From: Linderina pennispora
Taxonomy: Eukaryota; Kickxellomycota; Kickxellomycetes; Kickxellales; Kickxellaceae
Direction of reading: 5' to 3'
DNA length: 64,000 bases
NCBI RefSeq assembly: GCF_002104995.1
Contig: NW_024468271.1
Span: forward strand, 1-64,000
The notes under the pieces were generated by a model. The model did not search any database. It worked only from the letters and a program-made list of their open reading frames with translations, and was not told where the DNA came from. Each line of letters starts with the position of its first letter. Position 1 is the first letter of the stretch. The position numbers and the translations under genes were made by a program. This document shows, piece after piece, positions 1 to 64,000 of this stretch.

Positions 1-1166
1 GGCGGAGGAACTGGTACAAATTGCACGACAACCTTCAGACGACCCAGTGACAACAAATAGGTCAAAGGTGTTGATGAGCGCCAGGTAGACGTGATCGGTG
101 GGCGAAAGGTAGCAGGAATTGAACTGAGCAATCAGCTTCTTAAGCGCCGGAAGAGGAACACCACGGATGGACACCATGGGTGATGGTTTGCCGTCAGACG
201 GAACAACATTGGCAGCAGTATCAGTATCCACTGACTCGAGGGGACAGCAACTTGAATCGCATAGGATCCAGCGATAAGCGTGCCCAGCACCTTCTTCGAC
301 TTTGCGTAAAAGGACTTTTCATCAGTCACCGTCGGAATCATTGTCGCAATAGCAATGCCTTGGCTATGAGATATGACACCTACGATATGGAGTGGCTAGT
401 TAGTACATAGCTGCTTCAGAGAATGATATCAATGTGGCACATAATTCTGCCGATACCTACTTCTGAATGACTGAGAAAGTTCGCCCGGGGTAATCCTGAG
501 TGTCTTGTACAAGACCATCAAGTGCATCAGTTGGATTAGAGCTAGGATTGGCGACGCAATATAGATAGCAGCGAGAAGATCCATATTCGGACGCGACTCG
601 GGGTGAAGAAGCCAGCCCATGAGGTCTATCGGCTGATTATAAACACGTGTGAAAGGCGAATCCTGCGTTGTGACCAGCAAGAATTCAGCCATCTCAGCGA
701 CAAAGTCGGCAAGAAGTGGGTGATAGACGTCAAGAAGCCAGACAGCCTCGTCCAGATAGTTGTCCATGCCGCCGTAGCCGCCAAACATAGCGGTTGGCTT
801 CACCCCGTCGTCGGTAAAGAGCGCGGGGCGGGGGACATCGGGCAGCATCTCACGGGATTCAAGCACATCCCAGACCGAGTAGTATCCTTTGATGACAGAC
901 TGAGCTTGCTCGGTCGTGAGCTTGAGCTGCTGGACAACGACATGTATGTTGTCAATCGAGCAGTACTTTTGGTGAAGGTACTGGAAGGCAGCGACAGCGA
1001 CATCGGTGTCCTCGGTTGCAGCAAAGTTTACAAAGCGTGCAACAGTCTCGATTTCAAATGACGAATCCTCGTACGGAAAACGGGCGACAAGAGCTTCTGC
1101 ATGAGCAGAGTCCTTGTCTGGGATACTGATAGCAACCCCATGGATAGTAACTTGGTAGTGAACCAT
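1..1166 (-). CDS. Fatty acid synthase, beta-type N-terminal acetyltransferase region (5' end only)
   Basis: This is the 5' end of the fungal type I fatty acid synthase, whose acetyltransferase (AT) domain loads acetyl groups to start cytosolic fatty acid synthesis. Exon 1 (1166-461) encodes a Fas1-like N-terminus with the blocks FGGYGGMDNYLDE, DLMGWLLHPES and LIQLMHLMV. An 81-bp intron (460-380) has donor GTAGGT, branch site TACTAAC and acceptor TAG. Splicing it gives FRSVISHSQGIAIAT, which contains the AT nucleophile Ser. Exon 2 runs off the window edge and includes PSPMVSIRG and FVVTG blocks. One frame change is needed near 235-240. Two AT signatures deviate from the usual form: FGGYG instead of FGGQG, and SHSQG instead of GHSQG. 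The start is the ATG at 1166. Because the rest of the gene is outside the window, I cannot tell whether it is a separate beta subunit or part of a fused alpha/beta protein. Confidence 0.88.
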
Positions 1167-3241
1167 TGGGTGAGGGAAGTATTGAGTACTAGCTAGTCAA
1201 AACCGATATAGAGCTTGGTTGAATGGAGTGGTTGAGAAATTCTCGGTAGGGTGAACTCGAGTTTTTAGGCTGGTTGGCGAGTATTTGTGGAAATTTGGTG
1301 CGTCTCTACTCCAGCAATGGATTACTTTGCTGTGCCTGCCTGTAACTGACCTCACTGTACCCGACAGGTCAAGACAGCTTTGACATTGTATTCATGTTTG
1401 GCATGTGAATCCATTCAAGCGCCTCTGGTACCAAACGTACACACCCAGGGAGCTTTGTGAGAAACAGACACCTTGTTCCCAAGCCCATGTGCAAGAAATA
1501 GTGCAAGCACAATTCAGAGAGGCTCAGATGTGTTGTCCATTAGGATAGTGCCCCTACACCCCAGCTATTGACATGATGCTTACAGATTCGACAGCGGCTA
1601 TAAAGGGGCGTGTGAGCGAGTACTTGGCTCATTGTTGAGTGCATTTGTGCTACATGTCACGCATTTGCTCCAGCTGGCGGCTGAGTTTTTGGGTGGTTGG
1701 CTTTTTTCAAATATGATAAAGTCACATAGCACATGATTCAACTGCTTTAAACTGGATATGCTAGCATATGTGGTTCTTGGGATGTGGAAGTGTAGCACGG
1801 ATAGGCGTTGGAGACGGTCAAGCACAAGAAAATTGGGATTTACCCAACACACTTAGCAAATTGCCTGTTGCAACTTGAATTCATATGCATGCAAAACATA
1901 CAAGTTTGATTGCAAGCTTCGGCCATTTAGACGATAAAGGAAAACGCATATCAAATGACAATGAGTGAACGCTACGCCACAAAAATCAAGACAAGCTGAC
2001 AGCGCACCACCTTTTCTCACGAGCAAATTTTTTAGCCCATAGTGCCCAGTATAGATATACACCCTAAAATTACCAGCTAAGCACTTATTGCGTGCATTGA
2101 TAGTCTAGGAGGCACGCCTGCCACTTACTCAGAAACACAATACTTCGAGTGGCTTGGGGACGCATTATCACTCTATCGATTGACCTCCATGGTATACCGC
2201 CTGAATAGTGCGCATGGTTTGTATCCCCTAAGCCCTCAGGGAAGCAGGTGATTGTCTGACCTAGGCAGTTTGTCTAGTGAGCAAAACAGATTTGTAGCTC
2301 CAATACCAAGCAGTCCCTTGCTTCTCCGGGTCAGGGTTAGGCAGAGAACAGTGGTAGGACAGTCAAACACCATAACGAAGGACTTTTGAAAAGACAATTT
2401 AGTGTCTTTTGAGGAATTTTCTCGGTAATAAAAGGCAAATAAAGTATCATACATGATAGCAATTACTTTGGCCAGACGCAGCGACAGTCGTGCTACCCTT
2501 TCACATGCTATTAGACCTGCTGCTTGTGTTTTGTATAATATCTATACCTGCTGGTCAACCCTATAGCATTAAAGCTATTGATGTGTAGTGTACGGGCACG
2601 TGTGACCAACCATGAAGGAATGAAGCCCACCCCCCAGAACGCGCAGATAAAAGGCCGTATGCAACAGAGATACAGATTGTTTCCACAGGTTTATTCTTTT
2701 ACTCAATACAAACACGTCAATATTGACCTTGGGTGTTGTTTTCATTGGAGCGAAACCAACAGAGTAGCTGTAGTGCTACTTTGGTAGTTATACTTCATGG
2801 GTGAAATATATTTCAACTCATTACAATGAAATATTGTCTTTAAACCCCCTCATTTGTAGCAAGGAATAGAGATAAAATAATTGTAATATAAACAAGCTCC
2901 AAATGATAACAGGAAGCACTCTGACGCTGGTTGACGGGCAGTGCCTAAAATGTATGTTCATATGCATTGTAAACAGAGAAGACCTAGGTCCTGTGGTAAT
3001 ATTCTTATTTGTCGTTATATCTCAATTATTACGTTTTATCTTTGGAGTGCCGACCCAATTGATAGAGCACCTCAGGCTTTGAGTGAATAATACGATAAAA
3101 CATGCTAATATTACACAGCTGCCGTCTGTGTATCATTCACGCGCCTGTTCTTTGCATCCTACATGCGCAACATGTAAGAACAGAGGGAAAACATTGGATT
3201 TTTGTATTGCTTTGATAATATCACCAACATCCAAAGAACAG
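1167..3241. other. Intergenic region, no gene seen
   Basis: About 2 kb between the divergent 5' end of the fatty acid synthase gene and the 3' end of the propionyl-CoA carboxylase gene. It is AT-rich compared with its surroundings. Open frames here are all under 90 codons and show no recognisable motif. The first few hundred bases upstream of 1166 should hold the synthase promoter. Nothing resembling a tRNA, repeat array or transposon was found. Confidence 0.6.
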
Positions 3242-5445
3242 CTATTTCTCATCCTCGAGTTCGATGAGAATATCTTCACCGCTGACTGTCGATCCGGGCT
3301 TGACATGCACTGCCTTGATCGTGCCAGCACGCGGGGCACGCAATACATTTTGCATCTTCATCGCCTCGACCACGGCGACCTCGGCACCCTCGGCCACGAC
3401 GTCACCTGCACTGACAGCAACAGACACAATGGTACCAGGCATCGGCGAAAGGACCAGCTTCGAGGTATCGAGCTTTTCCTTCTCCTTCATAAACTTCATC
3501 AGCTCGCGTTGGCGCGGGCTCAGGATGTCAATGTCAAACTTGGTACCGAGATACTGGACGCGGAATCCAAGAGGCAGTGGATCAAGGTACTGGAGCGTGA
3601 TGTTGGTTGTCTCGCTGTCGCGCTTAACTACCTCAACGAAGGGCTCGTCGACATCCCAAGTGACAGAAAGATGAGACTTCGTGCTGCGAGCCATCAGGGA
3701 GCGTGGTGATCGCGGTAAACTCGTTGGTTCCCTGCAGGTCAACGGTCTTGGACGTCAGCTTCAGGCTAACGGTGACCTCGAGCTTTTCAACTGACCCATC
3801 CTCCTGGAATTGCGGAATGAGCAGCACAAGCTCGGACGATGTGGCCGGCGCAGGAACAACATTTTGCTGGAGCGCCTTGGCCGACTGCTCTCTGATTTGG
3901 ACGAATGAGCTCAAGGGCAGCTGATGAGGCAGCAAGCTTCAACAGTGGTGGTCGGCGTCAAGACGGTGGCCCTTGAAGCCGCTGGGATAGTGCTCGGCCA
4001 GGAACGCAGTGGTAATCTTGCCTTTGCCAAAGTCAGCGTTGGAGATGACGTCACGCAGCAGCGGGATGTTGTGCGTCACGCCCTTGATCAGGTACCTGTC
4101 CAGCGCATGGTTCATGGTTGAAATCGCCTCGTCGCGGGTAGCACCATAGGTCGACAACTTGCAAATCATCGGGTCATAGAACATGGAGATCTCTGAACCC
4201 TCAGTGATACCGCTGTCGCACCGCACATTGTTCTCAACCTTCCAGCTTGTTGGCTCCTGGTACTTGGACAGCGTGCCGATACTGGGCAGGTACTTCTCGG
4301 GGTCCTCAGCGTATACACGAGACTCAATAGCCCACCCGTTGATCTTGACATTGCCTTGGTCAGTAGTAGGTCAGCGGCAAGCCCGCAGCCGAGCGGATCA
4401 TCTCCTCCACCAAGTCGAATCCAGTGATGTACTCGGTGATAGGGTGCTCTACCTGCAGGCGGGTGTTCATCTCAAGGAAGTAGAAGTTGCGGTGCTTGTC
4501 AACCAGGAACTCAACAGTGCCAGCACTGTTGTAGCCGACGTTGCGCGCCAGGGCCACAGCCTGTTCGCCCATGGCGCGGCGAGTCTCGGGGTCCAGGTGC
4601 GTCGACGGTGCCTCCTCAATGACCTTTTGGTTACGGCGCTGGATCGAGCACTCGCGCTCGGGCAGCCACAGCACGTTGCCCTTGTTGTCAGCGATAATCT
4701 GAATTTCGATATGGCGCGGCTCCTCGACGTATTTCTCCAGCAGAATCCGGTTGTCGCCGAAGCTGCTGAGTGCCTCGTCGGAAGCAAGCTTGAAGCCCTC
4801 CAGCACCTCCTCCTTTGTATGGGCAATGCGCATTCCCTTGCCACCTCCACCAGCAGACGCCTTGAGCATGACTGGGTAGCCGATATCCTCGGCGATCTCG
4901 ACTGCATGCTGTGCATCGCGTACGACGCCGTCATAGCCTGGGATTGTGTTGACTCCGGCCTTCTTTGCAATGATCTTCGACTGGATCTTGTCAGCCCATG
5001 GCGCCCATGGCGTACTCGCCAGGGCCAATAAACTTCACACCAGCCTCATCGAGCTGCTTCACGAACGAGGCGTTCTCTGGACAGGAATCCGTACCCCGGA
5101 TGCACTGCCTGGGCGCCGCTCTCCTTGATCGCAGCCATGATGGCATCGACATTCAAGTACGACTGGTTGGTAGGTGCAGGACCAACACGGTACGCCTCGT
5201 CAGCCTCTCTGACAAACAGCGAGCTAGGCGTCGGCGTCCGAGTAAATGGCGACCGTCTTGATGCCCATGCGCTTGGCGGTGCGGATGACGCGGCACGCAA
5301 TCTCGCCTCGGTTCGCAATCAGGATTTTGTCGAACGTCTTCTCTGTCGTCTTGCACGGACCAAAGTACCTAGCCGGTGACGTCGTGTGCAACCTGCGCAG
5401 CCCCGAAATAAGCGGCTGGTTCTTTGTCAGCGTCGAGAAAATCAT
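3242..5445 (-). CDS. PCCA: Propionyl-CoA carboxylase alpha subunit, mitochondrial (frameshifted)
   Basis: Biotin-carboxylase and biotin-carrier subunit that carboxylates propionyl-CoA to methylmalonyl-CoA in mitochondria. A short N-terminus rich in Arg, Ser and Thr ([15 protein letters not shown]) looks like a transit peptide. Next come the biotin carboxylase blocks [25 protein letters not shown], the ATP-binding loop [12 protein letters not shown], and [14 protein letters not shown]. The C-terminus carries the biotinylation motif EAMKM followed by a typical lipoyl-like end. Six single-base frame changes are needed, near 5226, 5090, 4999, 4364, 3945 and 3690, yet every conserved motif is intact. 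I therefore favour sequence errors over long-standing decay. Pyruvate carboxylase is excluded because there is no carboxyltransferase domain. Methylcrotonyl-CoA carboxylase alpha is the nearest alternative, but the [10 protein letters not shown] block fits PCCA better. The gene is divergent from the acidic protein at 5896. Confidence 0.88.
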
Positions 5446-5895
5446 GGTGTTGCTGAGAGTGGGAGAACAGAGAAATAGTGCACAAGTAACGAACTAGTCG
5501 GTGGGAGAGGGGAAGGAAGAAGACAGCCGGCATCCCGTTTCTATTTAACTGGCGCCGCGGTTCTGCTGCATTGCCTGGTGTCTGGTTGCCTCGTTCCCAC
5601 GAAACAAGATAAACATGGGAAAGTTTCCGCATCCGGCGGACCCATCGCGTCCTGTGACTGCCTGGACGCTTGGAATCGCAGCGAGTCGGCTCGACTCGGC
5701 CGAGACACCACAACAGAGAAAAATACGCAGAGGGCTCACTTGAAATATTCTGCTACTTTTTTCTGCTCCCGACACTTCAATTCATTACCCTCGCCTTTGC
5801 CGCATTTGCTGTATCACGCCCAGGTAAGCAACCGCAGAACGAATCTCGCCACTGACACAAAACCGCGAATTACCCACATAGCTGACCACGCGCAA
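5446..5895. promoter_or_regulatory. Divergent intergenic region, presumed bidirectional promoter
   Basis: About 450 bp separate the two divergent start codons at 5445 (minus) and 5896 (plus). The half nearest 5896 is C/T-rich, as is common for fungal 5' leaders. No clear TATA box was identified. The promoter role is inferred from position only. Confidence 0.4.
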
Positions 5896-7913
5896 ATGAG
5901 CCACTACGACACTGCAGAGCCGGCGGCTGACGACGATTTCGGGCTGGTGGATTTCGACTTTGCTGACTCAGACACACCCGCTGCGGCGCATGCCGAACAT
6001 AATGAGTCCCCGGCGCTGCCAGGTGACGAGTTTGACTATGCAAATATGGATGACGCAGACTTTGAAATGCTGGTCGATAATCCGCCCACAGAAACTGCCA
6101 CCGCCATCCACAGCGATACCGAGGGTGCTGGCCAACACACAGAGGAGCTTGTCGACTTCACAGAAGAAAGTCTGATTGAGCCCGATAGTATTGCTGAGGA
6201 TGCCGGCAGCTCTAGTCTGCCTGATGATGAAAAGCTCCATGACAGCCTCAGTGGACACAAGGTGACGATGGCATGCCAGCAGTGAACCCAGCCGAGTCTG
6301 CTGAGGTATCTGTACTAGCCCCAGCGCCTTCGGGCCACGCTGACGAAGATACCAATGGCGCTGATCTGCCTGCTGGAACTCCCGCCGAGTTGATAAGGTC
6401 TCCTGCGTTACGCACAGCCGGCACCGATGATAGTCTTGCGGCTACCGATAATTATGACTCGCTGGTCACGGATCCCTTCGAGTCGGCCACGTCGCCAGCT
6501 CTCCCACCTGCAGATTTCGTGCACGACGTTGAGGGCACACACGCTGTTGACCACAGCGTCTATGACCACCAGACAGAGGACGATGCGCTTGTCAACTATG
6601 AAGACTCAGATGTTGAGGCCGAAATCGAGGAGATCCGCACGGTCTCAAGTGCAAGTCCTGCACGAGGTGGTAGACCTGACTGACGATGCCGACATCGAAG
6701 CGGCTATTGATGCCGAGCTTGCGCTTATCGCTGGAGACCGACCCGACCCGGCGGGTGCCAGATGCGCAGGTTCCAGTAACATGGGTATTTTGCGAAGGCG
6801 ACTGGATGGTGTACCTGGGACCAGAGCAGACATCGTATGACGCAGAGTACCAGCATGTTCTGTTCCACATGTCGATTGCGCAGCTTATTAACAACCTGCA
6901 CACGGACACGCTGCTCAAGGACGAAGTTGAAATTGCGCTCGAATTTCCGTCGCTGGGTCTGAAAATCGATATGGTAAGTGGGGACTCGTGCGTTTCGGGT
7001 TTGTTTTGTTCGGAATGGCGGGTGGCCAGAGGGACCTCCCCTCCGCCGCCTTCATGTTTACGCGTTTCTGCTTTCATTTGCTACTAACACCATCGCCATA
7101 TTGTTCTGCCGTTACCCGTGTAGCGCGACCAAGAGAGCTTCGAAATTACTCTGGCCCAGCTATATAAGTGTCATGCTGCCGTGGTGGAGGGAGAGCCAGT
7201 TACCTTCTGGCCTAGCAAGCTCGCCATATTTCACATCTGCCTCTGCCAGTAACTACTGCCCGTCACCCGAGTCATTTGCCTTTGTCATCCATACCCGCAA
7301 CTCCGTTCAGAGCACTCTTGAGCACATCATGCACACACTTAGCCAGCACGAGGCATCCATCGAGGCAGTCATCCCGCCCTCGGAAGATCCTGTCACCGTC
7401 GAGGGGTCCGTCGAGCCCGAATCTGTCGATGAAGCCGAGCCGGCTGCCCTCTCAGAGGAGGCTGTTGAGCACGTTCCCAGAGTCGGCTGATGATGAAGAC
7501 GATGCGCCAACTGCCGAGGCTGAGCAAGGCACAACGGCGGATCTTCTGGCCGACAACCTCGGCAATGGTGAGGACAAGGAGGCGGACGCCGACTATGAGG
7601 TGGAAGAAGCCTATGACGAGGATGATGATGCAGTTGAAGCAACTAACGACGACGGTGCTGAATTCGATGAGGAGACTGTGGATGAACTAGACATCGTGTT
7701 CAATGTCACCGACAACGATGTTGCCCAAGAGCCCGAGACCCACGTCAACTCGGCAGCCGCTTCACCTTCTAACAAGCGGCCAGCGATGCAGTTGACATCG
7801 ACGATCCTGCTGAGGAATCAGACCTGGAGGATCGTGCCACCAAGAGACGGAAGAACGAGACAGCGCCGACGAGTCACTGGAAGCCGCCGCCTAGTCAAGA
7901 CCAGCGCAATTAA
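5896..7913 (+). CDS. Acidic conserved-looking protein of unknown function, possibly nuclear (frameshifted)
   Basis: I do not recognise the family. The start ATG at 5896 opens a long Asp/Glu-rich N-terminal half. A better-structured block follows, with the segments GDWMVYLGPEQTSYDAEYQ and HMSIAQLINNLH, just before an intron at 6974-7123. That intron has donor GTAAGT, branch CTACTAAC and acceptor TAG. Exon 2 begins RDQESFEITLAQLYKCH and continues through a second very acidic stretch. The C-terminus has a basic nuclear-localisation-like motif (TKRRK) and ends at the TAA at 7911-7913. Frame changes are needed near 6262, 6650, 7245, 7480 and 7780. The charge pattern and basic motif suggest a nuclear or chromatin/RNA-related role, but this is inference. 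It is convergent with SLX9. Confidence 0.6.
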
Positions 7914-7971
7914 GCAGCTTTTTTGTAGCCTTTTTCACTATAAAAACGAAACAAAATACCTACTGTTGGCT

Positions 7972-8623
7972 CTACTGCTGCTGCTGTTGATTCAGCGAGT
8001 TTGCCAGATGCTGCCGAATCGTCGCTAGCGGATCGGCCTTAAACGCCGGATGGCCCAGAATCTGGACAAAGCGCTTTTCCTCTTTGATCGCCGCCTTATG
8101 CTTTGCCTTCAGCGACTTGGGTCCCTGCTGCAGCGGACCCGTGGTGCCACCCGCAGCAGCAGCCTTCTTTGCCTTCTTTGCTGGTGCAAACAGATCCTTA
8201 GCCAGCTGGTCGGCCTGGATCTCTCGCAGCGATTCCTCCAGCCCGCCCATTCCGCGGATCAGTGCGCTCTTGTTGGTAGACCGTCCCTTCCTTTGCTTGT
8301 GCTTCCTGTCAGCATTGCGCGCCGCCTGCATCTTCTCCATCCATTTCTGATGCCGGTCAACACGCTTCGCCTTCTTTGTCTTGCGCCCAGTAGCGCCGTC
8401 CTCATTCTCCTCGCCATCAATATCGTTACTCGACACAGGACCGGCGAACGAGTGGCACAGGGGCCGAAACGATATCAGCCTCCTTCTCCGCTGGCTTCGC
8501 CAAGGCTGCAGACAAGCCTGAGAAGAGGCTCTGTCCGGCAGCCGATGCGCTGACTGGGGGAGCTGCTGCTGCTGTGGCCTTGGTAGTATGATACTTTGTA
8601 CGTTCGCGAGCGACACGGGGCAT
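7972..8623 (-). CDS. SLX9: Ribosome biogenesis protein SLX9 (FAM207A family; one frameshift)
   Basis: Small basic nucleolar protein; in yeast, Slx9 acts in processing and export of pre-40S ribosomes. The N-terminus MPRVARERTK and the central block RVDRHQKWMEKMQAAR are typical of the Slx9/FAM207 family. So is the C-terminal block LGHPAFKADPLATIRQHL, which is followed by a short Gln tail. The protein is about 215 residues, in the normal range for the family. One base change near 8452 is needed to join the N-terminal Ala-rich part with the basic domain. I chose the ATG at 8623 because the family motif begins there. The gene ends 58 bp from the convergent acidic-protein gene. Confidence 0.82.
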
Positions 8624-8840
8624 TGCTTGGTTGAATTGCAAAGTGGAGACGAAAAAAGAGCTATGCGCGCTACAGACGGGGTGCTTGGAAAAAAAGCAGT
8701 GCTGATTATATTCAAACGATTAAGGCAAAGAATCAACAGGCCGTTCGTCTCGTCAGATGCTCTCACCGGACAGATGGTCCCACCGGGCATGTTGGATCGG
8801 CAGCACAGCATCCGCTCTCGCCCCCATTTAGCCGCCTCGC

Positions 8841-9527
8841 CTACCGTGGACATGAGTGAAGAGCGCTGACTAGCTGCAGGACATCGTTCACAGAGAACTT
8901 GGCCGCGTTCTCGTCAACCATGGCAACTCTGATGTTCTGGGAAGGGTCGATAATGAATATGCTGTTCTGCGCCTGCCCACTGTGTGGGCACAGTACGCCA
9001 AAGCTGCAACGACACCTGGACGGGTGCGATCCTGCCAGCATCGGTAGTGCGATTGGACCAATGCCGCCATTGATACGCGCCTGCTTCTGCCAACCACCAT
9101 GTGCATACTCCTGAGTCTGTCGAGCACACAAGCACACTGCACCCCATCTGCCGAAAGGAATCGATGTGCTCGCTGTACTGCGCAATAGTTGCCGCATTCA
9201 TCGGAGATTAAAGTCGCCAGAGTAGAATACAATCACCAGATATTGCCCGGCAAAATCCGACAGCGAGACCGTGCCCCTGTGTTCACCTGGCAGAACGGCT
9301 GGTACACTATCAAAGGCAGGTGCCGCCTGTCGTATGTATATGTCCTCAGCATGTGTAGGCTGACCCGGCTCCGGTGCATTGGCAGTAATGGGTGCGGAGA
9401 GGGCGCTGTCGGCCATTGCTACTGCGTCCCCGACGTCAGCTTGGCGTTGGCGCTTCACTGCATTATCGGGCTCTGCGGCTATGTCGGGCTGGCGCTTTCG
9501 CGGTGCATGAGCGGCAAATGAGGACAT
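8841..9527 (-). CDS. Peroxiredoxin-like (AhpC/TSA fold) protein, frameshifted
   Basis: The N-terminus (MSSFAAHAPRKRQP) has two basic clusters that could act as a nuclear signal. A thioredoxin-fold peroxiredoxin body follows: RQAAPAFDS, VSLSDFAGQYLVIVFYSGDF, then AATIAQYSEHIDSF, SVLVCSTDS, NGGIGPIALPMLA and NSIFIIDPSQNIRVA. It ends LVSALHSCPR. The order and spacing match peroxiredoxins. At the usual peroxidatic-cysteine position (FVCPTE in the family) no Cys is visible; the frame that continues the fold reads PMNAATI. A frameshift lies exactly there, so the loss is not certain. Two or three further indels are needed. The first 60 or so codons lie inside the left arm of the inverted repeat, and a truncated copy is at 42972-43155. 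Confidence 0.68.
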
Positions 9528-9891
9528 GGCGAATTATAAAAGTACAGGTATGCACCGGTTGGGCTAATGCGAGGACGAGCGAAGAGGAGAGGCACGAGCC
9601 AGTGCTACCCACAAGAGGAAAGTTGTTTAGGCATAGTGGGATCGCTGCGACTGATGATCAGCATCGCGCTCGATGATTGAGCTGACGTCTATGCCAGCTC
9701 GAGAGCCAAGAATGCTGGCCCAAATGCGGTGGCTACTGCTGCTGCCAGTCCCACCCCTGCTACTACTGCCACTAGCCTGCCCAGCAGTGGTCTATAAGAC
9801 CAGAGCAGCCTGCTTGGTGCAGCACCGGATGCAGCCCATCCTGTCCAGTATCCCCGCCCTTTTGCTCGTTTTCACATAGAATTGCCCAGCC

Positions 9892-11187
9892 ATGTTTGTG
9901 CCCAGGACAACCAGCTCACGATACCGCCGCGCCATCCTCAAATACCTCCCAACGCTCGTAATCGGCATCCTGGCAGGGTACATTGCCGGCACACGGAACC
10001 TGACTCTGCAGGAAATCAGCCAGATAAAGTACGAGCTGTCGCAGCCGGACGCCCCAGCCTGCGTGTGCGCCAGTCGATCTCGCCCACAACACTGCCGAGG
10101 AGGCAGAGCAGATCTACGACGACTACGACGCCGATGAGGCGAGGACCATGCCAGCGAACAAGAAATCCTCGACCAGTACCACCCCCACGGCCAGAAGCCG
10201 GTCAAGGCTGCGCTGGTCGCACTGGTGCGCAACACCGACCTGCTCGGCATGCGGCAGACGATCCGGCAGATCGAGGACCGCTTCAACTCGCGCTTCAACT
10301 ACCCATACATATTCCTCAACGATGTGCCGTTCACAGAGGAGTTCAAGGCAGGCGTCCGCATCCTGACCAGCGCCAACGTGTCGTTTGGCGAGCTCGACAG
10401 CGAGAGCTGGGGCATGCCTGAGTGGATCGACCGCGAGCGCTTTGAGGTGGTAAAGAGGACTGCGCGCTACCCGCACGGCGGCAGCGACAGCTACCGCAAG
10501 ATGTGTCGGTTCCAGAGCGGGTTCATCCACAAGCACCCGCTGCTGGCCGACCTCGAGTTCTACTGGCGCATCGAGCCCGACGTCGAGTTCTTCTGCGACC
10601 AGGAGTACGACCCGTTCGTGTACATGAAGGAGAACGGGCTCAAGTACGGCTGGGTCATTGGCATGACCGAGTTCATGGACACGGTGGCGACGCTGTGGAA
10701 CACGACCATGGGCTTTATCGCCGAGCACCCAGGCATGGTGAGCCCCGCCAACCTGAAGCGCTGGCTGCTGGACGATGCCGGCAACTACAACGGCTGCCAC
10801 TTCTGGACAAACTTTGAGATCGTCGACCTGTCGTTCTACCGGTCGCCCGAGTACGAGGCATACTTCCAGCATCTGGATCGCGCGGGCGGGTTCTTCTACG
10901 AGCGGTGGGGCGATGCGCCGGTGCATTCGATTGCTGCAGCCCTGTTCCTCAACGCCTCGCAGACGCACTGGTTCGAGGACATCGGATATTTCCACCCGGC
11001 GGTGGCAAAGTGTCCGTCGGGCTCAAACATTCGCAGCAAGTGCGTGTGCGATCCGCAGCGCTCCTTTGTCGAGAAGAGCTACTGCATTGTGCGCTACAAG
11101 GAGTCGAAGCAGATGGTGCTGGACCCAGAGGCGACCGAGCCTGTTCACACGGGACCTGTGTACATGGCGGTGCCGGTGGTGGGCTAG
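9892..11187 (+). CDS. GT15 (KTR/KRE2-type) alpha-1,2-mannosyltransferase, left copy with two indels
   Basis: Golgi type II membrane glycosyltransferase that adds alpha-1,2-mannose to O- and N-linked glycans. The same gene is intact at 41314-42609. This copy has the short cytoplasmic tail and the membrane anchor (YLPTLVIGILAGYIAGT). It differs from the right copy by one extra base near 10051 and one missing base near 10138. Between them the frame is shifted and meets a TGA at 10135-10137. After the second indel the original frame resumes, and the remaining 320 residues are identical to the right copy, with only silent differences noticed. It is therefore either a recently broken copy or an intact gene with two sequencing errors in the stem region; I favour the latter. 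A TATAAG element lies about 100 bp upstream, near 9793. Confidence 0.85.
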
Positions 11188-11753
11188 AATGGACGGCGGC
11201 CGTGCTAATTGTTCCACTGACCACAAATAAAAAGACGCTTGACACTGGGTCCTATTACCACCGCAGGCTGGTTGTCGACGGCATATCATGCGCAGCGGCG
11301 GAAGCGGCGCACATTGTCTGTGCGGTGGCTAATTGATGCTGGCGGTTTATGACTGTCGCGCCCAGCGCAATAATGAAGGCACGGCAGCGTTGGTTCGTGC
11401 GAGGCAAGCAGACCTTGGTCCAATCCGGCAATCCAGCCATTCCAGAAACCGCGTGCAGCAGATGCAGATACGCATCCGCATTCTATCGCACTGGCAGTTC
11501 ATGCTGGCGCAAGCCTTGGCCAAACAGAGCCCCAGGCAGGCAGGCAGGCAGGCTTGGGAGCCAGACAGCCGCGCAACGAGGTGCAAGAAAAACAGGGATT
11601 CCAGCCGACACCAAGCACACAGCCACGAAAAGAAAGCCAGCAGCCCTACCCTCCCCCGTCCCTCCTCCTGCCGCTGTGCATGCTGCAGACTCCAGAGCTG
11701 CTGCTCTCTTCTCTCTTTGCCCTTTAGCTTTCTCGACTTTTTGACTCATCAGC

Positions 11754-11873
11754 ATGGCTATCGACGCTACCAGGAACCCCGCCATGTCGCTTGCACGCGA
11801 TCTCCGGCCAAACACGACCAAGATAATTACACCGTTGCCTGCTCCTCTCGATATTGTTGCAGCAGCTGTGTAA
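11754..11873 (+). other. 39-codon open frame at the inner end of the left repeat arm
   Basis: A short frame beginning MAIDATRNPAMSLARD, preceded by a long pyrimidine tract that resembles a fungal 5' leader. It ends in TAA exactly where similarity to the other arm stops. The matching frame in the right arm (40747-40628) has the same length and differs at four residues. Its stop overlaps a donor-like GTAAGA, so it could instead be a first exon. I noticed about four replacement and two silent changes between the copies, which does not suggest protein constraint. Coding status is uncertain. Confidence 0.25.
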
Positions 11874-12112
11874 GAAAGCCTGCTTTTATACCATGAGCGA
11901 CATCCTTGCTTTCAAAGAGTTGTAGTGTACATAGTCTGCTGGTGAACCATTCTATATGCCATAGCACGCTAGTTGAAAATATATATGTTGGAAATATTCA
12001 ACCCATCATTCAGCTCTGCTCTATCAAAGTGCCCAATCCCAGAATACCAGCCAGCCGCATTGGGTAATGCACGCCATATCTCTATTTCGCCGCGGCAGTC
12101 CCATCCCAGACT

Positions 12113-13102
12113 ATGTTTAAAATATCGGCAATTCGGCGTGCAGAGTCGCGGATACTGACAGTTCCCCTTGACGCTATCGACATGCGCGCCGACCGCTTCC
12201 TTCTCAAGCACATATCGGCGCCCTCGCCACTGCTGTACAAACTCATGCGTAAAAAGACCGTAGCCGAGGTGCACCCCGATGGGACAATCCAGCGTCTGAC
12301 TGGCTCTGACCGCGTGTTCCCAGGCATGCGCATCCGCATCCCAGTTGACAGTAATATGCGTGCCAAAGATCCCCATTGCGTGACTAGCAGACCGCAGAAA
12401 CTGCCAGTGCTGTTTGAGAACAAGGCAATGGCAGTATTTCTAAAGCCCTCCGGGATTGCATGTCAGGGAGGCAGCAAAATTGGGAAAGGGGATTCAATTG
12501 ACGCTATGCTGGGGGCGGTGGACAGTAGCGAGGAGTCAGGGTACAAGCTGGTGCATCGGCTGGACCTGCCGACGTCAGGCGCGCTGGCTGTGGCACGTGG
12601 ACGACTAGCGGCGGTCCAGCTTACAAAGGCATTTCGGGACAGGACGGTCAGGAAGATGTATGTCGCTGTTCTGCAAGGGATCCCAGCCATGTCCAAGGGC
12701 GTCATCGATCACCCGCTGGTGGAAAGGAACGTGGACGTGGTGCCCGCCAGCGACGAGAACAGAGATAGGGCAAAGGAGGCGATCACAAAGTTCCGGGTGC
12801 TCAAGACAGGCAAGCACGACGGAACAACCGTGTCCATCGTCGAGTTTGACATTCTGACTGGGCGCAAGCACCAGATCCGCGTGCACTGCTCTGGTGTGCT
12901 TGGATGCCCTGTACTGGGCGACTCGAAATACACGCCCAAGGGCATGGTGAAATCAGCGCAGATGCATTTGCATCTGTTCAAGCTTGCCATTCCGAATCTG
13001 GGCTCCTCCAAACCGGAGATGGTCACTGTGCAGGCACCGTTCCCAGAGTTCTGGTCGCCAGTGTTCCACTCATTAGGCGTTTCATTTGCGCAAAAGCGAT
13101 AA
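12113..13102 (+). CDS. RluA-family pseudouridine synthase (RPUSD4/PUS5-like)
   Basis: Converts uridine to pseudouridine in RNA, probably in mitochondria. The gene is intact and intronless, 329 residues. An S4-like N-terminal part (RADRFLLKHIS) precedes the catalytic domain. The active-site motif HRLDLPTSGALAV contains the catalytic Asp. Other RluA blocks present are FLKPSGIACQGG, TGRKHQIRVHCS and GDSKYTPKG. The start at 12113 gives a basic N-terminus (MFKISAIRRAESR) compatible with a mitochondrial presequence. Which RNA it modifies cannot be read from the sequence. It is convergent with the next gene, with only four bases between the two stops. Confidence 0.9.
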   Translation: MFKISAIRRAESRILTVPLDAIDMRADRFLLKHISAPSPLLYKLMRKKTVAEVHPDGTIQRLTGSDRVFPGMRIRIPVDSNMRAKDPHCVTSRPQKLPVLFENKAMAVFLKPSGIACQGGSKIGKGDSIDAMLGAVDSSEESGYKLVHRLDLPTSGALAVARGRLAAVQLTKAFRDRTVRKMYVAVLQGIPAMSKGVIDHPLVERNVDVVPASDENRDRAKEAITKFRVLKTGKHDGTTVSIVEFDILTGRKHQIRVHCSGVLGCPVLGDSKYTPKGMVKSAQMHLHLFKLAIPNLGSSKPEMVTVQAPFPEFWSPVFHSLGVSFAQKR

Positions 13103-13106
13103 ATTG

Positions 13107-14048
13107 CTATTCTACAATACCGCCCAGATCGTCGTCGTCGTAAAGATCCATGATGCTGCGCTTCTTGCCCTTTTTCGTCTTGGAAACCACAAGGTCGCCC
13201 AAATCTTCTGACAGCTTGACTGATGCTGCAGACTGCACAGGTTCCTTGGCCGACTTGTCCATATCTGCTTGGACCTTGGCAGTCGTTTTTTCTTTCACCA
13301 CCAGGCTCTCGAGGCTCGGCAGCTTCTTGGCTAGCGGCTCTGTTCTCCCGCTGAGACTGTCTGGGCATGCGGGCAAACACGGTAGCCATGTTAGCAACTC
13401 TCTGTACAGTGCACACAAATCCTGGTGCCAGACACCCAGGACCATGTGCATCCGAGCAACAAGTCCCTGCATAACCATGGCTAGCGGCATAAACAGCGTC
13501 GCAGCGGTCTGTTTTGCAAACTGTACATACACGTTCTGGCAGATCTCGCGGATTTTGGCCACCAGCAGCGCAACATTGGCGACCCGTCCACTCAGGGCTG
13601 TCATATAGTGCTGGCAAGGCAGAGCTGTCCACATGGATGTCTTGCGCTGGCCCTTGGTTGTGCCAGCGTCAAAAAACGCTGCCATGGTTGTGTCCACCAA
13701 GGATTTTATGTTGACGCGATCGAGAATGCGGAGGGCGCGACGGAGCTCGTAGACGCGACGGAAGTAGACCGAGTTTTTGTGCTGGTTCCAGTTACGGTAG
13801 AATATGCGCTCGAACAGCATGCGGTCGTTCCAGAGCTCAGTTCTTAGAATAGTTGCGGTCAAACGCACAAACGTGTTGAGGCTCGACCCATGGTCAAACC
13901 CGAGCACGTTTTTAAACACCGGGTTGGCAACCTGTCGCGCCGGGTGAGACTTTTTCGATCCCTTCAAGTTCTGGGCAGGTTCATACTTGCTTCGCGGCAC
14001 CGAATGGCATTCGGGTAGCGCGTACGTGCGGGCACTAAAGGCAGACAT
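13107..14048 (-). CDS. NEPRO / RNase MRP Rmp1-like nucleolar protein
   Basis: About 313 residues, intact and intronless. The central block LFERIFYRNWNQHKNSVYF followed by RRALRILDR resembles the signature (RNQHR-like) shared by animal NEPRO and the fungal RNase MRP subunit Rmp1. A hydrophobic helical segment follows (FMPLAMVMQGLVARMHMVLG), as in that family. The C-terminal third is Lys/Ser-rich and ends with a basic stretch (KTKKGKKRS) and an acidic tail (DLYDDDDLGG). Family knowledge suggests a nucleolar role in RNase MRP function and rRNA processing. Start chosen: ATG at 14048, since upstream in-frame codons lack an ATG. Confidence 0.7.
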   Translation of the reverse strand: MSAFSARTYALPECHSVPRSKYEPAQNLKGSKKSHPARQVANPVFKNVLGFDHGSSLNTFVRLTATILRTELWNDRMLFERIFYRNWNQHKNSVYFRRVYELRRALRILDRVNIKSLVDTTMAAFFDAGTTKGQRKTSMWTALPCQHYMTALSGRVANVALLVAKIREICQNVYVQFAKQTAATLFMPLAMVMQGLVARMHMVLGVWHQDLCALYRELLTWLPCLPACPDSLSGRTEPLAKKLPSLESLVVKEKTTAKVQADMDKSAKEPVQSAASVKLSEDLGDLVVSKTKKGKKRSIMDLYDDDDLGGIVE

Positions 14049-14161
14049 TGGGTAGGGATATGAGTAGAAACGACGTGTGTATATTCTAAAATTATAAAAA
14101 CCATTGGGCCTGAGCAAAAAAAGTACAGAGTTATCGAGAGTAATGTGGGACCTGGCCCCTG

Positions 14162-16550
14162 CTAGTCAGCCCAAACATTGGTGCCATCCATGGTCATCTC
14201 CTCGAGCGCAGCAGTCAGCGGATCAGTGGCCCGGGACTTTGGGGTGGGAGTCGCCTCCTGAGCTGCAGCCACAGGCGGCGCACTCGTTGCAGCAGCCTCT
14301 GTCGCTTGCCCCTCTCCTCCAGCCTCCTCCTTGGCTTCTTCGACCTCGGCAGCCTGTTCGCCTTCAGTTTCGGCCTCGTCAGAAAAAGTCTCCTCCCTAT
14401 CAGCCAACGCTGGGTCATGGCACGAAAACAGCGCAGACCAGTACTGTATGTACCCTGTGTCGGGCAGAATGACCCTCTCGCGGCCCGCGACTGTATCTTC
14501 GTTGAACAGATCGTTCCGATACGCGTCCTCGTTTTCTTTCATCTTCTGGCCGACCCACGACCAGATGCTCTTTGACTTTCCGGCAAAGTCCTCATCGGCC
14601 CGCTCGCGCGCGTTATTGCCCAGGAACGTGCCGAATTGCGCCGAATACAGGTGGTAAAATAGATCCAGCAAGAACCGCTCGTTGAACTCAAACATGGTCG
14701 GGTGCTGGACCCAGAGCTGGAACACACAGTCGAGGAACTGGTGGAATACTGGGCTGGTCTCATGGTCGTGCTTGGAACGTACAAGCCGGAACCCGCCGCC
14801 AGACTTTGCCTCCCCGCTTGAGGACGGCGGCACATAGTTTGGCTGCAGATCGGGGTAGTCTGCAAAGAACGGATCGGGGTCGTCAGTGTCATCCAAACTG
14901 TCGTTGGCGGCCTGGATAGCCGAGGACACGCGCGACTGCACGGTTTTGAAGGCACGCGACGCAAATCTCCCAAACATCGACGAAGTCTGCATGAAATCGA
15001 ACCCTCCCGCCTCAGCGCCATTATCCGCACCCGAGTTATCTGCATTGCTCTCGACGTCGCTATTATCCGCCGCCGGTGATGATGATGACTCGGTGTCGTC
15101 GGTGGAGCCCTTGGGCCGCTTGCTGGAGGCCCTGGTGACCTTGAAGCGGCCTGGGTGGCCGGTGTGGCCGCAGCGAAGCGAGAACTGGTGGCCAAACGAC
15201 ACCCACTCCTTCTCGACAAGCACAGCAAACCCCTGAATGGTCCGGTAATACGGATCCAGGCACAGCTGCGCCAGGCTGGTGAGCTGCGCGGTTCTGTCCC
15301 AGCCATCCGAGCAGTGCACCACGGCGTGCTTTCCCTGGTCAATAGTCTCCACGATGGTTTTGACACCAACCATGATGTTCTCGATGTGCTTGAGCCAGTT
15401 TGTTTTCGAGCTCTGTATCCTAGCCACCACACCGCGGTCCGACCCGTCGTCGCTTTGGATAGAATCGACGAGCTTGTTCAGTGCGTCCCGCATGACGTGG
15501 ATATTGTCGATGCCCAGATAGACTTTGCGACAGCGCTTGTAGTGGTCCATGTTCTCGGAGCCAGCGCCCACGGCCCGGTTCACCACGGCGTTGGTGGTGG
15601 GCCGTGCGTCAATGATAATGTTGGACCGTTCGTAGTCGAACCGCGGCGTCACGCCATCAGGCTCCGATGACGCCAAGATGGCCTCCACGAGCTTCTCATC
15701 CTGTACCGACCGCGCCTGCTTTAGGCCGACCATGGGCTGCGAGGACCGTGTCATGCTGGCCTTATTTGGATGCAAGTAACATAGAACCGGCAAGCGCCCC
15801 TTGCTGCGGTACCGTGCCGCATACGTCAGTGTTGTGTCGCTGATTTTGGTCGGCACCACGAGCATCGGTGGATACGTTGAGCAGAGCTGGTATCCCATGT
15901 TGATGTTGGTAAAGCGCCAGTGCCTGCCGGTCTCCTTGCCAACGCCCATGCGCTCAAACTCCTGCTGCGGGCTGTACATGCCCCATCCCCAGCCTAGCGG
16001 GTCGAACTCTGGGTGCGGCTGGTAGTAGAACGCATACAGTTTGCTGGCTGCCGACACGCACGACAGGTGCTTGATGGTGGCAAACATGTCGTAGAGCTGG
16101 CGCACGCTCTCGCACTGTATGGTCAGGAACATAAAGTGGTGGCAGCGGATACTAATGGACCCCTGCATTGCCCAGTCCGACAGCTCCTCCTTTGAATGCG
16201 CCATCGATGGCGGCGCCTGTTCCCATGGCGATGGCGCTGATCCGAACGGCTGTTCCCTGGCGTACCCACTGGCTGCCGGCGTGGGTTTCCGAGGCTGCAG
16301 TCCTGGGTGGCCGCTTCAGTATGGCCGAGTGGATAAGCGGGTACCCAACCTAGACATATGAGGGGGTGAATTAGTGCACTGGGCTGCGCTGTGCATTGTC
16401 GGCTGTGCACCTTTCTACGCTTACCCAAAGCTCGAGTCCCTCGGCGCTGAAAATTATGTGGTGCGTAGTCAGGTGGACCGCCCCGACATACTGCGTGCCA
16501 TTACAGACCAGATGCACGCGGTCGACTTTGGTAATGCGAATGAGGTCCAT
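14162..16550 (-). CDS. Myotubularin-family phosphoinositide 3-phosphatase
   Basis: Dephosphorylates PI(3)P and PI(3,5)P2 on endosomal membranes. Exon 1 (16550-16425, MDLIRITKVDRV, 42 codons) begins a PH-GRAM domain. A 75-bp intron (16424-16350, donor GTAAGC, acceptor TAG) follows, and exon 2 starts VGYPLIHSAIL. One frame change or a further small intron between 16349 and about 16200 is needed. The phosphatase domain carries the active-site loop HCSDGWDRTAQ (Cys nucleophile and Arg both present), so the enzyme should be active. After VSFGHQFSLRCGH there is an acidic, Ser-rich insert of roughly 120-150 residues before SPVFHQFLDCVFQLW, where the fold resumes; most family members have only a short loop there. 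The C-terminus is Glu/Ala-rich. Confidence 0.9.
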
Positions 16551-16672
16551 TAAAATTAAAAAGAAAAAGAGAATAATGAGAAAAAAAAAAAACCTTGTCA
16601 CCAGTGGACTGCTCATGCTCTTGGCCACAGGCTTTTGTTTTGCGCATCGGCGTGATCACGCCAGTGATCCCT

Positions 16673-17314
16673 TCACCACGCCTGGGGATACGCCTGCTGG
16701 TGGGCGTCCGGGTCGCTCTTCTTAGCCTTGGCCGCCAACAGCCGCTCTGCTGCCGACCCGTGCTTCTCGCCCTTGCCATCCTTCTTCAGTGCATAGTCCA
16801 CGCTGACCGGCTTGTTTGCCAGGTACTGGCCGTTCATCGCCTCAATCGCCTTATCCGAAGCCTCGAAGCTGGCATAGCTGACAAAGGCAAAGCCCTTGGA
16901 GTTGCCAGACTCGGGGTCTCTCGAGACCTTCGGATTCTGCACCATCTGGCCAAATGCGCCAAAGGTATCATACAGGAGCTTCTCGTCCACATCCGGATCC
17001 AGGTTGCCAATAAACAGGATGGCGCCGACGTCCTGGGTTCGCCGGTCGGCAGAGGATTTGTTGACGCGGATGGGCTTGCCGTAGAGCTTGACCATGTTGA
17101 GAATTTTGACTGCGTAGTCGGCGTCCTCCTCGCTCTGGAACTCGCAGAAGCCGTAGCCTTGTGTGGATTGGGTGACACGGTCCTTGGGGAGGTGCACGTT
17201 TACGACGGGTCCGGCCTGCACCATCAGCTCCCACACCAGCTCGTCTGTGACTCGGTCGTCCAGGTTCCCAATGTACACGGACGCCTCCTGGTTTCTTTCG
17301 TGTTTTGTTGCCAT
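16673..17314 (-). CDS. SF3B4: Splicing factor 3B subunit 4 (SF3b49 / Hsh49)
   Basis: U2 snRNP component that helps anchor the SF3b complex near the branch site. The protein is 213 residues in one uninterrupted exon. RRM1 (about residues 13-90) has RNP2 VYIGNL and RNP1 GYGFCEF. RRM2 (about 100-180) has RNP2 LFIGNL and RNP1 KGFAFVSY. The linker block [13 protein letters not shown] is characteristic of SF3B4. It lacks the long Pro-rich tail of the animal protein and matches yeast Hsh49 in length. Start is the ATG at 17314, and the leader is A-rich with short A-tracts. The gene is intact. Confidence 0.95.
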
Positions 17315-17449
17315 GCCGAGAAAGAAGGAAAAAGGAAAGAAAGAAAGAACGGAATGGCTGCGTAGCTCGCTCCTCCTGACCGCTGCGATGTATACCCTAA
17401 CAAATATATTGACTCAGGCAAAATACCGGTATTTATGGAGAGGGTTTCA

Positions 17450-18567
17450 TCAGGCCTTGGCAATGTCGCTGACCAGATCAAACTCGGCGCCCCTCTTCTC
17501 AAACACACCCTTCTCGGTAACCACCGCGGTAATGAGCTCGGCGGGCGTGACGTCAAAGCTCGGGTTCCATGCATTGGTCCCCACCGGCGCAACCTGCAAC
17601 GTCTGCCTCACCAGCTCTCCTCCAATCGACTCGCTCACGAAGCCAGCGGTCTGCGTGATCTCGTCCATGTTGCGCTCCTCAATGACAATGTCCCTGCCCG
17701 ACTTTAGGCCCAGGTCGATGCTGGTGACGGGGGCAGCGACGATGAAATCAACACCGTGGAACTTTGCGGTGATGGCCAGCTGGTACGTGCCGATCTTGTT
17801 TGCCGTGTCGCCGTTGGCCGGCCACACGATCAGCACCAACAACAATGGCGCGGATAGACGGGTCGCTGCGCAGCAATGCCGAGACTGCAGAATCGCAGAC
17901 AAGCGTCGACGGAATGCCCTCCTCCTTGAGCTCGTAGGCAGTGAGCCGCGCGCCCTGGTTGTAGGGCCGGGTCTCGGAGGAAAAACACGTGCTCAAGAAC
18001 CGACCCGTCCTTCTGGTACAGCGACCGGATGATGCCCAGAGCAGTGCCGTGGCCGGCGGTGGCCAGTGCGCCGGTGTTGCAGTGCGTCAGCACCTTGATC
18101 CGGGGCACAGTCTCGGGCCGCCGACGCTCAATGAAAGCCGCGCCGTTGGCGCCAATTGCCTTGTTGTCGGAGATGTCGTCGGCCAGCATCTGCTCGGCGG
18201 CGTCCACGTATGCTGCGGCGACGTTGGAGCACGTGTTGGTTAGCTTCTTCAGCTTGGTGATGGCGTCAAACAGGTTGACCGCCGTGGGCCGCGATGTCGA
18301 CAGGTAGTCCAGCTTTGCGTGGATAAACTGCCGGGCCTCGTCGTCCGAGCCGAAGGTCTGCGCGCTGACCTCGGCGGCCAGGGCCAGGGCTGCGACGATG
18401 GCGATGGCTGGGGCTCCGCGAGTCTGCATAGTCACGATGGCGTGGTGGCCGGCGGCGCTGTCGGGGATCTCAATGTACTCGCTGCTGTGCGGCAGCAGGA
18501 GCTGGTTGAGGATGGTGAGCTTGGGGCGGTTCCAAACGATGGCCTGAAGGCGGCTCTGGGCGGACAT
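17450..18567 (-). CDS. MRI1: Methylthioribose-1-phosphate isomerase (two frameshifts)
   Basis: Methionine-salvage enzyme converting 5-methylthioribose-1-phosphate to 5-methylthioribulose-1-phosphate; it is a paralogue of eIF2B regulatory subunits. Diagnostic blocks: [59 protein letters not shown] followed by [14 protein letters not shown], and [11 protein letters not shown] near the end. The Cys in HCNTG and the Asp in the GADRV block match catalytic positions of the family. Single-base frame changes are needed near 18000 and 17822. All motifs survive on both sides, so I read these as sequence errors. Start is the ATG at 18567 ([10 protein letters not shown]). Confidence 0.92.
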
Positions 18568-18708
18568 GGCTATTGACGGAAGGAAAGAAAGAAAAAAACA
18601 GCGGTATAGCAAAAGGTTCCAAGAAAGAAAAAGAGAGTTGAGATAAGCAGCACTGCTTGAAATTAAAGTGTGATTGATGACCAACAAGAACTAAGGAAAA
18701 TTGCGTGC

Positions 18709-19474
18709 TTAGACAGTCAGCAGCAGCTCGGTGTACTTGGGCAGCGGCCAGTACTTGTCGGCAATGACGACCTCGAGGGCATCCGAGGCGTCGCGCACGC
18801 TGGCGATGACCGGGACGACGTTCTTGTAGGCCAGCTGGGCGTGGACGTTGGCGTCCTCGGTGTGGGCGTCGCAGAACTCGACAATCACGTCCGACAGCTT
18901 CTTGTACTCCTTCTGCAGGGCAGACACCAGCGGCGCCAGCTCGTTCAGCGCGTCGACCTCGGGCGCAGTCTCGACCCCGGCGGTCTTGAGGGCAGCAGCC
19001 GACTCGGCCAGGGTCTTGCGGTACTCGAAGGCAGCGGGCAGCACCTGCTGGCCAATGATGGTCTTCAGGGTCTCGGCCTCAATCAGGATGTCCTTGGCGT
19101 AGCGCTCGTTGAGAATGTAGTAGCGCGAGTCAAGCTCGTTCTCGGTGAAGATGCCGGTGGTCTTGGTCAGCATCTCGACGTGCTCGGGCTTCTTCAGGTA
19201 GGTGAACGCCTCGGGCGCCGACTTGATGTTCGGCAGCCCGCGGGCCTCGGCCTCCTTGACCCACTCCTCGCTGTAGTTGTCGCCCTCGAAGCGCACGGGC
19301 TTGGTCAGCTTGATGAACTTGCGGATCACAGCCAGCTTGTCCTCGGTCGACGGACGCGGCTTGTCGCCGGTCTGCTCCTTGAGCGCCTGCGTGATCTCGC
19401 CGATGGCGGCAGTGACAGCGCAGTTCAGCACCGTGACCGGGAACGACGGCGACTGCTTCGAGCCCACAGCGCGG

Positions 19475-19509
<35 letters not shown>

Positions 19510-21271
19510 CGTGCGGTTGCGGTCGGTCAGGTCGCGGGCGATGTGCGGAAGTCCGGCCACCTTGACGTCAAGCACGGTGCCGCCGACCTTGATCGACTGG
19601 AACTGCGGAACGCTAAAGTTCTTGATCGGCCGGTTCTGCTCGATCGCATCGAGGACCTCGTTCAGCTGGTCGCCGAGGAACGCCGAGATGATGCCGGGGG
19701 GAGCCTCCTGGGCGCCCAGACGGTGCTCGTTGGACGACGACGAGATGGCCACGCGCAGCAGCGGCGCGTGCTGCTCCAGACCGCGCAGGACCGCCAGCAG
19801 GAAGATGATGAACCGGTAGTTGGTCTCGGGGCGGACCGTCGGGTCCAGCAGGTTCTCGCCGCGGTCCGTGGCAATGGCCCAGTTGCAGTGCTTGCCCGAG
19901 CCGTTGACGCCCTTGTACGGCTTCTCGTGGTACAGCACGCGCAGGTTGTGCCGGTGCGCGACCTTGTGCAGAACGTCCATGGTCAGCAGGTTGTGGTCCA
20001 CCGCGACCGACGCCTCCTCGAAGATCGGAGCCACCTCGAACTGCGCCGGTGCCACCTCGTTGTGGCGTGTCTTGATCGGCACGCCCAGACGCAGGCACTC
20101 GAGCTCCAGCTCGCTGATCGTGCGCATGACACGCGTCGGGATGCGGCCAAAGTAGTGGTCCTCGAGCTGCTGGTGGCGCGGCGGCAGCTGGCCCACGAGC
20201 GTGCGTCCGGTGATCTTGAGATCGGGGCGCAGCGAGTACATGTTGCGGTCAACAAGGAAGAACTCCTGCTCGGTTCCCAGCGTCGTGTAGACGTGGTTAA
20301 CGTGGGCTACAATAATCACAGATACCAATCAGCGGATCATCCTATCTTTCCCCGTCCTCACCCGTTATCACGGTGCCTGGGACCATGGGCTTGGTCGATC
20401 GCAAAATGAAGGGGAAAATTTTTTTCTCCAAATACGCGGCCCCCTCCCTATACGGATGACTGTGAGCAATAGACTTACCCTCGGGCTCCAGCAGGTTGAT
20501 CAGGTCGCAGGCAGCGCGCGACAGGACCTCGTTGGAGCGCAGCAGCACGGTCTTCTCGTCGAGCGCATCACCGTTATACGAGATGAATACCGACGGGATG
20601 TACAGAATGCTGGTACCGTTGGGGCCATCCTGCACAAACATCGACGACGACGTATCCCAGATCGTGTATCCACGAGCCTCGAATGTCGTGCGCATGCCGC
20701 CCGACGGGAACGACGACGCATCGGGCTCCGACTGCAGCAGCTGGCTGCCCGAGAACAGGTCAATGGGAGTTGTCTACAATGCGAAATAAAAAGCCGAACG
20801 AAATGTGAGCATCACAGCCTCCTCCCCCGCTTTTTCTCCCATCCCACAGCGCGGCAGGCCTGTAGGGAATGGTAGTAACACGCTGCGTCTTACCTCCTCG
20901 CCGCCCGGCGTAAAGTTGGTGACCAGGCTCAAGAATGCATCGTGCTTCTCGGCGGTGGTGCCTGTCTGCGGCTGGAACCAGTGGGTGAAGTGCGTGGCGC
21001 CGCGATCCATGGCCCAGATGCGCACCGCATGCGCAATCGCATCGGCCGTCGGCTTGTCCAGGTTATGCCGGCCGCGGCGCTGCTTCAGGAAGCTGGCGAA
21101 GATCGGCTTGGGCAGCGACTTGGCCATCGTCTTCAGGGTGAAAACGCTCTCGCCGTACATCTCCGACGGATACACCGGCTTGCCGTCGGCGCGGCGCGGA
21201 TACATGATCTCGCGCTTGGGGCCGGACACGGCCGAAACAAGGGCGTTCTTGCGAAGCTCGTAGGCACTCAT
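18709..21271 (-). CDS. Glutamine synthetase type III
   Basis: Assimilates ammonium by ATP-dependent conversion of glutamate to glutamine. Three exons (21271-20894, 20773-20479, 20306-18709) join exactly in frame to 2271 nt, or 756 residues, the normal size for the dodecameric GSIII class. It is about twice the size of the GSII enzyme of most fungi. Donors are GTAAGA and GTAAGT; acceptors are TAG. GSIII signatures include YPSEMYGE, NEVAPAQFEVAP, NGSGKHCNWAIATD, SSSNEHRLGAQEAPPG and GNKFEFRAVGSKQSPSFP. There are no frameshifts. Codon use is strongly biased to C/G third positions and a good TATA box sits upstream, both pointing to high expression. An open frame of about 580 codons on the opposite strand is a by-product of this bias. 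Confidence 0.95.
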
Positions 21272-21351
21272 ATTTAGAGATATAGTTGCTATAATTGGAA
21301 TAATGTTAGTGAACAGAAAAGAAAAACGAAGCCGCTGCCCCGCCCCCTGGC

Positions 21352-21358
21352 TTTTATA
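21352..21358 (-). promoter_or_regulatory. TATA box of the glutamine synthetase III gene
   Basis: TATAAAA on the minus strand, about 80 bp upstream of the ATG at 21271, next to a C-rich tract (CCCCGCCCCC on the plus strand). Spacing fits a TATA-driven promoter with a 5' leader of about 50 bases. Confidence 0.6.
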
Positions 21359-22430
21359 CCCTCCCAGCGCCCCGACTGAGGAACGTTGGCCAGTTTTCCA
21401 GGGTAGGGGGTGGTGCCTGGGGGGGTTCGCTGACTTTTAAAAATATATACCGCTTTGGGCCCAAGCCCGGGTTGCTGAGCACTGATTTGCCCTTGGATGT
21501 GTCACTAAGCCTCAAACGCTCGGCGCCCGGTTATTCGTCTTTTTTCCCAGGACTGGGGAGGAGCCTTCTTACCTTGCGATGGAATTGCGAATAGAGGGGC
21601 GGGGAGACTGGAGCAGTAGGCTGGGTGGTGGTCTGCGAGGCAGCTGATATTGCAACGGGGGGAGGTGGACGCCAGCCGCCGTGGCTTTTTATGAAAACAC
21701 GGCATTGCTGGTCGTAAGGGGCGTCACCCCCTTGCGAAAAAAAAACCCCCCTCCGTCGTTTCAGACGCTTTTCCCGGGCGGCCTGGCAAGCCTCGTCGAG
21801 TCGCGGCTGCCCCTTCCAGCGACAGGCACGCCCGGATATATGTGCTGCCCATCCCGCGCGCTGCCTGGCCCATGTGCATGTCGCAAGTGCTGCCTCCACT
21901 ACGCCTGACTTTGCTAAAATCAGGCTTTAATTTTGGACACATGTCGTGCGATGCGCCCGGGTCAGCGAGCATCAAGCAGTCCTGCCCTGGCTGCATTATC
22001 AGCCTTGATCGCTCCACTCTGTAAACCAATGAGGAAATGGGCCCAATTGTTCCCCTGTTATCGCGCCAGATCGGCTGTGGTTGTCTAACCGCGCGCCCCC
22101 TTTGCGGATTGCCCATCATAAGGGGTCTGAGTGTTGGATCTTGAGGAGCATCCCATCTGCGTGTACCGAAATATCCAGGCGCGGTCCGGGTGCCCCACTT
22201 CATAGCTGGCGCAGTGCAATGGCCAGGTCCCGGGCTCGTTGGCCACCCTGAGAGACGTGCAGCATCCCCCTCTTTGGCCTTATGTCCGAGCGGCGAATAA
22301 TGGCAAATATGCTGCATGCCCAATGTGCCCTCCCGGCGAATTAAGGAGCCATTCATGTAGCGCCTTGGGAAAGTAACAGTTGATTAGGATATAAAAAAGC
22401 GATGTCCGGCATCTGAAACAGATTTGCCGC
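21359..22430. other. Intergenic region, no gene seen
   Basis: About 1.1 kb between the glutamine synthetase promoter and the IQGAP stop codon. It holds a second TATA-like stretch (AAAATATATACC near 21438) and GC-rich sequence. Short open frames here have no family motif. Confidence 0.5.
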
Positions 22431-25400
22431 CTACGAATAGAACTTCTTGTTGATAAGATACACCAGCAAGTACGTGTTGACGACCACGCTGCCCTCGTAG
22501 AGCGTCATGGTCTGCACATTATCGTACTGCAGCTGGAGCAGATCCTGCATGTGCAGCACGCATCCGCCGCCGGGCATCTTCACGCCGAGCAGGCTGACCT
22601 GCACGTCAAACACGCCGGCCTCGTCCGACGAGATGGTCAGGCTGATCTTGTCCAGCTGCCGCGGCGGGTACCCGTCGACGCTGATGATGACGCCCTTGTA
22701 GTACAGCTTCTCGGCAGAGTACTTGTACGAGCCAAACCGCGGAACACGGCCCGCCCGCTGCAGGTCGCGCAGATGGAAGTACTGCCGCGTGAACGGCAGC
22801 ACGCTGTGCATCTTGCGCTGGCTGCTCGGCGCATCCTTCGCCAGCCGCCGCGTGCAGGACGCCAGGTACTCCTCGTACGCCCGCCGCTGCGACTCCAGGT
22901 ACTCGCTCTTCTCCTTCAGGTTCAGCAGCGTCGTGCGGATCCGCCGCATCTCCACCCGCCGCCGGTCGCGGCGCTGCGCTTTGGTGCGGATGTCACGTGC
23001 AATGGCATTCAGCATGCCCTGGTACCCATCGCTCTTGCGCACGCGGAACACAGCCGCATACGCCGGCTTCGGGTCCTTGCTGTAGACTGTGCCGGTGCCG
23101 ATGTTGGACTTGCGCGTGCGCTCGACCCACCGCTCGGTCTCCAGCATCCGCATGCTCTTGGCCACCTGCCGCTTGAGCTCCGAGAACGTCAGCGACGCCA
23201 GCTCGCGAACCACCTTCTCGCCCGCCAGCGCTGGCGGCGGCGGCGGCTGCTTCTGCGAGCTCACCGAGGGCGTGGGCGAGCTGCGGCCCGACATGCCGCT
23301 GCCCGGCCGCCCGCCCACCTGCGAGCTCATAAAGGCCGCCTGCGACTCGCGCAGCACCATCAGCTGCTGCTGCGCCTCCCACTGCTGCTGCCACTGCGCC
23401 AGGTGCCGCTGCTTGCGCTCCTCCATCTTGGCTATCTCCAGCTGAATCGACGCCCGCCAGCGCGACTCGTCCTCGGCCGTCACCGGCCGCTCCAGGATCT
23501 CGAGCAGCGACGGGCCGGACTGCACCCGCAGAATCGTCAGCCACTTGCGCTTTGTCTCGAGGAACAGCCGGTGCAGCTTGGCCGCGCGCTCGGCCTTGGC
23601 ATGCACCGCCTCCTTGGCTGTTGGCTGCGCGCCCTGGAGCAGCCCGCCGGCCCCGTACGCCGCCTGGCTCGCGCTCAGCGCTGCATCGCTGAGGATCTGC
23701 GATGCTGACGCCGCCAGCACCGAGGTAGACGCGCTGCCCGACATGATTGTCACCGTGTCATCGGCAAACCGATCTGCCAGCTCCAGCTGCAGCTCATAGT
23801 GCGAATACGGGTCGGACCGGGTCCGCGGTGCCTTGCCCAGGTCCTGCAGGACCACGCGCAGCGGATCCTCCAGCACTAGCACCCGGCCGCTGCCGTCCGG
23901 CCCAGCCCGCTCCACCAGCACCGTGCCCTGCGGAATCGCATCGACCAGGTCCGTGTCCTCCGGGTCGCCGCCTGTGACCTCGGCCGTGTCCTCCTCGGCC
24001 TTGCGCCGCTGCTCAATGATGCTCATGACTGCGTCGTATGAGCCAAACTTTTGCTTGACCTGCTCCGGAATCGCCGGCGCTATGTAGTCAAGATTGGTCT
24101 CCAGCGCCTGGTGCATGGTCTGGATCTCGGAGATCGTCATGCAAATGCTCGGCTTGTGGAGAGTCGCCAGGTCAGTGAACTCGTCGATCTGGAACTTGAC
24201 CTCGGGGTCGACCACGTCAGTCACCTCATACGCATATGTCAGGAACCGGCCCCACAGATACCCAATGTGGTTGTTGAGCGGCGACAAGAACATGTTGTCT
24301 TCGTTGAACTTCATGCCCACGCTGACCTGGTTCAGGATCTTGGCTATCTCGCCCAGGTTCTTGCGCTGCAGCGGCGTGATCGTCGTCTCGATGACGTCAA
24401 ACATCTCGGGGGCAATGATGGCCGGGTTGATGTACCGGTAGTACACCAGATGGCCCACCACCTTCATCACCTGCTGCTCTGGCTCGTCAGGGAACTTGGT
24501 TGTCAGCGCCCGCCGCAGCTCGCGCGCAATATACCGCATGCCGTAGGGCATGTCGTCCAGCGACTTGAGGATGGCATCGACAAACTCCTCGGCCAGCGTG
24601 CGCAGCTGCCGCAGGTGCTTGATGAACGTCGTGCGCGTCTCAAAGTCGTTCAGCGCAACCTCGCGGGTGACATCGTACTGCCGCCGCGACTTCTCGCCCG
24701 TCCGCGACTCCTCCTCGCGGATCAGACTGCGGTAGATGACCAGCGGGTCGCTCTCCAGGTCGATCTCGGGGTCATCGAGCACCTTCTTGATCAGCGGCTG
24801 GAGCAGATCGCGCAGGTACTTGCGCTCCTTGGCGCCGCGGTTGTAGTGCACTGCGAGCTTGATGAAGATGGGGTTGCCGCGCAGGAACTCTTGGATGTTG
24901 GAGATCGAATCCATCTCGATCTTGATCGCCGAGCACAAGAGCTTCAGCAGCAGATACTCCTCACGCGCATTCTGCGCAAACCCAAACAGCGTCAGGACGA
25001 TGGTCTCGATCAGCTTCGATATCGAGATATCCTCACCGCTGCCGCCCTTGGGCGACCCCGGATAGCCGCTGTCAGTGGACGCGCGGCCATTCAGCCCACC
25101 GCCATTGGTGCTAGCTATGCTGGTGACCTGTGACTGCCGCATCACCTTGGAGCCGCCCTGGTTGAGCAGGAACAGCAGCCGGGCCAGATATGTAGGCTGC
25201 GTCTGCAGCAGATAAAACAGGTGCTGGTACCCGTCCAGCCGCTTGCGCGACTCCTTGTCAAGATTCTTGAGCGAGTACAGTGAGTTGGCCGGCACCACGC
25301 CCGAGAGCGCCAGTGATGAATACGAGTTGCGGAAACTGGGCGAGGCAATGGTCGACGGCTTGCGCATCTCATCGAGGAATCGGAAATGGCGGCTCGTCTG

Positions 25401-27605
25401 CCGGACCACCTCCTCCAGCGAAATGCGGTTGCGCACAAGCAGCGCGATCTTGATATCGAGCTGCTCCAAGATCCGCGTCGTCTGCTGGTTCTCGCGGATC
25501 TGCCGAACTGCCAGCTGGCGATGGCGCTCCAGATCAAGCTCCTCCTCAATGTCCTGGTCCGTGTCCTCCAGGATCGACGCACAGCTCTGCACAACCTTGG
25601 GCGTCGGCGGCATGTCCTCGACGGTCAGCGTGCGGTACGCCTTGCCTGCCAGCTTGGCCCGGTACATGTTCTGCAGCTTGACAATGACGTTCACATTGCG
25701 CTTCAGGTGCGTCCTACGCTCCTTCAGACGCTGCCGGACCAAGTACCCGCGGGACAGCGCCTGGATCTTCTTCACACCCATCTCAACCGTCTTCCACGAC
25801 GACAGGCGCGACCCGTACTCCTCGCGTACGATGTAGCCACGGCATAGCGCCTGGAACCTGGTGATAGCAGCAATCCACCCGCGCATATCAGCGTACAGCT
25901 TGCGTGCCAGCCGGCCGCGAATCAGCGCCTGCACTCCGACGATGCGCCGCTCGAGCTCTGCGCGCTCCGACTCGAGCCGCTTACGACGCTCCAGCACCGC
26001 TGCCTCCTGCTCGCGAGCAATGCGCTCCTTCTCTGCCTTCTCCTCGGCAAGCCGCTTCTCCTCTTGCTCGCGGCGCTCCTTTTCGGCCCTGACACGGTCG
26101 CGCTCAGCACGCTCTTCGAGCTGGCGGGAAATCTCCGCCTCTTCAGCCAGGCGCCTGTTCTCCTCCTCCCACTCGATTCGCTGTCGCTCGGCCTCGATAG
26201 CTGCGTCGCGCCCCGCCTTGTAGCCATCCAGAGCGCGCCTGCCTAGAACCATGCGGCAATATGTCTGCATCACTGTCGCTGACTCCCACATACGCAGGTA
26301 CCGCCGTGCCTGCCGCTTCTCCTCCAAAAGCCGCTCGGCGAGACGACAACGAGCCGACTGCTGGAACTGGATCACAATGTCAATGCGCTTCTCCCAGTAC
26401 AGCTTTGCCTTCTGCATGCGGTCCAGGTCCGGGTCGTCCAGGAACGACACGTCGCCATCGAACCGCGTATGGTCCGATGCCGTGTCCTGCTGCGAGTCGG
26501 CTCCGCGAGACAAAACATCCTCGGCCTTCTCTGTAGCATCGTCGTCAACCTGGTCTTCTTCTTCTTCTTCTTCTTCTTCTTCTTCTTCTTCTTCTTCTTT
26601 TTCTTCTTCTTCTCCCTCCTCTTCGATATCGTCTGGGTTGAGCCCCTGCTTCTCCAGTGACGCCCTCCGCAGCTCTCGCGACAACCTCGGTCTGCGGTTG
26701 CCAATATCTGACTCGATACGGTGGAACGACGGAACATTGAGCCCCAGATTATCGAGCTCGGCCTGTGTCTGTCGGAGCTGGGCTTCTGAGAACTCGAGGT
26801 GGCCCACCAGATCCTTCATGCCAGGAGCAATGCCCATTTTGACCAAAAAGTGGCTGAGCGCATGGACACAGTAGATAACGCGCGGCATGTTTTTGCGGTC
26901 GTACAGGTCTGTCAACTCAAAGTGGAACAGCCGTGGCAGCTTGACCTGGCGAATCGCCTGCAAGAAAAAGTTGATGTTGTCGGTGTACTTGAATGACCGC
27001 TTGACGCTGTCCTGCTGGTAAATCTTGCCCACCGCCTCGGGGCAGAACGTCCTTGCCAGCTTGGCCAGCCCGACGCCGTTCCGCAGCGAGTCCTCGAGCG
27101 TGTCAATCTCCGGTAGCTCCTCGCTAATGCACGCCTCGATCCATTCCTTGGCCTCGCTGACATGGCACAGGTACTCGTAGGCTGCCAGGTTCTTGCGCTC
27201 AAAGTCGCACCAGCGCCCGTTGCGCATGAAAATCGAGTCGCGATCGACATGCGACGCGTCCTTCTGTAGGCGGTGCCGCCCCTTCATTCCCATGACACTC
27301 GGCGAATCTGGCGGATCGACCAGCATCGCTGACAGGGGTCGGCCATTAGGCGTTGTGTTGCCCACAGCCGTGCCAGGCTTCATGAAAGCAGCCCACGGCG
27401 GCGGGCTGTCGACTACTGTGTGGCTCCGGAGCCGCGGAGTCGCCATGGGCGGGTCAGATGACGCTGCTGCTGGCGCCGTCTGCGGCTCGTGCTCCTCGGA
27501 CTCGTCAAACGACATGCTGGTGGGCTTCAGTCGGCCTATCCGCCGGCCCAGCGACGCATCCTTGGTGTCGATGCTGAGCGTGTTTGCGCGTTGACGTCTC
27601 CCCAT
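22431..27605 (-). CDS. IQGAP-family scaffold protein (Rng2/Iqg1-like)
   Basis: Cytokinesis and actin scaffold at the division ring and cell cortex. One uninterrupted 1724-residue frame. Domains in order: Ser/Pro-rich N-terminus; calponin-homology domain (about residues 140-265, with LRNGVGLAKLARTF and VIYCVHALSHFL); a nearly pure Glu tract (about 325-365, from a GAA repeat); a Glu/Arg/Lys coiled coil; several IQ motifs (about 540-690, for example IVGVQALIRGRLARKLY and QALSRGYLVRQRL). Then comes a RasGAP-related domain (about 900-1230, with FLRGNPIFIKLAVHYNRGA and INPAIIAPEMFDV) and a RasGAP C-terminal domain (about 1490-1690). The GAP-related domain lacks the usual arginine-finger context, as in other IQGAPs, so it probably binds GTPases without activating hydrolysis. 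The absence of any frameshift over 5.2 kb is notable in this window. Confidence 0.96.
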   Translation of the reverse strand: MGRRQRANTLSIDTKDASLGRRIGRLKPTSMSFDESEEHEPQTAPAAASSDPPMATPRLRSHTVVDSPPPWAAFMKPGTAVGNTTPNGRPLSAMLVDPPDSPSVMGMKGRHRLQKDASHVDRDSIFMRNGRWCDFERKNLAAYEYLCHVSEAKEWIEACISEELPEIDTLEDSLRNGVGLAKLARTFCPEAVGKIYQQDSVKRSFKYTDNINFFLQAIRQVKLPRLFHFELTDLYDRKNMPRVIYCVHALSHFLVKMGIAPGMKDLVGHLEFSEAQLRQTQAELDNLGLNVPSFHRIESDIGNRRPRLSRELRRASLEKQGLNPDDIEEEGEEEEKEEEEEEEEEEEEEEDQVDDDATEKAEDVLSRGADSQQDTASDHTRFDGDVSFLDDPDLDRMQKAKLYWEKRIDIVIQFQQSARCRLAERLLEEKRQARRYLRMWESATVMQTYCRMVLGRRALDGYKAGRDAAIEAERQRIEWEEENRRLAEEAEISRQLEERAERDRVRAEKERREQEEKRLAEEKAEKERIAREQEAAVLERRKRLESERAELERRIVGVQALIRGRLARKLYADMRGWIAAITRFQALCRGYIVREEYGSRLSSWKTVEMGVKKIQALSRGYLVRQRLKERRTHLKRNVNVIVKLQNMYRAKLAGKAYRTLTVEDMPPTPKVVQSCASILEDTDQDIEEELDLERHRQLAVRQIRENQQTTRILEQLDIKIALLVRNRISLEEVVRQTSRHFRFLDEMRKPSTIASPSFRNSYSSLALSGVVPANSLYSLKNLDKESRKRLDGYQHLFYLLQTQPTYLARLLFLLNQGGSKVMRQSQVTSIASTNGGGLNGRASTDSGYPGSPKGGSGEDISISKLIETIVLTLFGFAQNAREEYLLLKLLCSAIKIEMDSISNIQEFLRGNPIFIKLAVHYNRGAKERKYLRDLLQPLIKKVLDDPEIDLESDPLVIYRSLIREEESRTGEKSRRQYDVTREVALNDFETRTTFIKHLRQLRTLAEEFVDAILKSLDDMPYGMRYIARELRRALTTKFPDEPEQQVMKVVGHLVYYRYINPAIIAPEMFDVIETTITPLQRKNLGEIAKILNQVSVGMKFNEDNMFLSPLNNHIGYLWGRFLTYAYEVTDVVDPEVKFQIDEFTDLATLHKPSICMTISEIQTMHQALETNLDYIAPAIPEQVKQKFGSYDAVMSIIEQRRKAEEDTAEVTGGDPEDTDLVDAIPQGTVLVERAGPDGSGRVLVLEDPLRVVLQDLGKAPRTRSDPYSHYELQLELADRFADDTVTIMSGSASTSVLAASASQILSDAALSASQAAYGAGGLLQGAQPTAKEAVHAKAERAAKLHRLFLETKRKWLTILRVQSGPSLLEILERPVTAEDESRWRASIQLEIAKMEERKQRHLAQWQQQWEAQQQLMVLRESQAAFMSSQVGGRPGSGMSGRSSPTPSVSSQKQPPPPPALAGEKVVRELASLTFSELKRQVAKSMRMLETERWVERTRKSNIGTGTVYSKDPKPAYAAVFRVRKSDGYQGMLNAIARDIRTKAQRRDRRRVEMRRIRTTLLNLKEKSEYLESQRRAYEEYLASCTRRLAKDAPSSQRKMHSVLPFTRQYFHLRDLQRAGRVPRFGSYKYSAEKLYYKGVIISVDGYPPRQLDKISLTISSDEAGVFDVQVSLLGVKMPGGGCVLHMQDLLQLQYDNVQTMTLYEGSVVVNTYLLVYLINKKFYS
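26553..26620. repeat. TTC/GAA trinucleotide repeat encoding a Glu tract in IQGAP
   Basis: A near-perfect TTC run on the plus strand (GAA on the coding strand), interrupted once by a longer T stretch. It codes for about 20 consecutive Glu within a longer acidic segment between the CH domain and the coiled coil. It is in frame, so length changes by whole units are tolerated. Confidence 0.9.
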
Positions 27606-28543
27606 TGTGCTAGTGTCTACAATGCTGTATTGTCAATTAGTTTCGGATGTAGCGTCCTCAAAACAAACCGCTCCCCCAAGTTCCCTTTTTTGCGCGTCCC
27701 TTTTTCGCTTACCTTGCCAAAGAAACTGTGGTCTTTGTGAGACCAAGCTGTATTATCGTTTAGAGCCAGCTCAAAGCGCTGGTGGCGTAGACTATCGCTG
27801 CGACTCTACAAGAGAACGAGGAGAGGTTTAGAAGTCCATCCAGCTTACCGGTCGTCTGGCAAGACGAATACCGCGCATGCTGTAGCTTACCCTTAGCAAT
27901 GAATGTGTGTGCGGGGGGAAGGGTGATGTAGAGCAGCAGAGACTTCGAGCCCGGCTGCAGTGAATGAATGCGCGAGTGTAGTGGTATTAAAAAAGGGAGG
28001 CGGTCTTTGAGAAAGCGAGAGGTGAAAGAACAGGGGGGCTTAAAGTACAAGTCCGAAAAAGAGAGCGCGCGAGTGAATAAGAAAAGGGTTTAGAGTAGTG
28101 AATAAAAAATCGGGAAGAGAGAAACCGCGAGGGCCAAAGAGGAAATCAGGAACCGTTTGGTGTTCGCAGAAGGCGTGCTCCAAATCTCGCACTATTCACT
28201 GATTTATTTTTTCCCTGCTGTTGCTGGCCTCATGCATCCAATCGCCGCCCGCAGACAGGTCCGTCGCTTTTCTTCCAAGGCGCGAGCGCTGGAGTGAACC
28301 CTGTAGTTCTCGCAGCTTCGTCTCTTCTAGGTGCGCCGGCACTGTGGAGACGAAACCGCCATTTCACCCCACGCCTCCTAAACCCCTCCACACATCGCCT
28401 GGCGCTCACCAAAGAAAAAAGCGCCAGCTCATCAGCCCATCCCACACTCGTCCGCCTCTCCTGGCCAAATCCATGCCTGTGTAAAAATTGCCTTTTCTCT
28501 CCTCTGCTCCTCTTGCACACAACCTTTCTACTTTATTCCAACA
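27606..28543. promoter_or_regulatory. Divergent intergenic region between IQGAP and the MFS transporter
   Basis: About 940 bp between the two divergent ATGs (27605 minus, 28544 plus). The part nearest 28544 is strongly pyrimidine-rich, a likely 5' leader. The middle is purine-rich on the plus strand. No clear TATA box was found. Open frames at 28221-28520 look like translated leader rather than genes. Confidence 0.45.
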
Positions 28544-30014
28544 ATGTCGGCTCCACCAGCACAAGCTACTGCGCAGCAGCTGCAGCAGAACCTGGGCAAG
28601 AGAATATCGCGGATCGTATTCATTGCGCTGCTGCTGGACATACTGTCGTTCACCATCATCCTGCCGCTACTGCCGCGCTCCTTGGAGGCTTACAAATCGC
28701 GCGAGGGCGCCGACGCAACCACTCTGCTGGGCTCGATTCTGCAGCACGTGTCGTCGCTGCGCCAGCAGATCCTGTCGCTGGCGGGGCCGCGGGCCTCGCG
28801 GTTCTTGCTCCAGGGCTCGCGGGCCGACCTGGTTCTGCTGGGCGGTCTGTTGGGGTCGCTCTACTCGCTCCTGCAGTGCCTTGTGGCACCAGTCATTGGC
28901 AGGGCGTCGGACAGGCTGGGCCGGCGTCGGACAATGATGTTCTGCATGGCGGGGAATGTTGTGTGGACAGTGCTATGGATCTTCTCGACCGGATTCGAGT
29001 CGTTCCTTGTCGCCAGGGTAATTGCAGGGCTCAGCGAAGGCAATGTGCAGCTGTCGACGACTATCATTGCTGACGTCACGACCAACAGCTACCAGATCGC
29101 ATGGCATGGCGCTGGTGGGCATTGCCTTTGCTGTCGGGTTCACGCTGGGCCCGTCCATCGGCGCGTATTTCGCCAGCCTGCCACTGGAAGCCGAGTCATC
29201 GGCCTTCGCCTATGCGCCATTCGCCACAGCCGCCGTGTTCTCCCTGGGCCTGCTTGTCCTGGAAAGCGCTTATCTCTACGCCAACCTACCCGAGACGCTT
29301 GACTTCAAGCATTCGGCGGAGCCCAAGGTGGACGAGGGGACAAGTGAGCTGCCAGCAAGCAGCCCGGGCGATCGGCATGTTGCGAAGGTGCTGCGGCGGC
29401 TCAACTGGACGCATTTCGCTTATCTGTTCTTTTTCTCGGGCATGGAGTACACGCTGACGTTCCTGACCCACGACAAGTTTGATTTCTCGAATGCCCAGCA
29501 GGGCAAGCTGCTCTGGCTTCATCGGCATTGTGTCGACGGATGATCCAGGGCGGCTATGTGCGCAGAGTCAAGAGCAGGTCGGGCAAGCCGCGACAAGGCT
29601 CTGGTTGCCCAGGGCATGGCTGGCTGCGCACTCGGCCTGCTTTCCATCGCCATCTGCGCTTTCAAGGCAGAGGCCACAGGCTACTCGGCACCCTCGTGGT
29701 GGCTGTGGGCTGGCTCGTTTGGCTTTGCTGTTGCCTCGGCCACTGTTGTCAACTGCCTGAACTCGATGGTCTCGCTGGCAGGTAGCCAGGGCATGGCCCC
29801 CAAGGACACAGGCAAGCGGCTGGGCGATTTTCGGTCTGCGGGCCAGATTGGCCGGGCGCTGGGCCCAATGTTTGCGTGCTCGGTCTACTGGCTCTCAGGC
29901 GCTGCCGTATGCTACCTCATTGGCGCCATCGCTGTCGCTGCCATCACCACAGTGTTTGTGTCAACCATCCCGTCGACAATCACCCGGGGTGCAGCCAAGG
30001 CTAAGACCAGCTAG
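28544..30014 (+). CDS. Major facilitator transporter, MFSD10/TETRAN-like (frameshifted)
   Basis: Membrane transporter of the major facilitator superfamily with about 12 helices. TM1 (IVFIALLLDILSFTIILPLL) and a long loop are followed by LLGGLLGSLYSLLQCLVAP and the superfamily signature GRASDRLGRRR after TM2. A further block is GMALVGIAFAVGFTLGPSIGA. The pattern resembles the animal MFSD10 (organic-anion/tetracycline-like) group. The loop after TM6 is hydrophilic, and the second half has the HDKFDFSNAQQGK and DFRSAGQIGRALGP blocks seen in that group. Frame changes are needed near 29095, 29510 and 29545. The substrate is unknown. Ends at 30014. Confidence 0.78.
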
Positions 30015-30355
30015 CTCTTCAGAATGTTCATTACACGTACTCCAGACAACGGATAAAACTACAGCCATATCAATTCCTTGCACTTGCAATCCCTGCCATC
30101 ACAATATTGCTGGCTTTGTGCATGGAGCATGTATGTTTGCGAGTCCAGGAGCTCGTATATGTGTGAGAGCCTCGCTGATGGCATTTTCACGCCCAACATA
30201 AGAGCGATGCATATAGCCATTTGCTGCGGCGATGCCTGATCATTTATTCTGCTGAAGCTAGCTAGACCCGACCTGTTTGCTACTTGGCCTTGGATGCATA
30301 TAGAGCACAGCTCACCTCACATGCGCCATGGCAATCGTCACAGTGTCTGGAGGAC
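30015..30355. other. Convergent intergenic region
   Basis: About 340 bp between the stops of the transporter and the bZIP gene. It contains T-rich and AATAAA-like stretches compatible with 3' ends, but nothing else recognisable. Confidence 0.4.
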
Positions 30356-32262
30356 TCAAAAGCCGCCAGTGTTCGAAAGAACTGGACGTTTTATTTTTGG
30401 GAATTGTGAGGCGCGTTCTATGTGGAAGAGGAGGGCAGAGGGGCTGGCGGCGGAGCATTTGCCACAGCCTGCTGTGCCTGCGGACTGGTGCGTAAACTGC
30501 AGTACCCGCTGCTGTGGCTGCGGGATCGGCCGACCCATGCCCTGCAATGGCGGTGCCTGGCCCACCATCCCGGACATGGCGGCAGCCGTTGGCTGTGGCG
30601 GTGGTGGCATCATTTGTGGCGGCATCGATCCCATTGGTGGGCGGAAGCCCGGTGGCCCATGTTGTGTGACCAGCGGCGCCTGGATTCCCTGCATCATAGC
30701 GCCAGGCGGAGGCGGCATGCTGTGCTGCTGCTGCTGGTGGCCAGGCTGCACCGGCATCATAAACGGCTTTCCTGCCACCGCGTCGACGCCGCTGATGGGC
30801 ACGCCGTTGGACGTGGGCGGAATAGCCGAGATTATCTCCTTCAGCTTCTCGCTCTGCACCCCATCGGGGAGCGCAAACTACGATCGGCTGCGATGAAATG
30901 TTGGGTGTCCCGGGTGGTAAACTGTCAATCCCAAACACGCCGTTGGCCTGCGCGACCGCGCATTCCCGGTGTGCCTCCAGCAGCGTCTTAATGTGCAGCG
31001 CCTTATCGCGCAGCTGCAGGTACTCGTTCTTCAACCGCTCGTTCTCGTAGACCATGTAGTCGTGTCGCTGCTGCAGCTCGTTTAGCTGCTGCTTCTTGCG
31101 CTGCCGGCACTTTAGCGCCGCTATCCGGTTGCGCTCCAGGAACTGTTTGCGCTTCTCGTCCTCTCCGCCTTTAGGGTCCACACTCTCGCTTCTCCGCGAT
31201 GCTTTCCGTGCGCCGTCGCCACTGTCATCCTGGCGCCCTCACTGCCGACTCTTTCGCCGCCGGTCCCTTTGGCGGCACGGGAGCCTTGGCTCCCTTCCCG
31301 CGGCTGCGCTTGGCCGTTTTGGGTGGCGCCTTTGGTGCTGATGCTGTTGCTACTGCTGGTGGTTCTGATGAGTCTTCTGCGCAGCTGCTGCTGCGGGTGC
31401 AGTCGCCGATTGAAGTATAGGATCCATGGGTCGTCGCTTGCTGGACGCAGCAGGCTTTGCCGTTGCAATATTCTTACTACTCAGTTCCATTGGAACATTA
31501 GCCGCTATCGGGGACACGCCCCGGCGGCGGTGGCAACAGATTCCCGGCTGCTGCTCTGGGCTGTGGCTCTGGTATAGTCGACAGCGAGATTGCAGGTGGC
31601 GAGGGTGGTTTGATGGAAATTACGTCATGTTTAAATGTAGCGGGTGATGTCGCTGAGGTCACATTCACCTGCGTCTGCGATGCGCTCTGCAGATTCCTCC
31701 CTGCCGCCGCTATCATTGGTCTGGGTGACCTTTGCAGCACCGTAGCTGTGACTGAGGCCGATACGTTTTGCAATGGCTTCACATGCAGCGTGCCGCCGGG
31801 CGTCGCTGTTATTTCGCTGCCACTGACCGCCCTCAGCAGCGCCTGGAACCCCGGCGACGGCTTTGATCCATCGATGGTGCTGGTGCCCAGGATACTGCTG
31901 ACCGTCGGGTGTGTCTCGCCCTGCAGGAACGGCGTCAGCCCCGTGTGCAGGGTGGGGTCCGTTAGGCCCAGCCGTGGTGTTATGCGTGCACGGCTTGTCG
32001 GTGCTGCGGGTCCGCCCAGCATTGCTGGAGATAAAGGCCCGCTGCGCAGCGAGTCCCGCCCCCATGCTGCCGATACGCCCTCATGGCCAAGCGGGCTGTT
32101 TATGGCAGTTACCGGCGGCAGCGTTATTGGCTTGGACGAATTGGCATTGCCAACCGAGCTCCGTCCTGACTGCGACTCGTCCGCATGCGCCAAGGAGAAG
32201 CTGCGCTCAAAGGGGTTTGGCTCCAAGGACAGCTTTGACGTCCTACGCTTATGCGTCTCCAT
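30356..32262 (-). CDS. Atf1/Atfa-type stress-response bZIP transcription factor (frameshifted)
   Basis: Probable nuclear target of the stress MAP kinase (Hog1/Sty1) pathway. The N-terminal part (from METHKRRTSK) matches the osmotic-stress/HRA region of Atf1-like factors: EPNPFERSF, LPPVTAINSP, DSLRSGPLSPAMLGGP and LTPFLQGE. The bZIP basic region KRKQFLERNRIAALKCRQRKK is followed by a leucine-zipper heptad (LNELQQRHDYMVYENERLK), close to ATF2/CRE-binding factors. After the zipper comes a Pro/Met/Gln-rich tail. Frame changes are needed near 31229 (just before the bZIP) and near 30880, the latter at a CCCC run. Start chosen: ATG at 32262; codons further upstream lack an ATG. Several Ser/Thr-Pro sites in the N-terminal part could be MAP-kinase sites (inference). 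Confidence 0.86.
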
Positions 32263-33269
32263 TATTGAGAAATAGAACAAAATAGTACAGGAAATGGACT
32301 GAGCAAAAGGGCGAAAAAAACAAAGCCAAGGTGAGAAGAGTTCGTACCAGATTTTTTTTTTATTTTCGCGCGCCCTTTTAGTCTGCAGAAAATTACATCA
32401 TTTCTGTTGGTCTCGGACATCAGCCCCCATTCGTCCAACTACTAAACCCCAGAAAAATCACGTGTGGGGAGGCTCGACTCGCTCAAGCCGCTCTGGCTCG
32501 TGCCTACGCCATGGAGCTGGGCTCGCATCGCCGGATCCCAAGCGAAGCCGGCACGCAGGTTCAAGAGCCGCTGGTGCTATTCTTTACCAAACATAAACAG
32601 CTCCATCTCCTCCTCCGAATTCTGTGTGGCTGGTGTGTTTTGTTCTCCACACCGCAGACATGCATGTATTCGGCTTGTAGAATTTCCATTCAAGCTATCG
32701 CGAATATTATGCGGGATATCCTTGTTCTTGCTCCAAGAATGGGCTTTGCTATCAAGCACAAACGAGGCAGCCGTAGCTTGCCAGCGTGTAGAACCCGCCA
32801 TCCTCCAGTCGTTCTCCCTGCTTACTTCCGCACCATCCTTCCCACTACTTTCTCGACTTTTTGTAATGACAAGCCCACCACTTATGTCTCTCTGCACTTC
32901 ACTTCGACTCCATTTAACGATACAATTCCTCTCTGCTACTGCCTATGCATCATCAGTTACATTCACGCTATGTGCGGGTATTCTGTTAACGCTGAGGCTG
33001 TTTGCGACAAAGAAGGGGGAAGAGAATATGGAATCTGGTGGTGAGCCAGGTTTCCGAGATAGTAATCGCGCAAATCTTTGCAGCCCCAGGCATCCCTGGT
33101 ACGCAGCGCTCACAGCCAGCTGCCTTTTGCTGCTGGTGCAGCCGCTTTTGACAGCGCCCTATGCACAAAAATTTTCATGCGCGGCTTATCCCCGCTTCTC
33201 CTTTCTTCTCCAGTGTTTGCAGCGTTTCATACTTATTTGTTTCGTCTTGGTATTCTCTTTCTGTCTTCT
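32263..33269. promoter_or_regulatory. Divergent intergenic region
   Basis: About 1 kb between divergent genes. It is pyrimidine-rich and AT-rich, with a T9 run near 32352. An open frame of about 270 codons (32464-33273) has an unusual composition and no motifs; I regard it as non-coding. Confidence 0.45.
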
Positions 33270-34758
33270 ATGAACACTAATAATGGCCTAGCGGGGCTGT
33301 CTGGGCGCGGTGGACAGCAGAAGCATGGCTCCAGCATACCGCCGGCGCGCCCCTACAGACACAAGCGGGAGAGCAGCCTCAGCACCAGCGCCAGCGTCAG
33401 TAGCACGCGCACCCGCGTCCTGCCATTTGCCACAGCATTCACCACGCTGTATCCGCTCAAGCCTGTCGCTGCCGCCTCACCCATATACGCGCAGGCCACG
33501 ACCATGCAGCAGGACGCGCGCACGTCCGAGAGCACTGACGAAAGCAGTATCGTGGTGCCGGTGTATATGTCGCGCACAAAGGCATTGACGTTCCCCAACA
33601 ACGACGCGACACTGCCCGATGACGATGATGCGAAGAACGTGTACTTTCCGGCCATGAATCACTCGGGGTTTGCGCTGGCTCAGCCGCGGAGGGTGGTGAC
33701 GGTGGGTGGCATGCCTGTGGTGTCGGGCGGGTTTGGCAGGCCGACCTCGGCAAGCAAGGACCCATATACAAACGCGTCTGGGCTGACAATCCCGTCAAAG
33801 ACCTCGCTGCCGCCGGTTGCAGGCGGACGCAGGGCGCTTGGCGTTGGTCGGCCGGCAATCGGCGTCGATACCCGCCGGCTGACCAGCACCAGCTCGATCG
33901 GCATTGGCACACGCACCAAGCCGATTATCGGGCTCGGCCTAACACTGAATCCAGATGACAATGTCGTGAAGCTGAATCTGAAGCGGTCTGTGTCGACCCA
34001 GCGAGGAGCCCAGGGCAGCGATGTTGGATCGTCATCTGGCCGCCGCAAGTCGGTGCTGGGCAAGGCAGCAGGCCGGCGGACAGGCACCCTGCAGGTCATG
34101 CCTCGCATTCCGTCTGGGTCAATCGCCAGGGCGCTGACGCCGTCTGTTGCACAGTCGCGGCCAGACAGCCCGGTCAGGGGAATAGCATCGGACGAGCTCA
34201 CATTCAAGAGTCCGGTGCTCGAGCCTGAGGGCTTTGCCAGCATCCGGTCGCCAACGCTTGATGGCGAGGGCACGGTGGATAGCACGCCGAGTGTGCCCGA
34301 CTCGGATGATCGCTGGAACACGACAATGGCAGTCCAGGAGCTGCGCAATCTTGTCGGCGATGGCACCGTGCCTGGCACCTCTTGGTCCCCGGGCGCGCCA
34401 CCGCAGATAGTCTCGTGCCAGCTCTGCTTCGAGTCGGTGGCCGTGTCAAGCAAACGATGCCAGGCATGTTGCCCCAGCTGCAACAACCCGCTGCCGGCCG
34501 GACGCTTGAATGGGGTAAGTAGATGAATTCCATGGCGTCCTTTTGTTGTTTGTTGTGATGTCTCCGGCTGCTCCATCTCCTCCCCTCCCCCTCTGCCTTC
34601 TTATGCAAGCCTCCAACTCCTATATGAAATGCGCTCTGACTGATATGTATAAAACTCAAATAACGATCTCCTCGTCTCTTTCTCTATCCGCCTTCCACAC
34701 CTTTAGCGAGTCCATATACGCCCGCCGCCGCTCATGCTCATTCCCAACTGATTGTTAA
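33270..34758 (+). CDS. Ser/Pro-rich unknown protein with a C-terminal Cys cluster
   Basis: I do not recognise the family. From the ATG at 33270 a 415-codon exon encodes a Ser/Thr/Pro/Arg-rich, probably disordered protein. It contains many SP/TP sites, for example SRPDSPVRG and SPVLEPEGF, that could be phosphorylated by proline-directed kinases. Near its end lies a Cys-rich segment, SCQLCFESVAVSSKRCQACC followed by PSC, that looks able to bind zinc. A donor GTAAGT follows at 34515; an acceptor near 34710 would add about 15 residues ending in SCSFPTDC. The exon 2 boundary is tentative. The Cys cluster could be a partial RING-like element. Since the downstream gene has a B-box, the two may be functionally linked, or even one gene with an unusually long intron. 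Confidence 0.55.
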
Positions 34759-35567
34759 GAGCAGACGTGCGTTCGCAGATTACCCACTCGCTGCCCCACC
34801 GCTCTCACACACCACATTTCGCATTTCACATTTCACGCCTCACGTTTCTGTTTGATATTCATTTCGACATATACCTTCCCGCGTTATTTTTGCCATTAAA
34901 ACCATCAACACCTGTTTTTCTAAGCTTCGCGACCAGCAAACACCACCTGCTGCGACCTGCAAGTGGCGCCCCTTTATAGAACGCAGGCCACTGTTGATCT
35001 GGCATTGTCGGACGTTTGTTTATTTTTGCCAGTTCCTGGAAGAACGGCTGCTGCCTTGAGCTCCCTTGGTGTGGTTCAGCCAGTATTCTACTGCTGCTCG
35101 TCCTTCGCCCTTCATTCCTCATTTTTGCTCAGCTTCTCTTCGCATCCCCATCGTGCTTGTTGACCAAGCCGTATCCACATTCCCCTCCCTTCCCTCCCCA
35201 CTTTCCCTCCTATTGTCACTACTATACACACCATTTTCAGTAATTCCTGTACAGAAACATGCCCCGTGTCTCTCGGCTGTTCCTGCTGCTGTGTCGGATG
35301 TGCTCCAACACCGACAGCCGCAGCGATGGCCACCAGCACACACCACTCGCAGATGCCGCTCCCGCGAGCCCTAGCACTGTCGATCCGCTGCTGCATGCGA
35401 GCCTCTCGCGCATCTGCCTGAGCCCTCCGGCAGCTGGCGGCAGAGGGCGAAAAAACAACAAAAAATCTCTCTCTGATGGCCCCGTATACCTTAGTCTTAC
35501 TCACCCACCACTCTCTGTCCTCTCTCTGCCTTTTTTCTCCCCACCGGTTTCCCCCAATTTGTCTGAA
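34759..35567. promoter_or_regulatory. Pyrimidine-rich intergenic / leader region
   Basis: About 800 bp, markedly C/T-rich from about 35090 to 35567, leading to the ATG at 35568. This is typical of fungal promoters and leaders. A frame with ATG at 35259 is continuous with the downstream gene, but its residues look like translated leader. Confidence 0.45.
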
Positions 35568-38500
35568 ATGCGTCCATTTAAACACTCTGGCAAACAGCGA
35601 TTTCGCCCACAGGTGTCGTCGGCCAACGCTGGCAGCGCGCATTCGAGCGGCACGTTCAATGGAGAGCAGGTGGCAGTGTCGCTGAAGCGCTTGGCAAAGG
35701 CTGGCTCGCCGCAGGAGGCGACGGTGGCGTCGCCGGCGTCAAATTACACGCTGACCGACGACCGGGCTGCAAATGAGCCAGGCAAACGCACTACACTCAA
35801 GCCGATTACAAAGCCCACCATTGTTCCCGACCCCACCGTAGTTACTGTTGCTACGGCCATGGTTGGCCCAGAGTCCACGTCTTTCTCGTTCTCGCCGCCA
35901 GCGCTCAGCCAGTCGCCGCCAACACAGGCCGCGCCCAGCGCATCGAGCCCTGAAATATACAGCCCAGCGACCCGGGCGTCGCAGATCGCCGAGAATATCG
36001 GCACAGTTATGCAGAGTGACCGGTGTTCAGTACACCCAGGCATGCGCAATGACTACTGGTGCGAGTCGTGCGAACTGGCTATTTGCGAACTCTGCATTGA
36101 CACAAGCATCGATGTTCCCACAGGCACCGCCCACCACTCGCACGCCATCACCAAGCTGGCAGCTGCCTACGACGATACATTCGAGGCGATCGAGCTCATG
36201 CAAGTGAAGCTTGTAAATCATCTGAAGGATACGCGGCATCGAAATGCCCTGCTGGACTCGGCAGTTAGCGAGCTGGCCGACTCGTACTCGCAGGCCCAGG
36301 TGGCCATGGATGAGCAGCTGCTGCGCGATACCGAGCGAGTCGAGACCGCGTTCCGCGACGCGCAGTCGTCACTGGAGGAGCGGATTGCCGAGTGTGCTGC
36401 GTGGCGCGATGATCTAGACGAAACGCTGAAGATGGTGCAGATGATGGTCGAGGAGCTGTCTCCGGCGCAAACTGTTGCTGAGCGCGAGCAAATTCTCGAG
36501 CTGCTGTCGATATCCGAGCAGGCACGGCCAATTGACTGGGAAGAGCCGCTGCCCAAAGTAGCCCGGATCGAAGAGGAGGTGATGCCCGCCTGGCACTACG
36601 CCAGCGTTGAAGTGCCAGATGTCATGGAGCTCGGCCGCAAGCGCGGGCATGTGCGTGTAGTCAGCGATGCAATCTCAGCACACGGTGTTGTCTGGCAGCT
36701 GGAGATTCGCCGCAGCCGCAGCCGCCTCGGTACGCAGTGCCTGTCGGTAGTGGTTAACCGCATCGATGGCTGCGAGAATATCGACGGCACGTTCACTGTC
36801 AGCGTCGGCTTAGCCAAGGTTTCTGACAGCGATTGCGAGTCGGAATCGTCGGCACTGTCGCGGTTCAGAAATGAGTCTTGCAATGTGTGGGGCCAGAGCT
36901 CATCATCACAAACTTTCAACATGTGCCCGCTCGAGGACCTGAAGGACTCGGATACACTTACGCAGTCGGGCAGCGTTTCTATCCGCTTTGGCGTGGCCCC
37001 TGAGTCATTCCGGTCCTCTGGCAGCGGTCCAGGCAGACCGCATCCGTGTGCTTGAAGAGAAGCTGCGCGCAGCAGAGAATGGGAAAGGGGACATGGAGCA
37101 GGCGGCGCTCGAGCTAGTTGATGGATCAAGCGCTTCGAGTTTGCAGCAGCAGCGGACAGATCCGTCGTCGCCGTAGTGATATCCGGTCGTGGGCTGCTTC
37201 GCCAAGGAACCCCAGGCGGTCCGAGGTGAAGCCCGATCAGATGCCGATTCCCGGCTTTACTTTTGGTGCTCGTCCTAGTGAGATGCCGTCCGCTGTGCAA
37301 TTGCCACCGGCACTGCTGTCCCCAATTTCGCATGCTGCTGCTGGATCGTCGTCGAATGTTTCTACGTCGTCAGAAGGACAGGCCCAGTATCAGGCGGAAG
37401 CCAGTTCTGAGAGCACAGAAAAATCCTCGCACCAGAGGTCGTTCTCGTTGACTGCCAAGCTTCGCCGTCAGCCGCCGGCTCCGTTCCCGTTAGTCCTGAA
37501 GGGGAACAGATCGTCTGGCCACACCCGCTCTCTGACATCCACGCCTAGCACCCAGTCGTCGGAGTCTTCGTCCCTGGCCTACGCCAGTGCGCCCTCAGGC
37601 TCAGCCAGCGTCTCAGTATCGCCCAATGACGACAAGGCTGGCGTTTTGCGCCGTCTCAGCGGCTGGGTCAAGACAACCGAGGGCAGGTTCGTTCAGCACG
37701 CCAAGCGCGTGAAGAAAATTGCTAGCGGCCACAAGGGGTCTCCTGGAGCAGTAGATCAGCAGAACAGCATCGACGAGTGGACATTCTTGGACAAGTCGTA
37801 CTCTGAGGCCCTGCATTGCGAAGCAGCCGAACATGTGGCCGACAACGGATCGCCGCTGGCAGCATCAACGCCAGGGAGCGCTGGCACAAAGCCGCCGCCG
37901 CCACCACCACAGATTCCGTTGCCACCACCGCCATTTGCCGCTGACTTTGGTGCGTCCGATACGGTCGATGATAGCGGGTTCGCATTTGATGGAGCAGCAG
38001 ATATTGAACGCGAGCAGATGGAGGTCGATGCGCGCATGGAGAGCCGTCGCCAGAAGCGTGCTATGATGGGCCTCGGCGGCGAGCAAGAGCCGCTGTCTCC
38101 GGCTGCCTTGGCTTCGCCTCTAAAAGGGTCCTGTGCCGCTGGGTCACCGTCCCCGTCGAAAAAGTCCCCGCGCCAGCAGCTTGACATTGACTCGGAGGAG
38201 GTTCTCGAGGAGCGCTACAAGTCGATCATCCAGCGTTTTGATGCGCTGCAGCTGATTGCGAATACAGTGCAGAACTCGCGTCCTGGGGCTGTCTGGAAGG
38301 CACGATGCGCCGGGTCAGCTCTGAAATCAACATCGTTATGGAGGGGCGTCGCCGGCGTCTGGAGGAAGCCCGCTCTGGCGGCAACACTACCAATGACCCG
38401 AGCCCACGCCGCACTGAGCACCCATTGAACCGCGCTACGAGTCCTGATTCATACACGTCCCCTGAGCTAGACGAGGGCTCATCATCAGGAATTTGGTGCT

Positions 38501-40502
38501 GACGGCCAGGGTGTGCCGAGCGCCAATCGGTACTACGCGCTGACGAAGAAGCAGAACCCAGCGCAGGCTCTCAGCCGTCGCTCAATCAGCATGGACCCTC
38601 GTGAGATCAACTACGCACTGGCCGGTGCTCTTGGTGGGATGCAAGCAGCAGCTGGTGATAACCCGCCGTCGCCAACGCTTTTCGATCAAGAGGTTGCCGA
38701 AAACGGACTCGGATTCCATGGACCTGGTCAAGGACCTGCTGTCAAGGTCGTTTTCCCCGCCCGCGGGCGAGCCGACGCTGTCTCCATCTTCTGGGACTGT
38801 CGACATGAAGCCAGCTTCGGTGTCCTTGCCCGAGACCACTGCCATGGATCCATTGCTATCGCCAGAAATCAAGGGAGCCAGCCACAATTCGGCTTCGCTC
38901 ACAACTTCTCCGAGACAACAACGTGCCCGCCGCTGCTCAATCACCTCAGTGACATCATCAACGTCATCCTATCAGCAAGTCGCCTGCTCGCATGGTCCGT
39001 CCGCCTAACACGGCCGGAGCCGTGAGAGTTCCAGCTCTGAATCGGTCTTCCAGCCAGCAGCCAGCAACCGCAATGGGTCTCTGGGCCCGCGCAGTGGAAC
39101 GCCGCTCAAGAATGCCGCCAATTGATCTGCAGCACCTGACGCCCCAGGCAAACAAGACCGGCGGCATCCTGAAGGCTGGCCGCTCGAGGCGGTCGAAGCC
39201 GACGCGGCTGCACAACATTGCATCGGTGGCATCTTCGTTTGCTGTCAGCGGTGGCGACATGTTCTTCGCGAACTCTGAGACACCCGACACGCGTGAGGAT
39301 TCGCTGGACTCCAGTCTGGCTAGGAAGCATTGGCAGCCCGCTGCTCAAGGCTGGCCGCAGCTCGACCCTGCCTGTCATTGTCGATGAGGCAAAGCTTGCC
39401 AGCACTGCCGTCACGCCGCCGTCATCAAAGAGCGGCAGCATGCCCCGGCACCCAAAGTCGTCGCAGTCCACGCGCAAGAGGGTGCGCTTCCCAGATGAGC
39501 TCCGCTTGCTCGAAAACATCCGCCTCATCAACCCGCAGGTTGCGCAGTTGCATGATGAGCGAGCTGCAGCAGCAGCGAGTGCGCGTGGCATCGAACACGA
39601 GGATGTCAACAGCCTTTCGCCGCTGGGCATATCGGCGCCCCGCGAGAAGCGCATGGGGTCGCCGCCGCCGCCGGCTTTCGATTTGTCCATGGCCCTGGAT
39701 GCGGACGACGAGGATGATGGTCTGGTTTCGCGAATCAAGCACAGCCTGCGTAAGTCGGTACGGCAGTCAGCCGATTCGCTCGAGAACCGGGAGCACAGCC
39801 CGTCGCCGCCTCGATCTGGGAGCCCCGAAAAGTTTGTACACTGCGTCGTCTCTCCTAGTTGAGGAAGTGGCCGAAGCCCCCGTCGACTCTCCAACCAACC
39901 CTGCCACACACTCGTTTCAGCGCCAGCCAATCCCCTCGCAGCTGAGAGCACCTGTGTGCTTCGGTGGCACCACCGGTGACGAGTATTCGAGGTGCCTTGG
40001 TAAAGTGTCCATTGACAACTCGCCGTCGAGCCTGGCCAGCGCATTCGAACCTTGTTTGTCGCCATCGCCACCAGCCACAGACTCGCAGGCAGCGACACCT
40101 CAGTCCCAGTCTGTTAGCGGCCACAGCAGCCGCGGCACCTCCATGTCTTCGACCTTGTCGGCTTCATTAGCTGGCCTGGGCATGGACCAAGGTCGTGCCT
40201 CAATAACTACCACCGAGACCGACGGCTCATCCGTGGATCTGCCACTCAAAAAGAATAACCAAGGCATGCATGTTGGTCCCAATGTCCCGTCGGCGCAGTC
40301 ATCGCCGATGGGCAGCATGCCGCTGCAGCAAGGCACACCGTCGACTACAACCTCGAGTATGCCGCAGGGGACCTTCAGCTCTGCATACCGGTATACCACC
40401 GATATGATGGTATTTGGCGTTGAGCAGATTCCTGCCATTGCCCGCGGCAAAAACACTGCCATGTCTATTTTCCAGCAGGGCTCGGATACCGCTCACCAAT
40501 AA
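35568..40502 (+). CDS. Large TRIM-like protein: B-box, coiled coil, MATH-like domain, long disordered tail (frameshifted)
   Basis: From the ATG at 35568 (MRPFKHSGKQRFRP) a disordered region precedes a B-box type 2 zinc finger at about residues 150-195: CSVHPGMRNDYWCESC, then CELC and HHSH. A coiled coil covers about 205-330. A MATH/TRAF-like domain follows at about 365-485 (VVWQLEIRRSRSRLGTQCLS to VSIRFGV). This order matches TRIM37-like proteins minus a RING. The remaining 1100 or so residues are Ser/Pro-rich with proline runs, charged helical stretches, two copies of LKAGRS near 39170 and 39355, and an RVRFPDE motif that fits PP1-docking (RVxF) sites. About eight frame changes are needed (near 37025, 37160, 38285, 38490, 38700, 38985, 39330, 39850). 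I treat it as one gene, about 1640 codons; a second gene starting after 37 kb is possible. Confidence 0.62.
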
Positions 40503-40627
40503 CTTATGCATATAGGCCTGTGAAATAAATATTAATGTGGACACCATGCTGTGTCAACCAAGAATTACAAGTACAACTATTGCAGATATGGCCATCCATG
40601 AAGTGCTGCTGAAAGAGGCGGCTAGTC

Positions 40628-40747
40628 CTACACAGCTGGTGCAACAATATCGAGAGGAGCAGGCAGCGGTGTAATTATCTTGGTCATGTTTGGCTGGGGG
40701 TCGCGTGCAAGCGACATGGCGGGGTTCCTGGTAGCGTCGATAGCCAT
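40628..40747 (-). other. 39-codon open frame at the inner end of the right repeat arm
   Basis: Counterpart of 11754-11873, same length, ending in TAG where the arms cease to match. It differs from the left copy at four residues. Not convincingly coding. Confidence 0.2.
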
Positions 40748-41313
40748 GCTGATGAGTCAAAAAGTCGAGAAAGTTAAAGGGCAAAGAGAGAAGAGAGCAG
40801 CAGCCCTGGAGTCTGCAGCATGCACAGCGGCAGGAGGAGGGACGGGGGAGGGTAGGGCTGCTGGCTTTCTTTTCGTGGCTGTGTGCTTGGTGTCGGCTGG
40901 AATCCCTGTTTTTCTTGCACCTCGTTGCGCGGCTGTCTGGCTCCCAAGCCTGCCTGCCTGCCTGCCTGGGGCTCTGTTTGGCCAAGGCTTGCGCCAGCAT
41001 GAACTGCCAGTGTGATAGAATGCGGATGCGTATCTGCATCTGCTGCACGCGGTTTCTGGAATGGCTGGATTGCCGGATTGGACCAAGGTCTGCTTGCCTC
41101 GCACGACCCAACGCTGCCGTGCCTTCATTATTGCGCTGGGCGCGACAGTCATAAACCGCCAGCATCAATTAGCCACCGCACAGACAATGTGCGCCGCTTC
41201 CGCCGCTGCGCATGATATGCCGTCGACAACCAGCCTGCGGTGGTAATAGGACCCAGTGCCAAGCGTCTTTTTATTTGTGGTCAGTGGAACAATTAGCACG
41301 GCCGCCGTCCATT

Positions 41314-42609
41314 CTAGCCCACCACCGGCACCGCCATGTACACAGGTCCCGTGTGAACAGGCTCGGTCGCCTCTGGGTCCAGCACCATCTGCTTCGACTC
41401 CTTGTAGCGCACAATGCAGTAGCTCTTCTCGACAAAGGAGCGCTGCGGATCGCACACGCACTTGCTGCGAATGTTTGAGCCCGACGGACACTTTGCCACC
41501 GCCGGGTGGAAATATCCGATGTCCTCGAACCAGTGCGTCTGCGAGGCGTTGAGGAACAGGGCTGCAGCAATCGAATGCACCGGCGCATCGCCCCACCGCT
41601 CGTAGAAGAACCCGCCCGCGCGATCCAGATGCTGGAAGTACGCCTCGTACTCGGGCGACCGGTAGAACGACAGGTCGACGATCTCAAAGTTTGTCCAGAA
41701 GTGGCAGCCGTTGTAGTTGCCGGCATCGTCCAGCAGCCAGCGCTTCAGGTTGGCGGGGCTCACCATGCCTGGGTGCTCGGCGATAAAGCCCATGGTCGTG
41801 TTCCACAGCGTCGCCACCGTGTCCATGAACTCGGTCATGCCAATAACCCAGCCGTACTTGAGCCCGTTCTCCTTCATGTACACGAACGGGTCGTACTCCT
41901 GGTCGCAGAAGAACTCGACGTCGGGCTCGATGCGCCAGTAGAACTCGAGGTCGGCCAGCAGCGGGTGCTTGTGGATGAACCCGCTCTGGAACCGACACAT
42001 CTTGCGGTAGCTGTCGCTGCCGCCGTGCGGGTAGCGCGCAGTCCTCTTTACCACCTCAAAGCGCTCGCGGTCGATCCACTCAGGCATGCCCCAGCTCTCG
42101 CTGTCGAGCTCGCCAAACGACACGTTGGCGCTGGTCAGGATGCGGACGCCTGCCTTGAACTCCTCTGTGAACGGCACATCGTTGAGGAATATGTATGGGT
42201 AGTTGAAGCGCGAGTTGAAGCGGTCCTCGATCTGCCGGATCGTCTGCCGCATGCCGAGCAGGTCGGTGTTGCGCACCAGTGCGACCAGCGCAGCCTTGAC
42301 CGGCTTCTGGCCGTGGGGGTGGTACTGGTCGAGGATTTCTTGTTCGCTGGCATGGTCCTCGCCCTCATCGGCGTCGTAGTCGTCGTAGATCTGCTCTGCC
42401 TCCTCGGCAGTGTTGTGGGCGAGATCGACTGGCGCACACGCAGGCTGGGGTGCCGGCTGCGACAGCTCGTACTTTATCTGGCTGATTTCCTGCAGAGTCA
42501 GGTTCCGTGTGCCAGCAATGTACCCTGCCAGGATGCCGATTACGAGTGTTGGGAGGTATTTGAGGATGGCGCGGCGGTATCGTGAGCTGGTTGTCCTGGG
42601 CACAAACAT
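41314..42609 (-). CDS. GT15 (KTR/KRE2-type) alpha-1,2-mannosyltransferase, intact right copy
   Basis: Golgi type II membrane enzyme transferring mannose in alpha-1,2 linkage onto protein glycans, important for cell-wall mannoproteins. Complete 431-residue frame: cytoplasmic tail with Arg/Lys, one anchor helix (YLPTLVIGILAGYIAGT, about residues 18-34), an acidic stem (YDDYDADEGEDH), then the catalytic domain from about residue 100. GT15 landmarks are PYIFLNDVPF, YRKMCRFQSGFI, YWRIEPDVEFFC, NYNGCHFWTNFEI, GGFFYERWGDAPVHSIA and DIGYFHP. The WGDAPVHS block is the family's best-conserved region. It is the intact partner of the copy at 9892-11187, whose catalytic part is identical. Confidence 0.96.
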   Translation of the reverse strand: MFVPRTTSSRYRRAILKYLPTLVIGILAGYIAGTRNLTLQEISQIKYELSQPAPQPACAPVDLAHNTAEEAEQIYDDYDADEGEDHASEQEILDQYHPHGQKPVKAALVALVRNTDLLGMRQTIRQIEDRFNSRFNYPYIFLNDVPFTEEFKAGVRILTSANVSFGELDSESWGMPEWIDRERFEVVKRTARYPHGGSDSYRKMCRFQSGFIHKHPLLADLEFYWRIEPDVEFFCDQEYDPFVYMKENGLKYGWVIGMTEFMDTVATLWNTTMGFIAEHPGMVSPANLKRWLLDDAGNYNGCHFWTNFEIVDLSFYRSPEYEAYFQHLDRAGGFFYERWGDAPVHSIAAALFLNASQTHWFEDIGYFHPAVAKCPSGSNIRSKCVCDPQRSFVEKSYCIVRYKESKQMVLDPEATEPVHTGPVYMAVPVVG

Positions 42610-42971
42610 GGCTGGGCAATTCTATGTGAAAACGAGCAAAAGGGCGGGGATACTGGACAGATGGGCTGCATCCGGTGCTGCACCAAGCAGGCTGCTCTGG
42701 TCTTATAGACCACTGCTGGGCAGGCTAGTGGCAGTAGTAGCAGGGGTGGGCTGGCGGCAGCAGTAGCCACCGCATTTGGGCCAGCATTCTTGGCTCTCGA
42801 GCTGGCATAGACGTCAGCTCAATCATCGAGCGCGATGCTGATCATCAGTCGCAGCGATCCCACTATGCCTAAACAACTTTCCTCTTGCGGGCAGCACTGG
42901 CTCGTGCCTCTCCTCTTCGCTCGTCCTCGCATTAGCCCAACCGGTGCATACCTGTACTTTTATAATTCGCC

Positions 42972-43155
42972 ATGTCCTCATTTGCCGCTCATGCACCGCG
43001 AAAGCGCCAGCCCGACATAGCCGCAGAGCCCGATAATGCAGTGAAGCGCCAACGCCAAGCTGACGTCGGGGACGCAGTAGCAATGGCCGACAGCGCCCTC
43101 TCCGCACCCATTACTGCCAATGCACCGGAGCCGGGTCAGCCTGCACATGCCGATG
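42972..43155 (+). pseudogene. Truncated 5' fragment of the peroxiredoxin-like gene
   Basis: The first 57 or so codons repeat those of the gene at 9527-8841 (MSSFAAHAPRKRQP to PEPGQP). After this, similarity ends and the sequence becomes unrelated AT-rich DNA. The whole thioredoxin-fold part is missing. The frame continues by chance to 43466 without any peroxiredoxin motif. This is a duplication remnant, and it marks the outer breakpoint of the right arm. Confidence 0.88.
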
Positions 43156-45267
43156 GTATATGTGTATGGCAGATCGTACGTGGTTGGTATTGTCACACGA
43201 AATGTGATATACAGACTAGTTGCATCTTTTATCAGTGTGACACAATATATTTTCCTGCACCCTGTTATACCAGCTGTCCCGCACTCGCGATTCAAGCCAG
43301 TCATTGCTGGTCAGGCATGGAGGCTGAAACAGGTTCATCGGTGCGGATTGCTCGCGGCCGATACAGAAACAGACTAGATAGCTTGTTGCATGGCATTAAA
43401 GCGATACACGAATCCTTTGCTGAGCCAGGCCAAAAGTTTAAAGAACCTACTCTTGGTGATAGGTAGGTCAGGAATGTGGCTAGTGCTGACATTTCTGCTT
43501 TGGCTCGCTATTGCGGACAGCAGTTGGGTGCTCTGTGTGTGGTAAGATCGAGATCGAGCAGGTGAGATGTGCCCTCTTGCAGTGCATCATGACCTGCTTG
43601 CAAAATCATTCGGTTGGTCGAGTATAGGAGGCTCTGGTGTTCTGCAGTGGCTCTGCCTTGCTATATGTTTTGAGTGAGTCGTCGCCACTGCACTCAGGTT
43701 TCTGATGCACAGCTGTGGCCTGGGCTCAACGCCAGGGTGTATTGCGGTCGGTGACCACACGGATTTGGATTTGGGTGTTGAATCAAGTATTAAAAACGAA
43801 AGAAATATTGTGTTCTGCTTGAAAAACTTCATCGGACTCACGGGTGTGTATTTTATATGGCTCTACTAGGCCTTACCCAGTGCTCAGCAGAGCTCTACTC
43901 GCTGGGATAGTCCTGGAATTTATCATGGTTCTTTGGCAAGACATTTCTCCTGCCAACATGTGTGTATTTCATTTCCTAAATTACTTTTTCATGGAGATTC
44001 ACCATGCTGTACCCTCAGCCAGCGTACTGGATCAGCTGCCATTTTCTCCACATTTGCCAAAATAATATATGCTTCGTCCGAAAGCAGTGTTATCATTCAG
44101 TTACTCTGCACTACGGAACACACCCTCTTAGTATTATACATGAATCAATATGAAATCCCAAGGTGAACAGAAGTGCATCTGATGGGGGTGTTGGCCCACT
44201 GGTCAACAGTTTTCATAAAATACGAATGGAACGTGGCTACCATTAGAACTAGGCCCAAAGGCATATGAGGCATATACCACATGTCCTACTAAAAGCCTGC
44301 TAGCCTTAATGTGAGCACACCTCTATCGGAACCAAACACTGCATGTCTCAAATTGAGGTGAGGACTGCTGATACCTGTAGCCTACTCTGCTCTGCATTGC
44401 GCACTCTGCCCAGGCATATAATATCCCTTGTACAGGTTCTTGATGGTGGTCATTTCGAGCGCCCAAAGCCGTCTGGTGCTAGCATAACGTGAAAAATGAA
44501 CGTGTGTGCGAGAGAGGGCCTGTGTGAGAAAGCAAAGTACTGTGTGCTTGCAAGACGAGTCACGCATTCCTGTGGTGGGGCTCAGAGAAGCGTGAATCGA
44601 TTTAGCCAATCAGAAGCGCTCTTGCAGACAGATGGACACCTTTAGACCATCAAATCTTACAGAGATGCGACTGGCTCATATCATGACTGACAACAAGAAA
44701 TTGCCAGACACCAGGTAAAACCGCATACTATTATATAAATGGGTGTCTTCAAGAGAGACCTACTGTTGAGGATCCTTGCCGCTTGCATATAGCAATTTAC
44801 TTCTCAAGTAAGTTAGGGTCTACTTCTGCTGCGACGAACCATTATATACCAAGTCACAATAATGGCTCAGCGTATCAGCGTATTTCGTCTTGCCCTCAAA
44901 TGGTAGGGGTATGCTGATTTCTAGCGGTCACATTGGTTGGCACCGAGTAGGCGGGATGCCATCTAATAATTCGACTAGTCAGATTGCTTAGAGATGTCAG
45001 CATCACTGCCTGACATGGCGATGGCTGCAGCAAGCTGGGCAATCCGTCCCCAAATCGCGCAGTCTTTCGACAAAGAAACTGCAATGCTAATCCACTATTC
45101 CACGACATGCAGTGGCGCCATTGGCGCTGAGAGTAGTCATTTTTTCTTTTACCTGGAAGCATACCCTAGTTGCAGGGAAATGCGCACAGTGATGCGCCTT
45201 GCAACGATGCTGGTGCTTTGTGAGTACCGTTGGGAATGTGTCAGCGGCTGCAGCTAGAGAAGTAGTC
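43156..45267. other. AT-rich gene desert
   Basis: About 2.1 kb from the right repeat breakpoint to the promoter of the P5 ATPase. It is AT-rich; open frames are all under 90 codons and have no family motifs. No transposon termini, tRNA or tandem array were recognised. Confidence 0.55.
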
Positions 45268-45274
45268 TATAAAA
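45268..45274 (+). promoter_or_regulatory. TATA box of the P5-type ATPase gene
   Basis: TATAAAA followed by a pyrimidine-rich stretch (about 45295-45330) where transcription probably starts. An ATG at 45282 lies only about 8 bases after the box, too close to be in the mRNA. This argues for a start at 45372 or 45441 instead. Confidence 0.55.
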
Positions 45275-45440
45275 CCGAAGCATGGTGGCCACTTTGCTCC
45301 TTTCAGCCTGTGCATCATCCTCTTTATTCGAGGTTTCCCCCGAATTGATTTTAATTTGTACTCTTAATAGCATGTATTTCCACCGATATCTAAATAATGG
45401 CGACTGGCCAAGCAGAGCAGTGGCTGGGATTAATGTCTAC

Positions 45441-48400
45441 ATGCTCATATTCCTCGCAATTGCTATGGCCACCTCAGCCAAGCCCATGTGGAATACAGGT
45501 AAAGCACCAGCATCATTATGCGCAGACCAGGTGTGTTCAGTATAACAATGTATTAATAGCTACTTGACGTTGTAGTTAACAAGTATCAAGCCAATGGTGA
45601 TCTGTGCCCGGCGCAGCTGAACCAGAACAGACCCTGTCCCGCAATCTGTGTTTATGATCTCGCCGAATGTCCGCGTCCCGTGGCATGCCCTGATAACCAG
45701 GTGCTATGCCATGACGGCCTGTGTCATGACTCATGCACTGCCGACGTCAACATGGCTAACCCATGTACCTGCAGCTGGAGACCCAGTGCTGTGCCGGCAG
45801 CGGCAAGGGATCTGATTCCATGTCCATTGCTTAAAAATGTAACTATTTCGCAGCTGCACCTGTGGAACGCGACGAACCAGGTCCGGGATGCATGCAATGC
45901 CGATGCGCAGATCAGCAACCCAAGCAGCTTTGGTATCTGGGGAAACCAGTGGCCGCGGCGCACACGCGACGAGTCTGGCGTACGGGGCGTCTGGGTCCAG
46001 TGCCCGAAGGAGCCGCAGCTCATGTATACATTCCGCGAACCCATGTGGATAGGTGTGTTCACGATTCTGCTCGGTTACGTCGGATTGCTCGGTATCTGGT
46101 ATGCAGTAAAGCTACTCAGCGAGCATAATATAACTAGTGCACTCGACAGCAGGGCTAGTCCAAGCGATTCGGGGACCAACATCGACACCAAGGCACTGAA
46201 GGTTGCGGTTGGCGATCATCAGGGAGGCGAATTCAGCAGCAGCAATATTCGTCTGAGCGGCTATCGCAACAACGTCTTTGGCACAGCGATGAACTGGGGA
46301 CTGCTGGCGCTGGGCGTAGTTTGGCTCGGCTACCTATTGGCGCTTTCAGCAGATTTTTACGGCAGTGTACCGGGGATCGCTCCTGGAGCAGCCTGTGTTC
46401 TTTCGCTGGGGGACTGCACGCTCGGCAACCAGACATTCATCGTGATGTGGTGCCTGTATGTGTTCATGGTTGTGACCTGCAATGTGTTCCGTCACCGCCT
46501 GCGCAACTTCTTCCGCATCAAGACAGCACCAGCGGAGGGCACATTTGTATGTGTTGAGCGCAAGATTGACTCGCAGATAATGCTGCAAAACGAGCGCAGC
46601 TTCTTGGTCGACAATGTGCGCCGGGTAGCCAACATACTGAAGCACCATTTGGGCTGGACGTGGTCGGTAAATACATCGCGGCAGCACATTACCGCGCATG
46701 GCCGCAAGTACTTTACATACCAGTGCACTCGCTTTGTGCTTGACCAGACCACTGGCGAGTACACACCGTACACTTTTGATCTGGGAGCCACGAACAGCGA
46801 CCTTGTCGCCAACAGCCCTGGCCTATCGACGGCAGAGGCCGAGTATCGGATGGAACTGGTCGGGCAAAACTTCATTGAGGTGTCGGTTCCCAACTGGTTC
46901 TTTGCATTCCTGCGCGAGGTCACCAGCTTCATTGCATTGTACCAGCTTCTGGCGCTCTTGCTGTTCATCTATGACTTTTACTGGCAGGCGGGCATTGTCG
47001 ATCTGGGGATTGTGCTGCTGGCGATGACATTCAGTACTGTTGTGCGCAAGCTGTCTGAGGAGCGGCTCAAGCGCATGGCTGAGCAGGACGACCAAGTGAA
47101 TGTGCGTCGCAACGGCGACTGGGTGCAGGCATCGTCACGCGATCTTGTCCCAGGCGACGTCATCCAGCTAACTACCGGTATGCACATGTCATGCGACTGC
47201 ATTCTGATTTCTGGAAATGCTGTCGTCAACGAGTCATCGCTGACTGGCGAGCCCCTGCCCGTGCGCAAGTTCCCGCTGCGTAATGATGACACGCTGTTCA
47301 ACATTGAGGCCAACAAGAACAACCAGCTGTATGCTGGCACAGTGATCAGCCAGGCGCAGGCGATCGAGAAATCGGCTGGCGACATTTTGGCCGACCAACA
47401 CGTGCTTGGGCTGGTGCACCGCACCGGCACGGCTTCCGACAAGGGTAAGCTAGTGCGCAAGATCCTGTTCCCGCAGCCGCTGTCGTTTATTTTCAACGAG
47501 CAGCTCAAGGTAGTGTTCAGTATTCTGATCGTCTACGCGCTATTCTGCATGGGCATGGCGATATATCTGTACAAGGGGTCGCCGACAGCGGTGTTCTTTT
47601 ACGGAAACTTTTGCATGCTGCAGGCTGTATCGCCGCTACTGCCTGCTGGTCTGGTTGCAGGCCAGTCGATGGCGGCATATCGGCTGAAGAAGAAGCGCAT
47701 ATTCTGTGTCGACCCGCAGCGCATCATGATGGCCGGCAAAGTGCAGATATTCTGCTTCGACAAGACCGGCACTCTGACCAAGGAGGGTCTGGAATTCTAC
47801 GGCGGCCAGTGCGTGGATGGCAATGCCTTCCAGGGATTTGAGAATGCCTTGTCTAACACCAGTGTTTTGTTCCAGCAAGCCGTTGCCAGCTGCCATGCTG
47901 TTACCGATCTTAATGGGCAGCTGATCGGCAACCCTGTCGACATCGAGCAGTTCCGTGCGTCGAACTCTACGATCGATCCAGCCCCCAAGTACCTTGACAC
48001 TATCATCCCTGCTGGTGGCTCGTCCTTGGGCAAGCTGCATGTCGTCCGCCGCTTCGAGTTTGTCCATGCCCGTGCGTCGATGTCAGTCGTTGTCATGGAT
48101 GAGATGACTGGCAAACTGCATGTCTTTGTCAAGGGCTCGTTTGAGCGCATCAAGCAGGTCTCAAACAGCGCTTCCGTGCCATTGGATTATGACAGGACTT
48201 GTGCTGGGCTGGCGCGCGAGGGCTGCTATGTTCTGTCGATTGCGCACAAGCAGCTGGATGTGACTCTGGAAGGGCTCAAGGATCTGACCCAGGACAAGAT
48301 CGAGAGCAACTGCGATCTGATCGGCCTGCTGGTGTTCAAGAACCTGCTCAAGAACGACACATCTGATGCTATTGCTGAGCTCAAGCACGGGTCCACTCGC

Positions 48401-49771
48401 ACGGTCATGGTCACCGGTGACACTGCGCTTACTGGCGTGTACATTGCGAGGCAGTGCGGCATGGTGCCAGCCAACAGCAAGGTCCTGCTTGGCGACATGG
48501 ACAAGAAAACGCATATGCTGGTGTGGACTGACGTCGATACTGACGAGGAGGTGGCCGACATTCGACCTTTATTGACCGAGCTTGGCAGCGACGGATATCC
48601 GACCACAGAGCTAGCCCTGACCAGCGCTGCCTTCCAGCACCTGGAATCGACCGGCGGACTGGCAGAAATTCTGCTCAACACGCGCATTTTTGCGCGCATG
48701 AAGCCCAACGACAAGGTGCGGTGCGTGCAGCAGCACATGGCCCACGGTATCACGGCTATGTGTGGTGACGGTGGCAACGACTGCGGGGCATTGCGAGCGG
48801 CCCATGTTGGTCTGGCACTGTCGGATGCCGAGGCATCGATTGTATCGCCGTTCTCGTCTAGCAACCGGTCAGTGCACTCGTGTGTAGAGCTCTTGCTCCA
48901 GGGCAGAGCCGGCCTGGCTAGCAGCTTCAGCAACTATCGCGCACTGATTCTGTATGGCACCACGATGACAATGACCAAGCTGGTGAGTTTTTATTTCGCG
49001 CTGAGCATGTCGCAGCCCATCTGGATGATAATCGATGCCCTGGTGGCTACCAGCATGGCCATCACGGTCACGTTCCTGCCACCGGCCAAGAGGCTCTCGC
49101 CGTTCCGCCCTACGGCACGGATATTGGGCCCCGAGATCATGTCGTCAGTTATTGGTGTCGTTGTCATCAACTGGGTGTTTATTGTGGGCGCGTGGGTGTG
49201 GCTATTCAGGCAGCCGTGGTTCCGGTGCCACGAGTTTGACGCATCAAACACGAACGTGCTGAAATGGTGGCTGCTGGGTGACAACTACGAGGCGGCCATG
49301 ATGACATACCTGATCATGTACATGTTCATCAACAACGGATTCCTGGTCAACTACGGGTATGTGCACCGGAAGCCGTGGTTCCACAACCCAAGCTTGATAG
49401 CGGTGTGGGCGGGGCTAATTATCATGATTTCGTATGCGCAGCTGGCACCGCCCAGCAGGCTGTCGTGTACGTTCCGGCTCAACTGCGGCGACCCAGACAA
49501 GCTGGTCGGGATGGGATATGGGCGGCCAGGGTGGGAGATCGAAAAGTACAATGCGGTGGATGGGCACAACATCTTGCCTTCTGATTTCAAGTGGAAGCTG
49601 TGGGTGTATTCGATCGGCAATGTGGTGGCAACCAATGCGTGGCAGACTGTGGTTGTTTACGGGCCGGTGCGCACATGGCTCCGCAGGAAGCGCCCGCTGC
49701 AGGAGGCTCAAGCTCAAGCTCTGAGGGATATTTTTTTCTCACGTCATGCATTCATGACGCAAACCAAATAA
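45441..49771 (+). CDS. P5-type (P5B-like) transport ATPase with a Cys-rich N-terminal luminal domain
   Basis: Large P-type ATPase of the ATP13A2/Ypk9 group, acting on an endomembrane. Exon 1 ends at 45498; an intron (45499-45575, donor GTAAAG, acceptor TAG) joins exactly in frame to exon 2. The ATG at 45441 gives a signal-peptide-like start (MLIFLAIAMATSAKP) and 1417 residues; ATG 45372 would add 23. After it lie about 110 residues with at least 12 Cys (RPCPAIC, ECPRPVAC and others), then a membrane helix. Catalytic motifs are present: actuator LTGEPLP, phosphorylation motif CFDKTGTLT, MVTGD, and CGDGGNDCGAL. The M4 motif reads SPLLP (47630-47644) where P5B pumps usually have PPALP. Ten or so helices are visible. 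There are no frameshifts. Substrate unknown; polyamines are the family precedent. Confidence 0.9.
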
Positions 49772-49822
49772 TCACATTCTGCTCTCTCCTGCCGAGAACA
49801 ATCGTATTTTTCTGTTTGTCAT

Positions 49823-49830
49823 TATATAAA
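49823..49830 (+). promoter_or_regulatory. TATA box of the M49-like peptidase gene
   Basis: TATATAAA in the 129-bp gap between the P5 ATPase stop (49771) and the peptidase ATG (49901), about 70 bp before the ATG. This compact gap must contain both the 3' end of one gene and the promoter of the next. Confidence 0.5.
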
Positions 49831-49840
49831 AATCTCCCTA

Positions 49841-49884
49841 TTCCCACCCCCCAAATTCCCACCCCCCAAATTCCCACCCCCCCA
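49841..49884. repeat. Three tandem ATTCCCACCCCCCAA units; G-rich on the minus strand
   Basis: Three imperfect copies of a 15-bp unit directly upstream of the peptidase ATG. The minus strand has repeated GGGGGG and GGG runs that fit a G-quadruplex pattern. The repeat probably lies in the 5' leader or core promoter. Confidence 0.75.
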
Positions 49885-49900
49885 CCACTCTTTGTCTCTT

Positions 49901-51621
49901 ATGTTTTCCACACTTTCGAATTTCAACCCCCTTGCGCTTGGGCTACAGCCACTCCGAAAGACATTCGCACTCGTCACGTCCGTCCTCATGGTCACCAGCA
50001 ACCTCTCCACTGCGTCCTCCAGCGGGCTCACGGTCAAGCAGCGTCTGTCCAACTACAAGGCCGACGGAGCTGCGCGCCGACCTCTCGCACCTGACCGAGG
50101 GCGACAAGCGCGCACTGGTGAAGCTGGCAGATCGTCTCGGACCTGCTCAACGCTGCGTACTTTAAGCAGATCTGGGCAGGCGCTCCGGCGATGCGGCAGA
50201 AGCTGCAAGCAGGCAAAGCAGATAGCGAGGAGGCAAAAGATCCTGGCGACACTGTTCGAGCTGTTCCGTGGGCCGTGGGACCGCAGCCTCGACAACGAGG
50301 TGTTTGTGCCGGGCGCTGCAGCCAAGCCAATCACGGCCAATGTGTATCCGGAAGACATGGATAAGAAGGAGTTTGAACTGTGGCTCGGAACGCTTAGCGA
50401 AGAAGACAAGGCGCGCGCCAAGGGGTTCTACGATGTCGTGAAAAGAGATAAAAAGTGCAGGGCTGGTGCTCAGTAGATATGCGGACGAGTACCGTGAGTT
50501 CCTGGCGCCGGCGGCCAGGCTGATGCAGGAGGCAAGCACGCTGGTCAGCGATAAGAGCTTTGGCGAGTTCCTGCGCATGCGCGGCAAGGCGTTCCTGAGC
50601 AACAAGGTACCTGGACTCGGAGGTGTCGTGGCTGAAAATCAACCACACCAGCGCGCTGGAGGCCGCTGTGGGGCCCTACGAGACGTACGAGGACGAGCTG
50701 TTCTCGTCCAAGGCGTTCTTCGAGTCAATGGTGCATGTGCGCGACTTTGCTGCTACGCAGCTGCTGGACAAGTTCACCAGCAGCCTGGAGCTGGTCGAGA
50801 AGAACCTGCCGATCCCGGACTCGTACCGCAACAAGGAGCTGGTGGCGCCGCCAATCGTGGTGGTCAACCAGGTGTACTATGGCGGCGACACGGCGGTGCC
50901 GATGACGGCGGCGTATAATCTGCCCAACGACGAGGAGGCGATTGAGCGCGCGGGCTCCAAGCTGACCATGATCAAGAACGTGCAGGAGGGCAAGGTGGCC
51001 AGCGTGCTGCGGCCGATTGCTCAGGAGGTGCTGAGCAAGGCGGATCTGGATTACGTGACATTCCCAGCCTTCTTCACCCACGTGCTCATGCACGAGGTCG
51101 CGCACTCGAACGGCCCGCACCGCGACACCAGCGGGGCGACAGTGCGCAGCCGGCTGCAGGAGCTGCACTCGGCGTTCGAGGAGGCCAAGGCGGACATCAC
51201 GGGCTTGTTTGCCGCGCGGCTGCTGGTGGACCGCGGCGTCGTTGATGACATTTCGATGCGCGAGTTCTACACCACGTATCTGGCATCGGCATTCCGGTCG
51301 GTGCGCTTCGGACTGGCGGAGGCCCATGGGCTCGGCCAGGCCATGCAGCTGAGCTTCTTGCTGGAAAAGGGCGGGTTTGTGTATTCGGCGGGCAAGTTTG
51401 CGGTTGACATGGAGAAGATCGGCGCGGCGGTGGAGGAGCTGACGCATGAGATCATGATGATCCAGGGCAATGGCGACAAGGAGCGCGCCGTGGCGTTCAG
51501 GGAAAAGTACGGTGTGCTGGCGCCTGAGGTCAAGCAGGCGCTGGAGAACCTGAAGGGCGTGCCCATTGACATCGCACCGATCTGGGTAGACATCGAGAAT
51601 CTGCGCAGGCAGTTTAGCTAA
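49901..51621 (+). CDS. M49-like (dipeptidyl-peptidase III-related) zinc metallopeptidase (frameshifted)
   Basis: Putative zinc-dependent peptidase or hydrolase. The catalytic helix carries HEVAH (51091-51105) within FFTHVLMHEVAHSNGPH, and the third ligand motif EEAKAD is at 51178-51195, about 29 residues later. This arrangement is that of the M49-like group with a short HExxH, rather than classical DPP III, which has HELLGH and EECRAE. Upstream blocks include FRGPWDRSLDNE, the SRYADEYREFLAPAA segment and PYETYEDELF. Downstream are EAHGLGQAMQLSFLLEKGGF and the IAPIWVDIENL end. The N-terminus has a hydrophobic stretch (TFALVTSVLMVTSNLSTAS) that could be a signal or anchor. Five frame changes are needed, near 50056, 50130, 50240, 50450 and 50615; the C-terminal 330 residues are intact. 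Substrate unknown. Confidence 0.75.
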
Positions 51622-51671
51622 GCTGGAGGGATTTATTTAGCAGCAACTACTTGAATAAAATGGAGGTGTTT

Positions 51672-54600
51672 TTACCACGCCAGTCGGGCGACGAGGCTGG
51701 TCGGGTATCGCCGCACGATCATCTTGCGTGTCTCGTCGAGCACAATCAGGAACAGAGCGAACGGGATCGGGAGGAAGAAGAACTCGACCGGGATGCGGCC
51801 GGTCAAGAAGATGCGGTTGAACCAGCCGACCTCATTGACAAGCAGCGCGACGGCAATGGAGATTGGGATTGCAATAAGCAGCTGCGGGTTGCGCTTGGTG
51901 CCGCGGAATGGGTTCTGCTGAAAGAACCCCAGGGTGCGTGTGCGCGCAACAAACATGTTGCCCCACTGCATCACCACCAGGGTAAAGAAATGGGCGCTGC
52001 CTGCCACCCGCACGATCTCCGAGAGCTCCGCCTGCGACTTGCCCATGTACCCGTCGGTCCACTTGTTGAACGCCAGGAACACGTCCTTGGGCGCAATTCC
52101 GGCCCGCAGATATATGCACAAAAAGAACATGAAGTGTCCGCTGAACGTCTGCCACAGCCCGATGAACCCGTACGCCTGCAGGAAAAACCGCACGTTGACC
52201 AGGCCCTCGCGCTTCGGGTTGCGTGGCGGATGCAGAAGCAGGTCGCTCTCGGGCTCCTCGTTGATCAGATTAATCGACGCCCAGACGTCAGTCACCGTGT
52301 TGATTACCAGCATCAGGAACGTCGACAGCGGGATGGGCAGGCCCAAAACGACATTAAGCAGCGATGGCACGATCTCGCTGAGGTTGGTCATCGGCAAGAG
52401 GTAAATGATGACCTTTTTCAGATTGACAAACACCAGCCGGCCGCACTCGATGGCCACGACGATCGACGAGAAGTTGTTGTCCAGCAGGACCATGTCGGCC
52501 GCCTCCTTTGGCCACCTCTGAGCCGTTGCCCATGGCCACAGCCACCTGAGCCGCGCGCATAGCCGGCAGATCGTTGACGTCATCGCCAGTCACCGCCACA
52601 TAGTGATCGCGTCTGGCCAACTCCTCGACCACCTGCAGTTTCTGCTCGGGCGTGATTCTTGCAAACACAATCTCCTCGTATGTCTCCATCACGTCCCAGT
52701 GCTCGCTGCGCAGCATCTTCAGCTCCGGCCCCGACACCACCAGCGAGTGCGAGCAGCGCTTCTCGCTACACATTGACGACTTGCATGAGCAGTGAGATGT
52801 GGATGAGGGCTGGTCCACCTGCCGCATTACATCGTCGATGGTGTCGGTTACCATGCCCGTGATGATGCGGCATTGCCGGGCCACCACCGCCGCTGTCGCC
52901 GCATAGTCGCCAGTCACCATGTAGACGCGCACACCCGCCGCCCGGAACGTATCGACCACGCCTGGGATTTCACGACGCGGCGGATCCACCATCCCCACCA
53001 GACCCACGCAGCACAGCCCCTGTTTCATGCACATCTGCGCTGCCTGGTACATGCGCGACGGGCTATCCTCAATGGCTGGCGAACGGATTCTCTGCTCCGT
53101 AGTCGCGGCGACACAGCATCAACACGCGCTCGCCCTGCTCGGCCCACGTTCTCTGTCGCTCCTGCATCTGCCTCCGCAGCTTGTCGGTCAGCTCGACAAT
53201 CTCGCCGCGGGAGTCCTGGATGGACGTGCAGTGCATCAGCAGTTCCTCGGGCGCCCCATTGAACCAGAACGAAGGGCGAACCATCCAGCGGCTTGCAGAC
53301 GGATAGCTGCCAGCGGTTGCGGATGTTGAAGGGGATCCGGAACAGGATCTGGTGCGTGGGTGGTTCCGGATGGATGTGCGCCGAGAACCGCAGAAGCGCT
53401 GCGTCGGTGGCATCGCCTATGGCCGGGCGCTCCAGCAATGGCTGAGTGTCTGAGGATTCCTCGAATTCGGCTGCATTGCAGAGTGCTGCGGATTCGTACA
53501 GCCGGGTGACCAGCGTTGAAGGGCAGATCGGAGCAGCTCCCCGACGGTCATTTCCTGGTCGGCCACAGCTACATGCACAACATTGACGCGGACGCTGCGT
53601 CAGGGTGCCGGTCTTTCTCGCAGCAAATGACCGAAACCGACCCGAGCGTCTCGACCGTGGTCAGGTTCTTGATCAGCACATTATGGCGCTGCATGCGCCG
53701 GGCAATCGCGGTCAAAGTCAGTGTCAACGAGATGGGCAGACTGCCCGGCACAAAGGTGACCAGGACGCCGACGCCATTGGCCAATGCGTCGGCTACGGAC
53801 ATGAACCCAGGGAAGGTCGTGCGCAGCCAGACCGCCCACAGGATGATGAACACGATGCCGACCACCAGGGACAGCGTCGTCAGGCCGTTCACCAGCCGGT
53901 GGACTTCGATCTCCAGAATCGACCGGTCGGGCTTCTTCAGTGTCATCATCTTGGCAATCCGCCCGATCACCGTGCGATCGCCTGTGGCCACCACCACGCC
54001 GGTACAGTTGCCCTGCGTCACATTTCGCCCCCTGCATCACCATGTTGCGAGTCTCCAGGTAGTTTGTGTTCGTGTAGTTCACCGTGCCGATGGTCGGGTC
54101 GGGTGCGCCTGATAGCGCCGAGCGGTCAAACATGGCGTCCATTGAGACATCCACTATACGCATGTCCGCTGGCGCCTTATCGCCCATTTGCAAATACACT
54201 ATATCCCCCTGCACCAAGTCAGCCGGGCTCAGCCGCCGCCATTCCCCATCGCGCAATGCCAGCGTCTCCGCGGGCAGCATCTCGGCAATCGAATCCATGG
54301 CACGTCTGGTCACCCATTCCTGCCATGCGCTGAACGACGCCTGTAGGATAATGACCAGAATGATCACTATGGCCATGGCCAGATTGCCGGCCTGCGGCGG
54401 GTTACCGATCGGCCGCCAGCACAGCCAAAAGACAATCATCGACACCCACAAGAACCGGTTGAAACCGCCGAAAAACCACCGCAAGAGGCGCTGCGGGATC
54501 CTGCGCGATGCGCGCGAAAACACATTCCGCCCTTGCTTCGCCACTCGCCTATCCACCGGCCTGCTTCTCCAGCCCCACGACCGGCGACGTGCTGAACCGA

Positions 54601-54896
54601 TTGTATATGTCGTTGACCGACACCAGATGGTAGTTTAGCGAGCGCAGCTGGTCGGCCACTTTGCGCAATGCCATCGCGCGCTGGTGTTCGTCCGACTGCC
54701 GCTGCAGGTGCGCCGACCGCAATGGCACCAGCTCGTTGAGGAGCTCGCGGATGACCATGCGCCAGTGGTGCGGCTCTGGCTGCACAGCAATCGAGGGCTC
54801 CGTCAGCTGGTACGAGAGCGTGCGGAATTCACTGGCTAGCCGCATGGTCGAGCGCCGGGCGAGCGGCGGACTTGAATCGACGATTTGAATCTCCAT
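51672..54896 (-). CDS. Type IIC-like (Na+/K+-ATPase alpha-related) P-type ATPase with degenerate motifs, frameshifted; candidate pseudo-pump
   Basis: The overall order matches animal-type Na+/K+ ATPase alpha: N-terminal domain, FGGFNRFLWVSMIVFW (M1), M2, actuator domain, GVVVATGDRTVIGRIA, M3-M4, P/N domains, KPLDGSPF nucleotide site, MVTGD, FARITPEQKLQVVEE, VLLDNNFSSIV, then M5-M10. Several key motifs are altered. The actuator TGES equivalent reads SGAP (54101-54112). The M4 PEGL equivalent reads PGSL (53734-53751). GDGVND reads GDDVND. In M6 the first acid of the DLGTD-like motif is Asn (INTVTD). At the phosphorylation site, after removing one apparent extra A near 53611, the sequence reads CEKTGTLT, Glu for the acceptor Asp. 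Around eight frame changes are needed overall. It may be a non-pumping homologue, a decaying gene, or a pump blurred by sequencing errors. The SGAP and PGSL sites lie in clean frame, so those losses are directly seen. Confidence 0.78.
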
Positions 54897-56111
54897 GGGT
54901 GGTCAGGATGCTCTGCGCCTTCACAATACTCATCAACCTTATAAAAAAAATTAAACTTTGGCTCGCTTCTAGAACTGATACAAGCAATATCTAATCGGAG
55001 TCCAGCTACTGCGTAGTTTTCGGTTGTTTGTGCGCGATCTGGGCTTTTCTTAAAGTGATAGTAAAAAATTTCTCTGAAAAAGAAATTGAGAAAAAAGGAT
55101 ACGAAAAGCTTCTCAACTGTGCGGCGGCAGATAGAAACAGCGATCTTTTTATAGAGAAGCCAGTCAGTTGAAGATTCCAAATGAACGCCTCTGCATCTCT
55201 GCACGAGTAGCAAAATAGCCTACCTGCTGTTCACGCCTTCTCTCCCTCCAGAGGGGATATCAAAGAAAGATCTAAGTAGAAGCCATTGGGTGGGCCACAA
55301 CACACATTGTTGGGGTCAGAGGGCCAGTGTGGTGGGCGACGATCCTGCCTTGGCTCCGCTAGTGAAGGAGCGCTCGGCCAAAAAAACCAATTTGCCCTCG
55401 CAGACCTGGCTTTCATGCCCTCTCAGCAGCTACTGCTGCACCTCCGTCTCAAATGTCTTTATTTGCATTGTTTAGCGGGCCAGAAAGCATTGCAGGGAAA
55501 GAAAGCGATATAGTAGAACTGCCTATGCACTGGAAGCTCACAAAATGCCGAGGAAAACTCAGGAGTTTGCAAGGTGTGGAGACCACAGCCACTGCAAGCA
55601 GCTGGCCACCCTGGCTATCTGGGACGACAAATGCCCAGCAGCGTAGGGCTGATCATTTCTGCTTACTTCTGGCGCGTCCCCATAAAGGTGTGTAGATGCA
55701 GGTGATCAGCTCCGATGTGCTGCCTGTACGTGATCTATAGGTCCTGGGTTCCATTATTCACAGCCATGGGACGCTCGTCCGAGCACCGAAAAAAGGTTCC
55801 TAAGAGGGTGTCAGCACAGATCCCCTGTTCAGGCTTCGCTGATCCTCCAGAAGAGGGGGTAGGAAACTGATCCATATTGTCCTGAGACTTACTAGCGCCA
55901 CCTTGGCAGCAAATCCCACTTGTCCAAGCGGCGCGTGCTGGCAGAAAAGTGTAGGAAAATGGCATTTTCCCTCAGCGCAGTTTTTTGCTTCTTGTTACAC
56001 CTTGTGAGGGGGCTTTTCTTATAATTCTTCTAATACGCTCTTTTTTCCCTCGTTCATTTCGCATACTTTTTGGACAGCGAGTCCCCTGTTTTTCCTCTTA
56101 CCTACAACATA
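54897..56111. promoter_or_regulatory. Divergent intergenic region
   Basis: About 1.2 kb between the ATPase start (54896, minus) and the unknown gene at 56112 (plus). A-rich and T-rich tracts occur near both starts. Short open frames near 55290-55700 have no motif. Confidence 0.45.
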
Positions 56112-58476
56112 ATGGCTGGCGACCAGACGGGCAGATATGGCACTGCGCGCTGCGCTGCTCAACCCCAAGGCGACAGAGACAGAGTAAGCAAACCCAGGCG
56201 TCTTTCCTTTGCAAAAACTGTTAAAATTGGCATGGCAGCTCATTTCCAGGTTCAGTTTGGGTTAGAATGCGCACCAGCCTGCAGAACGCAGACATGCGGC
56301 GGCGGGCAGTTTCTGGGCAAACTCGGCCGCCGCCGCCGTTGCAGCTGTTTCCGTCGCAAACGCACATGGCAGGCAGCGCAGGCATCGGTGTCAGGGACGC
56401 CGCCCAGCAGCTCGCGCACATTATCAGCAGCACCGTCCTTTAATGGCATGCCGTATACGCCGTTGACGGGGCGGACATATTCGATGGACACACCGCAGAC
56501 CGGGCGGGCGCCGCCGCGGGAGAGCAGCATGGCGACAATAGGCGAATATATGCCCCCGCACCTGCAGGCGATATCAGAGGCCGGCGAGGCCCCGGGCGAG
56601 CGCACTGGGCGGGGCAAAAAGGGCCTGTTTGGCGGATTCAAGCGCGTCGCGCAGGCAGTGAAGACAGCAGCAGGCAGCTTTGAAGCAGTGCGGCGCGAGC
56701 CGCAATACGACATGGCGGTAAATAGTGCGTCAAGCGGGTCAATGTACGAGCAGCGCACGGACAGTCTGAACCGGTTCGGCACGCCCCTGCACAGTCCTGT
56801 GAGCGCCCCGCAGACCGCCACAGCATATGGCGCTGAGCGGATCGAGAGCCCGCGGGTGGCACGCAAATACTCGCTGTTCCGCAAGGCATCGGGCCGGGTC
56901 TCCAGAAGGTCCAGTGCTGCGTCGACGCGGTCCGGGCGGCGCAGCGGGATGACGTCGCCGCTGCGCTCCCAAGGCTCATACGAGACCAACGGGTTGGAGC
57001 ACCAGACGTCAACTGAAACCATGGAGAGCGCTGCCGGGCTGTATCCAATGCGCAACCGGTCGACGACTTTGCCGCTGGGCGACGGCAGTGCCCCGCAGAG
57101 CCCGCCGTCCGCCGTGCAGTGTAGTGTGCCCGAGACTCTGCGCAGACTCGATGTGCAGATCACGGGGTCGCCGGTATTCGACACGTTCCCGCGCACCTGC
57201 AACTGTCGAGTCACTGGAACGTGGGGGAGTCGGACTCGGCGCATGTCAACGCGGCCACCCGTAACCAATGCCTTTGAGCCGCCCCTCGAGCCCGCCCAGC
57301 AGCCGTCCGAGTCGCCGGTTCTGATTGACTCGCAGTACCACAGCGTGGTGATGAACGCCGACAAGCTGCAGCAGTACCTGAAGCAGGTGGCCGACAAGGA
57401 GGAGGCGGCAGGAGCTCGAGAATCTGATGCATCTGGTGGAGACCCGCAAGGCTGCGGCGCCCGCCAACGACAGCGGGGTCCAGGTCGGCGACATAAAGGA
57501 CAGCCTGATCTCTGCCAGCAGCTCCAGCGCCCTGGCCAGCCTTGCATCGGATCTGCAGGAGAGCCCTGCGGACCCGTGGCAGGAGCCCGCCGAACAGGCC
57601 ATGTCGGATGGAAGCGGGTCGCGGCCGTTCTCGTTCACCCACAGCCGGTACTCATTGGTCAATCCAGACGGGTCGCTGAATCTTTTGAGCTTCCAGTTCG
57701 ACCAGCTCGAGGGATACCGCGAGCACCTGTCGACGCCCGATCTGGAGCCCAAGCACGCGCTGCTCAAATTCTGGGCCGACGAGGACCGCCATGCCCGGCC
57801 CAATAAGCTGTTCCGCAAGCCGCGCGACCACAACGAGGAAGTCGACATCAGCACATCCAGTAGCCGCATGAGCAGCCAGTCCATGCAGGAGGCCGTGGAG
57901 GCCCGGCCCGGGACGCTGTACGATGACCTGTTCAATTCGAGCCCGATGGCCATGTCGTTGGCGAATGTGATCATGTCGGAGGATTCGCTAGGCCATGTGC
58001 CCAGACGCCGCCACCACCGGCGCACGCCCAGCGCGTTCTCGGAGCTTGAGGTAGACCATTTAATGCAGCACACGGTGGAGGCTTGCTATGCGCTGCAGAC
58101 CGCGATCCGCAGACAGGGACAGGCCCAGTCGGGTTTGGCCGAGTGGATCAAGATGGTCATGGGTAGTGCCCAGAGCAGCACGTATTTTGGCAGGGCCTGT
58201 AGCGAGCGCCCACTGCCGCATCGCCCACCACAGGAGTTGCAGCCGCCGCTATTGCCGCCGCGCAAGATGTCGTCGCTGTCGCGTGCAAGCCCCGAGACTA
58301 GTCCCAATCAACATGGACGCAGAGTAGTTGTTTCTTTTTCTAACCCCCGAACTCCCGATAAGCTTATTCCCCCACACTACATCCCGTGCAATCGTCTTGC
58401 AAAAATGTATTACTCCCACAGACAAGAGAAAGGATACTACACATACAGTGGTGGGTTTATTTGCCATTGGTGTTGA
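56112..58476 (+). CDS. Ser/Arg-rich protein of unknown function (frameshifted or with a 5' intron)
   Basis: I do not recognise the family. A start at 56112 (MAGDQTGRYGT) or 56137 (MALRAALLNPK) is followed by a donor-like GTAAGC near 56183 and an acceptor-like TAG near 56260, so a short first exon is likely. The body is Ser/Thr/Pro-rich and basic, with GLFGGFKRVAQAVKTAAG, RKYSLFRKASGRVSRRSS and many kinase-type RxxS sites. The C-terminal third is better structured: LNLLSFQFDQLEGYREH, ALLKFWADEDRHARPNKLF, and a helix HLMQHTVEACYALQTAIRRQ. Frame changes are needed near 56430 and 57415. The last 40 or so codons (after about 58330) look like 3' leader, so the true stop may be earlier than 58476. 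It is convergent with, and may overlap by about 20 bp, the zinc-finger gene. Confidence 0.5.
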
Positions 58477-59656
58477 GCACCGACTCCATCATGGCCAGCT
58501 GCTGGTCCAGCGTCATCTGGTCGCCGCCGCTAGTCACGGAATCGAACATCTGCAGCAGCTCGTTCTCGCTGCGCTGCTGGCTGAACTGCTGCTGCTGCTG
58601 CTGCTGGGGCAGGAACGTCTGCGGGCCGCCAATGCCCGGCGTAATGCCCATCGCCGTAGCCTGCGCCAATGTAGCCGCATCGCCATTGCCGTTGGCTGCG
58701 GCAATCCACGAGCTCCACACATTGGCATCCACCCAGTGCGGCGCCTTGTTGCGGTCCTGGGTGCTGGCCGAAAGAACCTGCGTCGTCTGCGGCTGCGAAA
58801 TCGCGCTGCCGTTAAATGAACTGTGGTTCGACGCAAACACCGGCGGCGTCAGGTCCGCCTGCACGGGCTTGTCGGCTGGACTGCCTGGGTTGCTATTACG
58901 CAGGTCGTGTGGATGGTCAAAGCTCATGTGGTGCTTCAAGGCGTTGGCGTCAGAGAACCCACGGCCGCACAGCGGCACTGGGCAATTGACGATGCTGTTG
59001 GCGGTCCGGTTCATTTGCAGTGAATCGGCAACCTGGTGGCACCACTGAACCTATGCTGGCTGTGGTCACCAGAGGGAATTGCGGCATGAAGCGCCGCCGG
59101 TACTCGGCGCCAACCGTGGACGGGCCGACGGGGATTTGCGCCAGCTGCGGGCGCGGCTGGAACTGCCCCATGTCCAGGGGCTGCGGCGTATACTGCTGCA
59201 GCATCTGCCAGTCGCGCCGTGACTGCAGGTCGCCAGCATGGGCCGACAGCGCCAACTGCGGGATCCGCCGATTCTGCTGAGACTCGGTAGGCGGGTCGCG
59301 CGTAGCAAGCGGCAGGAGCCCGAGCGCGGAGAGATCTTGTAGCCATGGCGAGAGCGGCTGTGTGGGCTTGCTCATCATAGCCGCGGTCGCCGCTGCAAAC
59401 GACGTCTGCGCTGCCTGTGCGGCTTGCGCTGCTGCGGCGCCGGGCTCCGCACTGCCGTTCATGGCCATGCTAGTGGGACGGCGGCACAGTCGCCAATGAC
59501 GTTAAGTCGATGGAGTCGGAACGGTGGCTGCGCGGGTACTGTTGCGTGCCGGTGTCTTCGCTAGCTTCCATGGTTATGTCCTGGCTGACGCCCGGTGTCG
59601 TGCTGCCTAGGTTCCCCTGGCTGCGGTTTCCGTGGCTGAACAGATGCTGCTGCTGC

Positions 59657-59688
<32 letters not shown>

Positions 59689-61134
59689 CAGCATGCTGTG
59701 CATCATCTGAATGTCAAGTGATGCATTCATGTCTTGGATCAGCCGCGACGCCATCGCAGTGCTGGCACCCGGTGTCCCTGCACTGTTGCCGGCCGGCTGC
59801 GTAACTACCATCCCGGCCTGGCTCGAAGTGGCCAAAAAGGGCGTATGCGGCTGCTGCTGGTTATTCAGAACGAGGTTGAAGTACGATCCGATGTTGCCGG
59901 GCTCACCACCGGTCTCCGAAAGCAGCGCTGGCGCTGACATGAACGACGGCGAGCCGACGGGTGCAAACGCATTGAGCGGCTGCTGCTGTGGGTGGATCGA
60001 GAACACAAGATGCGGCTTGGCGTGCGGCGGCAGTGTCACCGGCTCATATGCGCTGTTGCGCTGGCTGTTCTCGCTGTAGTCTATGGCTGCTATGGAGCCG
60101 GCCGTCGACACGTCGCCTTCGGGGATGGTTGGCATCGGGCTGATGCCTGAGTTGCCTGCGCTATCAAACACATCCCCCATGATCGACTGGTTCCAGAACC
60201 CACCTGTCCGCGTCCACTGCTGCCGTAGCCCGGCTGGTGCCTGCCGCCCCCTTGATGCGGTTCGAGGGCTTGGTTGCGCGCCGGATGGGCCGCGGATGGT
60301 GCGCTGCTATGTGCTGCCGCAGCTCCAGCTCGCTGCCGAAGCTCGCAAGGCACTCCACCTCAGAACACTGCAGTTGCCCGCCAGCCACCACCAGCATCGA
60401 CGCGTCGCCAGTCGCTGCCCCGCCCGCGGGCATTGTCAGCGACCCCACCTGGTCCAGTATCGAGCCGCGCTACTTGCGCTGCCACTGTCTCGGCACCGCC
60501 TGCTGCAGGCGCTGAGTGACTCGACAATGGGGCTGTAGTCAGCTGCTGCTGCCACATTGTCAGGAGTCCCGCTGCTCGACCCGCCGTCGCCCGACCGTCC
60601 ACCGCCGTCGCTCCCGCTGCCGGGAATCATCAGGTGGTCGTTGGACTTGCGCGAGTGGAAGATGTGGTACTCCAGCCCGTTGACGTTCTTGTACTGGTGG
60701 TTGCACCCGGACCGCGCGCACCGGTACGGCTTGGGCTGCGCGCGACTGGGCGCCTCCGTTACCGGTGACCCGCTGCCACCCATCAGCGCCGAAATGCTGC
60801 ACTCGCTGGCGCCCTGCAACGACGGAATAAGCCGTGCGATGGCCGGGTGCGCCAGCTTGAGGTGCGAGTTCAGGCTCATGGCGTCTGCAAACGACGCCTG
60901 GCACGAGTCACTGGCTGCCGCGCACCCGTACAGCTTGAGCCCGAGCTTTCGCAAGCGCTGTCCGCTGCTCGTCCGTGGGCGAAAACAGCACCGAGGCCGA
61001 GCGCTTTGCGCCTGATACCGCATTGGCTTGCCCGAATTGCGACGACGTCGAAGCGCGCAGCGGACCTACATTGTTCCCATGTCGTTGAGCCAATCACAGT
61101 CTGTGGAAACTACAGCCGTATGCCCATGGTGCAT
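58457..61134 (-). CDS. C2H2 zinc-finger transcription factor with polyQ (Sfp1/JAZF1-like fingers; frameshifted)
   Basis: Probable nuclear transcription regulator. Zinc fingers in order: YGCAAASDSCQASF with SHLKLAH; then KPYRCARSGCNHQYKNVNGL with YHIFHSR, close to the split finger of the Sfp1/JAZF1 group; then LQCSEVECLASFGSEL with HIAAHH; and a last one near the C-terminus, VNCPVPLCGRGFSDANALKH. Between them are long Gln/Pro/Ser-rich regions, including a 17-Gln run, typical of activation domains. The stop is TAA at 58457-58459. The start is uncertain: ATG at 61134 (MHHGHTAVV) needs one frame change near 61078; other frame changes are near 60930, 60465, 59468 and 59040. I treat these as one gene because each segment ends and begins in matching composition with no room for promoters. 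Confidence 0.68.
59645..59692. repeat. CTG/CAG trinucleotide repeat encoding polyglutamine
   Basis: CTG with occasional TTG on the plus strand encodes about 17 Gln in the zinc-finger protein. Shorter Gln runs of the same type occur at 58588-58605 in the same gene and at 61602-61622 in the Myb gene. Confidence 0.9.
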
Positions 61135-61268
61135 GCCCTGCCATGTCCCTCCTCCCATGTATGAATGAAATTAAAACAAGACAATAGCCTGTTTTTGTGC
61201 GAGGGTGCTTCCGTCATCGACGTCTAAATAAAGGGGAGGGGAGGGCGTCCCCTTGGGCAACCCAGTCC

Positions 61269-62740
61269 TTATTCCCCGTCCGCCGCTCTCTTCCAGGTCT
61301 TCTGTTTTTTTTTTCGTGCAGACACGATGTTGTCGCGCATGCACCTGAACAATAGCACCATATGCGGGGGCCATTTTCTTCCTCCGTTTTCGTTGCTACT
61401 CGCTCGTAGCACTGCAGCCGTTGTCAAACAACAAATTAGCTTACCTTCAAAATGCGGAGTGGTTGCGGGTGTGCCAGCAGACTGCGGCGGCTGCTGTTCC
61501 GACGGCATATACAGGGCACCAATGCTTTCAGCGGTTCCTGTCTGAGGCGACTGCAGACTGCCCGCTGTTACTGATGTAGATATGCCGGTCTGAATGCCCA
61601 ACTGCTGCTGCTGCTGCTGCTGCGACTCTGGTCCAATTCCTGGCAGATCCTCCATCGATGCATCCTGCGAGGCCTCGAGCTGTGCAGCCGTTGCCGTCGC
61701 TGCCGACGACGACGAGACAGCAGGAGAACCCGTGCTCCTCGACGGGTGATTGGAGCCACGGGATCTCTGCGCGGTCTTGCGCTTATTGACCGACTCCGTG
61801 ACCGCAGCCAGCGTGCGATTAAGGTCGTTCTCAGGGAATAGGGCCCAGTCTTGCGCTCCTTCTGCGAGATGATGCGCTGGATTTTGCGCCAACGGTTGCG
61901 ACAGTGCAAGCCCCGGCCGTCCCTGGAAGAACGTAGCGATTTTCTGCCACTGCGTGCCGAACTCTGCAAACTTCTCCAGCAGCAGCCGGTCCTCCTCTGG
62001 CCGCCACTTGCCGCGATCAATCTCCGGGTCCAGCGACTCGCGCCAGCGCTTCGCGCACTGGTCGTCGGTGCGCCCCGGGATACCCTCGGCTACGCGCGAC
62101 CACTGCGCGGGGAATTGCGACACCCGCTCGCGCAGCAAGTTGTCTTCCTCGGGCGTCCACGGGCCCTTGTGCAGCGACGGGTCGAGCGAGTGAAACCACC
62201 GCTTCCGGCAGCTCTTGTTCGTGCGCCCCGGCACAAGCATTGCAATCCGCGGCCACGACTCGGTGTTGGGCCCGTACACGCGAACCCCCAGCGTCAGTAA
62301 CCGGTCCTCCTCGCGCGTCCACGCTGCACGCAGCTTGGGGAACGTCATCCGCACAGTCGCCCTCGATATACTGACGACTCGACGTCGTCCAGGTAGACTG
62401 ACAGGTCCTGCTCCAGCAGCTTCTCGGCGTTCAGCGCCGCCAGAATCTCCTTCGCCTGCTCCTTCGCCCGGCTCACCTGCTCGTGCAGAGATATCGAGCT
62501 GTTCATGTTTGGCGTGCTGTTGCCTACCAGCATGATGTGCGACGACGATAACGATGCACGCCCGGTGCTCAGAACGCCGGCCGACTTTGACCCCGCGCGG
62601 GCTCGTGTGCGGAAGTTGGATGATGTCGCCTCGGGCGGCTCGGCTGTTTGCGGCGTGCGCTTCTGCGCCTTACTCGGATGCCCAGGCACCTCGTAGTGCT
62701 CGTCCTCATCGGGTCCGTCGATCCTGCCGTGACTGGACAT
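61269..62740 (-). CDS. Three-repeat Myb transcription factor (BAS1/c-Myb-like; frameshifted)
   Basis: DNA-binding regulator with three adjacent Myb repeats. R1: AAWTREEDRLLTLGVRVYG to CRKRWFHSL. R2: KGPWTPEEDNLLRERVSQF to CAKRWRESLD. R3: RGKWRPEEDRLLLEKFAEFG to HCRNRWRKIQRI. Each has the regularly spaced aromatic residues. A Ser/Arg-rich N-terminus of about 130 residues precedes R1 (start ATG 62740, MSSHGRIDGPDEDEH), with a coiled helix EQAKEILAALNAEKLLEQDL. The C-terminal part is Gln/Ser-rich. Frame changes are needed near 62355 (just before R1), 61905 (inside R3) and 61840. A donor-like GTAAGC near 61440 suggests a further small exon, so the C-terminal end is uncertain. It is probably related to yeast Bas1 (purine/histidine gene control), which is inference from repeat number only. 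Confidence 0.8.
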
Positions 62741-64000
62741 TTGTGTGTGTATTTTTCTTTTCTAGCTTTTCCGGGCTGCTGTTTGCAAAGAATACAAAAA
62801 TGGAGAAGGATAAAAAAGGTCAGTATTTGCCACCTGGAGATAAAAGATGTGCGATAAATATCAGAGCATGAATAAAGGGAGGGAAAACAAGCGGATAAAG
62901 AGGCAACGACAAAGGGGCGAGAGAACCTGCGAGTCGTATGAATCCCTCACAAGGGCACACCTGCAGTGCGCGCAGCAGCAGGACGACGGCCAGAGAGGGG
63001 CCATCATCCATCGGGCAGGCCCATCACAGCACACGAACAATGGCCCACAGCGGAAATTTAATGACCCAGCATTTTTCAGCCTTTAGGGAGTAGCAGATGG
63101 TAGTGGCAGCCAATGCCATCAGCAAACAACCGCATGGCTAGCGTAGAAGCAACCTCTTCTACAGCACCGCTCTCTTCCAGTGCAAAATACGACAAAACGC
63201 AAGGGATTATCATATGGCTGCCTCTTTTTGGCCTGTTTGGCGGGTGGGAAATAAACAGCGATAAGACTCACCTCTTTTTCAATAGCGTTGGCTGGGATGG
63301 AATAGAACAGGGTTATTCTACACAGGCGACAAAGAGTGGGGGAGGAGATCTGCTTACGCTCGGCTGCTGTCTTTTTGAAACGGAGGGCTGTTCCAAGGGT
63401 ATATATAAGTTAGAATACAAGGAATATGGAAAGGGAGAAAGGGAGAGAGAAAGCAGAAGGCGACGGCCGTGCGTAGAGGCGAGGCAAGAAAAGATGTATT
63501 ATCGACAAGAAATATGATATCAGGAACCAGGGAACGGCTCAAGAACACGGGTCTCAAATTGGCGGGTTTGCGCACGGAATGGAATTCAAAAAATGAAATA
63601 GTGAGCAGAAGAAAGGCGCAGAGAGCAAAAAAAAAAAAAGGCGGGGCAAGCGTTATACACTGCACTCTTGCCTTTTTGCTGTAAACCGGCTGGGCCAATG
63701 GAAGCGCGCACTTCTATTTTCAGCCGAGTGACTTGGACCTCAAATCTCACGGTGGACCAGTCGGCCGTACGCAACCTCCGTCGGAGGCACACAGCCGGTT
63801 CGCGCAGCGGGGCAGCCCCTCCTGAAAGCGCTGCTGTGCTTGCTGCAACCAGAAAGCGCACACTCTATCGATAGGTGTTACTTTTTTCTTTTTTTTTTTT
63901 TGGGGAAGGTGGGAGGGATAATTTTGGTGGTGCTGCGAGCCGCCCGATGGGGCCACTCTTTCTCCCCTGCCCCTGAACCTGCTTAGGCCCAGAGTGGTTT
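62741..64000. other. Right flank, no gene recognised
   Basis: About 1.26 kb upstream of the Myb gene. It is A/G-rich with an A12 run near 63630 and a T-rich run at about 63884-63901. Open frames of up to 134 codons have low-complexity composition and no motifs. The part next to 62740 should contain the Myb promoter. Confidence 0.45.

Follow-up and report, generated by a model that had tools for sequence, protein, structure and literature searches.

P-type ATPases are defined by the formation of an aspartyl-phosphate, and replacement of the catalytic Asp by Glu is taken to stop phosphorylation. Described relatives of the protein considered here include the type IIC alpha subunits of animal Na+,K+- and H+,K+-ATPases, which provide both its best NCBIfam model and its best PDB matches. 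The fungal literature divides these pumps into types IIC and IIE/ACU (PMC1479386, PMC6651076). The names clash: the two pumps of Beauveria are IIC/NK in PMC7588218, and two ACU pumps are given for Beauveria in PMC6651076. Because of these conflicting names, we use the label fungal Na,K-ATPase-like. ACU pumps import K+ or Na+ (PMC6651076), and the beta-assembly motif is reported to be missing from fungal members (PMC9609216).

Pump-independent functions, argued from mutants, are discussed for Caenorhabditis elegans CATP-1 in PMC11631496, where an engineered Asp-to-Glu allele, D409E, is used as pump-impaired and the authors allow for partial activity. Mammalian ATP13A5 is reported in PMC5837089 to have shown no autophosphorylation in eight preparations. 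By these accounts, both proteins keep the catalytic Asp motif, whereas the fungal clade described below has replaced it in every sampled member. We found no description of a natural pseudo-pump clade in fungi in the open-licence papers examined.

Family placement, catalytic motifs and cation pocket

The window is a stretch of 64,000 nucleotides at the start of contig NW_024468271.1 of Linderina pennispora. Its pseudo-pump gene (Table 1) encodes about 1,070 amino acids if read through eight frame changes, and no introns were seen.

Table 1. Features of the pseudo-pump gene, with positions in the window
Feature	Position	Strand	Basis or occurrence
Whole pseudo-pump gene	51672..54896	-	Begins with ATG and closes with TAA; aligned across frames to the intact C1 paralogue
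N-terminal MEIQ start, common to three canonical paralogues	54879..54896	-	
Stretch with all eight frame changes	52506..54554	-	Frame-aware alignment
Actuator motif, TGES to SGAP	54095..54121	-	Glu lost in 32/33 orthologue clusters
M4 cation site, PEGL to PGSL; Thr for Ala four positions ahead of the missing Glu	53734..53760	-	
Phosphorylation motif, SDKTGT to CEKTGT, crossing a frame change	53598..53628	-	Intact in P0001
N-domain nucleotide pocket, PFNxRNRW ... GAPE	53243..53333	-	One frame change inside
Hinge, TGDGVND to TGDDVND (extra acid)	52561..52596	-	Asp 25, Glu 8 of 33
M5 cation site, MTNLSE, versus AGSxSE in fungal relatives	52371..52397	-	Thr, Asn, Glu each 33/33
M6 cation site, INTVTD, versus ICxxTD	52278..52310	-	Asn 32/32, Asp 32/32; P0041 ends earlier
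M8 QWGN, common to canonical relatives	51957..51977	-	

Pfam domains of P-type ATPases were matched in pieces of the window gene, and the AlphaFold2 model of one orthologue, P0008, aligned to Na,K- and H,K-ATPases, has the P-type ATPase fold with A, P and N domains and a ten-helix M domain. Identity to the best PDB matches is 30–34% over about 900–950 residues. In both pseudo and canonical models, E2-type structures ranked highest by Z and the lowest rmsd was to an E1 structure, 8ijm (4.2 and 4.7), so that the models do not separate the two forms; a conformational state was tried as a reading of the models and dropped, since pseudo and canonical models behave alike. The proposed Na+/K+-ATPase-like, type IIC identity held in that TIGR01106 (type IIC) is the nearest NCBIfam model, but not as a formal assignment: three pseudo members score 603.0, 603.6 and 622.6 bits against a cut-off of 946.1, and three canonical fungal relatives, at 804.3, 747.2 and 660.5 bits, likewise fall below it. 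The pseudo-pump belongs to a fungal branch that may be the ACU (type IIE) group, a kinship drawn only from the name 'K, P-type ATPase' given to proteins of smut fungi on that branch. Two of these smut proteins, P0176 (Ustilago trichophora) and P0167 (Melanopsichium), have the M5/M6 pattern of the canonical sister, and the pseudo clade differs from ACU pumps in lacking their catalytic residues.

The read-through window protein was used for a protein search of which the best 120 of 1,184 relatives were examined. All homology searches together listed 248 proteins, of which P0122, a long double protein, was excluded from the alignment and 214 are relatives outside the clade. Among the matches listed, the orthologous group comprises P0001–P0032 and P0041, that is, 33 clusters with 150 member sequences. 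Four genera (Linderina, Martensiomyces, Kickxella and Coemansia) account for the 32 named clusters, and the 32 clusters outside the window's own species are 56–67% identical to the window protein. Residues are given in Na,K-ATPase numbering; the alignment shows the correspondence for M4, M5 and M6.

The phosphorylated Asp, D369, is Glu in all 33 clusters. The actuator Glu, E183, is retained in P0006 alone, and the M4 Glu, E327, is absent from every cluster (Gly in 32, Ser in one). The Gly of GDGVND, G711, has become an acid throughout, with both Asp residues of that motif kept in 33/33. The SGAP, PGSL and GDDVND changes reported by the sequence-only reading lie in unbroken stretches of the window gene and were confirmed, as was CEKTGT, which that reading had obtained by correcting one base; SGAP, PGSL and Glu proved to be shared by the orthologues, at the level of loss of the TGES Glu (32/33), loss of the M4 Glu (33/33) and the catalytic Glu itself (33/33). 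These replacements are genuine and do not reflect decay. A search among the 33 clusters for orthologues in which TGES, DKTGT and PEGL are canonical found none, which supports the pseudo-pump proposal. Among the 214 listed non-clade relatives, 213 have a residue at the position, and every one of these has D369, E183 and G711. Of the same 213, 201 retain E327, and the 12 relatives without it (three with Asp instead) retain Asp at 369; loss of the M4 Glu alone is therefore not diagnostic. Compared with animal alpha subunits, the pseudo clade has other residues at the catalytic Asp, the TGES Glu, the M4 Glu and the first of the M6 Asp positions. A Mycoemilia scoparia protein of 1,288 amino acids, P0188, carries CCDKTGT but has Asn where the M4 Glu would be and Val at the Asp of DPPR; it may have diverged from the canonical pump independently and less far.

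Much of the remaining head is retained. D586, D612, K691, D710, D714, K370 and the nucleotide-pocket Phe, F475, are kept in 33/33 clusters, T371 in 32/33 and T610 in 31/33; residue 713 is Asn in 28/33 and Pro in 5/33. The KGAPE Lys, K501, is kept in 32/33 and lost only in Linderina, and a Lys of the nucleotide pocket (PFNxRNRW ... GAPE) is Arg in 33/33. In terms of superfamily motifs, the clade thus lacks the DKTGT Asp, the TGES Glu (32/33) and GDGxND and retains the nucleotide-pocket Phe and the KGAPE Lys. With a catalytic residue lost across a clade under constraint, these proteins are candidate pseudoenzymes. The invariance of the Glu, where drift would give a mixture, together with the fixed second hinge acid and the preserved Mg/phosphate residues, would also suit a pump that is still active through a glutamyl-phosphate or through a nucleophile shifted to the new hinge acid. 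This is very improbable, given that 32 of the 33 clusters have lost the TGES Glu on which dephosphorylation depends and that the A domain is relaxed (see below); moreover, we know of no Glu nucleophile in the HAD superfamily.

The cation site is rebuilt rather than lost, and forms a remodelled, invariant M4/M5/M6 pocket. At residues 775, 776, 779, 804 and 808 the clade invariably carries Thr, Asn, Glu, Asn and Asp, whereas the 212 listed relatives with residues there have, in the same order, Gly; Ser, Thr or Cys; Glu; Cys (210) or Ser (2); and Asp. The M6 Asn noticed earlier is indeed present, but the residue it replaces is Cys, not the first acid, since the listed relatives carry Cys or Ser at 804. 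Residue 323 is Thr for Ala in 33/33 clusters, and seven of the 16 fixed-but-different sites among 954 columns examined fall in M3–M6.

The closest canonical proteins are the Kickxellales Na,K-ATPase-like pumps, namely P0035 and tandem paralogues of the same genome on contig C1, together with P0033, P0034, P0036–P0040, P0042, P0043, P0076, P0117 and P0121. They form the sister clade of the pseudo clade, with P0121 next outside, and those among the matches listed are 46–53% identical to the window protein. They share its fold and, if complete, a similar length, and the genome's own paralogues have the same MEIQ start. Unlike the pseudo clade, every canonical pump that covers the segment in question has retained DKTGT, TGE and GDG, and these pumps have G-S in M5 and Cys in M6 in place of T-N and Asn. 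Three intact Na,K-ATPase-like paralogues lie in tandem on C1 at about 1452253–1475500 (L029, L030, L031); their ORFs are uninterrupted and all keep ICSDKTGT, GDGVND and TGES, with PEGL in M4 of two and Val for that Glu in the third. P0035 is at zero tree distance from a C1 paralogue. The copy of one of the tandem paralogues on contig C211 carries a frame break.

Frame changes in the window copy

Alignment to the intact paralogue on C1 places the frame changes near 54554, 54022, 53613, 53588, 53520, 53255, 53074 and 52506, positions that are the aligner's choice; seven are net +1 and one is net -1. The in-frame pieces have a GC3 of 0.73–0.87, the best frame having been used for two pieces with the register off by one. 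A second L. pennispora assembly contains an unbroken partial orthologue ORF, EC988_004367, of 903 amino acids, which starts at about residue 169, without the first 168 or so, and is identical to the window protein in 884 of 904 columns.

Insertion errors left over from long-read sequencing, and not inactivation of the gene, most likely account for the frame changes. Contig C83, taken as a haplotig, is 97% identical beside the gene to C139, the contig that holds the window. Across a single 6.7-kb alignment the two differ in 38 one-base indels, of which 31 adjoin an identical base; C211 and C1 show six, six and seven in alignments of 4.9, 8.3 and 8.2 kb, respectively. Two observations count against this explanation, however: 26 of the 38 one-base differences are extra bases in C83, not in C139, and the adjoining 2.1-kb alignment of the two contigs has only one such indel. 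The extra bases of C139 are found mostly from 50 kb onward, in a peptidase M49 gene. C83 stops at window position 51210, short of the pseudo-pump gene, so that there is no second copy for comparison and error inside the gene itself is what we infer. A second allele, sought by a DNA search of the assembly and via C83, was not found.

The eight frame changes, together with the missing second allele, are what a decaying pseudogene with chance motif losses would display. That reading is scarcely credible for the window copy, seven of whose eight frame changes are insertions, when an unbroken orthologue exists in the same species, orthologues in four genera share the motifs, and one-base indels also separate overlapping contigs beside the gene. 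For the clade it was rejected on the shared motifs and the unbroken ORF. The earlier argument against random decay is borne out by unbroken ORFs, by the level of identity maintained in 32 clusters and by preserved constraint.

Other features of the region were recorded. The peptidase M49 (DPP III-like) gene at 49831–51621 (+) apparently occupies at least three frames, with Pfam matching one piece, and has one-base differences to C83, which again points to indel errors beyond 50 kb. At 45560–49771 (+) lies an unbroken ORF of 1,403 amino acids for a P-type ATPase that is P5-like by look and keeps FDKTGT and TGEP; other parts of the genome hold related sequences with DNA identities of 79%, 78% and 69%, and its C83 copy is frame-broken where C139 reads through. 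A 2.5-kb inverted repeat (9338–11875 and 40626–43161), 98.9% identical, possibly represents two copies of a mobile element.

Origin of the clade and selective constraint

The pseudo clade has a single origin. In a tree of 70 rows, 34 of them from the clade including the window, it occupies one side of one branch (stem 0.94, SH-aLRT 100). Its union with the canonical Kickxellaceae pumps has an SH-aLRT of 99, with Mycoemilia outside both, which would place the duplication after the split from Mycoemilia. An origin before Mycoemilia was rejected weakly (AU p 0.0466) on a reduced tree of 53 of the 70 rows, 17 having been removed by hand, in part because their branches were long. In six species pairs from four species, the pseudo-pump evolved at 0.92 to 1.72 times the rate of its sister pump.

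Domains were compared in four species in which both forms could be matched by name. Mean identity in M3–M4 is higher in the pseudo-pumps than in the sister pumps (0.864 versus 0.778; 95% interval of the difference 0.006 to 0.165). It is lower in M1–M2 (0.685 versus 0.856), in the A domain (0.639 versus 0.783) and in the N domain (0.548 versus 0.644), all three being relaxed in these four species. M5–M6 shows no clear difference (0.882 versus 0.929) and is not more conserved. The excess of M3–M6 over the rest is 0.116 with a permutation share of 0.0004, for a grouping picked after a first look at the domains. Of 149 sites conserved at 98% or more in 150 relatives, the clade keeps 116 at 90% or more and 13 at less than 10%, the latter being mostly catalytic and cation sites.

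Within the clade, 44% of M3–M4 and 54% of M5–M6 columns are invariant, versus 22% in the N domain and 29% in the A domain. This concentration of conservation in M3–M6, together with the invariant pocket Thr, Asn, Glu, Asn and Asp, is what a passive cation conduit would require. Having neither a phosphorylation cycle nor the gate formed by the M4 Glu, such a protein would let alkali cations leak through the M4/M5/M6 pocket, working as a channel or uniporter under the control of nucleotide or membrane voltage. But the predicted fold is that of an ordinary pump with no pore shown, and a simple channel would not need conserved head domains; we regard a conduit of this kind as unlikely.

Sites with gained constraint were counted in two ways. 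Against the canonical Kickxellales pumps there are 17, scattered over the protein; against all 214 listed relatives there are 71, of which 43 fall in M3–M4 and M7–M10 and most are common to the canonical Kickxellales pumps. A new interface was considered from these sites, and no patch is claimed, the 17 being scattered. The same counts bear on the idea that the protein serves as a partner subunit, pairing with a canonical paralogue and tuning its activity or location. Both forms are present in the four species matched by name (species chosen for having both, so that no frequency of co-occurrence follows), and the duplicate is predicted to have retained the whole fold, as a partner might. The 17 gained sites are, however, few and scattered, and the larger set of 71 is mostly not specific to the clade, which makes a partner role quite unlikely.

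A proposed regulator derived from a pump

The reading that we consider probable is that the protein is a conserved, non-phosphorylating paralogue of fungal Na,K-ATPase-like pumps, which arose by one duplication in the Kickxellales and regulates through occupancy, in response to cations and nucleotides. A single duplication would have produced the pseudo-pump beside its canonical sister. With Glu in place of Asp, the protein would be unable to form an aspartyl-phosphate and would thus not run an E1/E2 transport cycle. The membrane pocket would still bind a cation and the head would probably bind Mg-nucleotide, a claim weakened by the loss of the KGAPE Lys in Linderina and by Pro at residue 713 in five of the 33 clusters. 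Through such occupancy, the protein may regulate alkali-cation homeostasis, and the Glu together with the extra hinge acid may fix the head in a phosphate-mimicking state.

A more specific version can be put forward only tentatively. In it, the pseudo-pump family would have swapped its phosphorylation site for a fixed two-acid mimic, made up of the catalytic-site Glu and the hinge Asp or Glu, and rebuilt its cation site. The outcome would be a sensor or conduit gated by cations and nucleotides, beside a sister that stayed a pump. As to the roles suggested by the sequence-only reading, a conserved and remodelled cation pocket appears less suited to a plain scaffold than to a sensor or conduit; a scramblase role has no support, as nothing points to lipid scrambling.

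In the Kickxellales, some proteins that carry a 'calcium ATPase' or 'Na/K ATPase' annotation (P0002, P0008, P0029) are probably not pumps. A natural non-pumping paralogue beside an intact sister offers a clean comparison of what the scaffold does alone, and a lineage with a fixed Glu and a conserved cation pathway would show that a pump scaffold can be useful without pumping.
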